A stretch of DNA of 64,000 bases from the NCBI RefSeq assembly GCF_000732725.1, contig NZ_JPNB01000002.1, positions 868,001 through 932,000 of the forward strand, read 5' to 3'. This stretch comes from Kineothrix alysoides (lineage in GTDB: Bacteria; Bacillota; Clostridia; Lachnospirales; Lachnospiraceae). A program made the translations under genes and the position numbers. The notes beneath the pieces were generated by a model. That model did no database searches. It was given only the letters and a program-made list of their open reading frames with translations, and was not told the DNA's origin. This document shows, in pieces, positions 1 through 64,000 of the stretch; the first letter of the stretch is position 1; each line of letters starts with the position of its first letter.

Positions 1-316
1 GATCGTAGTAGTCCTTGCCCGCATATGCTTCCTGGATAGCCTTCACTCCTACCGGAGAATCGTAACGCTTACATTGGATGGCGTAGGTTACTCCGTCCTT
101 CTCCGCCAATATGTCAATGCCGTAGTCGCCGCTGCCTTTCGTTACTTCTACATCGACGAAGCCTCTTTCCTTCAAAAGCTCTGCACAAAACTGTTCAAAA
201 TCCCGGCCCTCCATTTCATCGATTGCGGAAGGGCTCCCGGACTTTCGCTTCTTAATATATATTAATGTAATAACTGCCGCCAAAAAAATGGCGGCGATCG
301 CACTTATCAGTACCAT
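1..316 (-). CDS. Mrr-type restriction endonuclease-like membrane protein (partial)
   Basis: The reading frame starts at ATG 316-314, with an AAGGAG ribosome site at 325-330, and runs off the left edge, so only about 105 residues are visible. It opens with one hydrophobic helix (about residues 3-18), a short basic stretch, then the start of an Mrr_cat-like nuclease fold: EGRDFEQFCAELLKERGF, then GSGDYGIDIL and YAIQCKRY. The D and QxK of that pattern are the usual metal-binding residues of this nuclease superfamily. Single-helix Mrr-like proteins are common in Firmicutes; their targets are mostly unknown, and a role in cutting modified or foreign DNA is inference from the family. The C-terminus cannot be judged. 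Confidence 0.8.
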   Translation of the reverse strand, partial: MVLISAIAAIFLAAVITLIYIKKRKSGSPSAIDEMEGRDFEQFCAELLKERGFVDVEVTKGSGDYGIDILAEKDGVTYAIQCKRYDSPVGVKAIQEAYAGKDYYD

Positions 317-510
317 TGTACAGTCTCCTTAAAACTCCCTAAAAAATTCCACAAGCCGATTTATACCCTCTGTCGCCCGAAATTGAATAAAATTTATCAT
401 TAATTTCTAATTTACGGTTGCAGATAGTACTTTGGTAGTATATTATAATAATATTCGCTTGCATATCATGATTAACACTCTTAATCATTCTCATCTTACC
501 GGAGGTAATT

Positions 511-936
511 ATGTTCGATTTTAAATTTGATTGGTGCAAGGAAATGGAATGCGGCGTTGAGATTATCGACGCGCAGCACCGCGAGCTATTTCGTATTGGC
601 AGAGATATAGAGCAGCTAATTATGAACAACTGTCGGAACGTTTCCAACCAACAGCTTTTGGATATCGTTTGTGCTCTGCGGGATTATGCCTCATATCAAC
701 TCTATACGGAGGAGAATCTCATGGATAAGTACAACTATCCCGATTCTTCCAAAAATAAAAAATCTATCAACGATTTCAAAAATAATGTTTTAACCATAGA
801 TATGAAGGAACTGAGCAAGAATCCTAAAAAGACGCTTATTCAGTTAAAAGAGTATTTGCAGACTTTCCTGTTTAATCACATTTTAGTGGAGGACCGGGAC
901 TTGTGCAAATATCTTAATTCACGCGGCGTATATTAA
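511..936 (+). CDS. Hemerythrin-like protein with incomplete metal site
   Basis: 141 residues, the size of a bacterial hemerythrin, with GGAGG seven bases before the ATG. The fold signature is clear: DAQHREL near residue 23, TEENLM near 67 and NHILVED near 123-128. Aligned by eye to the canonical H...H-x3-E...H-x3-H...H-x4-D pattern it keeps H23, E67, H123 and D128. The histidines expected at about 63, 82 and 86 appear to be Q, N and I, so a normal di-iron oxygen-binding centre is doubtful. It may bind one metal or act as a non-metal sensor. It stands alone with its own terminator; nearby chemotaxis genes make a link to taxis possible but unproven. Confidence 0.8.
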   Translation: MFDFKFDWCKEMECGVEIIDAQHRELFRIGRDIEQLIMNNCRNVSNQQLLDIVCALRDYASYQLYTEENLMDKYNYPDSSKNKKSINDFKNNVLTIDMKELSKNPKKTLIQLKEYLQTFLFNHILVEDRDLCKYLNSRGVY

Positions 937-944
937 CAAGTACT

Positions 945-965
945 AAGTCCCTAAGGGACTTTTTT
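945..965 (+). terminator. Rho-independent terminator after the hemerythrin-like gene
   Basis: An AAGTCCC/GGGACTT stem with a two-base loop followed by a run of T, nine bases after the stop codon. Confidence 0.85.
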
Positions 966-1059
966 ATATCATAGGAGGGACCTTGCCGCTTTAATGCGTG
1001 AAGGTGTTCCTTCTTATGGTATAAACATTTGTGCTGCCCTTCGGGCGAATGATGCGCAG

Positions 1060-2859
1060 TTATTTTCCTATTTTCAGGCTTCTATAACGGTTAAAGCAGG
1101 CGAATACCTCCTGCTTTCTGGGAAGTGCCAGTCCTGACGGCAGGTAACTTCCTTGCACTACAGCAGCAAGGCCTTTTTTCTCCACCAGTTCCATTAGTTT
1201 ATTTACTATCTCCCTGAGATTCTCTTGTCCATTGAACATATTATGCTCCGCATAGGCGAGTATATAGCCTAACGCCATGGCTTGTTCTGCATCGACGAGC
1301 TGCTCTACATAGTGGAGATGAATCGTTTCTTTTCCCAGAACGACACTTTCTTTTCCCATTCCTTTTATTTTTGTGTGCTCTGGCTCTCTTACATTGCCTT
1401 CAGCGTTTTCCCCGTTTCTATTCTTTCCTCCGCGACCATACTTCTGTGCATAATAATTGTTTCCTTTGCGCTCCTCTATCGCCTTGACAGCGCGGACGGG
1501 GATTCTCTCATAGTCCGGCATGGCCGGGATGTCCCCGGGAAGAGATACCGCAGGGAAAGCTTTCGCCTCTTCCTTTGCGAAGTCCGTAATTTCTTCCGGC
1601 CTGTAGTGGTCCATCTGGATAATGCAGTCCGCAATGTTGAAATAGGAACCCGAGCTCCCCGCCACAATGATGCAGGATATGCCGTTCTCTTCATACAAAA
1701 ACCTTGCCCTCTCTATAAAAGGGGTAATGGGCTCCTTGTCTCTGTGGACGACGCGCTGCATCAGTTCGTCCCTTACCATGAAGTTCGTCGCACAAGTATC
1801 CTCATCTATCAGTAAAAGTGTAGAACCGCTTTCTATAGCTTCCACCACGTTCGCCGCCTGAGAGGTGCTTCCACTGGCATCTTCCGTATGAAAACGTTTG
1901 GTATCCTTTCCGCCGGGAAGATTATTTACGAATAGTGAAATATCATCTCCCGTCACGCTGCGCCCATCCTCCGCACGTATTTTTACCGCATCGGACTCTG
2001 TAATGACATATTCCCTGCCGTCTCCTGCGATATGATCGTACACCCCGAGTTCCAGGGCCTTTAAAAGGGTGGACTTTCCATGATAGCCGCCTCCTACGAT
2101 GAGGGTTATGCCTTTTTTGATTCCCATACCGGATATTTCACCCTTATGAGGAAGCTTCATTGTCACTTCCATGGACTTGGGAGAAGCGAAAAGCACACTG
2201 TTTTTCATGGGCCTGTCCGAAATGCCGGACTCCCTTGGAAGTACGGAGCCGTTGGCGACGAACGCAGCGAGCCCCATTTCTGCCAAATGCTCTCTGATGT
2301 AGTATCTGTCATCCGCAAGAAAAAGGGTATGTTTCACTTCCTCTTTATTTAACATAGAATAAAACAGAACCCCTTGTATACATCTGGGGAGGAAGTCAAA
2401 TAATATCTTTTCCAGCTCCGGCGCACAAATCGTTCTGCCGTTGGCAGGAAAGCCAATTTCCAGACGCAAGACAATAGCCCCGCTTTCAGGCACGATGACA
2501 CATGCTGTTCTCTCAAGCACCTCCTGCCCGCAGCGGCTTACCGACAAAAGGCCGCTTTTACCGGAGCCCTTCGCTTTAAAATTATATTTATCCGCCTCAC
2601 TGCCAAACAGACGAAGCAGATAGTCCTGCATGGCAATCCTGCGTTCCTTCCTCTCATAGCATTCCTTCGGGAAGCCTGCCGCCTTGCCCTCTACGTGTAT
2701 GCTCACCTTGGAGGGGGATGCGAAAGGGTCACCCTGTACATGGTCTATGGACAGCTCGTATTGGCCAAAGGAATAACTCCCCCGCGTGTCCTTATAGGCC
2801 GGATAGCCTTTTCTGTCGATCGCTTTAAGAATATTCTGCAGGTCTGCCGATGCCTTCAT
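1060..2859 (-). CDS. Predicted ATPase of the ABC class (PF09818 family)
   Basis: 599 residues, soluble, no transmembrane segments. A Walker A loop GGGYHGKST lies at about 256-264, a signature-like ASGSTSQ at about 328-334 and a Walker B LLLIDEDT at about 348-355, followed by CATNFM, which fits the stand-alone 'ATPase of the ABC class' family (COG3044). These are full-length single proteins rather than transporter subunits. Cellular role is not established; some lie near RNA or nucleotide enzymes. The N-terminal 200 residues (FGQYELSIDHVQGDPFASPS) are family-typical. Transcribed alone from the 2860-2938 AT-rich region. Confidence 0.85.
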   Translation of the reverse strand: MKASADLQNILKAIDRKGYPAYKDTRGSYSFGQYELSIDHVQGDPFASPSKVSIHVEGKAAGFPKECYERKERRIAMQDYLLRLFGSEADKYNFKAKGSGKSGLLSVSRCGQEVLERTACVIVPESGAIVLRLEIGFPANGRTICAPELEKILFDFLPRCIQGVLFYSMLNKEEVKHTLFLADDRYYIREHLAEMGLAAFVANGSVLPRESGISDRPMKNSVLFASPKSMEVTMKLPHKGEISGMGIKKGITLIVGGGYHGKSTLLKALELGVYDHIAGDGREYVITESDAVKIRAEDGRSVTGDDISLFVNNLPGGKDTKRFHTEDASGSTSQAANVVEAIESGSTLLLIDEDTCATNFMVRDELMQRVVHRDKEPITPFIERARFLYEENGISCIIVAGSSGSYFNIADCIIQMDHYRPEEITDFAKEEAKAFPAVSLPGDIPAMPDYERIPVRAVKAIEERKGNNYYAQKYGRGGKNRNGENAEGNVREPEHTKIKGMGKESVVLGKETIHLHYVEQLVDAEQAMALGYILAYAEHNMFNGQENLREIVNKLMELVEKKGLAAVVQGSYLPSGLALPRKQEVFACFNRYRSLKIGK

Positions 2860-3210
2860 TTTTTGTACCTCTTCTAGTTTATATTATTTCTTATATTTTA
2901 ATTTCATTTACTTTTAATCCGATTATGGAATCAAAGCTTTATTCATAACTTATCATATAACTTTTTGGCGTAAATGAAAACCGTAAATTCTCAGACCCCA
3001 GGGCGTCTAGTACAAAATATCCCGAATCAGGAGTAAAAATTACGTTTTGTCTCGTTTTTCTTTCCCATTGAACAAATCTCAATTCTTTATGGTATAATGG
3101 TTCAAACAAATAAACCAAAAATAAAACTACCCTTCTTTTCCCCTTGCGGTGGCACATCTCTGAAAATACTAAAAGACTCAAAGATCATTTCCATACGCCG
3201 GATAAATACC
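2860..3210. other. Intergenic region between divergent genes
   Basis: AT-rich spacer. Apart from one promoter-like pair (listed separately) I see no gene; open frames here have no ribosome site and no recognisable composition. Confidence 0.5.
3068..3098 (+). promoter_or_regulatory. Candidate sigma-A promoter for the small ORF and nitroreductase
   Basis: TTGAAC at 3068-3073 and a perfect TATAAT at 3093-3098 with 19-base spacing, which is longer than ideal. It points toward the nitroreductase gene. Confidence 0.5.
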
Positions 3211-3357
3211 ATGAATCTCTGCTATATGGATGCAAATGATATCGAGCGGAGAAGGTTTACGGAACTGATCAACGGGGTTTACGGGATAACGAAGAAGGTA
3301 ATTTATGACGGCTCTCCGTCATGCAGCAATGAATACGATGACATGGAATATAATTAA
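3211..3357 (+). CDS. Small hypothetical protein (48 aa)
   Basis: Starts MNLCYMDANDIERRR and ends with an acidic EYDDMEYN tail, 29 bases before the nitroreductase start. No family is recognised and no good ribosome site is seen, so it may be a true small protein, a leader, or a remnant of a longer gene. Confidence 0.3.
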   Translation: MNLCYMDANDIERRRFTELINGVYGITKKVIYDGSPSCSNEYDDMEYN

Positions 3358-3386
3358 TAGGGAATAAGAAAGGCAGGATTAATATT

Positions 3387-4052
3387 ATGGATTTTATGCA
3401 GGCAATAGAAAACCGTCATTCGGTACGCGACTATACCGACAAAAAAATTGATAAGGATATTGTTTCAGAGCTTCAGAAGGAAATTAACCTCTGCAATGAC
3501 GAGGGCAAACTGCACATACAATTGGTTACCGACGAGCCGGAAGCTTTCGGCGGTATTATGGCCCACTACGGCAAATTTAACAATGTGAAAAACTACATCG
3601 CTCTCATAGGAAAAAAGGGTCCCGAATTAGAAGAAAAAATCGGATATTATGGCGAAGCACTGGCCTTAAAGGCGCAGCAGCTCGGCCTGAATACCTGCTG
3701 GGTAGCCTTGACCTTCAGCAAGGGAAAAAGCCGCTGTGAAATAAATAAGGGAGAAAAGCTCGTCTGCGTTCTGTCCCTCGGATATGGCAGGACCCAAGGC
3801 GTTCCTCACAAAAGCAAGTCCTTACTCGAGCTATGTAAAGCAGAGGGCGAAATGCCCGGTTGGTTTAAAAAAGGTATGGATGCCGCGATTTTAGCTCCCA
3901 CTGCTACCAATCAGCAAAAATTTCTGATTACATTTTCAGAAAACCGGGTATCCGCCAAATCTACCGGCGGCTTTTATTCCAAGGTCGATTTGGGGATAGT
4001 AAAAAAGCACTTTGAAATCGGTGCCGGAACCGAAAACTTTAGTTGGGAATAA
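3387..4052 (+). CDS. Nitroreductase family protein
   Basis: 221 residues with the nitroreductase FMN-binding opening IENRHSVRDYTDKKI (residues 7-21), a middle GYYGEALALKAQQLGL segment and LAPTATNQQKF near 171-181. The pattern resembles the 'putative TM nitroreductase' subgroup (PF14512), a duplicated half-nitroreductase fold. Members use FMN and NAD(P)H to reduce nitro or quinone compounds; the true substrate is unknown. The ribosome site is AAGGCAGG about ten bases upstream. Confidence 0.85.
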   Translation: MDFMQAIENRHSVRDYTDKKIDKDIVSELQKEINLCNDEGKLHIQLVTDEPEAFGGIMAHYGKFNNVKNYIALIGKKGPELEEKIGYYGEALALKAQQLGLNTCWVALTFSKGKSRCEINKGEKLVCVLSLGYGRTQGVPHKSKSLLELCKAEGEMPGWFKKGMDAAILAPTATNQQKFLITFSENRVSAKSTGGFYSKVDLGIVKKHFEIGAGTENFSWE

Positions 4053-4114
4053 ACGAAAACTTCGTAAGATAGTATTACTTGGGTCTGTATGAAGAAAATA
4101 ATTCAAATAAAATT

Positions 4115-4165
4115 CAAATGCTGCACCTTCTGTTTGCATGTGCAGCATTTGAAATCTACTTTTTA
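4115..4165 (+). terminator. Strong inverted repeat, probable terminator
   Basis: A perfect 12 bp stem (CAAATGCTGCAC at 4115-4126 with its complement at 4140-4151) followed by a T-rich stretch. It lies after the nitroreductase and before convergent spmB and may serve either strand. Confidence 0.6.
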
Positions 4166-4264
4166 TTTCCTCTTTATACTCTCATTTTCATTTCTTTTCC
4201 ATAGGTAAAGAAAGTTATTTTTTCAAGAAGTTCTTTGCCATCCTCCCAAATCCCCCGTATACAT

Positions 4265-4753
4265 TCATTTCATTATCCCCGCCAGTATAACGCTGAGAAT
4301 TACTCCCACTAATGTACTGATAAGCGCACCGGAGAGGGTATATCTCGTCTTTGTTACCTTCGCTGCCATATAATACACCGACATCGTGTAGAAAATGGTC
4401 TCCGTGCAGCTCATCATAATAGACGTTATCATGCCGATGTAGGAGTCGGGTCCGTAAGTCTTGAAAATATCCAGCACCAAGCCGGTAGCTGCCGACGAAG
4501 AGAACATCTTGATAAAAATCAGCGGAACGAGCTCCGAGGGGAATCCGATCATGTCCGTCACTCCCTTAAAAAGCCTTCCGATAAAACTAAGAAACCCGGA
4601 GGCGCGCAGAACTCCCACTGCCACCATTAAACCCACCAGGGTAGGCATGATGTCTATTACCGTATGAAAGCCGTCCTTTGCTCCCTTGATAAATTCCTCA
4701 TAAACGTTCTGCTTATTTATGATACCATAGGCAACGATATAAAATATTACCAC
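4265..4753 (-). CDS. spmB: Spore maturation protein SpmB, start codon uncertain
   Basis: A nucleoside-recognition (Gate) domain membrane protein: VYEEFIKGAKDGFHT, PTLVGLMVAVGVLRASG, FSSSAATGLVLDI and SCTETIFYTMSVYY are SpmB hallmarks. SpmB works with SpmA in dehydrating the spore core. The first usable start is a GTG at 4753 without a ribosome site, giving 162 residues against about 175-178 for the family. The same frame continues upstream to 4798 and encodes AILNALSNISNIIIP, matching the expected N-terminus, but it begins right after a TAG and has no ATG. An out-of-frame ATG at 4809 has GAGG before it, so a one-base deletion may have broken the gene. The partner spmA is 26 kb away. Confidence 0.8.
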   Translation of the reverse strand: MVIFYIVAYGIINKQNVYEEFIKGAKDGFHTVIDIMPTLVGLMVAVGVLRASGFLSFIGRLFKGVTDMIGFPSELVPLIFIKMFSSSAATGLVLDIFKTYGPDSYIGMITSIMMSCTETIFYTMSVYYMAAKVTKTRYTLSGALISTLVGVILSVILAGIMK

Positions 4754-5043
4754 CGGAATAATGATATTTGAAATATTGGATAATGCGTTTAAGATGGCCT
4801 ATTCCCCATTTTACCTCGTTAACGAAGTTAACTTTGTTAAATCATTCTATTCAGTAAATCGCCTTCCTATGACTCCCGTACACCTTCTGCTATGGCCTGT
4901 TTATTTCCTTTCCATCCGGTGTCCTGGACCCTTTATTTTAAATCATTTAAGTGCCGGAAAGATATGGAGTAAAACAAATATTTATGGTATAGTGATAATA
5001 CTTATATTTTTAATAATACAAAAGAGAAAGGATGGTGACTCTG

Positions 5044-7152
5044 ATGGAATATGATGCATCAGTGTTCAAGAAAAAGGCGAATTTTCAAGCGATGATTATC
5101 TGGATGATTTTATGTCTTGTACTCACCGCGGCTTACGCCGGCGAAGTTATAAAGGGACTTCGCACCGTACAATATTACCTGACATTTCTGGCAATCGGTT
5201 GGTCCACTTTTTTATTCGGGCTGCTTATACTTAAGCTGAAAGGCATGGAAACCTCTGCTTATAAGCATATAGTGGCCTTTGGTTATGGCTTTTTCTATCT
5301 TTTTGTGCTTTTAACCACTACCTCTATTATTTCCTTCGTATTTATATTACCCCTCACAAGTATGCTGATATTGTTTAAGGACAGAAACTTTATGATGCGC
5401 TGTGGCTTTTATAATGTCATCGTCATGATAATCGTTATTGTCAAGAACTACTTGTCGGGCATGACTTCCCCCAGCGACCTCACCTCCTATGAAATACAGC
5501 TCGCCTGTATCCTGCTTTGTTATCTCGGTTATGTCCTGGCAATCAATCATATGACTCAATCCGACGGTGCCTTGATGGATTCTGTTAAGGGCAATCTGGA
5601 ACGCGTAACCACCACAGTAGAACAGGTAAAGGGTGCGAGCAACGCCGTAGTGGACGGAGTTACCGTAGTACGGGAATTAACCGATGAAAATTATCAGGGT
5701 GCTGTTTCCGTTGTCGATAGCATGACCGAATTGTCGCACAATAACAACACCCTTTATGAAAAGACCATGTCCTCCATGGATATGACCTCACATATTAATA
5801 CTCAGGTACAAAACGTAGCCGGAATGATCGAGCAGATGGTTCTTCTGATGAAAGAGTCCATCGGCCACTCTAACACCAGTTCCGAAGAACTCAATGGCGT
5901 GGTGCAATCCACCAATATCATGGCGGATCTTTCCAAAGAGATAGAAGGCGTATTGGAAGAGTTCAAAAAAGAATTTAACATGGTAAAAGAGGAGACCGGT
6001 ACTATTGAGACCATCACTTCCCAGACCAATCTGCTCGCTTTAAACGCTTCCATTGAAGCTGCCAGAGCCGGAGAGGCCGGAAAAGGGTTTGCAGTGGTGG
6101 CGGATGAAATCAGAAATTTAAGTATGGGTACACAGAATTCTTCCAGCCGCATTCTGTCCGCATTAGGACATTTGGAGGAAACTTCCGACAAGATGACATG
6201 GTCCATCACCAGAACTCTTGAGCTGATCAATGCGACACAGGACAAGATGGAGCATGTTAACCAGAGTGTATCCAGTATTACTTCCGATTCCATGCAGCTT
6301 GGCGACAATATTCAGATGATCGACTCCGCGATAAAAGAAGTGGAGGGCTCCAATAGCAGCATGGTGGATAACATGCAGCAAATCTGTGACGTTATGGAGC
6401 TTATGATTCAGAGCATAACGAATGCAGATACCACTACCCGTGCCATGTTAAACAAGTACGAAGAAACATCCAACAACGTGGAAATCATTGAAAAAGTTGT
6501 GGGCGACCTGATGGAGAAGCTGGGCACCGGAGGCTTCATGGGACTTAAGGATATCAAGGCCGGAATGAAGATTGTTTTGTCCGATTCTGCGGAAAACAGC
6601 ACTTCTTATGAATATAAAGGCGAAGTGTTGGAACAGCACGAGAATGAACTGGTAGTGTCTCTGCACATAAATAATCAGGAAATTATTTCCGGCAAATCCA
6701 AGGCTCATAATTATCACTTGAAAATAGTGGTGAACGGTATTCTGTATAATTGGAATGGAGTAAAACTCGCTCACGCAAAGGGAAGGGATACCAATTGCTT
6801 TATCCTTACTATCAGTTCCAATCCCGATATCGTAAACCGCCGAAAGTATCCACGTCTGCCCGTCAATAACAAGTGCACCATAAAGTCCGCAAGTGCAGCC
6901 CGGAGCTTTTCCGGACACCTTATAAATATTAGTGCCGGAGGCTTTGCCTTCTTCACAGAAGACCGTGAGGCCGCTCACATCAAGGGACTGAAAGTTGCCG
7001 TATCCGCTCCTGATTTCCCGTTACAGGATGGACGTGAACTAACCGGCCATGTTCTTCGTGTTTCCGAGCAGGACGGCAAATACACCATAGGCTGCCGTAT
7101 GCCGGAGGATAACATGAGTATCCGTGATTATGTCAATAAAAATTTAAAGTAG
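5044..7152 (+). CDS. Methyl-accepting chemotaxis protein fused to a PilZ domain
   Basis: About 702 residues from ATG 5044, chosen over the in-frame ATG at 5032 because AAAGGATGG lies just before it. The first 180 residues hold about six membrane helices with no extracellular sensor domain. A coiled-coil signalling region follows, with the receptor hairpin tip [17 protein letters not shown] at about 324-340 that contacts CheA and CheW. After a YcgR-like linker, the last 110 residues form a PilZ domain beginning RRKYPRLPV, with NISAGGF in place of the more common DxSxxG. PilZ domains bind cyclic di-GMP, so taxis output may respond to that messenger; the D-to-N change leaves binding uncertain. 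Confidence 0.88.
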
Positions 7153-7168
7153 ACGGAATAGACGAAAG

Positions 7169-7208
7169 AAACTCCAAATGCCTGCAATACAGGATTTGGA
7201 GTTTTTTT
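7169..7208 (+). terminator. Terminator after the MCP-PilZ gene
   Basis: Stem AAACTCCAAAT paired with ATTTGGAGTTT and a run of seven T. Confidence 0.9.
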
Positions 7209-7241
7209 GTTAATTTATAATACCTTTACAAAGCTCTGCGG

Positions 7242-7502
7242 TTACTTTTTACCCATCCAATCGTTCAGGAAATTGACACCCTTTGCCCTATTGATAATAT
7301 CCGTAGCATTATCCTTCAAGTAGACGGTAAGCATGTCAACTTCTTCTTTTGTAAAGCCGGAAGATTTTTCGATCACCCCTCTTGGTACGATACCTTCCGC
7401 ATAGGTACCCTTACCGCGCTCAAAACTGACGCGTACCATCTTCTCGCCATCCTTCATAAGCAATCCTGAATATGTCATTCGGAGTTCTTCATCTCTTCCC
7501 AT
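7242..7502 (-). CDS. Small hypothetical protein downstream of Cache MCP
   Basis: 86 residues, charged and soluble, with no domain I recognise (MGRDEELRMTYSGLLMK at the start, FLNDWMGKK at the end). It follows the Cache-domain receptor gene by 11 bases with AAGAGGGTG as ribosome site, so the two are co-transcribed. A chemotaxis accessory role is inference from position only. Confidence 0.7.
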   Translation of the reverse strand: MGRDEELRMTYSGLLMKDGEKMVRVSFERGKGTYAEGIVPRGVIEKSSGFTKEEVDMLTVYLKDNATDIINRAKGVNFLNDWMGKK

Positions 7503-7513
7503 ACTTCACCCTC

Positions 7514-9301
7514 TTACTCTGTCTTGAATTTTCTGATTTCACCGTTTACTTTTTGTACCCTGTCATTAGCCTCCTGCACCGCTTTCGTCATCTGCTCAGT
7601 CTGTATTACCACTGAACTGACTCTTCCGGCAATATCTGTAGTTCCTTCGGCTCCTTCACCTGATGCGTTGCCTACCTCTTCAATAGCTTCCATAATACCG
7701 GTAATAGAATCCAATAAATGTAACGCTTCCTTACTGAATTCAGTTACCAGGCCGTCCACGAACTTAGCGTCGTCTTCGTATGCCTGCGCCGTTTCCTCGA
7801 AACTGTTGTAGCTCTTCGAAACATCCGTAGATACAAAATCCAGTAATTGCTTCGCATATAGCGAAAGGTCCGAAACCGCTTCCCTTACCTGTCCGGTTAT
7901 CGACTGTATATTGGCCACCGCTTGTCTGGACTGCTCTGCCAGTACTCTGATCTGATCTGCAACCACAGCAAATCCTTTTCCTGCTTCTCCTGCCCTCGCA
8001 GCTTCTATCGACGCGTTCAGGGCGAGCATATTCGTCTGCGAAGTAATTCCCATGATGGAATCGCTTAGAACGCTTATTTCCTCCACCACTTTTATATTCT
8101 CCAGCGCTTGTCCAAGCTCCTCTTTCATTTGATTGTTCATTTTTCTTGCCGCCTCGTGGTCCTGCTTTGTATCCTTCATAGCATTCTCGGCTCTCATACG
8201 GATATCAGCTACCCTTTGCGCGCCATCCTCCGACCTTCCTGCAATATTTTTCGCAGAGGCTTCTATTTCCTGCGACATTGCGGAAATCTCCTGTGCCGAG
8301 GCCGCAGTCTCTTCCATGCTCGCCGCCAGTTCCTGAGTCGTGGCGGATACTGTCTCCATCTCCTGATTTACCTCCAATACCTTGTCGTTGACATTGGCAG
8401 TCATTTCCTTGATTACATGGATATCTCCGTGGATCTCAACGATTAACTCTTTCAGGTTGTTCTTCATCCTATCCATAACCCTTGACAGAAGGCCGAAATC
8501 ATCCTTCCTCGAAAGGAAGCTATCCGGCAGTGCGACGGTAAAGTCTCCATCTCCCAAGACCTCGTTATAGGCCAGAGCTGTTTTCAGTGCTTTAATGATT
8601 TCCAATGCTATGATAAAGGTAAATAAGGCTACAATAATAAGAATTACAGCAGTGATGGAAAACAGCGTTGCAAGGCTTTCCGTAGCGAAAGCCATCTGCT
8701 CCTGCTGTGTCGTTTCCAGCGCCGCATTTATTTCATCGATATAATTTCCCGTTCCGATTACCCAGCCAAAGGGTTCGAAAGCTTTACTGTAAGAGCGTTT
8801 CGGAAATGCTTCCGTTCCTCCCTCTCTCGGGAAATAATAATCGGTATATCCACCTTCCGGTTCCTGCCCCACACGGATGATTTCTTTTACCATCTGGAAA
8901 CCGTTTGCATCCGTAGCTTCCATTCGGTTCTTTCCTTCGGTCTCATTGCCTAACAGTACGACATTGTCGCCTTCATAGGTATCCGCCCAGAAATATCCGC
9001 TTTCTCCATAGCGTATTTCTCTGAGAAGGTCTGCGCCCAGAGTCTTTGCTTCATCTAACGTATATTCACCGGCCTCATACTTAGCATAGACCGCTTCCAG
9101 CATGGATATGGCGTTTTCTACCTGCTCTTTGATCTTACTGTCATAATCCGTCACCATGACTTCTTCCATCTGATCTAAGGATTCCTTGCTTATTTTGCTT
9201 ATGCTGCTAAGAAAGCCGAAACATATGCCCGTCATAGCAATAACTACCATAAGTCCCAACGCGAGCATTTTCGTTCTCACTTTAAAATTCCTTAACTTCA
9301 T
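7514..9301 (-). CDS. Methyl-accepting chemotaxis protein with sCache sensor
   Basis: 595 residues: a first membrane helix at about 10-32, an extracytoplasmic single Cache (sCache_2-like) domain recognised from [13 protein letters not shown] and [14 protein letters not shown], a second helix at about 210-235, a HAMP-like linker and a signalling coiled coil with [16 protein letters not shown] at about 415-430. Cache sensors of this type usually bind small organic acids or amino acids; the ligand is not predictable. AAAGGAGAGG precedes the ATG. It leads a two-gene unit with the small protein at 7242-7502. Confidence 0.92.
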
Positions 9302-9378
9302 ATGTATACCTCTCCTTTATCCCTCATGTATTTTCTATAATATTATTATCGTCACACTTTCATTATCGTATTACACTC

Positions 9379-10755
9379 TCACTTTAAAAACAGCCGTATC
9401 GCTTTATCCTTCACATCGGAATACGGATGGTAACGAAGCGGCACATCCGGATGATAACCGCTTTTCAGTACACTTTTTCTATGGCTGAAGGTTTCAAATC
9501 CCACCTTTCCATGATAGCTTCCCATACCGCTGAATCCCACCCCACCGAAGGGAAGATGAGAGGATGCCAGGTGAACCATCGTATCGTTGATACATCCGCC
9601 TCCAAAGGAAAACGTCCCAAGCGCCCATTGCACCATGTCCTTATCCTCAGTAAATAGGTAAAATGCCAAAGGCTTCTCGAAGGATAACACAATGTCCTTT
9701 ATTTCATCCTTCGTTTCAAATGCGAGTACCGGCAGTATCGGGCCGAAAATTTCTTCTTTCATGACAACACTGTCCGGCGTTACCCCGTCCAATATAGTCG
9801 GGGCAATTTGCCTTGTCTGCGTTTTATATATCCCGCCGGTTATTATTTTTTCTCCCTCCGTCAGATGCAGAAGACGCTCGAAATGCTTCTGATTAATTAT
9901 CTTCGGATAATTGGGATTTTCGAGGGGCTTTTCTCCAAGCATCTTCTCCCATTCAGCACAGATGCCTTTTAACAGCTCTTCCTTTATATCTTTATGAACC
10001 AAAAGGTAATCAGGAGCCACACAAGTCTGTCCTGCATTCAGAATTTTACCGAAGGCGATTCTTTTTGCCGCCATTTCCACATTCGCCGTCTTATCTACGA
10101 TACATGGGCTTTTTCCTCCCAGTTCCAAAGTAACCGGAGTCAAATACTTCGCCGCTTTCTCTAAAACTGTCCTTCCAACCGCTACTCCTCCGGTAAAGAA
10201 AATATAATCGAACCGCTGCTCTAAAAGCTCCGCGTTTTCTTCCCTCCCTCCTTCCACTACAGCTACAAATTTATCCGGATATATACCCTTCAGCATCTTT
10301 TTCAAGGCAGCCGAAACCGCCGGAGCATAAGCCGAGGGCTTTAACACCGCACAGTTCCCCGCTGCTATCGCATCGATAAGAGGCTCCAGGCAAAGAAGCA
10401 CGGGATAGTTCCATGGTGCCATAATGAGCACCACGCCGTAAGGCTCCGGAAGGATGAAGCTATCCGCCGGAAACTGCGCAATAGGGGTCGGAACCTTCTT
10501 GGGTTCCATCCACAGGCGCAGATGCTTTTTCACATAGGAAAGCTCGGATTTGGTCAATCCAATTTCTGCCATGTAGCTTTCAGAAGAGGATTTGTTCAAG
10601 TCGGCCTTCAGCGCCAGCTTCAACTCCTCTTCATATTCTTCAAGCGCTTTCTCAAGCCTTTCAAGTGCTCTCATACGAAACTTGTACTGCTTCGTCACTC
10701 CGGTTTCGTAAAACGTTCTCTGCATTTTCATTATCTTAGTAATATCTCTGTCCAT
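9379..10755 (-). CDS. Aldehyde dehydrogenase (class 3 / fatty aldehyde type)
   Basis: 458 residues, the short form typical of class 3 enzymes. APWNYPVLLCLEP and the catalytic pair are visible: glutamate in TLELGGKSPC (about residue 208) and cysteine in NAGQTCVAPDY (about 243). It oxidises aldehydes to acids with NAD(P)+; the C-terminal HLPFGGVGFSGMGSYHGK is also standard. It follows the DUF2804 gene by 60 bases on the same strand and is probably in its transcript. AAAGGAG lies 13 bases from the chosen ATG, a rather long spacing. Confidence 0.93.
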   Translation of the reverse strand: MDRDITKIMKMQRTFYETGVTKQYKFRMRALERLEKALEEYEEELKLALKADLNKSSSESYMAEIGLTKSELSYVKKHLRLWMEPKKVPTPIAQFPADSFILPEPYGVVLIMAPWNYPVLLCLEPLIDAIAAGNCAVLKPSAYAPAVSAALKKMLKGIYPDKFVAVVEGGREENAELLEQRFDYIFFTGGVAVGRTVLEKAAKYLTPVTLELGGKSPCIVDKTANVEMAAKRIAFGKILNAGQTCVAPDYLLVHKDIKEELLKGICAEWEKMLGEKPLENPNYPKIINQKHFERLLHLTEGEKIITGGIYKTQTRQIAPTILDGVTPDSVVMKEEIFGPILPVLAFETKDEIKDIVLSFEKPLAFYLFTEDKDMVQWALGTFSFGGGCINDTMVHLASSHLPFGGVGFSGMGSYHGKVGFETFSHRKSVLKSGYHPDVPLRYHPYSDVKDKAIRLFLK

Positions 10756-10815
10756 GTTTATGACTATGCTCCTTTCAGCCTTGCTCCGCCTCGAAATATA
10801 TCAGCATATAATTGC

Positions 10816-11844
10816 TTAATATCTGTTATGAACCTTTTCCGCAAAGCACATCATATTCTTCACAGTAAGCACGGTTCCATCATCCAACACTGCTCTCCCC
10901 GTCATTCGCCCGAATACCTGATGCTGATCGGAGGCGATAACAAGTGCATTCAGCTTCGCCGCCCTATCGATGACCGGTACGAAATCCATCTCGAACCTAC
11001 CGTCACTTGAGGTGAATTTCCATGGCTTCAGATAATCGTCCTGCGGAATATGAAAAGTAACATCCTCCAGCTTGTGGGCTCTATAATCATAAAATATAAC
11101 GTTTTCAGAGGCTGAACCGGTATCTCCGAAGCCGTAGCCTATATTAAAGCCGAAGGCATGCCCATCCAAATCGCAGTTCCCGCTTCCCCAAAACCACACA
11201 TTATTATAAGTCCACACACCTCGTCCCCAATCCAGCGTACCAAAGTCAGTATCCGGATAGAATTCGTATCTTACACCTTCAAGTTCCATCCAGCCTCTGG
11301 CACGCATGCAATTGATTTTCTGATTATAATAGAAGGCGTTCTTCTTTTCCTTCCACGGAGTCGCTATTGTTATCGTATCCATGTCCGGCTGCTCCAATTC
11401 AATATGACACGTGAAATCTCTGCCTTCATGAAAATTATGGAAGAGGCAGTCTATGATTCTCTTTTCCTCTTCCAAGCAAAATGACATCTTAAGGCGTTTG
11501 TCCTCATATCTGACGTCCCCTTCACAGGAGCTTGACGGCATATGCAGCCTACCCATAGGCAGAAGGTTTAAAATGGTCTCCGTATGCTCCCATTTCTTCT
11601 TAAAGTCAAGCAAGGAGACGGACTGCAAACCGATATAACCGTCATCGGATATGGTAAAGGCAGCACCATAGTCTTCATTCATTACCAGATAATAATCCCA
11701 TTCTTTTATACGGAATTTAGGAGCCTTAATATCCTCGCGGCGATAATCCTGGAACAGCCTTCTGGACCAGCCTCTTTCCGCGATGGAGCCATCAGCACCG
11801 AGCAGCTTCTGAGCCGTTGTTATTTCATGGTTTCTGGTTTTCAT
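10816..11844 (-). CDS. DUF2804 family protein
   Basis: 342 residues with the motifs I associate with DUF2804 (PF10974): WDYYLVMNEDYGAAFTISDDGY, split here as WDYYLVMN and GAAFTISDDGY, then DWGRGVWTYNNVWFWGSG and GFGDTGSASENVIFYD. The family is predicted to have a beta-rich, lipocalin-like or hydroxysteroid-like fold and has no assigned reaction. GGGGGGAT-type purines precede the ATG. Pairing with an aldehyde dehydrogenase hints at lipid or aldehyde metabolism, but that is inference. Confidence 0.85.
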   Translation of the reverse strand: MKTRNHEITTAQKLLGADGSIAERGWSRRLFQDYRREDIKAPKFRIKEWDYYLVMNEDYGAAFTISDDGYIGLQSVSLLDFKKKWEHTETILNLLPMGRLHMPSSSCEGDVRYEDKRLKMSFCLEEEKRIIDCLFHNFHEGRDFTCHIELEQPDMDTITIATPWKEKKNAFYYNQKINCMRARGWMELEGVRYEFYPDTDFGTLDWGRGVWTYNNVWFWGSGNCDLDGHAFGFNIGYGFGDTGSASENVIFYDYRAHKLEDVTFHIPQDDYLKPWKFTSSDGRFEMDFVPVIDRAAKLNALVIASDQHQVFGRMTGRAVLDDGTVLTVKNMMCFAEKVHNRY

Positions 11845-12139
11845 AATATCCCCCCTTTTGTATTATTATACCAGTTTCCATGTTAAACACATAGATATAA
11901 TATTACAAAATGAATAAAAATAACTAAAACATTGCGCAAATCTCAAAATTGTTAAACAATATATATATATAATGAACCGTATAGGAGTAAATATCATCAA
12001 AGAGATGTAAAGATAAGGAGTTGCAACTTTTATCGGAAATGAAAGACACGAGGCTATAAGCCTTGGACCCGCCCTGGGCCTCCTCCTTTGGAGGGGCGGG
12101 TCTAAGTCTCCGGACTTTGAAAGGAGCTGGGTTATAAGA
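11845..12139. other. Leader region of the sigma factor operon
   Basis: Holds an alternating TA stretch ending in a TATAAT at 11968-11973 without a convincing -35, and a GC-rich inverted repeat (listed separately) about 35 bases before the sigma factor start. Confidence 0.4.
12066..12102. promoter_or_regulatory. GC-rich hairpin in the sigma factor leader
   Basis: GACCCGCCC at 12066-12074 can pair with GGGCGGGTC at 12094-12102; the loop contains a second small stem (CCTCC/GGAGG). No T run follows, so it is not a simple terminator. It may control mRNA stability or translation, or be an unrelated repeat. Confidence 0.45.
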
Positions 12140-12613
12140 ATGGATAAGATAGAATTTTCTAAGAGGGTACTGGAAGCGGAGCAAAGCTTATACCATGTAT
12201 CGAAGGTATTGCTCTTCCATGAATCAGATTGTGAGGATGTCGTTCAGGAAGCAATTTTAAAGGCTTACCTGAAACGCGATTCCTTGAGGGAGGTGAAATT
12301 TTTCAAGACATGGCTGACCCGGATTTTAATCAATGAATGTTATCAGTTTTTGCGTACAAAAAAACAGGAGGTATCTTACGACGATTATATGTCGCAGGAA
12401 CCTGCCGAGGAGAAGCATTATACCGAGCTTTACGATGCGATTCGGAAGTTGGATGAGAAGCATAAGCTTCCTATTGTTTTGTATTACATTGAAGGCTATT
12501 CCGTGGAGGAAATTGCCGGAACCTTAAAGATACCCTCCGGCACTGTCAAAAGCAGGCTTTCAAAGGGACGCAGAATGCTTAAGGACTTATTAGAAAGCGA
12601 GGAAATATTATGA
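12140..12613 (+). CDS. ECF-type RNA polymerase sigma factor
   Basis: 157 residues with region 2 (CEDVVQEAILKAYLKRDSL, FKTWLTRILINECYQFLR) and region 4 helix-turn-helix (YSVEEIAGTLKIPSGTVKSR). It directs RNA polymerase to a dedicated promoter set in response to a surface signal. The stop overlaps the next start by four bases (ATGA), so it is translationally coupled to the DUF4179 membrane protein that probably restrains it. The ribosome site is AAAGGAG about 13 bases before ATG. Confidence 0.92.
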   Translation: MDKIEFSKRVLEAEQSLYHVSKVLLFHESDCEDVVQEAILKAYLKRDSLREVKFFKTWLTRILINECYQFLRTKKQEVSYDDYMSQEPAEEKHYTELYDAIRKLDEKHKLPIVLYYIEGYSVEEIAGTLKIPSGTVKSRLSKGRRMLKDLLESEEIL

Positions 12614-13632
12614 GTAAAATATATGATTGGGAAAACGTACTGCCGGAAGTGCCCGCACAGTTTCACAACAAGATATGCAAGGCTCTGGACTCCCTTCCGC
12701 AGGAAAAAAGAATCTGCAGATTGTCCAGAAAAAAATATATAATATTTGTTGCAGCCGCCGTCATGCTCTTCAGTTCTTTAACGGTATTCGCCGCTTTAAA
12801 ATGGAACCAGCGGGCAATAGAAAGATTTGGGGCAGATGAGAACCTCCAGCAAAGCTTATCGGAAAGCGGGTATTCCGACCAGAGTGTACAATCCGTCTCG
12901 GACAGCGGGATAACGATCACCTTGGAACAGACCATTCAGGATGAAAACCTGATTTATATTTTATTCCGGATTACCGCCGAGCAGGGAGATATTACAGCAA
13001 ACAGTGCTATGGACTATGAACTGAACTTTTCTAACGGAATGGATGCCTATGCGAGCATTTCCTCAAGTTTTACAGACTCATTTCAGCAGCCTGAAACGAG
13101 CGGAAGCAGAGAGTATGAAATATGGATACAGAAAAATACGGATTATGACTTTAATGGCGCCAGCTTATCCTGCAATTTTTCAGCCCTTCAGGAATATGGA
13201 GAAAAAGCAGGAACCGCAAAAGAGCTGGCAAAGGGAGAATGGAACTTCTCCATCGATTTATCTGCCAACGACTCCGTTTCCTACGACATAAACCGCACGA
13301 TAACGCTGGCTGACTGTAATGTAAAAGTTCGCAGCCTCCGATTATCTCCGCTTTCCTATTCCATTTACTGCGATGGAGATGATGTGCAGGCATTGCAGAA
13401 AGCTAACGGCATTAACTTCAATGAGCTGGATATTACCTACCCTCTTATTATAACGGGTATACAATATACGGACGGCACCGTCCTGCCGCAGGAGGTCCTT
13501 TTAATGAGTGAAGGCTTTCAGGAGGAAAGCGGGGAATATACTGCTGTAGGAAAGTTCGGGGATGTCTTGGATATGAGTCAGATACAGGCAATTATTCTGG
13601 GGGACTCTACCGAAACAATACCTATAAAATAG
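12610..13632 (+). CDS. DUF4179-type membrane anti-sigma-like protein
   Basis: 340 residues: a 45-residue cytoplasmic segment (VPAQFHNKICKALDSLP), one membrane helix at about 45-63 (YIIFVAAAVMLFSSLTVFAA) and a large external domain rich in beta-type sequence (GITITLEQTIQDENLIYILF). This layout, just after an ECF sigma gene, is that of DUF4179 / anti-sigma proteins in clostridia. The signal sensed and the regulon are unknown. Confidence 0.83.
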   Translation: MSKIYDWENVLPEVPAQFHNKICKALDSLPQEKRICRLSRKKYIIFVAAAVMLFSSLTVFAALKWNQRAIERFGADENLQQSLSESGYSDQSVQSVSDSGITITLEQTIQDENLIYILFRITAEQGDITANSAMDYELNFSNGMDAYASISSSFTDSFQQPETSGSREYEIWIQKNTDYDFNGASLSCNFSALQEYGEKAGTAKELAKGEWNFSIDLSANDSVSYDINRTITLADCNVKVRSLRLSPLSYSIYCDGDDVQALQKANGINFNELDITYPLIITGIQYTDGTVLPQEVLLMSEGFQEESGEYTAVGKFGDVLDMSQIQAIILGDSTETIPIK

Positions 13633-13740
13633 TAGCATTTTCCACATCGCAAAAGTGTGCCTCGCACACCGCCGCGGCCAAATACTTTGGTAGCACAGCT
13701 TTTGTTCCGCACAGACCGCGACTTATCGTTTGGTCAAATA

Positions 13741-13781
13741 TAAAAAAGGTTAAGCAATCCCTTGCCGAATTGCTTAACCTT
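13741..13781 (-). terminator. Terminator of the glycoside operon
   Basis: A 13 bp perfect stem (AAGGTTAAGCAAT with its complement) with a T run on the minus strand just after the dehydratase stop. It also lies convergent to the DUF4179 gene. Confidence 0.85.
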
Positions 13782-13784
13782 ATA

Positions 13785-15506
13785 TTATTCCATGTATCCG
13801 CCTTTCATAGGGGATACAGCTTTTTCTTTAAATAACTCAAGTACTTTGGAATCCGCCTTCTTCGCCTTCTGCTTCCAAGACTTTCTCCTGTTCTCGAGAA
13901 CCTCCTTTATTTCCTCTTCCTGCATCTCCACTCCGTCTATTCCTATTATCTCCAGCTTTCTGCCCGGAATATCAACCAGTATGACGTCGTTCTCCTCCAC
14001 CAATGCAATAGGGCCTCCCTGTGCGGCCTCAGGGGAAACGTGTCCGATTGCAGGTCCCTTGGAGGCACCGGAAAATCTTCCGTCTGTAATCAGAGCGATA
14101 GTCTTTCCCAGTTTCTCATCAGAGGCTATCGCTTCCGTCGTGTAGAACATCTCCGGCATGCCGCTGCCTTTCGGTCCTTCGTAGCGGATAATTACAGCAT
14201 CTCCCGGTACTATCCTGCGGGCGAGCACAGCTTCTATAGCTTCTTCTTCACTATCGAAGGGTCTTGCCCGAAGCACCGCATGAAACATTTCCTCAGGCAC
14301 TGCGGAATGCTTTACTACCGCGCCGTCAGGAGCAAGATTTCCCCTTAAGACTGCTATGGTGCCGTCCGTTCCTATGGGTGAGGAGAATTCTCTTATGATA
14401 TCCGTCCTCTTTCTTCCCACTTTGTGAAGATGCTCCTCACATTTGTCATAGAAGCCGTTCTGCTTTAGCTCCTCCAGATTTTCTCCCAAAGTTTTCCCTG
14501 TTACCGTCATCACATCCAAATGAAGTCTGCCCTTAATCTCCTCCATTATCCTCGGCACGCCTCCGGCATAATAGAAATACTGAGCCGGCCATTGCCCTGA
14601 GGGTCGGATATCTAACAAATAGTGTGCTCCCCGGTGCAATCTGTCGAATAGGTCCGCATCTATTTCATAGCCAAATTCATGAGCGATAGCCGGAATATGC
14701 AGCAGCGAATTGCTGGAGCCCGATATTGCGGCATGAACCATTATCGCGTTTTCAAAGGACTTCATCGTCACGATATCCGAAGCCTTTCTTCCTTTTTTCG
14801 CTATCTCTACCGCCTGAATTCCCGCTTTATAGGCCATTTTCTTAAGTTCTGCATCGGTTGCAGGCATGAGCGCACTTCCCGGAATCATAAGACCTAATGC
14901 TTCCGCCATGACCTGCATAGTAGAGGCCGTTCCCATGAAGGAACAAGCTCCGCAGGAAGGGCAAGCATGCCGTTTATAGTAAGTAAGCTCCTCCTCGGAT
15001 ATTTCTCCTCTTTTATACATGGCGCTGTAGGCGCCGATCTGTTCCAATGTAAGAAGGTCCGGCCCTGCATCCATGACCCCTCCGGTGACCACAATGGCGG
15101 GTATGTTTATTCTTCCTATCGCCATAAGGTGTGCAGGCACCGCCTTATCACAGCTTGCAATGAATACGCCTGCGTCGAATACTGTAGCCTTTGCATGGAC
15201 TTCGATCAAATTAGCGATAACATCTCTGGAAGGCAGGGAATAATTCATACCGTCATGTCCCTGCGCCATACCGTCACAGATATCGGTAGCGAAATACCTC
15301 GCTGCCTTTCCTCCGGTCTCATTCGCACCCCTTCTCGCTTCCTCCACGAGCGCGAGCAAATGGGCGCTGCCGGGATGACTGTCTCCGAAGGTGCTTTCTA
15401 TCAAAATCTGGGGCTTTTCCAAGTCCTCTGCCGTCCATCCCATTCCCATTCTAAGCGGATCCATTTCTGGAGCTGTTTTTCTAATTTTCTGACTTTCGTA
15501 TTCCAT
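13785..15506 (-). CDS. IlvD/Edd-family dehydratase (dihydroxy-acid dehydratase-like)
   Basis: 573 residues. Family landmarks: GMAQGHDGMNYSLPSRDVIA, the cluster cysteines in ASCDKAVPAH and HACPSCGACSFMGTA, and DGRFSGASKGPAIGHVSPEA near the C-terminus that carries the active-site serine. The superfamily dehydrates 2,3-dihydroxy acids using an Fe-S cluster: dihydroxy-acid dehydratase for branched-chain amino acids, or sugar-acid dehydratases for aldonates. It closes a sugar-uptake operon and no other ilv gene is present, so a sugar acid is at least as likely as dihydroxyisovalerate. CPSCGACS differs from the CPGxGSCGG of classical IlvD, in line with a side branch. Confidence 0.85.
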   Translation of the reverse strand: MEYESQKIRKTAPEMDPLRMGMGWTAEDLEKPQILIESTFGDSHPGSAHLLALVEEARRGANETGGKAARYFATDICDGMAQGHDGMNYSLPSRDVIANLIEVHAKATVFDAGVFIASCDKAVPAHLMAIGRINIPAIVVTGGVMDAGPDLLTLEQIGAYSAMYKRGEISEEELTYYKRHACPSCGACSFMGTASTMQVMAEALGLMIPGSALMPATDAELKKMAYKAGIQAVEIAKKGRKASDIVTMKSFENAIMVHAAISGSSNSLLHIPAIAHEFGYEIDADLFDRLHRGAHYLLDIRPSGQWPAQYFYYAGGVPRIMEEIKGRLHLDVMTVTGKTLGENLEELKQNGFYDKCEEHLHKVGRKRTDIIREFSSPIGTDGTIAVLRGNLAPDGAVVKHSAVPEEMFHAVLRARPFDSEEEAIEAVLARRIVPGDAVIIRYEGPKGSGMPEMFYTTEAIASDEKLGKTIALITDGRFSGASKGPAIGHVSPEAAQGGPIALVEENDVILVDIPGRKLEIIGIDGVEMQEEEIKEVLENRRKSWKQKAKKADSKVLELFKEKAVSPMKGGYME

Positions 15507-15543
15507 AGGTGAGCCGCCTTCCTTATATGCTTTTTTTATATTA

Positions 15544-17838
15544 TTATAGCACGATCTCCGCTCGGTTTTCTGTTATCGTCACTTCTGCTTCCGGATGTCC
15601 TACCGCTTCCACAAAGAAATGCTTATCGCCCTCGGATTGCAATGAATAAAGAACACTCAAGGAGATTTTTTCTTTTTTCGCCGAAACAGAAACCTTCATT
15701 GCTTCCTTGCCGGCAATATCCGGTACCGTTGTATAAACCTGCGCCCCGTCCTGAATCTGGAACAGCTTTAATGTGGTACCCTCTGTATAATCATAATCCG
15801 GCCTTTCATCATTACTTCCTACTGCCAGAACAGTATTTTCCCTAACCATTAACGGAAGGTGGAAATAGTCAAAAACTTCCTTATACCACTTACCTCCTTC
15901 TTTCACATCTCCGGTAAGATAATTGGTCCATTTCCCTTCCGGCAGATAATAGGAAACTTCTCCTGTTTCCTTGAAAACAGGTGCTACCAGCAAGGAATCT
16001 CCCAACATATACTGCTTGTCTAAGGTCTCGCACGTCAAATCTTCCGGAAATTCCAGGAACATGGGACGCATCATCGGAATTCCTTCTTTATGTGCTTTTA
16101 CTGCTTGTGCATAGATATAAGGCATGAGGGAACATTTTAGCTTCACAAACTTTCTTAAGATATCACATGCTTCCTCATCGAACAGCCATGGCACACGATA
16201 GGAAGTAGAGCCATGCAGCCTGCTGTGTGAACTTAACAGTCCGAATGCGCACCAACGTTTATACACATCGGCTGAAGCGGTTTGTTCAAAGCCTCCTATG
16301 TCATGGCTCCAGAAGCCATAGCCTCCAAGAGCTAAGGACAGCCCGCCTCTAAGATCTTCCGCCATGGACGGATAAGTAGCCGTACAGTCACCGCCCCAGT
16401 GGACGGGATATTTCTGCCCGCCTGCTGCCGTAGATCTTGCAAACACAAGTGCCTTGTCCTTTCCGAGCTTTCTTTCCAACAGTTCAAAGACCACCTTATT
16501 ATAAAGGTAGCTATAATAATTGTGCATTTTCACCGTATCTGAGCCGTCGTAATACTGAACTCCGGTCACCGGGATTCTTTCTCCGAAGTCTGTCTTGAAG
16601 CAATCTACCCCCATATCGATAAGTCTTTCCAGTTTATCCTCATACCACTTGCAGGCCTGCGGGTTCGTAAAGTCCACCAGAGCCATTCCTGCCTGCCATC
16701 TGTCGCACTGCCATACCGATCCGTCAACATTCTTAACGAAGTATCCATGCTCCATCCCCTCGTCAAATAACGTCGATTTCTGCCCAATATAGCTGTTAAT
16801 CCATACGCAGATATGAAGTCCTCTTTCTTTATAACGTCTCAGCATTCCTTCCGGATCCGGGAAAGTGTCCTTGTCCCATTCAAAATTACACCATTCATAA
16901 CCCTTCATCCAAAAGCAGTCAAAGTGAAAAGTATGCAGAGGAATATCTCTATCGGCCATGCCCTGAATAAAGCTTGATGTCGTCTTCTCGTCATAGTTTG
17001 TCGTAAAGGATGTAGTCAGCCACAGCCCAAAAGACCAAGAAGGCGGAAGCGCCGGCTTTCCCATGAGCTGCGTATATAACTGTACCGTTCCTTTCGGCGT
17101 ATGGCCGTTTAAAATATAATATTCCATCTGTTCGGTCCGCACACTGAACTGTACTCTTTCTACCTTTTCACTGCCTACTTCAAAATGAACATCTCCGGCA
17201 TGTGCTACGAATACTCCATAACCTTTATTGGTAACATAAAAGGGAATATTTTTGTATGTCTGTTCAGAAGCTGTTCCTCCGTCCTCATTCCAGATTTCCA
17301 CAACCTGTCCATTTTTTATAAAAGGCGTATAACGCTCTCCCATGCCGTATACATATTCACCCACGTCCAAAAGGAGCTGCTCCGCCATATAGTTTTGCTT
17401 TGTTTCTTTATTCTTCATGTAAGCAAGGTTACGGTAACTGCTTTCGGTGAGAAGTCTGTTTCCATCTTTGAATTCCACCTTCCAGGCATTTGCCGCTTTA
17501 TAAATGACCGCACTGGTTTTTCCCGAGGTATATATAATTTTTTCTTCCTCTTCCGAAATGGAAATAAAATCGCCGCTTTGCTCATTTACTTCGTAGTTAG
17601 GGCCTTTATTTAAGGCACCTTTGAAGTGTACCGCAGAAACTTTGATCACATCTTCCATGGGACTGGAAAAGGTTACCGTAAGCATCGGCTGATTCAGCGT
17701 ATCTCCGCGATCCACCATATGCTTGGTTGCCGCATACACAGTCAGTTTATTGTCTTTTACTTCGCAGTCGTAATATTCAACAGCATAAACCGGTTCTATT
17801 TCCTCCCTGATACGCCAATACCCATTTGTAAATTTCAT
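15544..17838 (-). CDS. yicI: Alpha-xylosidase, GH31 (YicI-like)
   Basis: 764 residues, collinear with E. coli YicI (772) almost throughout: HFKGALNKGPNYEVN, YVYGMGERYTPFIKNGQ, WSFGLWLTTSFTTNYDE and FHFDCFWMKGYEWCNFEWD. The nucleophile aspartate is in CFKTDFGERIP (about 416) and the acid/base aspartate in VHWGGD (about 482), both at the expected spacing. YicI enzymes release alpha-xylose from xyloglucan-type disaccharides such as isoprimeverose, in the cytoplasm; no signal peptide is present here. AGGAGAT precedes the ATG. A GAGT mini-hairpin repeat lies between this gene and the dehydrogenase upstream. Confidence 0.93.
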   Translation of the reverse strand: MKFTNGYWRIREEIEPVYAVEYYDCEVKDNKLTVYAATKHMVDRGDTLNQPMLTVTFSSPMEDVIKVSAVHFKGALNKGPNYEVNEQSGDFISISEEEEKIIYTSGKTSAVIYKAANAWKVEFKDGNRLLTESSYRNLAYMKNKETKQNYMAEQLLLDVGEYVYGMGERYTPFIKNGQVVEIWNEDGGTASEQTYKNIPFYVTNKGYGVFVAHAGDVHFEVGSEKVERVQFSVRTEQMEYYILNGHTPKGTVQLYTQLMGKPALPPSWSFGLWLTTSFTTNYDEKTTSSFIQGMADRDIPLHTFHFDCFWMKGYEWCNFEWDKDTFPDPEGMLRRYKERGLHICVWINSYIGQKSTLFDEGMEHGYFVKNVDGSVWQCDRWQAGMALVDFTNPQACKWYEDKLERLIDMGVDCFKTDFGERIPVTGVQYYDGSDTVKMHNYYSYLYNKVVFELLERKLGKDKALVFARSTAAGGQKYPVHWGGDCTATYPSMAEDLRGGLSLALGGYGFWSHDIGGFEQTASADVYKRWCAFGLLSSHSRLHGSTSYRVPWLFDEEACDILRKFVKLKCSLMPYIYAQAVKAHKEGIPMMRPMFLEFPEDLTCETLDKQYMLGDSLLVAPVFKETGEVSYYLPEGKWTNYLTGDVKEGGKWYKEVFDYFHLPLMVRENTVLAVGSNDERPDYDYTEGTTLKLFQIQDGAQVYTTVPDIAGKEAMKVSVSAKKEKISLSVLYSLQSEGDKHFFVEAVGHPEAEVTITENRAEIVL

Positions 17839-17915
17839 AATTCATCTCCTAATGAGTGTTTTATACTCAATTTCCCATATATAAAGTTTTTATTGAAGCT
17901 TCTGTGACCTTCTTA

Positions 17916-18935
17916 TCAGCCTATAATGATCTTGCCCTGACTGCGCATAGCTCCATCTTCCAATACCTTACTCAGTTCTTCCATAGACATCCTTTTATAA
18001 ATCATGGATCTGACATCAATTTTTTCCGATTCTATCAAGGAAATAGCACGCTGCTGCGTATAAGGATTAATGAAGGATGCTTTTAATGTAATCTCCTTTT
18101 TAAAAAGCTCAAAGGGCTTGATTGCAAGCTCTTCCTCCGGCCTTGTAAGTCCAAACAGCATGACTACCGATTTCTTTCCCGCAATTTCCAACGCCTGTTT
18201 CATGCTGTCAATCCTTCCGACGCATTCAATCACTGTATGAATGCGGGTAATATGATTCTCTGACAGCACTTGCTTTATGTCCTGCTTTACCGGGTCTATC
18301 ACAAGGTCCGCCCCTAATCTTACCGCCTGCCCCCGCTTGATCTCCACGGGCTCTATGGCAATAATTTTCGCCGCTCCGCTGATGCGCGCAAGCTGCAGCA
18401 TAAGAAGCCCGATCATTCCCATGCCGAATACCGCCACCGTATCCCCGGGGTGTATCTCACACATATCGATTCCATGCAGACAGCACGCTACCGGCTCCGC
18501 CATCGCAGCTTCTTCAAAGGTAAGCGCCTCGGAAATAAGATATGCCTGTTCCTCAGGTACCGCACAATATTCTGCAAAGCCCCCGTTTACCGTCGTCCCG
18601 ATACCAATCATGTTTTCACAGAAATGGCCAATGCCATTTCTGCAATATTCACATTTACCGCATAGCTTATTGGGGTCCACACAGACTCTGTCTCCAACCC
18701 TTATCCGCTTTACGCCTTTTCCTATTTCTGTCACTTCACCTGCGAACTCATGTCCCAAAACAGTTCCCGCGGGGCTTTTCGCGGCACCTTCGTCTCCTTC
18801 GTAAATATGTACATCCGTTCCGCATACCCCGCAGGCATGCACCTTGATGAGTATCTCACCATATCCGGGCACAGGTTTTTTCACTTCTTCTATCCTTAAA
18901 TCTTTCTTACCGTAAAACACAGCAGCTTTCATCAT
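17916..18935 (-). CDS. Zinc-dependent medium-chain dehydrogenase (sorbitol/threonine dehydrogenase type)
   Basis: About 339 residues from ATG 18935, chosen because GAGG sits seven bases upstream (an earlier in-frame start at 18947 lacks one). Catalytic zinc site CGVCGTDVHIYEGD and GHEFAGE, structural zinc cysteines CGKCEYCRNGIGHFC, and a Rossmann fold VAVFGMGMIGLLMLQ. The family oxidises polyols or secondary alcohols with NAD(P)+. Set between two GH31 genes, it probably acts on a sugar or polyol set free by them. Confidence 0.9.
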   Translation of the reverse strand: MMKAAVFYGKKDLRIEEVKKPVPGYGEILIKVHACGVCGTDVHIYEGDEGAAKSPAGTVLGHEFAGEVTEIGKGVKRIRVGDRVCVDPNKLCGKCEYCRNGIGHFCENMIGIGTTVNGGFAEYCAVPEEQAYLISEALTFEEAAMAEPVACCLHGIDMCEIHPGDTVAVFGMGMIGLLMLQLARISGAAKIIAIEPVEIKRGQAVRLGADLVIDPVKQDIKQVLSENHITRIHTVIECVGRIDSMKQALEIAGKKSVVMLFGLTRPEEELAIKPFELFKKEITLKASFINPYTQQRAISLIESEKIDVRSMIYKRMSMEELSKVLEDGAMRSQGKIIIG

Positions 18936-18994
18936 TTTATACCTCATGTCCGCATTGGCGGACTCAAAATCAACAGTTAAAATTGTTTCTTAAC

Positions 18995-20980
18995 TTAATC
19001 ACACCTTGTAAATACCGGAAGCTGCGCAAGAGGAGCATCCACTTCGATAACCCTTCCGCCATCAAAGATTTCTTCAGTCCAATAATTTTTCCATTTGCTG
19101 CCGCTTGGCAGATAGACCTCTCTTTTTCTCATATCCGCATACAGGATTGGCGCAACAAGATAATCCGGGCCAAACATATATTCATCTTCAATTTCCCATG
19201 CTTTTGCATCTTCAGAGAAATCATAGAATAACGGTCTCATAACCGGCGTTCCTTTTTCATGAGCCTCTTCCATCAATTGTGTAATATAAGGCTTCATATT
19301 TTCCCGGAGCTGTAAATATGTTTTACAAATCTCATAGGCTTCGTCTCCGAACGACCACACCTCATTATCCGCACCGGAAACGCATGCCGCCCCTCCCTCT
19401 GTTCCCATGGGCTCTTTCAACGGCTCCCTATAGCCGTGCAAACGCATAACCGGACAGAACGTTCCATATTCAAACCATCTTATCAAGAGCTCCTGAAACG
19501 CAGGGTCTTTGGGGTCTCCTCCGTGGAATCCTCCGATATCGGTGGTCCACCATGGAATTCCTGCAATTCCCATATTCAGCCCTGCCGCCAGCTGATTGCG
19601 CAGGCTTCCAAAGCTGGAATGAATATCCCCCGACCATACGAGCGCTCCGTATTTCTGGGAGCCTGCCCATGCACAGCGGAGCAGGTTGATAATATTCTCC
19701 TGTCCCTGCTCCTTCATGCCGTCGAAAAAGGTTTTTGCATACATGGCAGGATAAATATTTCCTATTTGCACGTTGGGTCCCATATGGTAACGATAGTTAT
19801 CGAAATCATAAATGCTGTATTCCGGCTCTGCTTCATCCAGCCAGAACACTTTTATGCCTTTATCGTAATAATTCTTCTTCGCTTTCTGCCATACGTATTT
19901 CCTAGCCTCAGGATTAGTCGCATCGAAGTGAACCGTATTTCCCTGAAAATCCATAACCATGCGAAAGCCTCTGTCGGTACGAATCAGATATCCCTTCTTC
20001 TTCATCTCGTTAAAATTCTCACTGCGGTAATCCACAGTCGGCCATATGGAAACCATCAACTCGATGCCCATATCTTTCAATTCTTTAATCATGGCATCCG
20101 GATCCGGCCAATACTTAGGATCAAACCTCCAGTCGCCCTGCAGCGGCCAGTGGAAATAATCAATAACTATGACAGAGATAGGAAGTTCCCTTCTTTTGTA
20201 TTCCCTTGCAACCTCCAAAAGTTCCTCCTGCGTCTGATAACGAAGCTTACACTGCCAGAATCCCATAGCATAATCCGGCATCATAGGCACCGTACCCGCG
20301 ACCTTGGCATATGCCTCTTCTATTTTGGCAGGGGTGTCCTCCGCCGTAATCCAATAATCCAGTGCTTTTGTGGAATATGCTTCCCAAGTTGTAATATTCT
20401 TGCCGAATATAGTTCTTCCAACCGCAGGATTATTCCAAAGAAACCCGTATCCCAGAGAGGAAATTGCAAACGGTACGCTGGCCTGTGAATTTCTCTGCGC
20501 CAGTTCGAGATCCGCGCCCTTCAGATTCAGGTAAGGCTGCTGATACTGTCCCATTCCATATATTTTTTCCTCAGGATTGGAAACGAAGCGCATGGACAGA
20601 TGATAATCCCCTCCCGGAATCGGCTTGAATTCTCTGGCTTCAACTTCAAGTGCGCTGCAGTAATCTGCAAATACATCCAGCCTGTTCCTCAAATATTCAT
20701 CTAAGAGCACTTCACCTTTCTGGTTATAAAATGTGAGCTTTCCATAATGGGAAATCCTGGCCTCTATCTTACCGTTTTTAATCGTCGCATAATCCTTTTC
20801 TATTTTTATTTCAGATACTGTCTTTTCCGGCTCTGTCTCAAGCACCCAGTCCTCACCAGGCATCTGAGCCATTTTAGAAGCACGGACACGGAAGCTGTTG
20901 GCCCCCCATGGCTGAATCCAAAGTTCTTCCGCATCATAATGAAATTTTAGGCAGTTTTCTTCCTGTCTGAATACATTCAT
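18995..20980 (-). CDS. Glycoside hydrolase family 31 (alpha-glucosidase / alpha-xylosidase type)
   Basis: 661 residues without signal peptide. GH31 features: KIYGMGQYQQPYLNLKG, FWQCKLRYQTQEELL, the predicted nucleophile in VFWLDEAEPE (about 380) and the acid/base in LVWSGDIHSS (about 449), then GIPWWTTDIGGF. WLDEAEPE differs from the KTDFGE of YicI, so it belongs to a different GH31 branch and likely cleaves a different linkage or aglycone; alpha-glucosidase is the default guess. It directly follows the two permease genes, supporting action on an imported oligosaccharide. Confidence 0.9.
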   Translation of the reverse strand: MNVFRQEENCLKFHYDAEELWIQPWGANSFRVRASKMAQMPGEDWVLETEPEKTVSEIKIEKDYATIKNGKIEARISHYGKLTFYNQKGEVLLDEYLRNRLDVFADYCSALEVEAREFKPIPGGDYHLSMRFVSNPEEKIYGMGQYQQPYLNLKGADLELAQRNSQASVPFAISSLGYGFLWNNPAVGRTIFGKNITTWEAYSTKALDYWITAEDTPAKIEEAYAKVAGTVPMMPDYAMGFWQCKLRYQTQEELLEVAREYKRRELPISVIVIDYFHWPLQGDWRFDPKYWPDPDAMIKELKDMGIELMVSIWPTVDYRSENFNEMKKKGYLIRTDRGFRMVMDFQGNTVHFDATNPEARKYVWQKAKKNYYDKGIKVFWLDEAEPEYSIYDFDNYRYHMGPNVQIGNIYPAMYAKTFFDGMKEQGQENIINLLRCAWAGSQKYGALVWSGDIHSSFGSLRNQLAAGLNMGIAGIPWWTTDIGGFHGGDPKDPAFQELLIRWFEYGTFCPVMRLHGYREPLKEPMGTEGGAACVSGADNEVWSFGDEAYEICKTYLQLRENMKPYITQLMEEAHEKGTPVMRPLFYDFSEDAKAWEIEDEYMFGPDYLVAPILYADMRKREVYLPSGSKWKNYWTEEIFDGGRVIEVDAPLAQLPVFTRCD

Positions 20981-21037
20981 TTTATAAAATCTCCTTTCGA
21001 CTATTTCATTGTGAGTATTTAATAAACCCGATATCTG

Positions 21038-21874
21038 CTATCCCTTTACGGAACCGCTCGTCATACCTTCCACGATATGTTTCTGCATGGTGACAAAGAT
21101 GATGCAGCTCGGAAGAATCAATAAGACTCCGTATGCCATAATGCTGTTCCACTTTGTACCGTATTGATTCATAAATGTATAGATGGCCGATGTCATAGGA
21201 CGCATCACTTCTTTTGTGTTAAAGGTCATGGAGTATGCCAGATCATTCCATGCAAATACGAAGCTGAAACATGCCGCGGTAATTACCGTAGGCTTTGAAA
21301 TAGGAATCGCAATGCGGAAAAAGGACGTAAGCGCATTACAGCCGTCTATCTTCGCGGCGTCTTCCAGTTCTTTCGGCATACTGAGAAAGCCCGGGCGGAG
21401 CATCAGGACAATAAACGGTATGGATATGGTGGCTGTGGACAAAATAGGCGCCCAATAGGAATTCAATATTCCCAGTTTCGAAAAAATCAAAAACAACGGT
21501 GTCAGCACAAGAGAGGCCGGAAGCATCTGCGTAATGAGGAAAATCAATACGAATAATTTCATTCCTCTCACTTTGTATCTTGCCAGGCCATATGCCGCCG
21601 GCACCGACAGGCATAAGGACAAGAGCATCGAACCGACTGCTATGATTACTGAATTCTTCATTGTGACAGACAAGCTCCCCAATTGATCCTTATATGCCTT
21701 TAAAGTAAAATTCTCAGGCCACAACGTCGGCGTCTTGGCAAAAATTTCGCTGTCCAGCTTAAAGGAATTAACAACAATCCAGTATAGCGGAAATAGGAAA
21801 ATACAAGCGATGATTACGGCTGCCGCACTGAGTAAAATATTTTTATGTCTATAAGTAAGATGTATATTTTTCAT
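21038..21874 (-). CDS. Carbohydrate ABC transporter permease (MalG type)
   Basis: 278 residues with six predicted membrane helices and the cytoplasmic EAA-type loop EDAAKIDGCNALTSFFRIAI that docks on the ATPase. It forms the channel with the permease encoded just upstream. No ATPase gene is in the operon; in Firmicutes such CUT1 systems usually borrow a shared MsmX-type ATPase encoded elsewhere. Confidence 0.93.
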   Translation of the reverse strand: MKNIHLTYRHKNILLSAAAVIIACIFLFPLYWIVVNSFKLDSEIFAKTPTLWPENFTLKAYKDQLGSLSVTMKNSVIIAVGSMLLSLCLSVPAAYGLARYKVRGMKLFVLIFLITQMLPASLVLTPLFLIFSKLGILNSYWAPILSTATISIPFIVLMLRPGFLSMPKELEDAAKIDGCNALTSFFRIAIPISKPTVITAACFSFVFAWNDLAYSMTFNTKEVMRPMTSAIYTFMNQYGTKWNSIMAYGVLLILPSCIIFVTMQKHIVEGMTSGSVKG

Positions 21875-21908
21875 ATGATAGATGTGCTCCTTTCTTCCTG
21901 TGCTTCGC

Positions 21909-22808
21909 TTATATCACTTCATCCTTTGAAATTGTTTTTAAGTAAACTAACGCTACCAGGAACAAGCAGACAAACAATACATTGGCAGCTGCTGCTCCTT
22001 CGCCGAAATGGAACAGTTGGAAAGACAGCTTATAAGAATACGTCGATAACACTTCCGTCGCATCTACCGGTCCTCCTCCTGTCATTACGTATACCAAATC
22101 AAATACTTTGAAGGTAAGAACAAAGCCAAGTACCAATACGGACATAATTGTCGGTTTCAGAAGAGGAATCGTAATTTTAAAAAACTTCTGTGTTCCGCTC
22201 GCTCCGTCGATGGAAGCTGCTTCGTATATGTCTCCCGGAATGTTATTCAGTCCCGTAGTAAGCAGCAGCATATTGAAAGGGATTCCTACCCATGAATTAG
22301 CGATAATGAGTCCGAGCATTGCCGTATTTCCTTGCAGAAGCCATCCAATCGGCTGCTCGATTATATGTAAATTCATCAAAATTGCGTTGATGATACCATT
22401 ACTTTCTGCAAACATAAACTTAAATACAAGTGCGGTTACTGTAACCGGAAGCATCCAACTGATAACAATAAATCCTCTGATTGCTTTGGAAAGTGTAAAT
22501 TTCTTCGCAAAGAACATCGCAAATAAAAATCCCAGCGAAAATTGAATTATCAGGCATCCTACCGTATAAACAAATGTGTGTAATAACGCTTTTCTAAAGG
22601 TTAAATCCATAAAAATTAATTTATAATTATCAAATCCTACAAAGTCTCTTGCTGCGCTGCCCAATGTTTTTGCAGTCACGTCCTGAAAACTGATCATCCA
22701 GTTATATGCAATCGGGTATCCTATAAATGTCAGCATATAAATAACCGCCGGTACAATAAAAAAATATCCGAGTATCTGTTCTCTTTTCTCCCGCTTATTT
22801 GACTGCAT
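21909..22808 (-). CDS. Carbohydrate ABC transporter permease (MalF type)
   Basis: About 299 residues from ATG 22808 (AAAGGAAGG upstream). Six to seven membrane helices and the loop EAASIDGASGTQKFFKITI. It pairs with the MalG-type permease that follows 34 bases later. A terminator-like hairpin separates it from the binding-protein gene, which would lower its expression relative to the lipoprotein. Confidence 0.93.
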   Translation of the reverse strand: MQSNKREKREQILGYFFIVPAVIYMLTFIGYPIAYNWMISFQDVTAKTLGSAARDFVGFDNYKLIFMDLTFRKALLHTFVYTVGCLIIQFSLGFLFAMFFAKKFTLSKAIRGFIVISWMLPVTVTALVFKFMFAESNGIINAILMNLHIIEQPIGWLLQGNTAMLGLIIANSWVGIPFNMLLLTTGLNNIPGDIYEAASIDGASGTQKFFKITIPLLKPTIMSVLVLGFVLTFKVFDLVYVMTGGGPVDATEVLSTYSYKLSFQLFHFGEGAAAANVLFVCLFLVALVYLKTISKDEVI

Positions 22809-22845
22809 ATCCAACCTTCCTTTCCTATGGGTGTTCTAATTTTTG

Positions 22846-22900
22846 GTACAAAAAGCCCCATCACATCACAATTTAATATTGTACATGCGATGGGACTTTT
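22846..22900 (-). terminator. Attenuator hairpin between binding protein and permeases
   Basis: On the minus strand AAAAGTCCCATC (from 22900) pairs with GATGGGGCTTTT (to 22851) with one G-U pair, plus an inner ACAAT/ATTGT stem, followed by T residues. A partial terminator at this place is common in sugar ABC operons and lets the binding protein outnumber the permeases. Confidence 0.75.
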
Positions 22901-22902
22901 CT

Positions 22903-22983
22903 ATGAGTGCTCTTTACTCATTCGAGTGCTTCTTTACTCATTCGAGTGTTCTTTACTCATTCGAGCGTTCCTTCACTCATTTA
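22903..22983. repeat. Four tandem GAGT mini-hairpin repeats
   Basis: Four copies of about 19-20 bp, each GAGTG(C/T)TCTTTACTCATTC or a near variant, each able to fold as GAGT-loop-ACTC. They begin about five bases after the stop of the binding-protein gene. Related units occur at 17851, 44212, 54113 and 59244. Confidence 0.85.
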
Positions 22984-22987
22984 TCTT

Positions 22988-24307
22988 TTATTTTGAACCT
23001 ATAGCGTCTATCTTCGCCTGAGCATCCGTCATTGCGGTATCCACATCTTTTTGTCCTGTAAATACTTCCTGCTGTGCGGTGTAAATTGCTGCGGAGATTT
23101 CCGGCCAATCAGGTGAAGGGCCTCTGGATTGTGCACTCGGCATTACTTCCGCAAATACGGAACTGAGAGGATCGTCCGCAAACATTTCCTGAACATTTAC
23201 ATCGGCTCTCGGAGAAAAACGTCCGATGGATTTGCAAATATCCTGTGACTTTTCTTTACTTGTAATCCAGGTTAAGAATTTCCATGATGCTTCTACATTA
23301 GCGCCGGTACAGATAGCAACATTCTCACCTCCGAGTACGGAAGCATATTCTCCGTTATCCGCCTTCGGAACTTTTGCAACGCCGTAAGCAAGGTCCGGAG
23401 CATCGTCTGCAAGTCCCGAGAACTGCCAAGGGCCGTTGATCATCATGGCCGCCTGTCCAGCTGCAAATTGTTTTTCAGCATCTGCCTGTGTCCAGTTTAC
23501 GCACTCTCTGCTGATATAACCTTTTTCAATTAAGCCATATAAATATGACATAGATTCTTTAGAGCCTTCGGAAGTTAAATCGGTTACACTTCCTCCTGAA
23601 GATAATAACCAGGGCATATACTGGAAAGTGCCTTCTTCATTGCCGATTGCGGAAATAGCCAATCCTTTGCATGTATCCGTTGTCAGCTTTTCACAAGCTG
23701 CTTCCAGCTCAGACCATGTGGTAGGTACCGCTATCCCTGCCGCATCCAGCATTTCCTTGTTGTAGAAAAGGCCCAGGCAGTTATTTCCCCACGGAAGTCC
23801 GTATAATTTACCTTCATAATAGCAGGAGTTAATAGAACCCTCCATAAAACTTGCATCTTCCCATGAATTGTAAAGATCTGTGATATCTTCGAAAACACCC
23901 ATGGACGCATAAGAGTTATGATCCGGATTATCCACCATGCCGCAATCGGGTAACTCTCCTGATACAACACCGATCGTATATTGCTTCATGAGCTCATCTC
24001 TCGGTAAATATTGAGCTGTTACATAAATTTCATCCTGTGCATTGTTGAATTCTTCCACTGCCTGGTTCACATATTTTCCTTCTTTGTCTTCCGACATATA
24101 GTGCCAGAAAGTAATCTCTGTCCTTCCGTCTGCGGATGTCGTGCCGGAACCGGAGTCGGTACTTGCGGCATTTTCGTTTTCCGCCGCCGTATTGCCTGCT
24201 GCCTCTGTTGCCTTCTCTCCGGAAGTCGAAGCTGTGCTGCTTCCGCATGCCATAAGCGTTCCTGCGACCATTGCCAGCGCTGTTAATAGTGCTATACTCT
24301 TTTTCAT
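22988..24307 (-). CDS. Sugar-binding lipoprotein of the ABC transporter
   Basis: 439 residues: lipoprotein signal with lipobox LMAC (cysteine at about 21), a low-complexity A/E/T/S linker, then a family 1 extracellular solute-binding fold (TEITFWHYMSEDKEGKY, YYEGKLYGLPWGNNCLGLFYNKEML, GQAAMMINGPWQFSG). Anchored outside the membrane, it delivers an oligosaccharide to the two permeases. The operon enzymes suggest an alpha-xyloside or alpha-glucoside; the exact ligand is open. AAGGAGGG precedes the ATG. Confidence 0.93.
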   Translation of the reverse strand: MKKSIALLTALAMVAGTLMACGSSTASTSGEKATEAAGNTAAENENAASTDSGSGTTSADGRTEITFWHYMSEDKEGKYVNQAVEEFNNAQDEIYVTAQYLPRDELMKQYTIGVVSGELPDCGMVDNPDHNSYASMGVFEDITDLYNSWEDASFMEGSINSCYYEGKLYGLPWGNNCLGLFYNKEMLDAAGIAVPTTWSELEAACEKLTTDTCKGLAISAIGNEEGTFQYMPWLLSSGGSVTDLTSEGSKESMSYLYGLIEKGYISRECVNWTQADAEKQFAAGQAAMMINGPWQFSGLADDAPDLAYGVAKVPKADNGEYASVLGGENVAICTGANVEASWKFLTWITSKEKSQDICKSIGRFSPRADVNVQEMFADDPLSSVFAEVMPSAQSRGPSPDWPEISAAIYTAQQEVFTGQKDVDTAMTDAQAKIDAIGSK

Positions 24308-24401
24308 TTGTTACCCTCCTTCGTTTCTTTATAATTTTAGTATAATCGCTAGAGTACAAACAAAAAATTCCAATATTTTAAAAAAAGTGTATAAAACCCT
24401 T

Positions 24402-25136
24402 CTATTTTCTTGTGTTTTTCTGTACATCTATTGCAAACTGCTTGGCCGAAACCCCCGTATATTCTTTAAATACTTTGGAAAAATATTTCTGATCCGAATA
24501 TCCCACACTGCATGCCACTTCATAAATTTTCATATCCGTAGATAAAATAAGCTCCTTAGCTTTTTCTATCCGGACTTTTTTTAGATAGTTGGAAAATGTC
24601 ATTTTTGTTTCTTTGGCAAATAGATTACTTATATATTCAGGTGTCAGCCTGAATTTCTCGGCAAAAGTATCCAGGCCCAGACGCATGCCGTAACTCTTCT
24701 CCATAATCGCAATCATTTCCTTCACCATCTCCGAATATTCTTCCTCTCCCGGACGATAGGCTTCTTCCCCGTTTCCTGCCAGCTTAAGCAGTAATTCCTT
24801 GACGCTGGATATCGTAGCCGGCTTTAACAGATACTCTTTTACGCCAAGACGCATTCCCCTTCTCGCATATTCGAAATCGGCATAACCGCTCAGTATTACA
24901 AACGTACAAGCAGCGCCCATTTCTTTTGCCTTTTCGATCATTTGCAGACCGTCAATCTTAGGCATCTGAATATCAGTAATCACAATATCGGGCTCCAAAT
25001 CCTGAATCATCTTGAGACCCTCATATCCGTTCTCAGCTTCTCCAATTACCTTACATCCCATATCTACTTTATTAATAAGGCTTCCGAGGCCCTGTCTGAT
25101 TCTGAATTCATCTTCTACGATAACAATCGTTTTCAT
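24402..25136 (-). CDS. Two-component response regulator with AraC DNA-binding domain
   Basis: About 244 residues. Receiver domain with IVEDEFRIRQ, phospho-acceptor aspartate in DIVITDIQMP and the lysine in KEYLLKPA; C-terminal AraC/XylS double helix-turn-helix (LTPEYISNLFAKET, IYEVACSVGYSDQKYFSKVF). YesN-like. A GTG at 25139 abuts the kinase stop; the ATG three bases later is taken as start. Expected to activate the adjacent ABC/GH31 operon. Confidence 0.92.
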   Translation of the reverse strand: MKTIVIVEDEFRIRQGLGSLINKVDMGCKVIGEAENGYEGLKMIQDLEPDIVITDIQMPKIDGLQMIEKAKEMGAACTFVILSGYADFEYARRGMRLGVKEYLLKPATISSVKELLLKLAGNGEEAYRPGEEEYSEMVKEMIAIMEKSYGMRLGLDTFAEKFRLTPEYISNLFAKETKMTFSNYLKKVRIEKAKELILSTDMKIYEVACSVGYSDQKYFSKVFKEYTGVSAKQFAIDVQKNTRK

Positions 25137-25139
25137 CAC

Positions 25140-26957
25140 CTATCTCTTCCTTTCTTTTTGTCTGTTCGGTATGATCAGAATAAATTCGCTGCCTTCACTA
25201 AGCTTACTGTTAACAATAATCTCCGCTTCTTCCTGATAATATATCCTAAGCCTGTGAATGACATTACTGATTCCTATGCGCTTGCTGTTAAGAGGTCCTT
25301 TTTCCTCTATTTCTTGCTTAATCTCCGCAATCACCTCGTTATCCATACCGCAGCCATTGTCCTTAATACGAATTTCGAGTTTTTTATCCGGGCGCACAAA
25401 AGCTTTAACATAGATCATTCCGCCTTCCTTTACCTCTTCAAAAGCGTGCAATATCGTATTTTCAATGATCGGCTGCAAAAGCATTTTATAAATGGGAAAT
25501 TCCATTGCTTCCTCTGTAATATCATAGCTGCAGTCAAAGGAATTATGAAAACGGTCTCTTTGGAGAAATATATACTTTTTCAACCAGCTGATCTCCGCCT
25601 CCAGAACCACTTCCATATCGATGTTGGAAACGCTGTATCTCAAAAGGCTCCCTAAGGTTCCCAGCATATCGCTGATTTCCTCCTCATCATGTTCGATGGC
25701 TCTCCAGTTAATGGAATCTAACGTATTAAAAAGAAAATGGGGATTAATCTGAGCTTCGAGGGCCTTTATCTCCGCATGCTTTTGGCTGATTGCCGCCGCC
25801 TTAATTTCCTCATTTCTCTGACGGAGCATTTCTACAAGGGAATTAACCCTTTCCGTCATCTTATTGAACTGTCTGACAATTACATACAGCTCATCTTTTT
25901 CATTCACATCCACATTAATCTTATCTTCGCCTATTCCTTCATAATCATGGATACCCTGTGCTATCTTCTGGATAGTTCCTATATATTTTCTGGATGTAAA
26001 AAACACGATCAGAAAGAAGAAACAGGTAACCGTTATCATGAGAATAAAGACCACGCTTACCAGATGATAAATATCTCTTCTGTATACGGCAGTATCAATA
26101 ATGTTTACAATTGTCCAATCGGTTCCCTCTATCTTTTTTCTGTTTTCCGATATTCTTTTGATATTGCCGAATTCATCGTCCAGGTAAGCGTTATAATTCT
26201 TATTTAAGTAGGCATTGGGAACCCCTGCTATGATCCTGTCCTCATCATTTAATATTACCGTGGTAATTCCGCTTTCCTCTTTCCCGTTTCTTTGATTCTC
26301 GTCACCTTCATCAAACAAAAGTACATCATTATCCAGCGCCATAACCAATACACCTTTTTGCTCTTTTGTCTTGAGATGCTTTACCGGATATCCCATCATT
26401 ATAACATAATCATCTCTTCCTTCCGTATTGCTTAAATTAACGGAGGCTATAAATGATAGTTTCTGCTCTTTATTGATTTTGTCGTAAATTTCTTCTCTTT
26501 GCTCCGGATCCGACCAAATGCTCTCATTCATGCTGCCATACCATTTCGAATAAGTCACGTACTGTCCGTTATCTGCTATGAAAGCGGCACTTCGGATGCT
26601 TTGGTAGGTGTAAACGCTCCTTCGAAGCAGGGTCTCCATGGCTGCTCCATCTACTAAAAGAGTCTCTTCATCTCCTTTATTAATGCTGTCAGCCAGCTTT
26701 ATGCATTCGTTGTTGATGAGGAGTTCATACATCACACCCTTCAAGGCATCCATTCTTTCCTGAACTACGACCCCATGCTGTCCTGTATTCTGCTCCACAA
26801 GGCTGTAGGCGCCTTTTAAAATACTGTTGTAGTATATGATGCTTGCCGAAAAGGTTATGATGATGATGGGGAGCACTGCCATAAGCAGATATACGATGAT
26901 AACCTTCCTTTGTATGCTAGATTTCCTTCCAAAAAAACCTTCTATGTATTCTTTCAT
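25140..26957 (-). CDS. Sensor histidine kinase (YesM type)
   Basis: 605 residues: membrane helix at about 18-40, an extracytoplasmic Cache-like sensor of about 250 residues, a second helix near 298-322, a HAMP-like linker (VNEKDELYVIVRQFNKMTERV), the phospho-acceptor histidine in EAQINPHFLFNTLDS, and an ATPase domain with LLQPIIENTILHAF and DNGCGM. YesM kinases sense extracellular sugars or the loaded binding protein. It abuts the regulator gene without a gap. Confidence 0.93.
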   Translation of the reverse strand: MKEYIEGFFGRKSSIQRKVIIVYLLMAVLPIIIITFSASIIYYNSILKGAYSLVEQNTGQHGVVVQERMDALKGVMYELLINNECIKLADSINKGDEETLLVDGAAMETLLRRSVYTYQSIRSAAFIADNGQYVTYSKWYGSMNESIWSDPEQREEIYDKINKEQKLSFIASVNLSNTEGRDDYVIMMGYPVKHLKTKEQKGVLVMALDNDVLLFDEGDENQRNGKEESGITTVILNDEDRIIAGVPNAYLNKNYNAYLDDEFGNIKRISENRKKIEGTDWTIVNIIDTAVYRRDIYHLVSVVFILMITVTCFFFLIVFFTSRKYIGTIQKIAQGIHDYEGIGEDKINVDVNEKDELYVIVRQFNKMTERVNSLVEMLRQRNEEIKAAAISQKHAEIKALEAQINPHFLFNTLDSINWRAIEHDEEEISDMLGTLGSLLRYSVSNIDMEVVLEAEISWLKKYIFLQRDRFHNSFDCSYDITEEAMEFPIYKMLLQPIIENTILHAFEEVKEGGMIYVKAFVRPDKKLEIRIKDNGCGMDNEVIAEIKQEIEEKGPLNSKRIGISNVIHRLRIYYQEEAEIIVNSKLSEGSEFILIIPNRQKERKR

Positions 26958-27096
26958 GCTGCTGTGTTTACCTCGAATTTTGCAATTTTTAGCGGTTGTT
27001 TGTCAATGATGTTATTATACACTAAATTATTACCTTTTGTGATATTTGTAAATTCAAAAAGTCTTATTCGCAACTGGAATGTTGTGGAAGGAAATC

Positions 27097-27243
27097 TTAT
27101 CCCCATATTCCAAACTCCGGTTTCCAAACCGCTTTAGCAGGACTACCTGAGTCAGGTAATACTTCCTGCGCTATCTGCCTCTGTAAAAAATCAGCCTCCA
27201 AAACATACTCTTCGTATGCTCCGGAGGCATATTGGGTAGACAA
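27097..27243 (-). pseudogene. Possible gene remnant (about 48 codons)
   Basis: An open minus-strand frame, closed upstream by a stop at about 27257, reads QYASGAYEEYVLEAD and ends SPAKAVWKPEFGIWG. Its codon choice looks more protein-like than the AT-rich surroundings, but there is no ATG or ribosome site and no family is recognised. It may be the tail of a lost gene at an insertion boundary, or chance within a structured RNA. Confidence 0.25.
27118..27228. ncRNA. Cluster of three inverted repeats, candidate structured RNA
   Basis: Stems: CGGTTT/AAACCG (27118-27131); GCAGG/CCTGC enclosing ACCTGA/TCAGGT (27137-27169); GCCTCC/GGAGGC enclosing CATAC/GTATG (27194-27228). A T run follows the last stem on the minus strand. 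No known RNA family is recognised. Confidence 0.3.
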
Positions 27244-27555
27244 TATTGTACCACTTTGCTAAATTAGTTTATAATATTTATTACTATATTGCTTTTAAAA
27301 ACAAAGAAGCAGTGTACATATTCCTACGTTTACTTCCTTTTTTGTTGTATTTTTTTATTATTTTTGCATTTATCTTACTACTATATTCTCCCAAAAATCT
27401 AATTCTAAACATATATAGAAAGTTTGGCCCCTTATAAAGGGCACTCCAAATATGGATAACACGAAGGACAATATCTTAAGATATATCCCACATAAAATGT
27501 GTGTGTCGAATCTTCCTTGCAAAAATTACGATCATTCGCATTCTTGTTCAATGTA

Positions 27556-28383
27556 TTATAACAATATTTTTTTTTGAGCTCTCAATTCGTTTTCTGTAAA
27601 ATTAGTATTTTTTATGGCATTATCTAGTGCAGACTCATCCCAAATATCTCCATACTCGATATATTTGTTTCCGTTTACAATTCCATACATTTTTCCAATA
27701 GATGAAACAAAAAAGTATGTTTTTTCGCGCTGTGAAACAGGTGAATATTCAACGGTTTTTTGTGATTCTTTACTTAATAGAGGTAAAAGTTTGTTGATTT
27801 CTTTATTGTCAAAACGTGTGGGTGGAACATTTACTTCAGGAAAGAACCAGTATTCATACAACTGCCATTGTGCTATATTTTGAAATCTAATAAGTTTGGC
27901 TATTTCTATGAGCTGGTGATAATTATGTTTATGAACTATAGTATTTATTCTAACTTTTACATTAAGCTTGCTAAGTTCCCCGATTTTTTGTAAGACTAAT
28001 TCATAATGCCCCTGCCAATTTCTAAACTTATCATGTACTACCCCAATACCATCTAATGGTAAGGCAATTATGTCAATATATTTGTCAATTGCTGAATATG
28101 CTTCATATGATAAATGTGAAGCATTACTATCAACATGAATTGCACAGCCTTTTTGGCTTATGTATTTGAGAAGCTCAGTAAATCCCTCGTTGCAAAAAGG
28201 CTCTCCGCCTCCAATTGTTATCACATCGGGTTGGAAGGTTAATATTGCATCGACAACTTTTTTCCATATTACAATATCGCCATTATTTGCATCGACAAAA
28301 GGTATATAGCAAAAAGGGCAAGTGGAATTACAGGATCCCCTAAAATTAAACGATATCCTGCTGATTTTGTGACAAGTAAACAT
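27556..28383 (-). CDS. Radical SAM enzyme, viperin-like layout
   Basis: 275 residues. CNSTCPFC gives the CxxxCxxC cluster motif (C18, C22, C25), GGGEP at 58-62 is the SAM-binding motif, and DSNASHLS and PLDGIGVVHDKFR follow in the usual barrel positions. The second half (VRINTIVHKHN, then AQWQLYEYWFFPE, then FFVSSIGKMYGIVNG) resembles the order of motifs in viperin, which makes chain-terminating ddhCTP-type nucleotides; overall identity looks low and I could not map the nucleotide-binding residues. No SPASM cysteines. The ATG at 28383 has a perfect AGGAGG six bases upstream, inside the preceding Nudix gene, so the two are coupled. Another radical SAM function is possible. Confidence 0.8.
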   Translation of the reverse strand: MFTCHKISRISFNFRGSCNSTCPFCYIPFVDANNGDIVIWKKVVDAILTFQPDVITIGGGEPFCNEGFTELLKYISQKGCAIHVDSNASHLSYEAYSAIDKYIDIIALPLDGIGVVHDKFRNWQGHYELVLQKIGELSKLNVKVRINTIVHKHNYHQLIEIAKLIRFQNIAQWQLYEYWFFPEVNVPPTRFDNKEINKLLPLLSKESQKTVEYSPVSQREKTYFFVSSIGKMYGIVNGNKYIEYGDIWDESALDNAIKNTNFTENELRAQKKILL

Positions 28384-29971
28384 CAATAGCCTCCTGCATA
28401 TACGGCATCAATGTATAATTTTGGAGTTGGGAAGGGTGCATCCAATTATAGTCACTATGCTCTTTTGAATTCAATACTACGTCCAAATTATTTGTCTTTG
28501 CCATAAAAACAATTTGTGTTGTTTGTCTAAAAGGTAATTGATCATTATTTGAGTATACTGATAAAACTCGCCTTACTTCTATCTCTAATTGGGTTTCCTC
28601 TCTCACTTCTCTAAGCAAGGCTTCTTCAATTGTCTCCCCACTTTCAATACCTCCTCCTGGGAAATCCCACAGTTCGGGCTGATAAAGATTGTCTTTTGAG
28701 CGTTTCAACACGAGAATAGTCCCTGATGCCTGAATGATTGCATGCACTCCTACATATCGACGCGGTTGGTGAGTCTCTCTAGCATTCAACAACTCCAGAA
28801 GCCTATTTCGATGTGCTTCTTCATTTTCCTTCCATGAATCATATGCAGTAGAAAAATTCCAAAGCATATCAAAATTAGCGATAGCTTTTTCATAAAATGC
28901 AGTATTAGTGGAAACAGCAATCTCAAATGTTGACATATTCTTTGCGTAACGTGTGTCTTGCATAAAGTTAGAATATGGTTCGTAGTAACACTTTGTATCT
29001 GTTAAAAGCACAGACGCAGTTATTTCAAAGTCTATAAACCTCACAAGTAAATCCGGGTATTTTAAGACAAGTTGTTCGTAACTTGATAACGCATCTTGCA
29101 ATTTTATCGAATACCATTTTGATTTAATATAGGCAGAAATGATATCTTCAGCTGACATTGTCCCTGCAATCAATGATGTGTAGTTTTTATTATTTTCATC
29201 TTCGCTAAATGCAGTGAGAACAGCGTAATACGACCAAGGATTGACTAACAAGACTTGAATTGTTGTACCTTGCTGTCTAACTTTCCTTGTTAATATATCC
29301 CTAAACCGCCCACCAATACTACCTATAAAAGAACTTCCACTACGAGCTAACAATTTAATAGAATTGCTACTTTCGAGTGCTTCTCTTTTATCCAATTGCC
29401 TTTCTTCTGGGTTTGCCGAAGTAAAATAGTTTTCTAATCCAAGAGCCTGAAAATGATTCGATGTGCAACTATTGTGAGATAAAGAGAGGTTTTTAAGGCA
29501 ATGTATGAAGATTTTTGCTAACTGTTGCTTTAGCACAGAGTGAAAACACGAAATATCAAATGAGATTATAGTTAATTGCCTACTTTCAAGTGAAGAAAGT
29601 AACTTTACAGACTGCTGCATTTCTGAATCATTTATCGCCTCTATGTTTGTATACTTCCTTAATGTACGATATTTTTGATACGTAGTACTCAAACACAAAA
29701 GCAAAAATGGTTTTTCGCTCAGCAAAGCAGCTTCCAATTCATCGTCCCAAGTTATGCGACCAATCTCTTCCATAATAACAAAAACACAAATATCTGCATG
29801 TTGAACTGAATCAGTTGAATTTTTTATCCAAGAAGATTTTGTTGAGTTCCAATATAAGATGGTTCCAGATTGATACCACATAGGTTCACCAGCAAAGCCT
29901 TCCACAACATCATTGAAAGGTATTTCAATAGCGCTTACATCAGATGCTCCACAAAGCATTATTTTTAGCAT
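28346..29971 (-). CDS. Multidomain protein: TIR/deoxyribosyltransferase-like N-terminus, PLD-like middle, C-terminal Nudix hydrolase
   Basis: 541 residues. The first about 165 look like a Rossmann-type sensor or nucleosidase: CGASDVSAIE, then ADICVFVIMEEIG and WDDELEAALLSEKPFLLLC, the pattern of TIR, deoxyribosyltransferase or SLOG-type domains. The middle (SIGGRFRDILTRKVRQQG, IQVLLVNPWSYYAV, CYYEPYSNF, FDMLWNFS) resembles PLD-like / DUF5919 regions seen in regulators. The last about 135 are a Nudix hydrolase with GGIESGETIEEALL REVREET (split), where the usual G after EEx is Q. Nudix enzymes cleave nucleoside diphosphate-linked compounds. AAAGGAG precedes ATG 29971. It overlaps the radical SAM gene by 38 bases. 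N-terminal and middle assignments are by pattern only. Confidence 0.72.
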   Translation of the reverse strand: MLKIMLCGASDVSAIEIPFNDVVEGFAGEPMWYQSGTILYWNSTKSSWIKNSTDSVQHADICVFVIMEEIGRITWDDELEAALLSEKPFLLLCLSTTYQKYRTLRKYTNIEAINDSEMQQSVKLLSSLESRQLTIISFDISCFHSVLKQQLAKIFIHCLKNLSLSHNSCTSNHFQALGLENYFTSANPEERQLDKREALESSNSIKLLARSGSSFIGSIGGRFRDILTRKVRQQGTTIQVLLVNPWSYYAVLTAFSEDENNKNYTSLIAGTMSAEDIISAYIKSKWYSIKLQDALSSYEQLVLKYPDLLVRFIDFEITASVLLTDTKCYYEPYSNFMQDTRYAKNMSTFEIAVSTNTAFYEKAIANFDMLWNFSTAYDSWKENEEAHRNRLLELLNARETHQPRRYVGVHAIIQASGTILVLKRSKDNLYQPELWDFPGGGIESGETIEEALLREVREETQLEIEVRRVLSVYSNNDQLPFRQTTQIVFMAKTNNLDVVLNSKEHSDYNWMHPSQLQNYTLMPYMQEAIDVYLSQNQQDIV

Positions 29972-30944
29972 GACTAAATCTCCTTTAATTTAACAATATT
30001 CATTATGTAGAAAGTTACCAACAATTGCATAAATGATAACAGTTATTCTATCCAAGGAGCAATATGAAGCCATATTCATTGTAATATCAATTCTTTAAAA
30101 TATGGCAAATATCTTGCTTTCATCATGTGAACAAATTCGTCGGTTCAGAATGTATAATATATTCTTATTAGATGTAGCACAAATATATAGATTATTATTT
30201 AGCAGGTATTTCAACAATTTTTGTCAGGAAATGCAATCCCTTCAAAATATTCTTCGTTTTTCAACAGCCACATATAATTTCAATCTCCGACAACATTTTT
30301 GGTCAAACTTTTTAGTTATCTACAATCTTATCAACTAGTCTTCGCATTATAGCCATAATCAGAACATAGAGTAGCTTCCCATTATTGCTATAATATCTAT
30401 CATAGATTACATTTTTACAACCTCATTCTATTAAAACAATTATGCAATCCACTATTACTTAATTCATTTTATTGTATTCAATCACCTCGTTGTCAAATAG
30501 GCTCTGCAACTGTACTTTCTCGAAACGCTATGTGCAATACAGAAACTAACTCCTTTTTTGCACTATTAAGAATTGCTTGATTATAATCGTTAACTCATCT
30601 TTTGATGTTGATTAGGCAGATATTACAGTGCTGCAACTTTGTCATTGTTATTAAAAGCTACTGAAACTTTCATTAAACATAGTAGTCGCCCGACAAAATT
30701 ACTCAAACAGATATCCGTTTTTTAGCTGGGGGGTTTCTTCGGATGCGCTATCACATATGGATAACGTTATATGGAGTTCTGATAAAAAACTAGAAAACTT
30801 TTCATTATGAAATTCCCCTTTTATATTTGTAATATAATATCATATTTTTACAAATTTTACTATATTTAAACAGTTAAATATAATCTTTTTGCGTATAATT
30901 CTTAACACTACCATTTTAGCCAGTGGAACGCCATTGCAGCACAC
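29972..30944. other. Long AT-rich spacer upstream of the Nudix/radical SAM pair
   Basis: Nearly 1 kb without a gene I can support; the longest frame (30102-30338, plus) has no ribosome site and random-looking composition. The Nudix gene promoter must lie near 29990-30070; a small palindrome ATAACTGTTAT (about 30036-30046, either strand) could be an operator. An isolated G run and short inverted repeat (ATCCG/CGGAT) occur near 30707-30745. Confidence 0.5.
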
Positions 30945-31550
30945 TTATTTTTTATCCATAACCTTACAATAAATTACCGCCGCCACCGTGCTTAAGCAAG
31001 TAGCCACAAGCGCCGGCGCAATTACTGCGGTGGGGTTTGCACTTCCATATTGGCTTCTGTATACAATCATGTTGACCGGTATCAATTGCAGGGAAGAAAT
31101 ATTCAATATGAGAAAGGTACACATTTCTTTGCTGGCCGTCCGTATTTTTTTATCTCCGGTATATTCCGGGTTCCCCCTCTCTCTTTCCAGCTGCGCTAAT
31201 GCTTCCATAGCCTTGAGCCCTGCCGGAGTGCAGGCCCAGCCAAGCCCTAATATATTTGCAATAATATTGGTGGATATATATTCCCTCGCCGCATGTTCCT
31301 TAGGTATGCGCGGAAACATAAATGACATGAACGGCTGAATACCATCGGTCATTTTCCGAATCAGCCCGGAGGTTTGAGCAATCTGCATCAGACCGACCCA
31401 CAAGGACATAACGCCCATCATCGTAATACATAACGACACCGCCTCGCCTGCGGAGTTTAAGGCTGCGTTGCTCACAGCCTTTATATTTCCTGTAAGCGCT
31501 CCGTAAATGACCCCTATAATAATCATAATCGCCCAAATATAATTTAACAT
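30945..31550 (-). CDS. spmA: Spore maturation protein SpmA
   Basis: About 201 residues from ATG 31550 (GGTGAT upstream), the normal length of SpmA. Membrane protein of the nucleoside-recognition (Gate) family: LWVGLMQIAQTSGLI, FMFPRIPKEHAAREYISTN, NILGLGWACTPAGLKAME and TFLILNISSLQLIPVNM are SpmA hallmarks. It acts with SpmB in spore core dehydration. In most Firmicutes spmB follows directly; here the next gene downstream is unrelated and spmB lies 26 kb on. Confidence 0.9.
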   Translation of the reverse strand: MLNYIWAIMIIIGVIYGALTGNIKAVSNAALNSAGEAVSLCITMMGVMSLWVGLMQIAQTSGLIRKMTDGIQPFMSFMFPRIPKEHAAREYISTNIIANILGLGWACTPAGLKAMEALAQLERERGNPEYTGDKKIRTASKEMCTFLILNISSLQLIPVNMIVYRSQYGSANPTAVIAPALVATCLSTVAAVIYCKVMDKK

Positions 31551-31691
31551 ATGAATCACCATCTATTTGTTTGACTAAACTATATTCGCGTTCCCATTCA
31601 TATATTCCGGCAAAGATTATATATCCGCTTCTTTATGCACGTTCTTGTTTCGTTCTGAATTCCTTAATTTAGCACGTTACTCCTATGGAAC

Positions 31692-31728
31692 AAAAAAAGA
31701 GCTGCGCACTAGTATAATGCGTCAGCTC
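31692..31728 (-). terminator. Terminator of the sugar ABC/isomerase operon
   Basis: On the minus strand GAGCTGACGC pairs with GCGCAGCTC (one bulge) and is followed by seven T. It lies just after the SIS-domain gene. Confidence 0.8.
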
Positions 31729-31744
31729 ATTTTCTTGCCATATT

Positions 31745-32317
31745 TTATTCTACATTTCTATGTCTGTCTTCCATATCTTCATGGGAAATCTGAAGCTTTT
31801 CTTCCAATAGCATAACAATAATATCGAACAGCATAAATAAATGTTGTTCAAAAAGATTACCCATCGGCTGAATGGAAGGAACTGCCCTGTCGTCCGTTCC
31901 GTTAAATACGCTCGCGGGAACAAAAAGGACATAATCTGCCAAACGTGGAGTTATTTCATTCGGAGAGCCCGTTACCACTGCAATTTCTGCTCCCGTTTTT
32001 TTCGCTTGTTCCACAACATAATGGATATGTCCTATTTTACCTGAGCCGTTAGTCGCTATAAATAAATCACCTTTCGTCATTCCTGGCGTTGTATCATCCC
32101 ATATCCAATGTACTTCTTTGCCCAGATGCATTAATCGCATTGCGAAAGCCCTGCTGGCTATGCCTTCCCGTCCTACTCCCATTACAAAAATGCGGTTTGC
32201 CCTTTCAATTGCATTCATCAAATCAACTGCTTCCTTCAAGTCCTGCTTTTCAAATGCCAGCCTATGCTCTTCTAATATGGCTTTGCTTAATTCTTCATAT
32301 CGTACTGCCGTGTCCAT
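31745..32317 (-). CDS. hxlB: SIS-domain sugar isomerase (6-phospho-3-hexuloisomerase type)
   Basis: About 190 residues from ATG 32317 (AAAGGAG upstream), the usual size of 6-phospho-3-hexuloisomerase. SIS motifs: FVMGVGREGIASRAFAMRL, HWIWDDTTPGMTKGD, TNGSGKIGH and the C-terminal QPMGNLFEQHLFMLFD. The classical reaction interconverts hexulose-6-phosphate and fructose-6-phosphate. No hexulose-phosphate synthase gene is nearby, so here it probably isomerises a sugar phosphate derived from the substrate of the operon's transporter. Last gene of the operon. Confidence 0.85.
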   Translation of the reverse strand: MDTAVRYEELSKAILEEHRLAFEKQDLKEAVDLMNAIERANRIFVMGVGREGIASRAFAMRLMHLGKEVHWIWDDTTPGMTKGDLFIATNGSGKIGHIHYVVEQAKKTGAEIAVVTGSPNEITPRLADYVLFVPASVFNGTDDRAVPSIQPMGNLFEQHLFMLFDIIVMLLEEKLQISHEDMEDRHRNVE

Positions 32318-32375
32318 GTATTTTTCTCCTTTCTCTGTTCGCACAAAATATATTGTATATTACATTTAATATTTA

Positions 32376-33389
32376 TCATGCTTTCGCCTTCATACTCATC
32401 TTAAGTTTTTTATATTCACTGTAATTACCGATAATGTGGTTCAATCCGAGTACGCAGACTAACATAATTCCCCAAATTAATTTCTTTGTATACGGCGATA
32501 AAGACATGATCGTAAATGCACTGGACATCACCTGCATCAACAAAATAGCAATTACAACTCCCTGAACCTTTCCTTTTCCGCCGTTCGGATCAATTCCTCC
32601 TACTACGCACACAATCATGGTCTGCAATAAATAAGAATCCCCATATCCCACTTTCGCTGAATTTACGCGGCTCAATATAATAATACCGGCAATACCGGCA
32701 AGCAGTCCCGTCAATAAGAAGGTGCTGATACACATTTTTTCATTATGAATTCCACTGAATCTGGCCGCTACCGGATTTCCTCCGTATAGATAAAAATTCC
32801 TGCCAAAGGATGTATAGGTAAGCACCAATCCCACGATAACCGCAGCTCCAAGGAATATCCAGAAAATAACAGGAAGCTCTAACAATTTAGCTTTTGCTAT
32901 CATAGAAAATTCCGGTATTAAATCGCCAACGCTCGCGCCGCCGGTTACTGCCATTCCTATACCCTGAAATAAAGTCATCGTTCCCAGCGTTGCTATCAGC
33001 GGCGGTGCAGAGGTTTTCGATATCAATATCCCGTTGAACGACCCGAATAAAAGGCTGCATACTATCGCGAAGATAAGTGCTAAAATGATTCTTGCCGCTC
33101 CGTCGGTTCCAAACGATAATTGCCCGTTTAACACATAAGCCGTAAAAATTGCTACGGTATTGGCATTCGCTATAATAGACAAGTCAATACCACCCACCAT
33201 ATTCGATAACATCATGGCCAATGCTAAAAAGCCGAATTCCGGCACTTGAAACAGCATGGACTGGATATTGTTCAGCGATAGCAACGACGGGCCGATAATT
33301 ATCCGAAGCGTAATAAATATTGCAAATGTCAATGTCACTAAAATACTCAAGTTCAAATCACGATTCATATATTCTCTTATTTTTTTCAT
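32376..33389 (-). CDS. Sugar ABC transporter permease (RbsC class), second copy
   Basis: About 337 residues, eight to ten membrane helices, with the RbsC-family signatures GGIDLSI and CVVGGIDPNGGKGKV. The ATG at 33389 suits the GGAGG spacing better than the one at 33392. Two different permeases in one operon are typical of the rhamnose, AI-2 (Lsr) and autoinducer-like branches of this class. Confidence 0.92.
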   Translation of the reverse strand: MKKIREYMNRDLNLSILVTLTFAIFITLRIIIGPSLLSLNNIQSMLFQVPEFGFLALAMMLSNMVGGIDLSIIANANTVAIFTAYVLNGQLSFGTDGAARIILALIFAIVCSLLFGSFNGILISKTSAPPLIATLGTMTLFQGIGMAVTGGASVGDLIPEFSMIAKAKLLELPVIFWIFLGAAVIVGLVLTYTSFGRNFYLYGGNPVAARFSGIHNEKMCISTFLLTGLLAGIAGIIILSRVNSAKVGYGDSYLLQTMIVCVVGGIDPNGGKGKVQGVVIAILLMQVMSSAFTIMSLSPYTKKLIWGIMLVCVLGLNHIIGNYSEYKKLKMSMKAKA

Positions 33390-33399
33390 CATATGCCTC

Positions 33400-34401
33400 C
33401 TATTCCGTAAATATCAAATGGCTTCTGTTCTTGATTCTTTCCTGATAGGAAGTTATCGCAACGGAAACTACTAATATCGCTCCTACAAACAGATTGTTCC
33501 ATGAGGAAGACAAACCAATCAATATTAGCGTAGAGTTTAAAAGATAAATAATGGTAACTCCCAAAATTGTGCCGAATATTTTACCCTGTCCGCCCGTTAT
33601 CTTAGTTCCTCCAATTACCACCGCCGCTACGACCATAAGCTCATTGCCAACCAGCTTATTCGGATATAACGCATTGATCTGCGCTACATAGATAATGCCC
33701 ATAATGCCTGCTAAGAAGCCCGAATACGCATATACAAACAATCGGATTTTAAAAGGATTAAATCCTGCTCTCCTTGCAGACTCCTCATCATTTCCAATAG
33801 CAACGATACCTCTTCCTATCATCGTCTTATAGAGAATCAGCCATGTTGCAATTCCTATTAACAAAACAGGAACAAGAGATATTGTCAATCCTACCGCTCC
33901 ATCCTCTGTTACGATCTTAAATATGGTTCCTTGTCCGAATTCATGCAAGCACTCCGGCAAGACTCCGGCACCAAATGATTTATCGCTGATAAAAGTCGTC
34001 ATAACCCCATGGTATAAATTTTGTGTACCTAATGTAATAATAAAAGGCGGCAGCTTCAGCCAGTTAATCAAAAGAGCGTTTATCAAGCCCAACCCTATTC
34101 CGATCATTCCTGAAAAAAGAAAAGCAATTCCCAAATTATCAATTCCCAATGCAATCATGACATTAATCGTCGTATAACTGCCAAACAGTGCAATTGCCAT
34201 AAAGGAAACATCGATTCCTCCGGATATCATCACTACCAACAAACCGATGGCAACAATCATTGTTGTGGAAGAAGTTCTTATAATGTCAAATATCGTTTCA
34301 AAATGAAGAAACGCCGGATTTTTAATACTGACCAATATACTGTATATAATAATAATTAAGAGAAGTATTTTCTGAAATTGATCCACTTTTTTGATCTTCA
34401 T
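33400..34401 (-). CDS. Sugar ABC transporter permease (RbsC class), first copy
   Basis: 333 residues, multiple membrane helices, family motifs GLLVVMISGGIDVSF and AAVVIGGTKITGGQGK. The start overlaps the ATPase stop (TAATG), so translation is coupled. It likely pairs with the second permease as a heterodimer. Confidence 0.92.
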   Translation of the reverse strand: MKIKKVDQFQKILLLIIIIYSILVSIKNPAFLHFETIFDIIRTSSTTMIVAIGLLVVMISGGIDVSFMAIALFGSYTTINVMIALGIDNLGIAFLFSGMIGIGLGLINALLINWLKLPPFIITLGTQNLYHGVMTTFISDKSFGAGVLPECLHEFGQGTIFKIVTEDGAVGLTISLVPVLLIGIATWLILYKTMIGRGIVAIGNDEESARRAGFNPFKIRLFVYAYSGFLAGIMGIIYVAQINALYPNKLVGNELMVVAAVVIGGTKITGGQGKIFGTILGVTIIYLLNSTLILIGLSSSWNNLFVGAILVVSVAITSYQERIKNRSHLIFTE

Positions 34402-35924
34402 TACATTGCCTCCTTTATTTCCGTATTTTCTCCGCTGCTGATCAGATTGCTTATCTTCTGTGCTGCATCCTCTTGGTTCAAATCATCTTCGTTCAATGTC
34501 ACAACACATTTTCCTTCCGCCAGTACAACAATTTTATTGCAATTTGCCATGAGCTCCTGAATCTCATCGGAAATAAAAATAATCGCCATGCCGTCATCGG
34601 CAAACTTATGTATCTGTTCATAAATTTCTGCTTTCGAACCGATATCAATACCTACGGTAGGCGTATCCATAATGAATACCTTCGGCTTGGTCGCAATCCA
34701 TTTTCCGATTACCACTTTCTGCTGATTTCCTCCGGAAAGTGTTCCTATTATAGTGTCGATAGAAGGAGTTCTGACCTTTAATTCCTTTACACATTCCTCC
34801 GCTAACTTTTCTTCTTTTTTTCTGTTCAGGATTCCCCTGTTCGATAAGGCATTTACCAGGGCGGAAGACACATTTTCCTTAATTTTTCTTTCGATAAACA
34901 ATCCTTGATGGAAACGGTCTTCCGGAAGCAATGCAATGCCGAATTCCTTCGCTTTCATCGGAGAATTGATCTTGACCTCTTTTCCCTCCACCTTAATACA
35001 ACCACTTTGGGTTTTGTTCAGTCCGAATAACGACATAGCCAGCTCAGTCCTGCCGGAACCTAACAAACCGGTAAGTCCGATAATATCTCCTTTTCTTATT
35101 GAGATGTTAATATCTTCATATTGGTCCTTACGTGTTAAATGTTCAATTTCCATAATCGGCTGATTATCTTTGCACTTCCTATGATATCTCGGATATTCTA
35201 CCTCGCGTCCCGTCATATAATGTGACAGACTCTTTTCGTCCAGGTCCTTACTGTTAAAATCACCGATCTTTTCTCCGTTCCTAAAAATCGTGATCGTATC
35301 CGCTACCGAAAATATTTCATCCAGTTTATGGCTAATGAATACAATTGCCAATCCTTTTTTCTTCAGCTCAACAATAATTTTCAGCAGTCTTTCTACTTCC
35401 TTTTTCGTTAATGCCGTGGTCGGCTCATCCATAAAGAGGATTTTGGCATCCTGTGCCAGCGCCCTGCAGATCGCTGTCAACTGTCTGTTCGCCATAGAAA
35501 GCTCTCCGACTGTCTGATCCATATCAATCGATACACCGATCCTATCCAATTGTTCTTTTGCAATTTTCTTTATTTCTTTCCAGTTTACGATCTTTTTCTT
35601 CTCAAAGCTTAGCTTGCTTATCGCTATGTTTTCAGCAACGGTCATATGTTGAAACAAGGATAAATCCTGATAAATAACCTGTACCCCTTCCTTCATTGCC
35701 TGATAAGGAGTCAGGCTATGGTAAACGTTTCCATTTAATATAATTTCTCCTTCATCCGGGGTATGAACTCCTGAAATATTTTTTACCAGCGTCGATTTTC
35801 CGCATCCGTTTTCGCCCGCAAGACAGTGAATCTCTCCTTTGTTTATGGATAGGTTTATTTCTTTGAGCGCTTTTACGCCGATAAAGGATTTGCTTAGATT
35901 TTTCACGCACAGTATTTGTTCCAT
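34401..35924 (-). CDS. Sugar ABC transporter ATPase (RbsA class)
   Basis: 507 residues with two ABC domains. The first has Walker A GENGCGKST (about 38-46) and Walker B ILFMDEPT. The second has a degenerate Walker A GLLGSGRTE (R for the usual K), LSGGNQQKV and Walker B VFIMDTPTVGID. An inactive second site is typical of RbsA-type proteins. It powers import by the two permeases. Confidence 0.93.
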   Translation of the reverse strand: MEQILCVKNLSKSFIGVKALKEINLSINKGEIHCLAGENGCGKSTLVKNISGVHTPDEGEIILNGNVYHSLTPYQAMKEGVQVIYQDLSLFQHMTVAENIAISKLSFEKKKIVNWKEIKKIAKEQLDRIGVSIDMDQTVGELSMANRQLTAICRALAQDAKILFMDEPTTALTKKEVERLLKIIVELKKKGLAIVFISHKLDEIFSVADTITIFRNGEKIGDFNSKDLDEKSLSHYMTGREVEYPRYHRKCKDNQPIMEIEHLTRKDQYEDINISIRKGDIIGLTGLLGSGRTELAMSLFGLNKTQSGCIKVEGKEVKINSPMKAKEFGIALLPEDRFHQGLFIERKIKENVSSALVNALSNRGILNRKKEEKLAEECVKELKVRTPSIDTIIGTLSGGNQQKVVIGKWIATKPKVFIMDTPTVGIDIGSKAEIYEQIHKFADDGMAIIFISDEIQELMANCNKIVVLAEGKCVVTLNEDDLNQEDAAQKISNLISSGENTEIKEAM

Positions 35925-35954
35925 TCTTTTACCTCCATCTCTTCTTTTCTTTTA

Positions 35955-35993
35955 CAAAAAAATGGAGAACGGTTACCACGCCGTTCTCCATTT
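35955..35993 (-). terminator. Attenuator hairpin after the binding-protein gene
   Basis: A perfect 12 bp stem (AATGGAGAACGG with its complement) followed by seven T on the minus strand, between binding protein and ATPase. It probably lets the binding protein be made in excess. Confidence 0.85.
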
Positions 35994-36032
35994 CTACCTT
36001 ATCATGTGATAGCAACCTGTCATATGGTGTGT

Positions 36033-37130
36033 TTAGAAATTATAATCATCTACATTCTCTGCAGTAAATTCTAACGGTGCAAAGCCATAAGCAATATTGT
36101 TCTCAACGTTAACACTTTCATAGCCTGTAATCTTTAAGTCTGTTCCTGTCTCTACTCCCTGACCGGAAGCTAACAGATAAGCCGCATAGCAGGTTGCGTA
36201 TCCTGCATCTGCCGGTCTCCACGCTAATCCATGCGCCATGGAGCCATCCTTTAAATAAGTCGAGGACATAGAAGGCAGTGCCAGAGAAACAACAGGAATT
36301 GTCGTCGCTTTATCTTTTTCCAGCAATGCTTCACATATTCCGCCGCCCTGTGCAGAACAATCGAAGAATCCGTTAATATCCGGATAAGCCTTTAAAATTT
36401 CAAGGGTCTTATCATGAGCTCCCTCTACACTGTTTCCATCTTCATAGGGTTCCTCCGTAACACATTCCATATCCGGATAATTTGCTTCAATGTATTCTAC
36501 TGCCGCTTTATACCATGCCATATGTGTTTCCATCGTAAGGCCGCCGACAAATCCGGCATATTTTCCCTTACCACCCATGGCCTCTGCCAAACTTTTACCG
36601 AATAACTGTCCGAATTCTTCATTAATAAAAGCTTCTACATCCAGATCTACTTTGTCTGCCGTACCCGGTGCTTCATGAGTTACTACTACGATTCCGGCTT
36701 CTCTCGCTTTTTCAATCGTCGGTACCAAGGCCTCCGGATCATTGGGTACAACACATATCGCATCTACTCCTTGAGCTATTAAATCTTCCATAATAGCAAT
36801 CTGGCTGGCAGCATCACCTGTCTCAGGTACCTGAACCGATACGTTGAGTCCCGTATCCTTTTGGAGCTGCTCAACACCTGTTACCATGTCATCAAACCAG
36901 GAATCACTTTGTTTTACTACCATAACAACTTTGTAGTCTGCCGGATCTGCTGATTTATCCACTGCCTCTGCCGATGCTTCTGTTGTATCTTCGGTTTCGG
37001 CCTCTGTCTCCGCCGCCGCATTATCTGTGGCTGCACTGTCTGCAGCTGCCGGTTGGTTACTGCTTCCGCATCCTGCTAACATAGATGCGAACATTGTCAT
37101 GCACATGAGCATTGCCATCATCTTTTTCAT
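36033..37130 (-). CDS. Periplasmic-type sugar-binding lipoprotein (RbsB/LsrB class)
   Basis: 365 residues: signal peptide with lipobox LAGC (cysteine at 21), a long A/E/T/D-rich linker to about 62, then a type 1 periplasmic-binding fold (YKVVMVVKQSDSWFDDMV, AIMEDLIAQGVDAICVVPND, FFDCSAQGGGICEALL). The C-terminal FTAENVDDYNF resembles the end of AI-2/rhamnose-type binding proteins. It may bind a pentose, hexulose or AI-2-like molecule. First gene of the operon, transcribed away from the kinase/regulator pair; AAGGAGG precedes ATG. Confidence 0.9.
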   Translation of the reverse strand: MKKMMAMLMCMTMFASMLAGCGSSNQPAAADSAATDNAAAETEAETEDTTEASAEAVDKSADPADYKVVMVVKQSDSWFDDMVTGVEQLQKDTGLNVSVQVPETGDAASQIAIMEDLIAQGVDAICVVPNDPEALVPTIEKAREAGIVVVTHEAPGTADKVDLDVEAFINEEFGQLFGKSLAEAMGGKGKYAGFVGGLTMETHMAWYKAAVEYIEANYPDMECVTEEPYEDGNSVEGAHDKTLEILKAYPDINGFFDCSAQGGGICEALLEKDKATTIPVVSLALPSMSSTYLKDGSMAHGLAWRPADAGYATCYAAYLLASGQGVETGTDLKITGYESVNVENNIAYGFAPLEFTAENVDDYNF

Positions 37131-37340
37131 TTCATTTTCCTCCTTGTTGTAAGCTTTGCTTTATAAGTATATTATATGGAATTCTTCTGTTTTTCCTATC
37201 CAATTATCCGTTGTCGTTTTTCAAATTTCCGACCTGTTTTTTCATCTTTGGAAATAACCTTGTAATAAGAAATAGGATAGATTATAATCTGTCCATACTG
37301 CGTATTATAACGTATTATATCTAGTGAGAGGATTGGGATT

Positions 37341-39107
37341 ATGAGGAAGGCATTACAGTATTTGGAATATAAATTAAGTTGTTTTTCGCTTAATACTAAA
37401 ATTATTTTTATTATTCTAGTAGTCTTATTTATTAATGTAGCTGCTTCACTCGTAAGCATCGATATGGTTCAAAAATCCAGTAATCGTTTACTGTATGAAT
37501 CATTACAAGGCTCCTTAAATTACACTGCGGAGAATATTTCTTTTAAATTATCCAATATAGAATCCATGTCAAGCTCTATTCTATCAAACCAAAATATACG
37601 CAAAAATCTAATTGCATTAGATGAAGAAACTTCTGAAATCGGAATACGAAATATTAAGAACACTTTAAAATATTTAATCAGCGATTACTACCAGACATAT
37701 AAACTAAATAATATCAGCTATATTAATTTATATAATCCCCGCTTTGTTACTTATAGCTATGAGAGTAAAAGTACTTCCACTCCGGATGACATTCATCAGG
37801 CAGTTATCCAAAAAGCCAATCAAAATTCGGGCTATCCGTGCTGGGTAACCGATTACTGTAATACCTATGGCCTTTTTCTCGGAAGAGATTCAAGGAAAAT
37901 TAATAACTTGAAATATGAAACGATCGGTACCTTAGTTGTTTCCATCGACATGGAAAAAATGATCAAATCCTCGACCCGGTCGTTATTGGATACGGACTTT
38001 GCCCAGTACATTATATATGACGGAACACATGAAATCTTCCATTCCAAATCCTTAGACGCCTCTACTGTGGCATCGATTCAATCCTCTCTCTCTGAAAATT
38101 ACGATGTGCTTAAGATCGGAAAAAGCAAGTACTTTTGCGTACGGGGAACTATTTCCAATCCTTCATGGAATTATATTTGTTTAATTCCATATGATTATAT
38201 TTCAGACACCATTAATATGTCCATGCTTCTTTCCTTGAGCGTTATACTTTTCTGTGTAATAATGTCTTTGATTCTTTCCAGATTGTTGATTCGCTCCATT
38301 ATGAAAGATTTTTATCTTCTTATACAGAAAATGGATGCCTTTGGAAAAGATGAATCGAAATTACCCGATATAGGAGGGCATTATGATCACCGTAAGGACG
38401 AAGTCGGAATGCTCCATAATCAATTCGATCAAATGGCCATCAAGCTTCAGCTTCTGATTCAAGAAAACTATGTAAACGAAATTCTTAGAAAAGATGCTAA
38501 AATAAAAGCTTTGGAAAGTCAAATCAATCCGCATTTTCTATATAATACTTTGGAATCCGTAAACTGGCGGGCAAAAGCAATTGGGGAAAAGGATATTTCA
38601 CTTATGATCGAATCACTTGGCTCCTTGCTGCGGGTTACACTTAGCAATAAGGATACCCAGCATACCGTTGCTGATGATTTGGATATTGTAAAATGCTATA
38701 TGAATATTCAGAAAATACGTTTCCCTGACCGCTTATCCTTTATAGAAAATGTGGATCCTTCCATTCTCCAAGTCGAAATTCCGCTGCTTATTTTACAGCC
38801 CTTGGTAGAAAATTCCATTAACTATGGCATGGAAGAAAGTATCGATGTGTGCCATATCGAAATAGAAGGGCATATTTGCAATGAAACGGTATTTATAAAC
38901 ATCATAAACAGCGGTTCCCAATTCGAGGAACACCTTTTGGAAAAGTTAAATAAGCAAGAGGTAATCCCACATGGCTTTGGAATTGGACTTTTGAATATTC
39001 ATCAGCGCATCCAGCTTACCTACGGCTCCTCCTATGGGCTGAATCTATACAATAAGGACGAGGATACCGCTGTCGCCCAAGTAACCATTCCGGTAAATAA
39101 AATATAA
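37341..39107 (+). CDS. Sensor histidine kinase (YesM type)
   Basis: 588 residues: membrane helix at about 20-40, extracytoplasmic sensor of about 240 residues, second helix near 290-315, HAMP-like linker, phospho-acceptor histidine in ESQINPHFLYNTLES and the ATPase motif LLILQPLVENSINYG. Divergent from the RbsB-class operon over a 210-base shared control region, so it most likely senses that operon's sugar. Confidence 0.93.
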   Translation: MRKALQYLEYKLSCFSLNTKIIFIILVVLFINVAASLVSIDMVQKSSNRLLYESLQGSLNYTAENISFKLSNIESMSSSILSNQNIRKNLIALDEETSEIGIRNIKNTLKYLISDYYQTYKLNNISYINLYNPRFVTYSYESKSTSTPDDIHQAVIQKANQNSGYPCWVTDYCNTYGLFLGRDSRKINNLKYETIGTLVVSIDMEKMIKSSTRSLLDTDFAQYIIYDGTHEIFHSKSLDASTVASIQSSLSENYDVLKIGKSKYFCVRGTISNPSWNYICLIPYDYISDTINMSMLLSLSVILFCVIMSLILSRLLIRSIMKDFYLLIQKMDAFGKDESKLPDIGGHYDHRKDEVGMLHNQFDQMAIKLQLLIQENYVNEILRKDAKIKALESQINPHFLYNTLESVNWRAKAIGEKDISLMIESLGSLLRVTLSNKDTQHTVADDLDIVKCYMNIQKIRFPDRLSFIENVDPSILQVEIPLLILQPLVENSINYGMEESIDVCHIEIEGHICNETVFINIINSGSQFEEHLLEKLNKQEVIPHGFGIGLLNIHQRIQLTYGSSYGLNLYNKDEDTAVAQVTIPVNKI

Positions 39108-39128
39108 AAAATAGGAGTGTATGCTTAC

Positions 39129-40667
39129 ATGTTGAAATTATTAATTGCAGACGACGAAAAGATAATACGCGAAACCATCTCCGAATTAATTGATTGGAAA
39201 AGCCTGGGTATTTCATTGATGGGAACCGCTAAGGACGGGATAGAAGCATATAATATGATTCTCGACGAATATCCGGACATTGTACTCACAGATATCAAAA
39301 TGCCCGGTCTATCGGGATTGGAGCTGATTCAGAAAATTTATGCAGTCAACAAAGATACTCAATTTATCATTTTAACCGGATACAGCGATTTCGAATATGC
39401 GAAAAAAGCGATGCAGTATGGCGTGCGCTATTATCTGCTTAAGCCCTGCAATGAGGAACAGATTATATCCAGTTTAAAAGATGTAATACATGACTACTAT
39501 GATAAGCTTGCGACCAGAAGAAATGTGCAGGATAATTTACCGCTCCTTAACCAATTCCGGCAAAACCTGCTTATCAATTTAATTAACGATGGCCTTACTT
39601 CTCAAAATTCTTTATCCAAGGACAGTTATGTTCCGTTCCATAAAGATTACAGTAAATACCTGGATTTTTATACCACTCTCTACGAGGTTTGTTATTTCTA
39701 TTATCTTATAGAAGAGAATATGCAAAATCTTATTGATTTAATTGAACATTATCGTGAAAATAATTCTCCCGGTATTTCTTTTAATTATCTCTATGTGCAT
39801 AATACTCTTGTACTTTTTTTTCCTTCTTTTGGTACTTCGTATGAAGAAATGGATGTATTTATGTCTAAGCTCAATTTTTCTAATCAAAGTACCGGGATTC
39901 TATATCAGAGAAATTCTTTTGACAACTTTGAGTTGGCTTTAAATAAGATTATTTATCATATACGCCTTTATGAACAAATTATATATACCGATGGCACAAT
40001 AGTAACGAGAATAAGCAATTATCAAAATATTATCCGCGAAGTTCAAAACTATACTGCGCAAATTTACGTAGACGACAGAGAGGAATCCGCAAAGGCTATT
40101 CATTCATTGCTCAGCGTTTTGCAAACCATAACGGATATTAATTTTTTAAAGCAGCTGGTTTCTTCCGTTATCGTTATATCTTCCTCCAAAAATATATCCT
40201 ATCACGCTCTTTTTGCCGCAGAATTTCTAGCGGGAGTAGGGTCTTCCTCCAATTGCCAGGAAATTACAAGCTCTCTTAGACAATTATTGGAAACCCTCTA
40301 TCATAAATATCATTCTTATACTGCTGCCGGCACTATTAGCGCCAAGATACAGACTTATGTACAGGAACATTTATCCGATCCGGATCTTTCCTTAAAGTGG
40401 ATTGCCGACAATTATCTTTATATGAATGTGGATTATGTAAGTAAAAAATTTATTAAGGAAACAGGGGAAACCTTTTCTAAATATTTAACTGATGAGAAGG
40501 TTAAGAAAGCCAAGGAGCTTCTGGCAGAACAAAATCCCATAAAAATTCAGGAAATTGCAGAGCTTGTCGGTTGCGGAAATAATCCGCCGTATTTTAATCA
40601 GATTTTTAAGAAAAGTACAGGATTGTCGCCAAGCGTTTATATGAAAAAAATTCATGGCGATGTATAG
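39129..40667 (+). CDS. Response regulator with AraC DNA-binding domain (YesN type)
   Basis: About 512 residues. Receiver domain (LIADDEKIIRE, DIVLTDIKMPG, YYLLKPC), a long central segment of about 270 residues without clear motif, then a C-terminal AraC helix-turn-helix pair (WIADNYLYMNVDYVSKKF, IQEIAELVGCGNNPPYFNQIF). A GTG at 39117 is in frame but ATG 39129 fits the TAGGAG ribosome site. Follows its kinase by about 20 bases. Confidence 0.92.
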   Translation: MLKLLIADDEKIIRETISELIDWKSLGISLMGTAKDGIEAYNMILDEYPDIVLTDIKMPGLSGLELIQKIYAVNKDTQFIILTGYSDFEYAKKAMQYGVRYYLLKPCNEEQIISSLKDVIHDYYDKLATRRNVQDNLPLLNQFRQNLLINLINDGLTSQNSLSKDSYVPFHKDYSKYLDFYTTLYEVCYFYYLIEENMQNLIDLIEHYRENNSPGISFNYLYVHNTLVLFFPSFGTSYEEMDVFMSKLNFSNQSTGILYQRNSFDNFELALNKIIYHIRLYEQIIYTDGTIVTRISNYQNIIREVQNYTAQIYVDDREESAKAIHSLLSVLQTITDINFLKQLVSSVIVISSSKNISYHALFAAEFLAGVGSSSNCQEITSSLRQLLETLYHKYHSYTAAGTISAKIQTYVQEHLSDPDLSLKWIADNYLYMNVDYVSKKFIKETGETFSKYLTDEKVKKAKELLAEQNPIKIQEIAELVGCGNNPPYFNQIFKKSTGLSPSVYMKKIHGDV

Positions 40668-40674
40668 AAGTAGG

Positions 40675-40706
40675 AAGCCGCTGCAAAATATTTGCAGCGG
40701 CTTCTT
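40675..40706 (+). terminator. Terminator after the kinase/regulator pair
   Basis: A perfect 13 bp stem (AAGCCGCTGCAAA with its complement) followed by a short T-rich run; it sits between convergent genes and may stop both. Confidence 0.7.
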
Positions 40707-40748
40707 GCTAAGATACTTATTATTTTCATTAATTATTAGTGTTAGGTA

Positions 40749-41564
40749 CTAGCTTCTGGAACGCATAGCTGCAATGGTACCGCCATCGCACAGTATGTCA
40801 ACACCTGTCAGATAACTGCATTTTTCACTCGCCAGGAACGCCATCAGCTCACCGATTTCTTCCGGTTCTCCAAGCCGTCCAAGCGCACTCGCCAGCGCGA
40901 AGGATGCCGCCTGTTCTCCTTCCAGTTCGCCCATAGGAGTTTTAAAGGTCCCAGGAGAAACGGAGAGTATGCGGATTCCATTTTTTCCATGAATACAAGC
41001 AGCTTTTTCCGAATACCATACCACGAAATTTTTCGACAGCGTATATGCCATATTCGAGCTCATTTCTCCCGGAACGGAGGAAACGATGCCGAGCATTTTT
41101 TCCTGAAAAACGGAAGAATCGCTTAGACTCAATTTATATACTTCCGAGGGAACCTTATCCGCAGGCACCATGTACGCAGACATGGAAGAAACATTTAGAA
41201 TGCAGCTTCCTGCCGGCATTATTTTAGCCAACTCTTCGTTCATATAAATAGTTCCCATGGCATTGACATTGAAAATAATATCTCCGCCGCCCATGTGGGG
41301 AGACATTCCTGCTGCATGAATCACGGCCTTCACTTGGCCTAATGACTGCACGTGCTCCGCCAAAGTCTGAACGGATTCCCTGCTGCTTACATCACAGGGG
41401 AAACTCTCCGCTTCCACACCCATACTGTGCAGCTTAGCAAGCGCATTCTCAAGCTTGCCGGGAGTACGTCCTACCAGCACAATATAATGGTCTTTTCCCA
41501 TAATTTCAGCAGTTGCCAGTCCCATGCCGCTTCCGCCGCCTGTAACAACACAAACATTTTTCAT
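40749..41564 (-). CDS. Short-chain dehydrogenase/reductase
   Basis: About 271 residues from ATG 41564 (AAAGGAG nine bases upstream; a longer frame from 41594 lacks one). NAD(P) loop VTGGGSGMGLATAE, NVSSMSAYM and catalytic YTLSK. The C-terminal YLTGVDILCDGG is standard. It has its own promoter behind fabH, so it is probably a separate unit. Substrate unknown. Confidence 0.88.
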   Translation of the reverse strand: MKNVCVVTGGGSGMGLATAEIMGKDHYIVLVGRTPGKLENALAKLHSMGVEAESFPCDVSSRESVQTLAEHVQSLGQVKAVIHAAGMSPHMGGGDIIFNVNAMGTIYMNEELAKIMPAGSCILNVSSMSAYMVPADKVPSEVYKLSLSDSSVFQEKMLGIVSSVPGEMSSNMAYTLSKNFVVWYSEKAACIHGKNGIRILSVSPGTFKTPMGELEGEQAASFALASALGRLGEPEEIGELMAFLASEKCSYLTGVDILCDGGTIAAMRSRS

Positions 41565-41618
41565 CGCACTATTCTCCTTTTTCTTGAAATACATGATATA
41601 ATACTTCCTATTATCCTC

Positions 41619-41647
41619 AGTATATCCGTTAAAGAAAAATAATGCAA
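41619..41647 (-). promoter_or_regulatory. Promoter of the SDR gene
   Basis: On the minus strand TTGCAT (41647-41642), 17 bases, TATACT (41624-41619). Confidence 0.65.
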
Positions 41648-41660
41648 TCGACGATTTTCC

Positions 41661-42662
41661 CTACCATTCGATTACGGCAGTTCCCCACGTGAGCCCGGCG
41701 CCAAAGCCGGACATAACTATCTTATCTCCCGGGCTAAGCATTCCCTTCTGATTCATCTCATCCAGAAGAATGGGTACGCTTGCCGCAGATATGTTCCCGC
41801 AATGATCCAGACTTAAAGGGAACTTATCTTCGCTTACTTTCAGACGCTTTGCTACGGACTGAATGATTCGGATGTTCGCCTGATGAAGTACAAAATATTT
41901 AATATCCTCTGTTTTCAGCTGCGACGTTTCAAGCACCTTTATAATAGATGAAGGCACAGTACTCACTGCGAACTTATACACTTCCTGACCATCCATGGAT
42001 ACATAACCCATTTCAAAGGGATTTTGAATCAACGGGTTATTATTTACACGGTCCCTGCACGCAAGAACACTTCCCTTTGCTCCATCAGATCCCTGAGAGA
42101 AGGCAAGCAGGCCCCTCGCGCCGCTTCTTCCTATTTCGTGCTCTCCCGATTCTTCGTCCGTATATGCCCGCACTACGGCTGCCCCCGCTCCGTCTCCAAA
42201 AAGAACACAGGTGCTTCTATCGTTCCAGTCCATAATTTTGGACAGCGTCTCCGCCCCGACCACCAGCGCCGTTTTATAAATTCCTGACTGCAAATAAACG
42301 TAAGCAGTATGAAGGGCGAACATAAAGCCGGAGCAAGCAGCGTTTATATCGAAAGCTACTGCGCTTGCCGCACCTAGCTTTGCCTGCACCTCGCAGGAGG
42401 TAGATGGAGTTACATAGTCTCCGGTAATTGTCCCCACAATAATTAAATCGATATCCTCCACACCGATTCCTGCATTTTTAAGCGCTCTTTGCGAAGCTTC
42501 CGCAGCCATGGAGGCTGTGGTCTCTTCCTTTGCCAGCCTTCTCTCTTTTATACCCGTACGGCTGGAAATCCATTCATCGGAGGTATCCATGATTTTTGAT
42601 AAATCATCGTTGGTTACCACACTTAAGGGGAGACAGCTTCCCGTCCCTATTATTCTCATCAT
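41661..42662 (-). CDS. fabH: Beta-ketoacyl-ACP synthase III
   Basis: 333 residues. Catalytic triad visible: cysteine in NAACSGFMFALH, histidine in LHQANIRII and asparagine in CGNISAASVP. It condenses acetyl- or branched acyl-CoA with malonyl-ACP to start fatty acid chains. It is the last gene of the fab operon here, whereas fabH usually comes first in clostridia. Confidence 0.95.
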   Translation of the reverse strand: MMRIIGTGSCLPLSVVTNDDLSKIMDTSDEWISSRTGIKERRLAKEETTASMAAEASQRALKNAGIGVEDIDLIIVGTITGDYVTPSTSCEVQAKLGAASAVAFDINAACSGFMFALHTAYVYLQSGIYKTALVVGAETLSKIMDWNDRSTCVLFGDGAGAAVVRAYTDEESGEHEIGRSGARGLLAFSQGSDGAKGSVLACRDRVNNNPLIQNPFEMGYVSMDGQEVYKFAVSTVPSSIIKVLETSQLKTEDIKYFVLHQANIRIIQSVAKRLKVSEDKFPLSLDHCGNISAASVPILLDEMNQKGMLSPGDKIVMSGFGAGLTWGTAVIEW

Positions 42663-42686
42663 AATAATAACCTTGCCTTTCTAACA

Positions 42687-43760
42687 CTATTCTCCGTCTA
42701 TTTCAAATTCTTTCATAATATCCTTTACATGTTCCAGCTTCTTGGCCCTGCAAGCATTTGACCCGCAGAAAAGAAGTCCGTCCTTTACATTTCCATTTAC
42801 TGCATTTATGAGAGCCTGCGTGATGCAATACGGCGTTTCTGCCGGGTTGCAGGTTATGATACAATCGAAGCACTTCCTGGGAGGTATTCTTCCTTCTGCA
42901 GTTCTTCTCGTAAACTCGTTAGCAATGGCACGTGCCGGCATTCCTACCGGACTTTTTACGATTATAATGTCTTCCTCAGAGGCATCTATGTATGCCTGTT
43001 TGTATGCCTCAGAAGCGTCGCATTCATAAGTCGTTACAAATCGGGTCGCTACCTGGACGCCGGAGGCTCCAAGTGAAAAAGCGTGCTCCGCATCTTCTCT
43101 CGTATAGATTCCTCCCGCAATCACTACCGGAATTTCTCTGCCATGCTCACTTGCGCATTCTGTTACATGCCCGATAATCCTGCGGATTTCTTCGTCATAA
43201 TTCAGCTCCTCTATATGGCTGAGCTGCTCCCCCTTAAAGCCGAGATGTCCTCCGGCCAAAGGACCTTCTATAACGACCATATCCGGTAATCTGTCATACT
43301 TCTTCATCCAATATTTTAAGATAATCTGCGCCGACTTAAGGCTTGAAACGATAGGCGCAATCTTTGTCTTGGCCTTTCCTACCAGCTCAGGCAGAGTCAT
43401 CGGCAGCCCTGCCCCCGATATGATAATGTCCACGCCTGCAGCTATTGCTGCCTTTACGTATTCCTCATATCGTTTTGTCGCCACCATAATATTAACGCCG
43501 ATAATTCCGCTTCCGGCAATTTTTCTTGCTTTATCTATTTCCTCTTTTATAGCACGGAGATTACACCCTATCGGGTCTCTGCCAAAGTTTTCGCTTTTGT
43601 AACCGATTTGCGCGGTGGAGATTACGCCTACACCGCCCTGAGCCGCTACTGCTCCCGCCAGTCCGGACAGACTGATACCTACGCCCATTCCGCCCTGGAC
43701 CACCGGAATCTTCGCTGTCAGGTCTCCGATTTTTAAGGGTTTTAATAAACTATCGCTCAT
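42687..43760 (-). CDS. FabK / nitronate monooxygenase-family flavoprotein
   Basis: 357 residues with the FMN-barrel signatures PVVQGGMGVGIS, GVNIMVAT, EGPLAGGHLGF and PVVIAGGIYTREDAEHAFSLGASGVQ. An extra cysteine-rich C-terminal part (CFDCIITCNPAETPYC, FCGSNACRA) separates it from the true FabK in the same operon and may hold a metal site. Its start overlaps the fabZ stop by four bases. Annotated members are called nitronate monooxygenase; placement in the fab operon suggests an acyl-chain or detoxification role. Confidence 0.85.
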   Translation of the reverse strand: MSDSLLKPLKIGDLTAKIPVVQGGMGVGISLSGLAGAVAAQGGVGVISTAQIGYKSENFGRDPIGCNLRAIKEEIDKARKIAGSGIIGVNIMVATKRYEEYVKAAIAAGVDIIISGAGLPMTLPELVGKAKTKIAPIVSSLKSAQIILKYWMKKYDRLPDMVVIEGPLAGGHLGFKGEQLSHIEELNYDEEIRRIIGHVTECASEHGREIPVVIAGGIYTREDAEHAFSLGASGVQVATRFVTTYECDASEAYKQAYIDASEEDIIIVKSPVGMPARAIANEFTRRTAEGRIPPRKCFDCIITCNPAETPYCITQALINAVNGNVKDGLLFCGSNACRAKKLEHVKDIMKEFEIDGE

Positions 43761-44200
43761 GATTCCTCCAGGCTGCCTATGGCAAAAGTAAGCTCTGCCT
43801 GCACTGCCAGCTTTCCATCCACATATGCCTTTGCGCTTCCTATGCCGATAGGGCCTTTTATTTTAATAATTTCTGTTTCCAGCATAAGTACATCTCCGGG
43901 CACAATTTTTTTCTTGAATTTTGCCGAATTGATTGCTCCGAAATATGCAGTCTTTCCTTTGAAACCGGGCTGACTGAGCAATGCTACGGCACCTACCTGC
44001 GCCAGTGCCTCCACTACAAGCACTCCCGGCATAACCGGCTCTGACGGGAAATGCCCCGCAAAAAACGGCTCGTTATAGGTCACGCATTTTTTTCCCTTCG
44101 CCCTTACGCCCGGTTCCAGCTCCTCTATGGTATCCACGAGCAGGAACGGGTGTCTGTGAGGGATGATTTCCATAATTTCCTTTGTTGTCAAAACGGACAT
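43757..44200 (-). CDS. fabZ: 3-hydroxyacyl-ACP dehydratase
   Basis: 147 residues, a full hot-dog fold: IPHRHPFLLVDTIEEL, catalytic histidine in GHFPSEPVMPG and glutamate in VVEALAQVGA. It removes water from 3-hydroxyacyl-ACP during elongation. AGGAGAT precedes ATG and comes directly after a GAGT mini-hairpin repeat. Confidence 0.96.
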   Translation of the reverse strand: MSVLTTKEIMEIIPHRHPFLLVDTIEELEPGVRAKGKKCVTYNEPFFAGHFPSEPVMPGVLVVEALAQVGAVALLSQPGFKGKTAYFGAINSAKFKKKIVPGDVLMLETEIIKIKGPIGIGSAKAYVDGKLAVQAELTFAIGSLEES

Positions 44201-44211
44201 CTCTATCTCCT

Positions 44212-44234
44212 AATGAGTGTTCTTTACTCACTCT
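44212..44234. repeat. Single GAGT mini-hairpin repeat
   Basis: ATGAGTGTTCTTTACTCACTC, between fabF and fabZ, same family as 22903-22983. Confidence 0.75.
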
Positions 44235-44251
44235 TCATTTATTTTGTCTTT

Positions 44252-45487
44252 TTATTCCGTGTATTTCTTTGCAATTATAGTGGAATTGTGTCCGCCGAAT
44301 CCCAGCGAATTAGAAAGTGCGTAAGTAAATGCTTCTTCTACAGCTTCCTTGCAATAATCCAAGTCACACTCTTCATCCGGGATCTGATAACCCACTGTGC
44401 GGTGAATATAACCCTCTTCCAATTCCTTTACACAAGTCACGAATTCAAGAGCTCCTGCTGCACCGAGCAAATGACCTACCATAGATTTTGTTGAATTAAT
44501 TTTTACATTCCGGGCATGATCGCCAAAGGCTTTCTTAATCGCTCTCGTTTCGAATAAATCGTTGTGATGAGTGCTCGTTCCGTGGGCGTTGATATAGGTA
44601 ATGTCCTCGGGCCGGATTCCCGCATCCCCGATGGCAAATTCCATGGCCTTCGCCGCACCTTCCCCATCCTCCGCCGGGGAGGTGATGTGATAAGCGTCCG
44701 CCGTACAGCCATAGCCTACTACCTCTGCGTAAATCTTAGCGCCTCTCTTTTTTGCATGCTCCAATTCCTCTAAGATTACCGCTGCCGAGCCTTCTCCCAT
44801 GACGAACCCGCTTCTTTCCTTATCGAAAGGAATGGAGCATCTGTTTTTATCTTCCGAAGAAGTGAGTGCCGTCAACGCTGTAAACCCGGCAACACCTACC
44901 GGTGTAATACTGCTTTCCGTTCCTCCGGCTACCATTACATCCGCCTCTCCGTACTGAATGGAGCGGAATGCCTCTCCGATAGAATTGGTCCCTGTGGCGC
45001 ATGCTGTAACAACATTAATATTTTTTCCCTTCAACCCGAACTGAATTGACACATTACCCGCCGCCATATTACATATCATAAGGGGTACAAGCAAGGGATT
45101 AACGCGCCCAGGCCCTTTTTCCAAAAGCTTGGTATGCTCTCTTTCCATGGCTTGCAGGGAACCGATACCTGAACCCATGGAAACTCCTACTCTAAATCCG
45201 TCTTCCTTTTCCATATCGATTCCGGCATCCTCAAGCGCCTCTTTGGTAGCCGCTACCGCATACTGACTGAACAGCTCCATTCTCTTGCCCGCCTTGACAT
45301 CCATGAAATCCTTCGCCTCAAAGCCCTTTACCTCCGCCGCCAGCTTACACTTGTATTCGGAAGTGTCGAACTTTGTAATTTTATCAAATCCTACTTTTCC
45401 TGCTTTCACACTGGTCCAAAATTCATCCACACTAAGCCCTATGGGCGTAATAGCCCCTAAACCGGTAACAACTACTCTCCTGCTCAT
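44252..45487 (-). CDS. fabF: Beta-ketoacyl-ACP synthase II
   Basis: About 411 residues from ATG 45487 (AAAGGAG upstream); the 30 codons before it are spurious extension. Active-site cysteine in VTACATGTNS and histidines in YINAHGTSTHHND and KSMVGHLLGAAG. It carries out chain elongation with malonyl-ACP. Confidence 0.96.
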   Translation of the reverse strand: MSRRVVVTGLGAITPIGLSVDEFWTSVKAGKVGFDKITKFDTSEYKCKLAAEVKGFEAKDFMDVKAGKRMELFSQYAVAATKEALEDAGIDMEKEDGFRVGVSMGSGIGSLQAMEREHTKLLEKGPGRVNPLLVPLMICNMAAGNVSIQFGLKGKNINVVTACATGTNSIGEAFRSIQYGEADVMVAGGTESSITPVGVAGFTALTALTSSEDKNRCSIPFDKERSGFVMGEGSAAVILEELEHAKKRGAKIYAEVVGYGCTADAYHITSPAEDGEGAAKAMEFAIGDAGIRPEDITYINAHGTSTHHNDLFETRAIKKAFGDHARNVKINSTKSMVGHLLGAAGALEFVTCVKELEEGYIHRTVGYQIPDEECDLDYCKEAVEEAFTYALSNSLGFGGHNSTIIAKKYTE

Positions 45488-45586
45488 TTTTATACTTATG
45501 CTCCTTTCAAAATCTGGAGACTTTGTGCGGGTGTCCTTGCACACCTTAAGCTCAAATCTCCTTCTGCCATTTATCATCTCTGCCGC

Positions 45587-46324
45587 CTAGGCCATACCAC
45601 CATCTACCGAAATTACCTGACCTGTAATATACCCAGCCTTGTCGCTGGCCAAAAATGCCACCATTTCCGCAATGTCCTTCGGCTGCCCGGCACGCTTAAG
45701 CGGTATCTGTGCAATAACCGCTTCCCTTGCAGCTTCACTCATAGCCTGTGTCATATCCGTATCGATATATCCCGGCGCAACTGCGTTCACCGTAATATTT
45801 CTGCTTGCAAGCTCCTTCGCCATACTTTTGGTAAGCCCGATCACTCCGGCTTTGGAGGCTGCATAATTCGCCTGACCGGGATTGCCCAGCACTCCGGATA
45901 CGGAGGATAGGTTTATGATCCTTCCGCTCCTTTGCTTAATAAATGGCCGATACATATGCTTTATCGTGTTAAAGGTCCCTTTTAGGTTCGTATCTATTAC
46001 CCCATCAAAATCCTCTTCAGTCATCTTGATCATAAGGTTATCTTTTGTAATTCCTGCGTTGTTTACAAGAATATCGATATGTCCGAACGCCTCCAGCATA
46101 TCCGTTATCATTCTTCCGCAAGCTTCATACTCGGAAACTGAGCATTGTACCGACACTGCTCTTCTTCCAATAGCCTCAATTTCCTTTACCACCTCGTTCG
46201 CCTTGTCTGCACTGCCGTTGTAGTTTACAATGATATCTGCTCCATAGCTTGCCAGCGTAAGTGCTATTTCACGGCCGATTCCCCGGCTGGCACCAGTTAT
46301 AAGCGCTACTTTTCCCTCTAACAT
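45587..46324 (-). CDS. fabG: 3-oxoacyl-ACP reductase
   Basis: About 245 residues from ATG 46324 (the ATG at 46330 is too close to the GGAG). NADPH loop [19 protein letters not shown], catalytic serine in INLSSVSG and YAASK. C-terminal [13 protein letters not shown] is typical FabG. Confidence 0.96.
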
Positions 46325-46402
46325 TTTCATACTCCTTTACCTTTATTTGTAACCATTATTTACCTTCTTTGTACCTTCATAGTTACGTTCTTCTATCGGA
46401 GA

Positions 46403-47317
46403 CTATATCTGTTCAAGCTTCTCCAAATCTTCTACTTTTTCAATATTAATTGCTTTTACGTCCTTGTTAATTTTCCGTATGAATCCGCTGAGCGTCTTGC
46501 CCGGCCCTATTTCTATAAATGTATCAACTCCGTCCTCCAACATGCGCTCCACGCTCTGCTGCCATTTCACGGACGAGGATACCTGACGTACTAAGAGCGG
46601 CTTCACCTGCTCCTTATCCGTTACGTAATCTCCTGTTACGTTGGAAAGATAAGGAACCCCTATATCGTTCACCTCAGCACTTTGCAGCTCCTCTCCCAGC
46701 TTTTCTCCGGCCCCTGCAAGAAGGGGAGAATGGAACGGCCCGCTCACATTCAGAGGAATACATCTTTTCGCTCCCTCCTCCAGTAACTGTGAACCTGCTT
46801 TTTCTACTGCATGTGCCTCTCCCGTAATTACGATTTGTCCCGGGCAATTATAATTGGCTATACTTACAGAACCTTCTATCTTTTCACATATCTTTTCTAT
46901 TATATCTGCCGGAAGGCCGAGTACTGCTGTCATGGCTCCCCCCTGGGGCACGGCCTCCTGCATGTAAATGCCTCTTTTTCTCACTATCCTGAATATATCC
47001 TCCGGGCTCATGATTCCTGCTGCTGCAAGCGCACCGTATTCTCCCAGACTTAAACCTGCCGTCACATCAGGCTTATATCCTTTTTCCTCTATCGCTTTTA
47101 AAATAGCGACCTCAGTCGCAAGCATCGCTATCTGTGTATACTCCGTAATATGAATTCTTTCATTTTCCTCGAAGCAGAGAGAAGCTACATCCAGGCCGAC
47201 TGCTTTTTCTGCCAGTTCGAACATTTCCCTGCTCACAGTAAACCCTTCATAAAAGTCTTTTCCCATCCCAACATATTGCGCTCCCTGACCAGGAAAAATA
47301 AATGCTGTTTTACCCAT
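46403..47317 (-). CDS. fabD: Malonyl-CoA:ACP transacylase
   Basis: 304 residues. FIFPGQGAQYVGMGKDFYE at the start, nucleophile serine in AGLSLGEYGALAAAG, histidine in SGPFHSPLL and FIEIGPGKTLSG near the end. It loads malonyl groups on ACP. A MITE-like element separates it from fabK. Confidence 0.95.
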   Translation of the reverse strand: MGKTAFIFPGQGAQYVGMGKDFYEGFTVSREMFELAEKAVGLDVASLCFEENERIHITEYTQIAMLATEVAILKAIEEKGYKPDVTAGLSLGEYGALAAAGIMSPEDIFRIVRKRGIYMQEAVPQGGAMTAVLGLPADIIEKICEKIEGSVSIANYNCPGQIVITGEAHAVEKAGSQLLEEGAKRCIPLNVSGPFHSPLLAGAGEKLGEELQSAEVNDIGVPYLSNVTGDYVTDKEQVKPLLVRQVSSSVKWQQSVERMLEDGVDTFIEIGPGKTLSGFIRKINKDVKAINIEKVEDLEKLEQI

Positions 47318-47393
47318 AATAAAATCTTACCTCTCCATTCACCATTTTACTTTGAATATCAAAATATTATATTAAAAAAAAGAAATCTGCCCG

Positions 47394-47539
47394 TACTGTT
47401 CACTAGCAGCTTAACACTTGGTGTTAAGCTGCGTAAGAATGTGATTCAGGAGATGATTTCTGCTTCGCGGAGCGAATTAAAATGCAAAGTTTTGCATTGC
47501 AGAAATCATGCGTTACTGAAAACAAAGTGAACAGTAATC
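47394..47539. repeat. MITE-like palindromic element, copy A
   Basis: About 145 bp bounded by TACTGTTCAC and GTGAACAGTA inverted ends. Inside are a GCAGCTTAACAC/GTGTTAAGCTGC hairpin and GATGATTTCTGC/GCAGAAATCATG arms. Strongly similar to the reverse complement of 51457-51587. Lies between fabK and fabD in the fab operon. No coding capacity. Confidence 0.85.
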
Positions 47540-47562
47540 TCCGCCCATACGGACCTCGTGTC

Positions 47563-48486
47563 TTACAACTTCAATAACTTTTCTGCCTGCAACATGATTT
47601 TCCGAATGATTTCACTGCAGCTCTTTTCTTCTTTTATCAGGCCGGCTATCTGTCCTGCCATAATTGTTCCGTTTACTACATCGCCGTCTACCACGGCCTT
47701 TCTCAGTGAACCCAGCGTCAGATATTCCAACTCCTCGAAGGAAGCGCCTTCTTCTTCCAGCTTCAGGTATTCCCTCGTCATTTTATTTCTAAGGGAACGC
47801 ACCGGATGACCTGTGCTCCTTCCTGTCACCTCCGAATCGATATCCTTGGCAGCAAAGATTTTCTGCTTAAAGTTGTCATGTACGATGGATTCCTTCGCAG
47901 TTGCGAATACCGTACCCATCTGCACAGCTTCCGCTCCCAGCATTATAGCTGCTGCGAAACCTCTTCCGTCGGCAATTCCGCCTGCTCCTACCACCGGGAT
48001 ATTTACAGCGTCCGCTACCTGAGGAAGTAAAGACATAGTGGTGGCCTCGCCTATATGGCCTCCGGCTTCGGTTCCTTCTGCAACCACCGCATCCGCACCT
48101 GCACGCTCCATCATTTTAGCCATGGCCACGCTGGCAACTACAGGAATCACTTTTACTCCTGCATTTTTCCATAGCTCCATGAATTTGCCCGGATTGCCGG
48201 CGCCTGTGGTCACTACCTTCACGTCTTCCTCCACGATGAGCCTTGCCACTTCTTCGGCATTTGGATTCAACAGCATGATATTCACGCCCACCGGTTTATC
48301 TGTCAGCTTCTTCGCCTCGCGAATCTGCTGTCTCACAATATCCGCAGGAGCGCTGGCCGCTCCTATCAGTCCCAGACCTCCGGCTTCGGATACCGCCGCC
48401 GCAAGGTGATACTCTGCAACCCACGCCATGCCGCCTTGTATGATCGGATATTCGATTCCCAGTAATTTGGTTATTCTCGTCTCCAT
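47563..48486 (-). CDS. fabK: Enoyl-ACP reductase II
   Basis: 307 residues: YPIIQGGMAWVAEYHLAAAVSEAGGLG (here cited as PIIQGGMAWVA), GVNIMLLNPNAEEVA, AEGTEAGGHIGEATTMSL and VPVVGAGGIADGRG. An FMN-dependent enzyme that reduces enoyl-ACP, used in place of FabI by many Firmicutes. One base after the acpP stop. Confidence 0.94.
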   Translation of the reverse strand: METRITKLLGIEYPIIQGGMAWVAEYHLAAAVSEAGGLGLIGAASAPADIVRQQIREAKKLTDKPVGVNIMLLNPNAEEVARLIVEEDVKVVTTGAGNPGKFMELWKNAGVKVIPVVASVAMAKMMERAGADAVVAEGTEAGGHIGEATTMSLLPQVADAVNIPVVGAGGIADGRGFAAAIMLGAEAVQMGTVFATAKESIVHDNFKQKIFAAKDIDSEVTGRSTGHPVRSLRNKMTREYLKLEEEGASFEELEYLTLGSLRKAVVDGDVVNGTIMAGQIAGLIKEEKSCSEIIRKIMLQAEKLLKL

Positions 48487-48487
48487 C

Positions 48488-48721
48488 TTATGCTTCTACG
48501 CCTTTGTTCTTCATATATTCTATTACAGCTCCAACCGTCGTAATCTGCTCCAGATCCTCAGAAGGAATCTCGATACCGTATTCTTCTTCAAAAGCCATAA
48601 CCAATTCGAATAAATCGAGGGAATCCGCTCCCAAATCATCTTTAAAGGAGGATTCTTCCGTAATTTCAACACCGTCTAAGCTCAATTGTTCCTGGATAAT
48701 TTCTTTTACTCTTTCTAACAT
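48488..48721 (-). CDS. acpP: Acyl carrier protein
   Basis: 77 residues, acidic, with the phosphopantetheine serine in [12 protein letters not shown] (about residue 36). First gene of the fab operon; AAAGGAG precedes ATG, and the promoter lies 50-80 bases upstream. Confidence 0.96.
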
Positions 48722-48760
48722 TTTAATATCTCCTTTTATAATACTTATCTTTTTAAAATT

Positions 48761-48777
48761 AGTTTGATATTCAAAGT
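48761..48777 (-). promoter_or_regulatory. FabT-like operator
   Basis: Minus-strand ACTTTGAATATCAAACT, a near-perfect palindrome of TTTGA and TCAAA halves overlapping the -10 element, like FabT boxes upstream of Firmicute fab operons. FabT is a MarR-type repressor that uses acyl-ACP as co-repressor. The fabT gene is not in the window. Confidence 0.65.
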
Positions 48778-48803
48778 ATATTGTCTCTATATCAATTTGT
48801 CAA
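48775..48803 (-). promoter_or_regulatory. Promoter of the fab operon
   Basis: Consensus TTGACA (48803-48798), 17 bases, TATACT (48780-48775) on the minus strand; the best promoter in the window. Confidence 0.88.
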
Positions 48804-48823
48804 CTGGTTTTTTAAAGTCCGTC

Positions 48824-51406
48824 TCAGAACATTTTACCGGCGCACTGCTCCGAACAAAGAACCCTCTGGCTCACAATATCTGAATACAGCTCCATTCCCT
48901 CAGTCCTTACTACATGGATCACATCGGCATTCACAGCACATCCTTCTCCGATTATCTCGCAGGCGATGTTCTCGGCTTCTAATACTTTTTCCTCATTCAG
49001 AACGACATTTTTCCTGCCGTCAAAAAGAGCCACATAGAAGATTCCCGATTCCACCAAATCCTGGAAGAAATGGCTTCCATAAGATAATTCAGGCATAATT
49101 CCTTTTTCACTATAGGCTATTTCACAGACTGCCGACATATTCATGAGCTCCGTAAAATGCACCGGCACTCCCAGCGAGGGCGTTGTCGTTCCCCATCTTC
49201 CAGGCCCCATCAGCATGGCATTCTTCCCCTTAAGAGCCCGATTAAGTAAACCGACCTGCCTTGCAATATCATATTTGTCCTGCTCCTTCAGCTCTAAATA
49301 TTCCTTTACGCTTACATAGACAATGTAATCGACGGGAAGTCTCACATTACCGCCCATGAAATTACCGTGAGAGTAGAACAAACACTTTTTCTCATCCACC
49401 TCCTCCGGTATATCTACTGTCTTTCCCAGTCCCCGCGTCTGGAGCGGCCGGCACTGCAAAAGGTTGATGTGCAATTCCCCTTCTCTGTTGTAATTTGCCG
49501 TAAACTCTATATCTACCGGATAATTGTACTTATCAGCCAGAAGCGCAAGCATTCGTTTCATTATCTCCGGAAATTCAGTTTCCTTTAATAATTTTATAAA
49601 ATTCAGGATGGGAGGAACGCCGGAAACATCTCTTCCGATTTCGCTAAGCCTTCTCTCCGTCTCGAAGTCCCGTACCCAGAACAGATTTTTATCCGCCTTA
49701 ATATCGGAGTTTATAACCATATTCACGCTTATGGATTCCTGTGTATTTTCCTTCAGGTTCAGCACATCCATATTGTGCTGGGAATATTTCTGAGCTTCCC
49801 CATAGCCTATGAGCGGCAGCCTCATAGGGTCATCCAAGGTTACAATCTTCACATAATCCCCGATTACCCTGTCCACTGCCCGGGTTCCAAGGCCGAATAC
49901 AAGGCGAAGCATCCCCGCTTCCATGTCCACCTCTTTATCCCATACATATAGATTCGAGGAGTTACCCACTCCCGCTATATGGGGAAAGAAATAGTCACCA
50001 TAATAGTCTCCCGAAACCCTTTGCACAAGAATCGCCATCTGCTCGTCTCTGTCGGCCAGTCCTCTATTTTTTCTATAATGCAGGGCATCCTCATTCATAG
50101 TACTGGCATAAACCACTCGTACCGCATCCATAAAATCGTCCAGACGCTTCTCAGGGTCTCCTTGATTTACACAGAACACGCTCTCATACTTTCCCGCAAA
50201 GGCATTGCCGAAATTATCCTCTAACAGTGAGCTGGAACGCACAATAATGGGAGACTGTCCATAATATTCCAACATTTGCATGAATTCATCCTTTACAATT
50301 CTTGGAAACCTTCCCCCGCGCAGCTTTTCTTTAAGCTCCGGAGCATATGTGAAATATCCTTCCTCGGTCTTCTGTTTCGTCCGAAGCTGCCACCATCCAT
50401 TTTCCACTATGTAGGTATAATAGATATCCGAGCCGAGATAAAACGAATCATGAGATTCCAGAAGAGGCTTAAAATATGCCTTATCTTCGTCGCTCCTCGT
50501 AATGATCCTCCTCGCTAAAAGCATGCCTACACTTTTTCCTCCGATAAATCCCGTTCCTATTTCCCTCCCGGCAATCTTTACAATATCGGATAGCTTAAAA
50601 AAGCTCATGCACATATCCCGCATGCGTGATTCCCTTCCGATGAGCAAGTCGATGAGAAGCCCCTTCATCTCTTCTTTTTCTTTCTCTTCTCCCTCCAGAG
50701 CCTCTCTTGCGCGATTAATGGTCACGTGCCAGTAATCCAGTCGTTCCTCCGTCCAGTTGAAGTTTGAAAAAAGCTCCGCAGCCTCGGTGCTGGCGGTAAT
50801 CGGCTCCACCTCGTCGCCGTCGATGTAATGGGGGAAAAACATAGTGGGAGAATACCTCTGCCATACCTTCAGAGGATGAATATAAAATCGATCGTTTATC
50901 TTATAAACATCTAACAGAAGCTGCGTCGTTTCACGAATGGTCGCAATCGTATCATAAGTATGCACATTTCGCTTTATGGCAAAATAAGCGATAGTATCCA
51001 GCTCATACAGATAAGGGCAGGTTACCCTGAAAAAGTTGCCCGTCATCAAATCAGAATACCAGAATGCTAACAGCTCTGTCAGACAGTCAAAAACATAAAA
51101 GGCTTTCACTCCCTCTTCCCCGATAATACGGTGAATCATCGTAGCAAAGCCTTCGAAGCCCATGGCCGGATCGGGCTCATAGATCTTGATACCGGTCAGG
51201 TCCTCCACCACTTGCCTATGCGTTCCAAAACGGAAATAGATAATATTACGGTTATCCTTTCTCGCCTGTTCGATATAGGGCGCAACCACATAACAGTAAT
51301 CCTCGATAGAATCCACCTGCCATACAACGTTATCTCCCAGACGAAGCATATCTATCGCCTTGTCGAAGCCCTTCATTCCCGTACTGACACTATCCAATAT
51401 TCCCAT
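48824..51406 (-). CDS. PEP synthase / pyruvate phosphate dikinase-like ATP-grasp protein without phosphohistidine domain
   Basis: 860 residues. The N-terminus (STGMKGFDKAIDML, GDNVVWQV) looks like a KaiC/RecA-type domain whose P-loop has been lost. From about residue 295 a PPDK_N ATP-grasp region follows: GGKSVGMLLARRI, PIIVRSSSLLEDNFGNAFAG, LVFGLGTRAVDRV and NLLQCRPLQTRG. The swivelling TxH phosphohistidine domain and the PEP/pyruvate barrel are absent, so it cannot be a standard dikinase. A phosphotransfer or regulatory role is inference. AGGAGGG precedes ATG. Confidence 0.82.
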   Translation of the reverse strand: MGILDSVSTGMKGFDKAIDMLRLGDNVVWQVDSIEDYCYVVAPYIEQARKDNRNIIYFRFGTHRQVVEDLTGIKIYEPDPAMGFEGFATMIHRIIGEEGVKAFYVFDCLTELLAFWYSDLMTGNFFRVTCPYLYELDTIAYFAIKRNVHTYDTIATIRETTQLLLDVYKINDRFYIHPLKVWQRYSPTMFFPHYIDGDEVEPITASTEAAELFSNFNWTEERLDYWHVTINRAREALEGEEKEKEEMKGLLIDLLIGRESRMRDMCMSFFKLSDIVKIAGREIGTGFIGGKSVGMLLARRIITRSDEDKAYFKPLLESHDSFYLGSDIYYTYIVENGWWQLRTKQKTEEGYFTYAPELKEKLRGGRFPRIVKDEFMQMLEYYGQSPIIVRSSSLLEDNFGNAFAGKYESVFCVNQGDPEKRLDDFMDAVRVVYASTMNEDALHYRKNRGLADRDEQMAILVQRVSGDYYGDYFFPHIAGVGNSSNLYVWDKEVDMEAGMLRLVFGLGTRAVDRVIGDYVKIVTLDDPMRLPLIGYGEAQKYSQHNMDVLNLKENTQESISVNMVINSDIKADKNLFWVRDFETERRLSEIGRDVSGVPPILNFIKLLKETEFPEIMKRMLALLADKYNYPVDIEFTANYNREGELHINLLQCRPLQTRGLGKTVDIPEEVDEKKCLFYSHGNFMGGNVRLPVDYIVYVSVKEYLELKEQDKYDIARQVGLLNRALKGKNAMLMGPGRWGTTTPSLGVPVHFTELMNMSAVCEIAYSEKGIMPELSYGSHFFQDLVESGIFYVALFDGRKNVVLNEEKVLEAENIACEIIGEGCAVNADVIHVVRTEGMELYSDIVSQRVLCSEQCAGKMF

Positions 51407-51456
51407 AGCGTTCCCTCCTGCTCCTGCCGTATCTGTTTCCAGTTTATAAGCCGAAG

Positions 51457-51587
51457 TTACTGTTCACTCCGTTCACAGTAACGCATGATTTCTGCATGTA
51501 GATTCGCTACGCGAAGCAGAAATCATCTCTTGCATCACATTCTTACGTAGCTTAACAGCAAGTGTTAAGCTACTGTGTGAACAGTAA
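51457..51587. repeat. MITE-like palindromic element, copy B
   Basis: 131 bp with perfect TTACTGTTCAC/GTGAACAGTAA ends and internal TAGCTTAACA hairpin. Flanked on both sides by AGCCGAA (with one extra base), a possible 7 bp target duplication. Opposite orientation to copy A. Lies just downstream of rsmI, before the ATP-grasp gene. Confidence 0.88.
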
Positions 51588-51598
51588 TAGCCGAATCC

Positions 51599-52447
51599 TT
51601 ATTCTGTTTTTTCTAAAAGCATATGGTATACATCACGCTTTCCGATTCCTCTGTCCTTCGCCGCAAGCTTCATAGCTTCTTTTCTTTCTATTCCCTGCTC
51701 TTCATAATATCTCATATGCTCTTCTATAGGCATTTCCTTCCAGGAAAGGGCGGCTTCCTCTTTCTTTTCCTCCAGACTCTTTCCCTGAATGACCAGCACA
51801 TATTCACCCCGGGGCTCGTTCTCCTCATAAAAGGCAAGTGCCTTTTCGATGGTCGTAGGTAATACCGTCTCGAATTTCTTCGTAAGCTCCCTGCATATCG
51901 TGATTTTACGTTCACCCAACGCTTCAAAAAGCTCTTCCAGCGTCTTTCTTAAATGGTGAGGCGCTTCATAGATAATCATCGTCCTGCTCTCTCCTGACAG
52001 CTCCTCCAGCACGGCTTTTTTCTCCTTCTTGTTGTCGGGCAGAAAGCCTTCGAAACAAAACCGTCTTGTGCTTAAACCCGATAGAGTAAGCGCCGTAATA
52101 CACGCTGCAGCTCCCGGAAGAGAGGTTACAACGATTCCCGCTTCCTGACAGAGCGCTACCAGGGTTTCACCCGGATCGGAAATCGCAGGCGTCCCTGCGT
52201 CAGTAATGAGCGCTACCGCCTTTCCTCCCTGTATCTGCCCAATTAGATAATGCGCCTTTTCCACCCGGTTATATTCATGATAACTGGTCATCGGCGTTTT
52301 TATATCGAAATGATTTAACAGCTTAATGCTGTTCCTCGTATCCTCCGCCGCAATCAGGTCCACACTCTTAAGGGTATCAATTACCCGAAGCGTCATATCA
52401 TCCAGATTTCCGATCGGCGTCGCACACAAATATAATATTCCCGCCAT
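51599..52447 (-). CDS. rsmI: 16S rRNA (cytidine(1402)-2'-O)-methyltransferase
   Basis: 282 residues. Hallmarks: LYLCATPIGNLDDMTLRVID, AAEDTRNSIKLLNHF, ALITDAGTPAISDPGE and YEAPHHLRKTL. It methylates the ribose of C1402 in 16S rRNA. It follows the trmN-like gene by eight bases, as in Bacillus. Confidence 0.96.
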   Translation of the reverse strand: MAGILYLCATPIGNLDDMTLRVIDTLKSVDLIAAEDTRNSIKLLNHFDIKTPMTSYHEYNRVEKAHYLIGQIQGGKAVALITDAGTPAISDPGETLVALCQEAGIVVTSLPGAAACITALTLSGLSTRRFCFEGFLPDNKKEKKAVLEELSGESRTMIIYEAPHHLRKTLEELFEALGERKITICRELTKKFETVLPTTIEKALAFYEENEPRGEYVLVIQGKSLEEKKEEAALSWKEMPIEEHMRYYEEQGIERKEAMKLAAKDRGIGKRDVYHMLLEKTE

Positions 52448-52455
52448 ATTGCCTC

Positions 52456-53193
52456 CTAATATCCGTAAATATCATATATTTCCGGCATATAAACTCCCGG
52501 TTCTTTATATACAATCAAAGGTTTCTCCACCGTAATCCTCGGCTTGCCGCCCCGGTTCGCTTCTATGAGCACCATATTCGGCTCCTTATCCACATATGGG
52601 TATACAAGCTGCATACGCTTCGGCTCCAGCCTATATTCATGAAGGAGTACCATAATTTCCGCCAGCCGAAAGGGTCTGTGTACCATGAAAAAATTCCCGC
52701 CGGGCTTAAGAAGCCCTGCTGCCTGCGACACCACGTCTTCTAAGGTACACAATATTTCATGGCGGGCAATCGCCTTGGGCGCCTTAAGGTTCTGCAATCC
52801 ATGATTAGAGGTCATGTAAGGAGGATTGCATGTAATAACGTCAAAAGAAGCAGCTCCGAATAACGTCCCTGCCTCTCTCAAATCTCCCTGCACGATGGCA
52901 ATCTTATCCTGAAGATTATTAAGCGCCACGCTCCGCATCGCCATATCAGCACTATCTTCCTGAATCTCCAACCCCGTTAAATGGGCTGCCTTCGTCTTCG
53001 CCTCCATGAGTATAGGTATAATCCCGGTTCCCGTACCGAGATCGAGAACCTTATCCCCTTCCCCTGCCCGGGCGAATCCGGATAAAAGAACAGCGTCCAT
53101 TCCAAAGCAGAACTTTTCGGGGTTCTGAATGATCTTATAGCCGTTTCTTTGCAGTTCATCCAGCCGTTCCTTCTCTTTTAGATTAATTGTCAT
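52456..53193 (-). CDS. tRNA1(Val) adenine N6-methyltransferase-like protein
   Basis: 245 residues. SAM-binding VLDLGTGTGIIPILM and the N6-adenine catalytic motif in ITCNPPYM, the TrmN6/YfiC (YabB) pattern. Expected to methylate A37 of a tRNA. Its start overlaps the ricT end by 11 bases. Confidence 0.9.
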   Translation of the reverse strand: MTINLKEKERLDELQRNGYKIIQNPEKFCFGMDAVLLSGFARAGEGDKVLDLGTGTGIIPILMEAKTKAAHLTGLEIQEDSADMAMRSVALNNLQDKIAIVQGDLREAGTLFGAASFDVITCNPPYMTSNHGLQNLKAPKAIARHEILCTLEDVVSQAAGLLKPGGNFFMVHRPFRLAEIMVLLHEYRLEPKRMQLVYPYVDKEPNMVLIEANRGGKPRITVEKPLIVYKEPGVYMPEIYDIYGY

Positions 53194-54091
53194 CCAGTTT
53201 AGATTTTCCTTCCTGCTTTTCCAATTTCTCCAATTCTTTAAGCTGCTCGTCGCTTACTTCTACCTTCATGTTCTTATGCTTCTTCTTGAACCTGAGCTGA
53301 TCCACTTTATATTCCTGAATTTCTTTCTCATCGTCTTTCTCTATAATTACCTTCACAAGCTGCCTTAAGACATTTACGCTTTGTACCTCACCCTTATATC
53401 CATCCTCAGTGGTCACATAATCACCTACATTAGGAAGTCTGCGGTTCAAATCCTCATAAGTCTCTTCCTCATTTTTCAGGCAGCACATCAGACGTCCGCA
53501 GACACCTGATATTTTAGTAGGATTCAGAGAAAGGTTCTGCTCCTTCGCCATCTTGATAGATACCGGCACGAACTCGGACAGATAGGAATGGCAGCAAAGC
53601 GCACGCCCGCATATGCCCACGCCTCCCACGATTTTCGTCTCGTCTCTGACACCGATCTGCCGCAGTTCGATTCTCGTCTTGAACACCGCCGCCAGATCTT
53701 TCACCAGCTCGCGGAAATCGATGCGGCCGTCCGCTGTAAAATAAAACAATACCTTGTTGTTATCGAAGGTATATTCTGCGTCGATAAGCTTCATATCCAG
53801 TTCATGTTTTCTTATCTTCTCCAGGCATATCTTAAAGGCCTCTTTTTCCTTGAGCTTATTCGCTTCCTCCTGCTCGCCGTCTTTTGCCGTAGCAACGCGC
53901 AGCACCGGCTTCAAGGGCTGGATTACCTTCTCCTCTTCTACCTCTCTGGGATCTCCTACCACCGTTCCGTATTCGATTCCTCTGGCGGTTTCCACTATAA
54001 CATGCTCGCCTCTTTTTATACTCAAACGACCGGGATCAAAAAAATAAATCTTTCCTGCCGTTCTAAAACGTACACCTATTACTTTTACCAT
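53183..54091 (-). CDS. ricT: PSP1-domain regulator RicT (YaaT)
   Basis: 302 residues. The start VKVIGVRFRTAGKIYFFDPG and the cysteine-rich GICGRALCCHSYLSEF and GVCGRLMCCLKNEEE identify RicT, a subunit of the iron-sulfur Ric complex that promotes RNase Y mRNA processing and sporulation in Bacillus. A block of GAGT mini-hairpin repeats lies between holB and this gene. Confidence 0.94.
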   Translation of the reverse strand: MVKVIGVRFRTAGKIYFFDPGRLSIKRGEHVIVETARGIEYGTVVGDPREVEEEKVIQPLKPVLRVATAKDGEQEEANKLKEKEAFKICLEKIRKHELDMKLIDAEYTFDNNKVLFYFTADGRIDFRELVKDLAAVFKTRIELRQIGVRDETKIVGGVGICGRALCCHSYLSEFVPVSIKMAKEQNLSLNPTKISGVCGRLMCCLKNEEETYEDLNRRLPNVGDYVTTEDGYKGEVQSVNVLRQLVKVIIEKDDEKEIQEYKVDQLRFKKKHKNMKVEVSDEQLKELEKLEKQEGKSKLDDN

Positions 54092-54112
54092 TTAATAACT
54101 ATCCTCCTTTTC

Positions 54113-54192
54113 CTATGAGCGTTCTTTACCCATTTGAGTGGCTTTTACTCTTATGAGTGCTTTTCACTCTTATGAGTGCTTTTCACTCATTA
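54113..54192. repeat. Four tandem GAGT mini-hairpin repeats
   Basis: Units such as TGAGTGCTTTTCACTCTTA repeated about every 19 bp, starting three bases after the holB stop and extending to the ricT ribosome site. Confidence 0.85.
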
Positions 54193-54195
54193 ATA

Positions 54196-55218
54196 TCAGG
54201 AATTCTCCTTGACCGTCAGGAACAAAAGCTCCATGGTCAAATCGAAGTTTACATTTGCATTCAAGCGGTTCTTCGCTTTTTCAAGCGCGCTTATTACCAG
54301 TTCGATTCCTTCATAAGTGCTTCTGTCCGCTACCTTTCTAATATACTGTATTTCCTCCCTGAAAATCAAGTGATTTGCATCGTTTGTCGCCTTGAACATG
54401 AGGACATCTCTGTACCAAATCGCCAGAATGTCCATATAATCGTTCACGTCCAGCTTATATTCGCCGATTTTTTTAATCGCCGCGACTATTTCGTTTATTT
54501 CCATATCATTAATATATTTTAAAAGTGTAATCGCTTCTTCCTTTACGTGCTCAAAGTCTTCGCTGGAAGCTAGCAGCTTCGCCTTTCCGATATTTCCTCT
54601 GGCGAAAGCCACGCAAATATCCGCTTTATAATCCGGCACCTGCATCGTCTCCATCAAAAAGCGCTTAACCTGCATATCCTTCACCGGCTTCATATTCAGC
54701 ACTACGCACCGGCTCAGAATCGTAGAAAGCAGCGATTCCATATTTGTTGTCAAAATAAGAATTACCGTATACTCCGGCGGTTCTTCCAAGGTCTTTAACA
54801 GGGCATTCTGCGCCTGAACCGTCATCTTCTCGCCTTCGTTTATGATATATACTTTACGGGGACTGCTATAGGGTTTAATCGCAACACTTCCGTTAATTTG
54901 CCCGCGGATGTCCTCCACCCCTATTGTTCCGGGCTTCTCGTGCGTCACATAGATGACATCCGGCTGATTTCCCGTAGCCATCTGCTTGCAGGAACGGCAC
55001 TCGCCGCAAGGCTCCACATTCCCTGAAGGAATATCCTCATCCTGAAGCTGTACTTTTTCACACTGCAAAGCCGAAGCAAATATTCCGGCAATAAATTCCT
55101 TTCCGGAACTTCTCTCCCCATTGATGATATATGCATGAGATATTTTATTTAATTTAAGAGCATTCTGTAAATGCTCCTTTAGCTGTTCCTGCCCGATAAT
55201 ATCCGTAAATCTCGCCAT
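54196..55218 (-). CDS. holB: DNA polymerase III delta' subunit
   Basis: 340 residues of the clamp-loader fold: FTDIIGQEQLKEHLQNAL, a P-loop-like NGERSSGKE with E where S/T is normal (delta' does not hydrolyse ATP), zinc-type CGECRSC, LLKTLEEPPEYTVIL and a TILSRC box. Position beside yaaR and ricT matches Bacillus. Confidence 0.94.
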   Translation of the reverse strand: MARFTDIIGQEQLKEHLQNALKLNKISHAYIINGERSSGKEFIAGIFASALQCEKVQLQDEDIPSGNVEPCGECRSCKQMATGNQPDVIYVTHEKPGTIGVEDIRGQINGSVAIKPYSSPRKVYIINEGEKMTVQAQNALLKTLEEPPEYTVILILTTNMESLLSTILSRCVVLNMKPVKDMQVKRFLMETMQVPDYKADICVAFARGNIGKAKLLASSEDFEHVKEEAITLLKYINDMEINEIVAAIKKIGEYKLDVNDYMDILAIWYRDVLMFKATNDANHLIFREEIQYIRKVADRSTYEGIELVISALEKAKNRLNANVNFDLTMELLFLTVKENS

Positions 55219-55280
55219 GCCGAACCTCCCGCTTTATCACAATGTCTATTTCCATTATAGCTTTTTTTAACAATACTGCA

Positions 55281-55721
55281 TCAAGTAAATATATCCAGAA
55301 GCAATCCCCTGATTTCCCCGATTTTATTCAGTATACTCAGATTATCCTTTTCTTCTTTTACCAGCTCCTGCGCCAACTCATCCAGCTTCTCATCGATCAA
55401 ACGTACGATGCCGTATACGCGATGGCGTCCTCGCTTGTCCAGGAAGTTCTCTCTTGTAAAAGAATGGGAATGGCTGACCACCTCGTTCATGAACTCTTTG
55501 ATCAAGCCTCGGTACTTCTTCATATCCTTTACATCGCGGCGCTTGGAAAGCTTATCGCCCTGCATGGTAATTTCCTCCATGAGGGAAGTAAGTCTTGCCT
55601 GCAGCTCCTTCTCTTCGATATGGCTGATAAGAGTAAACTTAAATGTACCGTCTGCAGGCTGCTGCTTTTCCACCGGCTCTGCCGGAACCGGATTCGTAAC
55701 CTGATTTACTTTTATATCCAT
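55281..55721 (-). CDS. YaaR family protein (DUF327)
   Basis: About 146 residues from ATG 55721 (AGGAGG upstream). Helical, with [19 protein letters not shown] and [21 protein letters not shown], the DUF327 core. Function unknown; conserved next to holB in Firmicutes. Confidence 0.9.
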
Positions 55722-55747
55722 ATCTGCCTCCTTCTGCAAGCTTTTGC

Positions 55748-56335
55748 CTATAATATTTCCACTATGTACTCTTTAATCTCTTTTAAGCAGTGGTCCAAAT
55801 CATCGTTATAGAAACGCCTGCCTATATCCGCTTCCTTTATCTTCTCTTCGCCGAAATCCTCGCAATCCGCGAGATACCTGCGGCACAGCTCCTCATAACC
55901 GGGATTTTCCTGTTTTTTCTCCCGCTCCAGCGCTCTCGTAAGCCTGATGCCATCATCCACCTCTATGAGCACCGGTACGATATTGTCCTTCCCGAAAAAC
56001 TCACATAGCTTGTTATAAGCCTCCAGGGTTCCTATTACTGCATAGCTTTGATGTTTTAGGTCAATGTTTCCGTCATCCACTGTAAAATAACGCCATGGAC
56101 CGTAATACGTATCATAGGTTCTCTCCTCTATGATCTTCCCGCTTTCCAATAGCTTGCGGTAGCCCTCCTCATCGGTGAAAAAGTATTCCACACCGTTCAC
56201 TTCTCCTCCGCGAATAGGTCTGGTAGTATAAGGAACAAGGGTTTTAAGGCCCAGTTCCTTATCCTCCAGAAGCTTTTGAAAAATGGTATCCTTCCCCGTG
56301 GAACTTTTCCCCATAAAACAGATAAATTTACCCAT
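55748..56335 (-). CDS. Guanylate kinase-like protein
   Basis: 195 residues. The P-loop GKSSTGKDT replaces the GPSGVGKST of true Gmk; [17 protein letters not shown] is the guanylate kinase GMP-binding box, but [14 protein letters not shown] lacks the usual GNxYGT. Possibly a divergent paralogue, with the housekeeping gmk elsewhere. It takes the place of tmk in the yaaO-tmk-yaaQ-yaaR-holB order of Bacillus. Confidence 0.8.
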
Positions 56336-56342
56336 TGAAATT

Positions 56343-57752
56343 TTATACCTCGATAACGCGAATCATATTTGTCCTGCCTGAAATGCCCAGCGGCACTCCT
56401 GCAGTCAGTACGACAATGTCTCCCCTCTTTACATAGCCTGCTCTTTCTACCGCATGGGTAGCTTCTTCGAACAAGTCGTCCGCTTTTTCTTCCTTTTGAA
56501 TCAATACAGGAACTACGCCCCATGATAAATTGAGCTGTCTGCACACTCTCGGATTTACCGCGCATGCGATAACCGGGCATGTCGGTTTATATCTGGAAAT
56601 CATCCCTGCCGTAAAACCTGACATCGTTACCGTGATAATAGCCGATGCGTTCAAATCGGAAGCTGTGGTGCATGTAGCGTGAGAAATCGCTGTGGTGATA
56701 TCCGGGTCCTCGCACCTGTTTCTCTTCATGCGAGAATCATAATCGATGTCGTTTTCCGTACGCTCCGCGATTTTTGCCATGGTCTTTACCGCTTCTACCG
56801 GGTATAAGCCTGCCGCAGTTTCCCCGGAAAGCATGATTGCCGTAGTTCCGTCATAAATAGCGTTGGCGATATCCGTGGTCTCCGCACGGGTCGGTCTCGG
56901 ATTCTTTATCATAGATTCTAACATCTGCGTCGCCGTAATTACGTGCTTACCCTGCGCCACAGCCATTTTAATCATCTGCTTCTGCAATACGGGAACCTCT
57001 TCGAGAGGTACCTCAACACCCATGTCGCCTCTGGCTACCATAATGCCGTCAGACACGGAGAGTATCTCTTCCAGGTTCTGGATTCCCTGCATATTTTCGA
57101 TTTTGGAAATAACCTTCATCGTGCTGTGGTACTCATCCAAAATCTTTCTTATTTCCAAAACGTCTTCTTTTGTTCTGACAAAGGAAGCCGCAATAAAATC
57201 ATAGCCTACTTCACAGCCGAAAATAATATCAGCCCTGTCGGTATCGCTTATATAAGGCATGGATAAAATAGCGTTGGGCACATTGACACCCTTATGGTTG
57301 GATACCGGACCGCCATTTACTACGGTACAAATTATATCCTCTCCCTTAATATCGGTTACTGTCATTTCAATCAGACCATCGTCGATTAAGATAGACATTC
57401 CGACAGAAATGTCATTTTTTAAGTTCTTGTATGTAATGGAGGCTCTCTTGGAATCTCCTAATACATCCTCAGTAGTCAGGGCAAAGAACTGCCCGGTCAC
57501 CAGTTCCGTTCTGCCGTCCTTAAAATCGCAGAGACGGATTTCCGGTCCTTTCGTATCCAAAAGTGTGGCTACGGGAAGCTTCAGCTCCTCGCTCAACCTT
57601 ATTACTCTGGCTAATTTCTCTTTATGCTGCTTATGTGTTCCATGGGAAAAGTTAAAACGGGCAACGTTCATGCCTGCTAACATCAACTCTCTCAATTTTT
57701 CTTCGCTCTCACTGGAAGGTCCTATCGTGCAGATTATTTTAGTTTTTCTCAT
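56343..57752 (-). CDS. pyk: Pyruvate kinase
   Basis: 469 residues: KIICTIGPSS, RFNFSHGTHKQH, substrate loop VISKIENMQGI and MVARGDMGVEVPLEEVP. It makes pyruvate and ATP from PEP. Short form without the C-terminal phosphohistidine-like extension found in Bacillus Pyk. Confidence 0.96.
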   Translation of the reverse strand: MRKTKIICTIGPSSESEEKLRELMLAGMNVARFNFSHGTHKQHKEKLARVIRLSEELKLPVATLLDTKGPEIRLCDFKDGRTELVTGQFFALTTEDVLGDSKRASITYKNLKNDISVGMSILIDDGLIEMTVTDIKGEDIICTVVNGGPVSNHKGVNVPNAILSMPYISDTDRADIIFGCEVGYDFIAASFVRTKEDVLEIRKILDEYHSTMKVISKIENMQGIQNLEEILSVSDGIMVARGDMGVEVPLEEVPVLQKQMIKMAVAQGKHVITATQMLESMIKNPRPTRAETTDIANAIYDGTTAIMLSGETAAGLYPVEAVKTMAKIAERTENDIDYDSRMKRNRCEDPDITTAISHATCTTASDLNASAIITVTMSGFTAGMISRYKPTCPVIACAVNPRVCRQLNLSWGVVPVLIQKEEKADDLFEEATHAVERAGYVKRGDIVVLTAGVPLGISGRTNMIRVIEV

Positions 57753-57770
57753 GTTACATATATCTCCTTT

Positions 57771-59231
57771 TTATTCAACATTTTTCTTTGATTCGTTAAC
57801 ACTTCCCAGTACCTTAAGCATTCCGTCCTGCACACCTTGTACGCACAATCCTGTGCGAAGATAGAAATCGATTGCTTTCACCGTACTGCCGTCTATTTTT
57901 TCTCCGGGTACCGTAATCGGAATTCCCGGGGGATATAAGTTAATAAATTCGGCGGACGTCCTGCCCTGCGCTTCCCGAACCGGTATATAATCATACCCTT
58001 TTTCGTCCGATAACGCAATCGCTTTTGCAATAGGCATCATTGTTTCCAGAGGCATCAAGGTGCTTTCCTCCTGCTCGTCCGTTGCAGCCGCCGTTATTTC
58101 ACCATCAATTTCCAGTAAAGCCCCGGCAAGCCGTTCCAATCCATCCGGCCCGTCCATCGGGGAAAGCATTGCCAACACATAGCTTCCTGCCGCCATTTCA
58201 AGCTGGAGGTGGTATCTCTCTCTTAGAATATCGTAGAGCTGCTGCCCCGTCAATTCCCCGTTCTTTATGGAAATTACTACTTTTATGGGATCCATGGCCC
58301 GCATACAGCAGCCGAAAGCTGACTTCTTGTCCATGATCTCCAGATATCTGCATTCTGCAACTTCTTTTGCGAAGCTGCTCCGGTGATTCAACAGCTGCTC
58401 TAAAAGCTGCCTTCCCTCCCTTTTCATCAGATTCATGCAGGAATCGATGGATGCCATAAGGACGTATGAGGGGCTGCTGGTCTGGAAGACCTTAAGGTAC
58501 CTCTTAAGGCGTTCTCTGTTCACCAACTTTCCGCTTACATGCAAAAGAGATGTCTGTGTCATGGCGGGCAATGTCTTGTGAACGCTGTGTATTACTATAT
58601 CCGCGCCCTGCCTCACCGCATTCTCCGGAAAGGCTTCATGAAAACCGAAATGCGCTCCGTGTGCCTCGTCCACAATGAGGGGCTTTCCATATCTATGTGT
58701 TATATCGGCAATTTTTCCGATATCAGATATCACTCCTTCATAGGTAGGAGAGGTAATGATTACCGCCGCTATATCCGGCTGTTCCTTCAAGAGCAATTCC
58801 ACTTCCCCGGGAGTTACCGCATCCGCGATACCATACTCCTTTACTACGTCAGGATATAAATAGGATACCTGAAGCTCCTGCAGATAAACAGCATAATACA
58901 CCGACCTATGGCAGTTCCTCGCCGCTAAAAGCCGGTCTCCCCTTTGTGTAACTGCGAAAATCGCGCTGAGTATCCCGCAGGTGCTTCCGTTTACAAGGAA
59001 GAATGTCTCCTCCGCGCCATAAAGCTTCGCCGCATCCTGCTGCGCCCTTTGCAAAATTCCCTGCGCCTGATGCAGGTTGTCGAATCCGTCTATTTCTGTA
59101 ATATCGATTCCGTATGCCGCCTCCAGAGCGCTGCCGCACTTACCCGCAACGTTTCTCTTATGCCCCGGCATGTGAAACGGATAGTAGTCGGAATCTGCGT
59201 ATTTTTCCAGTTGTTCAAATAAATCGCTCAA
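57771..59231 (-). CDS. Orn/Lys/Arg decarboxylase family (YaaO-like)
   Basis: 486 residues, a short form of the PLP-dependent arginine/lysine decarboxylases. PFHMPGHKRN near the start, DEAHGAHFGFHEAFP, and the PLP lysine in HSVHKTLPAMTQ. Substrate is arginine, lysine or ornithine; polyamine synthesis is the usual role. Leads the pyk-gmk-like-yaaR-holB run. Confidence 0.9.
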   Translation of the reverse strand: MSDLFEQLEKYADSDYYPFHMPGHKRNVAGKCGSALEAAYGIDITEIDGFDNLHQAQGILQRAQQDAAKLYGAEETFFLVNGSTCGILSAIFAVTQRGDRLLAARNCHRSVYYAVYLQELQVSYLYPDVVKEYGIADAVTPGEVELLLKEQPDIAAVIITSPTYEGVISDIGKIADITHRYGKPLIVDEAHGAHFGFHEAFPENAVRQGADIVIHSVHKTLPAMTQTSLLHVSGKLVNRERLKRYLKVFQTSSPSYVLMASIDSCMNLMKREGRQLLEQLLNHRSSFAKEVAECRYLEIMDKKSAFGCCMRAMDPIKVVISIKNGELTGQQLYDILRERYHLQLEMAAGSYVLAMLSPMDGPDGLERLAGALLEIDGEITAAATDEQEESTLMPLETMMPIAKAIALSDEKGYDYIPVREAQGRTSAEFINLYPPGIPITVPGEKIDGSTVKAIDFYLRTGLCVQGVQDGMLKVLGSVNESKKNVE

Positions 59232-59243
59232 TCTTTTACCCTT

Positions 59244-59270
59244 TTGAGTGTTTCTTGTTCCTTACTCATT
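59244..59270. repeat. GAGT mini-hairpin repeat with longer loop
   Basis: GAGTGTTTCTTGTTCCTTAC followed by TCATT; part of the repeat supplies the stop codon of the HD-domain gene. Confidence 0.6.
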
Positions 59271-59853
59271 CATACTGCACTTTCACTTTAATACCCAGCT
59301 TTGGCTCTCTTCTGGCAAGATACCGCTTCCCGTCTCCCCGGTGCAAACGTATCGTCTCCAAAAGGGAGCAGTATTTATCTGCGGTAGTTACTATCCACGC
59401 CTCACGGCACTGTGGCGGAACTACTGTAAGAGGCCACATATGCTTCTTGATGATGTCCCTTTCTCTGGGGGTAAGCTTATATTCCTTGGAAGCGTTTCTA
59501 AGCGCTATCCCCGGGTGGTAAAAGCCATGCAGCCGCTTTCTGTCCTCCCGCTGCTTATCGTGCCAGTCATAAAGAAAATAGTCGTGAAGCAACGCCCCAC
59601 GCACCAGCTCTCTTTGGCTGCAGCTGATCCTGAGCTTTCTGCTGATGGCTAAGCTGTATTTGGCAACATTGACGCAATGATTATTTACAGTCATATTTCC
59701 GTGCTGGATATGCTCGTTTGTCTTCTTGAAGTTGTCGGAATCCAGGATATCTCCTCCATGCTCCTTCAGCAGGATGTTCAATTCCTTTTGCTTATGGAAA
59801 GCTTCTCTCAGCCTTTCCCTCTTCTTTTCACTCTTTTTCACTGTATCTTTCAT
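59266..59853 (-). CDS. HD-domain phosphohydrolase
   Basis: 195 residues. Metal-binding pattern: H in VNNHCVNVAKYSLAI, HD in GALLHDYFLYDW, H in LHGFYHPGIA, H in IKKHMWPLT and D in TTADKY. Likely a nucleotide phosphohydrolase; substrate unknown. It precedes the decarboxylase gene by 35 bases. Confidence 0.88.
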   Translation of the reverse strand: MKDTVKKSEKKRERLREAFHKQKELNILLKEHGGDILDSDNFKKTNEHIQHGNMTVNNHCVNVAKYSLAISRKLRISCSQRELVRGALLHDYFLYDWHDKQREDRKRLHGFYHPGIALRNASKEYKLTPRERDIIKKHMWPLTVVPPQCREAWIVTTADKYCSLLETIRLHRGDGKRYLARREPKLGIKVKVQYE

Positions 59854-59908
59854 CTCGTATTCAATCCCAGCTTTCTTGATTATACAAGCCTTTTTACCGA
59901 ATTACTAA

Positions 59909-61303
59909 TTAATAATAACACACAACGGGGAATCCGGTATATATATATTCATAAATTATTTTTGCATTTTCCAATGGAAGATTAATACAGCCATGAGAAC
60001 CGCTGGTCTCATATATCTGTCCGCCGAAAGAGCCGCGCCATGTGGCGTCGTGCATTCCGATATTTCCATTAAAAGGCATCCAATAGTTCACAGGTGTCTC
60101 ATAGCCTTCTCCCCGAAGCACCGCATTTTTAGACTTATAGGTCAGACCAAATACTCCCGCCGGCGTGTTCCAGCCCCTGGACGCGTTTCCTGAAACGAAA
60201 TCGCTTTCTAAGGTCATAACGCCTTCTACATATAAATATAGATGCTGGCTGCTCAAATCAATCTCCACATAGCTGTTTCCAATGTCCTGCTGTCCCTGAA
60301 CTGCTGCCGTGTAGATGTATGCAGGCTCCCTGATCTGAGTTTCTGCGTTTTTTATAGCCGTGGTCAGTGCTTCTATCTCGGTCTCCTTGTTGGTCTTCCA
60401 CCCATAGGCACCGCTTTTCAATTCGATTTCTCTGCCGTCGGTGGTATGGAATATGCGGTTTTTCCCGTAAGTATCATACAGTTTAGCCTGCTCCGTCACA
60501 AATTCCCTTATTTTCTCATCATCCAACGCTACCGAATCCTTCGTTATGACAACCCAGCCGCTTATTACATCTGAGTCCACCACTACATCGCTTCCATTCC
60601 AATTATAGACAATCTTGGCTGAAATGTATTTATTGGCCTGATCCGCCAGTTCATTTAACGTCTCATCGTCGGCATTCACTTTTGCATAGCGGTAACAATC
60701 CTTTTCATCGAGATTTACTGACCGCTCCATGCTGCCTATCGCTTCTTTGATCACCTGTACTGCCTTCTTCCGTAATATATCCGTTCCCGGGCTGCTATCA
60801 GCAACGAGATAGCATTTTCCTTCGGAGGAATAGGTGAGATAAGCATCGCTGGGCGCCCTGATATTCTCCTTTTTAAAGAAAGTAAGTCCGTCTATTTTCT
60901 CATCCAGTATATCTTCATTATATTCTACTAATTGCGGTATGTCATAGGAATATTCCTTAAAAAATCCTAAAATCCATAGCAGAGGACTCTGCTCCTTCTT
61001 CACGTTTATGAACGAATCATCAACTATGTATTCCATATCTATATCAGCCGGCAAAATCGTATCGTACATTCCCTCTCTCCCTTGAATCTCAAGAGAATAT
61101 TCCTGAAACTCCCGGTACATGATGGCCTCCGCCTCCACCGGTGTCTTATAGCTGTAATCGTCTCCATTTATTTTTGTTTGATAATAATAATGATCTTCGA
61201 AAAACAGAGAAAAACCGGCATACGTAACCGCTGTCAGCAAAACACTCACAATGGCCACAGTGACTGCGACTTTCTTCCATAATGATTTTTTTCTCTTTTC
61301 CAT
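59909..61303 (-). CDS. L,D-transpeptidase with peptidoglycan-binding domain
   Basis: 464 residues: N-terminal membrane anchor at about 11-33, a PG_binding_4-type region from about 50 to 250 with TPVEAEAIMYREFQ, and a YkuD catalytic domain from about 335 with YVEIDLSSQHLYLYVEG and the active-site SGSHGCINLP. It makes 3-3 crosslinks or links proteins to peptidoglycan outside the cell. Confidence 0.93.
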   Translation of the reverse strand: MEKRKKSLWKKVAVTVAIVSVLLTAVTYAGFSLFFEDHYYYQTKINGDDYSYKTPVEAEAIMYREFQEYSLEIQGREGMYDTILPADIDMEYIVDDSFINVKKEQSPLLWILGFFKEYSYDIPQLVEYNEDILDEKIDGLTFFKKENIRAPSDAYLTYSSEGKCYLVADSSPGTDILRKKAVQVIKEAIGSMERSVNLDEKDCYRYAKVNADDETLNELADQANKYISAKIVYNWNGSDVVVDSDVISGWVVITKDSVALDDEKIREFVTEQAKLYDTYGKNRIFHTTDGREIELKSGAYGWKTNKETEIEALTTAIKNAETQIREPAYIYTAAVQGQQDIGNSYVEIDLSSQHLYLYVEGVMTLESDFVSGNASRGWNTPAGVFGLTYKSKNAVLRGEGYETPVNYWMPFNGNIGMHDATWRGSFGGQIYETSGSHGCINLPLENAKIIYEYIYTGFPVVCYY

Positions 61304-61335
61304 GTTCCTGTTCCCCTATCATTTGTCTCTCTATT

Positions 61336-61671
61336 TTATGTGAATATCATTTGAATAAGCACCATATAACATATTGTTCCCAAACCTACCGAAATCAGTA
61401 TGTTCTTTTTCCACAAATGTAAAATTGCTACAAGTACAACGGAAATCAGTTCAGGAAGCCCATGAGTTCCCTCCATAATCCTGACATTTCGCAGACAATA
61501 TACGACCAGAGTAGCCATGATCGCCTCCGGAAGAAACTTTCCTAAATAATGTATTGTTCCGGGCACCTGCCTGCTGCCGCCGAACATAAGAAACGGAACC
61601 GCGCGTATTAAAATCGTGCAGACCGATACTACCGCAATAATCGCAATCGAATGCATGATGTTCATATACAT
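61336..61671 (-). CDS. azlD: Branched-chain amino acid exporter subunit AzlD
   Basis: About 111 residues from ATG 61671 (GACGAGG upstream); the frame back to 61761 overlaps azlC without a ribosome site. Four membrane helices with IRAVPFLMFGGS and YLGKFLPEAIMATLVVYCL, typical of AzlD. It partners AzlC. Confidence 0.9.
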   Translation of the reverse strand: MYMNIMHSIAIIAVVSVCTILIRAVPFLMFGGSRQVPGTIHYLGKFLPEAIMATLVVYCLRNVRIMEGTHGLPELISVVLVAILHLWKKNILISVGLGTICYMVLIQMIFT

Positions 61672-61687
61672 AACCTCGTCTTTCTCT

Positions 61688-62425
61688 CTATTCTTCCGCT
61701 GAAATACCGGATTCGTCCTGTATCTTCGCCTCTTTACCATCCAGATTCTTTCTTGCTGCAATTAAAATGATAACGGACGTAAGCAGGGACGGAAGAATAA
61801 ACCTGTCAGCCCCAAATGCGAGCAAAAACAACAAGGACATTAAAAAGCCTATGATTGCCGGAACATGGGACTTGCTTTCCTGCCACTGCTCCACCACGAT
61901 CGCCACGAACAAAGCAGTCATGGAAAAGTCTATTCCTGTAGAGTCAAAGGTGATAAGCTGACCTGCCAGTCCGCCGATTACCGAGCCCGTAATCCAATAG
62001 CATTGATTGAAGAAAGAAATGCCAAACATCACTTTCTTTTCATCCATTTCGGGGGGAATCTTGGTCCTGCACAGCACGGAATATGTTTCATCCGTCAAAG
62101 AGAATACCATATAGGGGTACACTTTCCCCATGTTACGGTATTTTTCGATAAAAGAAAAACCATAAAAGATATGTCTGCCGTTAATAAATAACGTCATAAT
62201 TGCCGTATAAAAAAGGCTTGCGCCGCCGGAAAGCAGCGTAACCATTACAAACTGCATACTTCCCGCATAAACGACCGTACTGATCGCAAATGCCCACAAA
62301 AAATGATATCCTGCATCCTGCAGCATCAAGCCGAACGCAATGCCTAAAAATATATAACCGAGCATAACCGGTATCGATTGCTTGAATGCATATTGTATAC
62401 AAGATGTTCCTTTATCTTTTTCCAA
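61688..62425 (-). CDS. azlC: Branched-chain amino acid exporter AzlC
   Basis: 245 residues, about seven membrane helices, AzlC motifs PVMLGYIFLGIAFGLML, YAGSMQFVMV and MTLFINGRHIFYG. With AzlD it exports leucine/valine analogues. No AzlB regulator gene is adjacent. Confidence 0.93.
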   Translation of the reverse strand: MEKDKGTSCIQYAFKQSIPVMLGYIFLGIAFGLMLQDAGYHFLWAFAISTVVYAGSMQFVMVTLLSGGASLFYTAIMTLFINGRHIFYGFSFIEKYRNMGKVYPYMVFSLTDETYSVLCRTKIPPEMDEKKVMFGISFFNQCYWITGSVIGGLAGQLITFDSTGIDFSMTALFVAIVVEQWQESKSHVPAIIGFLMSLLFLLAFGADRFILPSLLTSVIILIAARKNLDGKEAKIQDESGISAEE

Positions 62426-62520
62426 TGAAAATCACCTCAAAATTCACTTTATTGTATCATTAATGGGGTAATTAATCAATGTTGGAATACGCACTTTATT
62501 GGAATATGTACTTTCAGGGA

Positions 62521-62572
62521 AGGAAAAAATAAAGCAATTCCCGTAAGGATATCTCCTTTTTGAGAACTGCCT
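62521..62572 (-). terminator. Terminator of the beta-lactamase-fold gene
   Basis: On the minus strand a 12 bp stem (GGCAGTTCTC pairing with GGGAATTGC, one bulge) with an inner AAGGA/TCCTT stem, then ATTTTTTCC. Confidence 0.75.
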
Positions 62573-62594
62573 TTAACACGATTACCTGTCTGCC

Positions 62595-62619
62595 TATATG
62601 CTTTCCGGACAAGCATATA
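62595..62619. repeat. Short perfect inverted repeat
   Basis: TATATGCTT and AAGCATATA separated by seven bases, right after the hydrolase stop; no T run. Confidence 0.5.
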
Positions 62620-62625
62620 AAATAT

Positions 62626-63804
62626 TTAGCAAAGCTCGCTCCAAACAGCATTTTTCAACCGCCTCGTCAAAGATGTGGTTCCTGCGTCTTTAAGCTGGAA
62701 GGTAAGCAACATCGTCAGCTTATCCTTCGGGCTATTAGCAAAATATGCACCCAGCCATCCGTCCCAGCCATACTCCCCTTCTGTTGTCATCATACAAGTT
62801 TTTCCGGGCTGCGTCACAATGCGCAGAAGATTTGCATAAGTATGCCCGCCTAAGCCATCCCAGCCCCGTTCCAGTACATCCTGCTGCCACGGCAGCAATT
62901 TGGCCTGTGTCATATATCGTACAGTCTGCGGCTTCATAAGCTGCCCGCCTGCATAGCTTCCCCCGGCCAATAACATCGAAGCAAATTTTTCATAATCATC
63001 CAGCGTAGATGCGAGACCCGCACCGCCCGACTCAAATGCCGGCGGCTGTTTCATAACATTGGAAATCCCCAGGTGGCTTCCCGTGTACAAAACCAGTCCG
63101 TCCGCGGTTCTTTCATATACCTTAGCCAGCCTCCCCTGCTTTTCCTGCGGCACATAAAATCCGGTGTCCTGCATTCCAAGAGGATTAAAGAATTCTTCCT
63201 TTAAGAATTCCCCGAAGGGCACTCCACATATTACCTCGATTACAGCGCCAAGCACATCTGCAGAGGTTCCATACTGCCACGAATCCCCCGGATGGAATGC
63301 CAATGGAAGGAGCCCCAGAGAATTAGCGATTTCCACCGTGGTAAGAGCGTCCTTTCCCGGCAACCTTTCATCGACTTTATGAAACAGCTTCTCTGTTTCT
63401 ATGGAGCTGATACTCGTAGTATCTCCGCCATAGACCAGCCCTGAAGTCATGTTCAACAGCTCGCAAATTCGCATCGGACGCCTTGCCGGAGTTCTTCCTT
63501 TTCCTCCTGCAACAGACATATCGTGAAAGCCCGGCAGAAAGTCCTCCACAAAAGCCCCCGGATCCAAAAGCCCACGCTCCATCAAAAGCATTGCTGCTGC
63601 CGCAGTCACCGGCTTTGTCATAGAATAAAGTCTTGCGATCGTATCCCGCTCATATGACTTTTTCTCTGCCCTGTCCGCATATCCTGCCTGCGCATATGCA
63701 ATTTCTTTTCCCTCTTTCAGTACCAGTATATTTGCTCCGGCAATTTCCTCATTATCCACAGCCCGGAGTAATAGTTGCTCCAATTTTCCACTTAATATTT
63801 TCAT
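62626..63804 (-). CDS. Class C beta-lactamase-fold serine hydrolase
   Basis: About 392 residues from ATG 63804. Nucleophile motif SMTK in LYSMTKPVTAAAAMLL, tyrosine in WQYGTSADVLG and GLGGHTYANLLR near the C-terminus. No signal peptide, so it is likely cytoplasmic esterase or peptidase rather than a true beta-lactamase. Confidence 0.9.
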   Translation of the reverse strand: MKILSGKLEQLLLRAVDNEEIAGANILVLKEGKEIAYAQAGYADRAEKKSYERDTIARLYSMTKPVTAAAAMLLMERGLLDPGAFVEDFLPGFHDMSVAGGKGRTPARRPMRICELLNMTSGLVYGGDTTSISSIETEKLFHKVDERLPGKDALTTVEIANSLGLLPLAFHPGDSWQYGTSADVLGAVIEVICGVPFGEFLKEEFFNPLGMQDTGFYVPQEKQGRLAKVYERTADGLVLYTGSHLGISNVMKQPPAFESGGAGLASTLDDYEKFASMLLAGGSYAGGQLMKPQTVRYMTQAKLLPWQQDVLERGWDGLGGHTYANLLRIVTQPGKTCMMTTEGEYGWDGWLGAYFANSPKDKLTMLLTFQLKDAGTTSLTRRLKNAVWSELC

Positions 63805-63903
63805 ATATACAGCACCCCTATTCATTAGCCATTATTAAAAACCATTATATCATAAACAGAAAGATCGACTACCATACAAATTGCACTTTTAAAACCTGAC
63901 AAA

Positions 63904-64000
63904 TTACGAATCATGGTCGCTATCATCCACTTTGTGCCGGCTCACCATAAATCTATTCTCAGCTTTATAAAATCCGTATTTTTCATATAAGCCATGGGCA
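63904..64000 (-). CDS. GNAT-type acetyltransferase (partial, C-terminal end)
   Basis: The last about 32 codons are visible and run off the right edge. HGLYEKYGFYKAENRFMV is the typical final strand-helix of GNAT N-acetyltransferases. Substrate unknown. Confidence 0.65.
   Translation of the reverse strand, partial: AHGLYEKYGFYKAENRFMVSRHKVDDSDHDS

Follow-up and report, generated by a model that had tools for sequence, protein, structure and literature searches.

The genome of Kineothrix alysoides (4.68 Mb in three contigs) contains, within the 64-kb stretch of DNA analysed here (the window), two overlapping genes for a radical SAM enzyme and a protein with a Nudix domain, and the question that they raise is whether the two form a nucleotide-based system related to the viperins. 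Both genes are located on the minus strand. The first one (28346..29971), defined by the ORF list, by Pfam and by its alignment to a rhizobial protein, encodes a partner of 541 aa. The second one (27556..28383), with an ATG start at 28383, encodes a radical SAM protein of 275 aa, which was characterized by Pfam, trees and a residue table. According to their coordinates, the two ORFs overlap by 38 bases (28346..28383, minus strand). For the radical SAM gene, the ribosome-binding site is an AGGAGG (28390..28395, minus strand) that is found inside the partner gene and ends 6 bases before the ATG, and AAAGGAGA is the ribosome-binding site 5' of the partner gene. This arrangement agrees with the initial annotation of the locus, as do the gene-poor flanks, estimated there as about 600 and 970 bases, which comprise 598 bases (26958-27555) and 973 bases (29972-30944) without genes. 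A terminator-like hairpin with a T tail is located 3' of the pair (27194..27228, minus strand), and it is weak on its own, since the scan of the region 26900-31000 rendered one such hairpin compared with a mean of 1.6 in shuffled sequences.

The pair lies in an insert (26961..30945) that had been described as AT-rich, and its GC content is indeed 33.4% versus 43.3% for the whole window. An equally low value was found in 1 of 301 sliding windows of the insert size, those covering the insert included. Besides the pair, the insert has no further non-overlapping ORFs of at least 80 aa, and no tRNA genes were found within the 64-kb window. The flanking kinase gene (25140-26957) was matched in 7 of 15 congeners at E ≤ 1e-60; one of these matches is just 29% identical, and the site was compared with the loci of the six others. 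The state of the site was read from the congeners G651 and G653, as the second flanking gene was not found in G656 and three further loci were too short. In G651 (82% DNA identity), about 140 bases separate the kinase gene from the gene ending at 30945, i.e., the site is empty. These flanking genes are separated by 9.85 kb in G653 (90% identity), and the intervening DNA, with no similarity to the pair, encodes an ABC exporter, an iron-type ABC transporter, and a LacI-type regulator, as read from the translations. Because the site is empty in G651 and holds unrelated genes in G653, the pair occupies a variable insertion spot, which fits its horizontal acquisition. Both genes are intact and have an operon-like arrangement within the insert.

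The radical SAM protein contains the CxxxCxxC motif at residues 18-25 and GGGEP at residues 58-62, and it lacks the SPASM cysteines, since there is no cysteine beyond residue 80; these features, already pointed out in the initial annotation, can be read in the translation. Together with the CxxxCxxC motif, the match to PF04055 (61.1 bits, cut-off 29.5, E 1.9e-16) assigns the protein to the radical SAM superfamily. The best NCBIfam models were NirJ1 (73.6 bits, residues 10-176), TIGR04053 (68.6 bits), and the prokaryotic viperin model NF038283 (66.9 bits, residues 10-267), all of them far under their cut-offs of 650, 395, and 180 bits, respectively, and a viperin used as control reached 270.5 bits with NF038283. 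The pVip models of PADLOC yielded 73 bits (residues 10-265, 5.1e-21), compared with 262 bits for the viperin control. We have not accepted this score as a sign of viperin membership, because the pVip model PDLC02903 scores higher, 91-103 bits, on proteins from 8 of 249 genomes of the same phylum, and the five of these eight proteins that were placed in the tree all fall outside the viperin clade. This shows that high scores with a viperin model from a defence annotation library can also come from other radical SAM proteins. When the profile of the family was compared with solved structures, SkfB was the top match (56.8 bits, 1.8e-14), ending at profile position 157 of 278, and radical SAM chains without a name (e.g., 9dfu, 52.1 bits) and BlsE (48.1 bits) likewise ranked ahead of the chains named as viperins (37.7 bits). 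By eye, the alignment of 9dfu carries viperin motifs. In a single-sequence search of solved structures, the top match was cytosylglucuronate decarboxylase (5.2e-9).

The position of the protein was analysed in two trees. The first one comprised 39 proteins, i.e., 3 of the family of the window protein, 8 plasmid viperins (by annotation), 2 proteins from E. coli plasmids, 1 from Azospirillum, 1 from a viral contig, 7 reference enzymes with a name, and, from loci of the phylum or genus of the window, 17 radical SAM proteins. The second one had 34 rows, after removing HxsC, BlsE, the viral and Azospirillum proteins, and one same-phylum row for their long branches or doubtful place. In both trees the 8 viperins formed a clade (100/99) with the window protein outside, and the latter grouped with the proteins of Ensifer and S. 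meliloti (97/94 in the first tree and 95/87 in the second). A group with 87/86 support in the first tree contained the viperins, this family, the E. coli proteins, and HxsC, which was placed beside the E. coli proteins (85/52) within a weak wider clade. In the second tree, the viperins, this family, and the E. coli proteins formed a clade (95/98), in which the family joined the E. coli plasmid proteins (92/82), and a topology that unites the viperins and the family without the E. coli proteins was not rejected by the AU test (p 0.166). The end branch of the window row amounts to 2.6 to 3.1 changes per site in the two trees, and with such a long branch in both of them this position is a supported lead, not a proof. 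The 300-aa radical SAM protein of the viral contig, considered as a possible relative, was discarded because it falls outside the family in the tree.

The initial annotation had also proposed that the protein follows the motif order of the viperins, and this does not hold at six positions that are fixed in 8/8 viperins, namely the N and H of N-x-H before the first cluster cysteine, a K/R before the GGEP strand, the S after the D of SxDS, and the K/R and K around the tryptophan (R/K-W-K). The residues at these positions are S, N, V, G, Q, and Q in the window protein and I, N, E, G, I, and S in the Ensifer protein; the S. meliloti piece does not include the first two. Conversely, K/R-x-N is retained in the family (3/3 at both places), as is the tryptophan (W173; 3/3, and 7/8 in the viperins), and among the 17 same-phylum rows K/R occurs in none, N in 3, and W in 1. 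At N13, G112, and R121, the family agrees with 14/17, 10/17, and 16/17 same-phylum rows and not with the viperins. The viperin lysines and arginine at the compared positions are presumably those that hold the triphosphate of the NTP, and these presumed anchors are largely missing in the family. If this role is true, its pocket would bind something else or bind differently. The claimed kinship thus stands insofar as the protein is near the viperins in the trees, but it is outside their clade and under the cut-off, and by the sequence tests made here it is classified as close to the viperins and not as a viperin.

Regarding the partner protein, its C-terminal Nudix hydrolase domain (residues 404-540; 28352..28762, minus strand), already recognized at first, is certain. 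It matches PF00293 with 74.2 bits (cut-off 21.1, E 1.3e-20), and the Nudix box GGIESGETIEEALLREVREETQ at residue 440 is complete save for a Q at the position of the late G, which we take to be part of the Nudix box consensus. The best PADLOC model for this domain alone was PDC-S07 (87 bits). The NCBIfam matches listed for the partner (25 of 28) all rest on the Nudix part, PHROGs rendered just a 0.04 match at residues 343-408, and residues 1-401 matched nothing in Pfam or PADLOC. The middle domain (residues about 170-400; 28769..29464, minus strand) is homologous to a protein of Ensifer and S. meliloti whose gene is located upstream of the one for the radical SAM protein. The N-terminus (residues about 1-165, minus strand) has no counterpart in the rhizobial partner, and no family was assigned to it. 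The initial annotation had labelled this N-terminus as TIR/deoxyribosyltransferase-like and the middle domain as PLD-like, and neither label was confirmed. Residues 1-165 had no useful sequence match, the HxK(x)4D motif of the PLD superfamily (HKD) is absent from the partner, and the homologous Ensifer protein did not match any Pfam family. In the search of solved structures with the two domains, no stretch passed, the matches being to designed barrels and to a lipoprotein (E 1.1), and the AlphaFold model, built from a two-row alignment, was unusable (mean pLDDT 36, pTM 0.28). In view of the missing family match, the missing HxK motif, and this pLDDT, we consider both labels as visual impressions; the middle domain may still be an inactive PLD-like fold without motif or family match.

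The homology of the middle domain was found in Ensifer sp. MPMI2T, where a 286-aa gene, with an apparent membrane anchor by reading, is located directly upstream of the radical SAM gene. Its product aligns to the middle of the window partner with a BLASTP E of 2e-7 for the pair, and the local score of 101 compares with a mean of 32.0 in shuffled sequences (z 13.1, 0 of 1000 shuffles as high). As controls, five other Ensifer neighbours yielded z values of -0.7 to 1.1 and the N-terminal domain of the partner -0.7. The same two genes are present on the S. meliloti plasmid p_3, with an IS66 element interrupting the one for the radical SAM protein. Since the copies are 93% (radical SAM) and 98% (middle-domain gene) identical between Ensifer and S. 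meliloti, both contexts count as one lineage. Downstream of the Ensifer pair, an HTH-ASCH gene corresponds to PADLOC PDC-M11B (6.3e-31) and a PIN-GNAT gene to PDC-M11A (7.1e-120), PDC being, as we understand it, a phage defence candidate. In S. meliloti the downstream genes are similar by reading, the second one in two overlapping frames. As for the defence neighbours that the initial annotation proposed to look for, candidates were found beside the Ensifer pair, and in the window the translations read by eye showed ordinary transport and signalling genes and no defence genes adjoining the pair. As judged by sequence homology, the window and these distant bacteria have the core of the pair in common, which consists of the middle domain and the radical SAM protein.

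The conservation of the pair was found for this core and not for the three-domain partner, which was not found outside the window genome in the family, the phylum, phages, plasmids, or viral contigs. Among 250 genomes of the family of the window, the partner matched in 14 others, at 15 places that all fall within residues 388-531, i.e., the Nudix domain. Among 398 phylum genomes, residues 1-401 had a match solely in the genome of the window itself, and they had none in plasmids. The whole partner had no match in phages, nor in viral contigs searched with six short patterns, and a search of the latter with the middle-domain alignment and a viperin gave nothing useful. At 1e-15, the radical SAM protein had matches in 51/398 phylum genomes, counting that of the window; no other match extends past residue 217, and the matches in phages were only partial. 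A three-row profile of its family matched in 3/31 relatives, in 7/250 genomes from the family of the window, and in 1/151 from that of Ensifer, full-length matches being limited to the proteins of the window and Ensifer themselves. Two of the six non-self matches in the family of the window were inspected and rejected as unrelated, as they belong to clusters in which several radical SAM genes lie together and, by eye, encode C-terminal cysteines. The C. difficile and Paenibacillus plasmid matches were set aside as two radical SAM genes lying side by side. When 84,980 species genomes were scanned with two short patterns, an approach that misses relatives without those patterns, 15 stretches and 2 relatives were retrieved, namely the protein of Ensifer sp. 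MPMI2T (residues 9-270, E 3e-31) and an archaeal one that is partial. The NCBIfam viperin model had no match in 199 genomes of the same phylum, but 14 controls were equally silent, so this result does not show absence. A survey of the literature, made mostly without subscription journals, found no published description of this pair.

The operons of the E. coli plasmids NZ_CP045714 and NZ_CP027324 have the order radical SAM, deoxynucleoside kinase, and NudI, with toxin-antitoxin genes nearby. The first operon was matched in 5 of 5,426 E. coli genomes, always on plasmids, and over at least 80% of its length in two of the five, one of them its own record. Their NudI proteins match PDC-S07 (60 and 61 bits), the same model as the window Nudix domain. 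Of the 8 viperin loci inspected on plasmids, 3 have a deoxynucleoside kinase gene upstream as well. A Nudix hydrolase is linked to this radical SAM branch twice, as a fusion in the window partner and as a gene of the E. coli operon.

The reading that we tentatively propose, as a possibility somewhat short of probable, is that the locus is a very rare, mobile, horizontally acquired, viperin-like nucleotide-modifying cassette of two genes, probably for defence; its nucleotide substrate, the roles of its domains, and the defence function itself are what we infer. The radical SAM enzyme would most likely abstract hydrogen from a nucleotide or nucleoside to yield a modified product, in a pocket that differs from that of the viperins. 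The middle domain, the constant partner, might bind a signal or product and control the system, the fused Nudix hydrolase would clear or convert the modified nucleotide, and the N-terminal domain may be a sensor or an effector. The probable role would be defence against phages or other mobile elements. The supported clade with the viperins in the second tree, the core pair found again in the rhizobia, the PDC-M11A/B genes beside the Ensifer pair, the match to PDC-S07, the variable site, and the double link of radical SAM and Nudix proteins argue for this reading, and the lack of defence genes by the window pair, the single rhizobial lineage, the long branch, the place of HxsC in the first tree, the topology that the AU test did not reject, the NirJ1, SkfB, and BlsE scores, the largely missing presumed anchors, and the residues shared with same-phylum proteins argue against it. 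To our knowledge, no radical SAM enzymes besides the viperins are widely accepted as modifiers of nucleotides in immunity. That the locus represents a second such immune family beside them, with a new ligand-binding partner, repeated recruitment of a Nudix hydrolase, and no presumed triphosphate anchors, is a rather doubtful extension. If true, such a family beside the viperins, linked repeatedly to Nudix hydrolases and with its pocket altered, would point to new antiviral nucleotide analogues and to the ways in which cells protect themselves from such compounds.

The proximity to the viperins could also mean that the protein is a divergent true viperin (SAND) making a ddh-nucleotide triphosphate, with the Nudix hydrolase for immunity or recycling. 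The near full-length matches to pVip (10-265) and to the NCBIfam viperin model (10-267), the retention of K/R-x-N and W173, and the place near the viperins in the trees speak for it, but we regard it as improbable given the 66.9 bits against a cut-off of 180 and a control of 270.5, the PDLC02903 matches to proteins outside the viperin clade, the place of the protein outside that 100/99 clade, and the differences at the six positions fixed in 8/8 viperins. A metabolic or antibiotic enzyme of the BlsE type, modifying a nucleoside or a sugar, together with a house-cleaning Nudix partner and without any defence system, would account for cytosylglucuronate decarboxylase being the best solved single-sequence match (5.2e-9), and Nudix enzymes often clean up by-products. 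This is unlikely, however, with a pair that is the sole set of non-overlapping ORFs of at least 80 aa in the insert, that occupies a variable site, and whose rhizobial counterpart adjoins candidate defence genes; blsE itself groups with other rows, although on a very long branch and with a weak split between.

SkfB, which of the solved structures matches the family profile best (1.8e-14), would point instead to a peptide-modifying enzyme, i.e., a RiPP maturase, but its match stops at position 157 of 278, the protein lacks the C-terminal cysteines of the SPASM peptide maturases, and the coding strand of the insert was found to contain no candidate precursor ORF, taken as one of 20-99 aa preceded by a ribosome-binding site of the GAGG type, which makes this function very improbable. 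The extreme rarity of the pair, the S. meliloti copy split by IS66, and the AT-rich surroundings without more ORFs of at least 80 aa might suggest a decaying insert with no present function. Such decay seems hardly probable in the window, where both genes are intact, have good ribosome-binding sites, and keep the catalytic motifs of both enzymes.

Compared with known systems, the proposed cassette resembles pVip/SAND in having a radical SAM protein of similar length without SPASM, placed on a neighbouring branch and keeping K/R-x-N and W, but it differs from them in falling outside the viperin clade and under the cut-off, in the six changed positions, and in its other partner. The Ensifer and S. 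meliloti pair has a radical SAM protein of the same family, a homologous middle domain, and the same gene order, whereas it lacks counterparts of the N-terminal and Nudix domains and adjoins the PDC-M11 candidates. The E. coli plasmid operon shares with the window the neighbouring place in the second tree (92/82) and the link of a radical SAM protein to a Nudix hydrolase. In contrast to the window, however, its Nudix hydrolase belongs to the NudI family and is encoded separately, it has a kinase gene where the window has the middle domain, and its radical SAM protein keeps an R before the GGEP strand and an R at the RWK lysine.

Within the genus, the radical SAM–Nudix gene pair lies in a variable insertion spot that extends from the histidine kinase gene to the gene ending at 30945 (26957-30945 in the window; loci L083 and L085 in congeners). 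Locus comparison revealed three states of this spot, which can be empty, contain 9.85 kb of other genes or carry the pair. The 973 bases at 29972-30944 of the window, with a GC content of about 30%, contain no ORF of at least 80 aa, and they may harbour remnants of lost genes. In the copy of the pair found on the S. meliloti plasmid p_3 (L017, 4351-8729), the radical SAM gene is split by an IS66 element.

The PADLOC pVip model PDLC02903 scored 91-103 bits on eight same-phylum proteins (L047-L054). Five of these eight matched proteins, i.e., those placed in the radical SAM tree, are non-viperins according to it, and pVip calls resting on PDLC02903 alone may be wrong.

A rare operon of E. coli plasmids, encoding a radical SAM protein, a deoxynucleoside kinase and NudI (L056, 4480-6477; L057, 3980-5990), looks like an undescribed candidate system. 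Its radical SAM protein reached 84.9 bits with the viperin model, against a cut-off of 180, and toxin-antitoxin genes are located close to the operon.

On plasmid p1 of Azospirillum argentinense (L058, 2274-6005), a kinase-like ORF overlaps a radical SAM ORF, which is followed by an ORF that, by eye, resembles a caspase-type peptidase. The H and K of viperins are retained in this radical SAM ORF, but the R and K flanking W are not.
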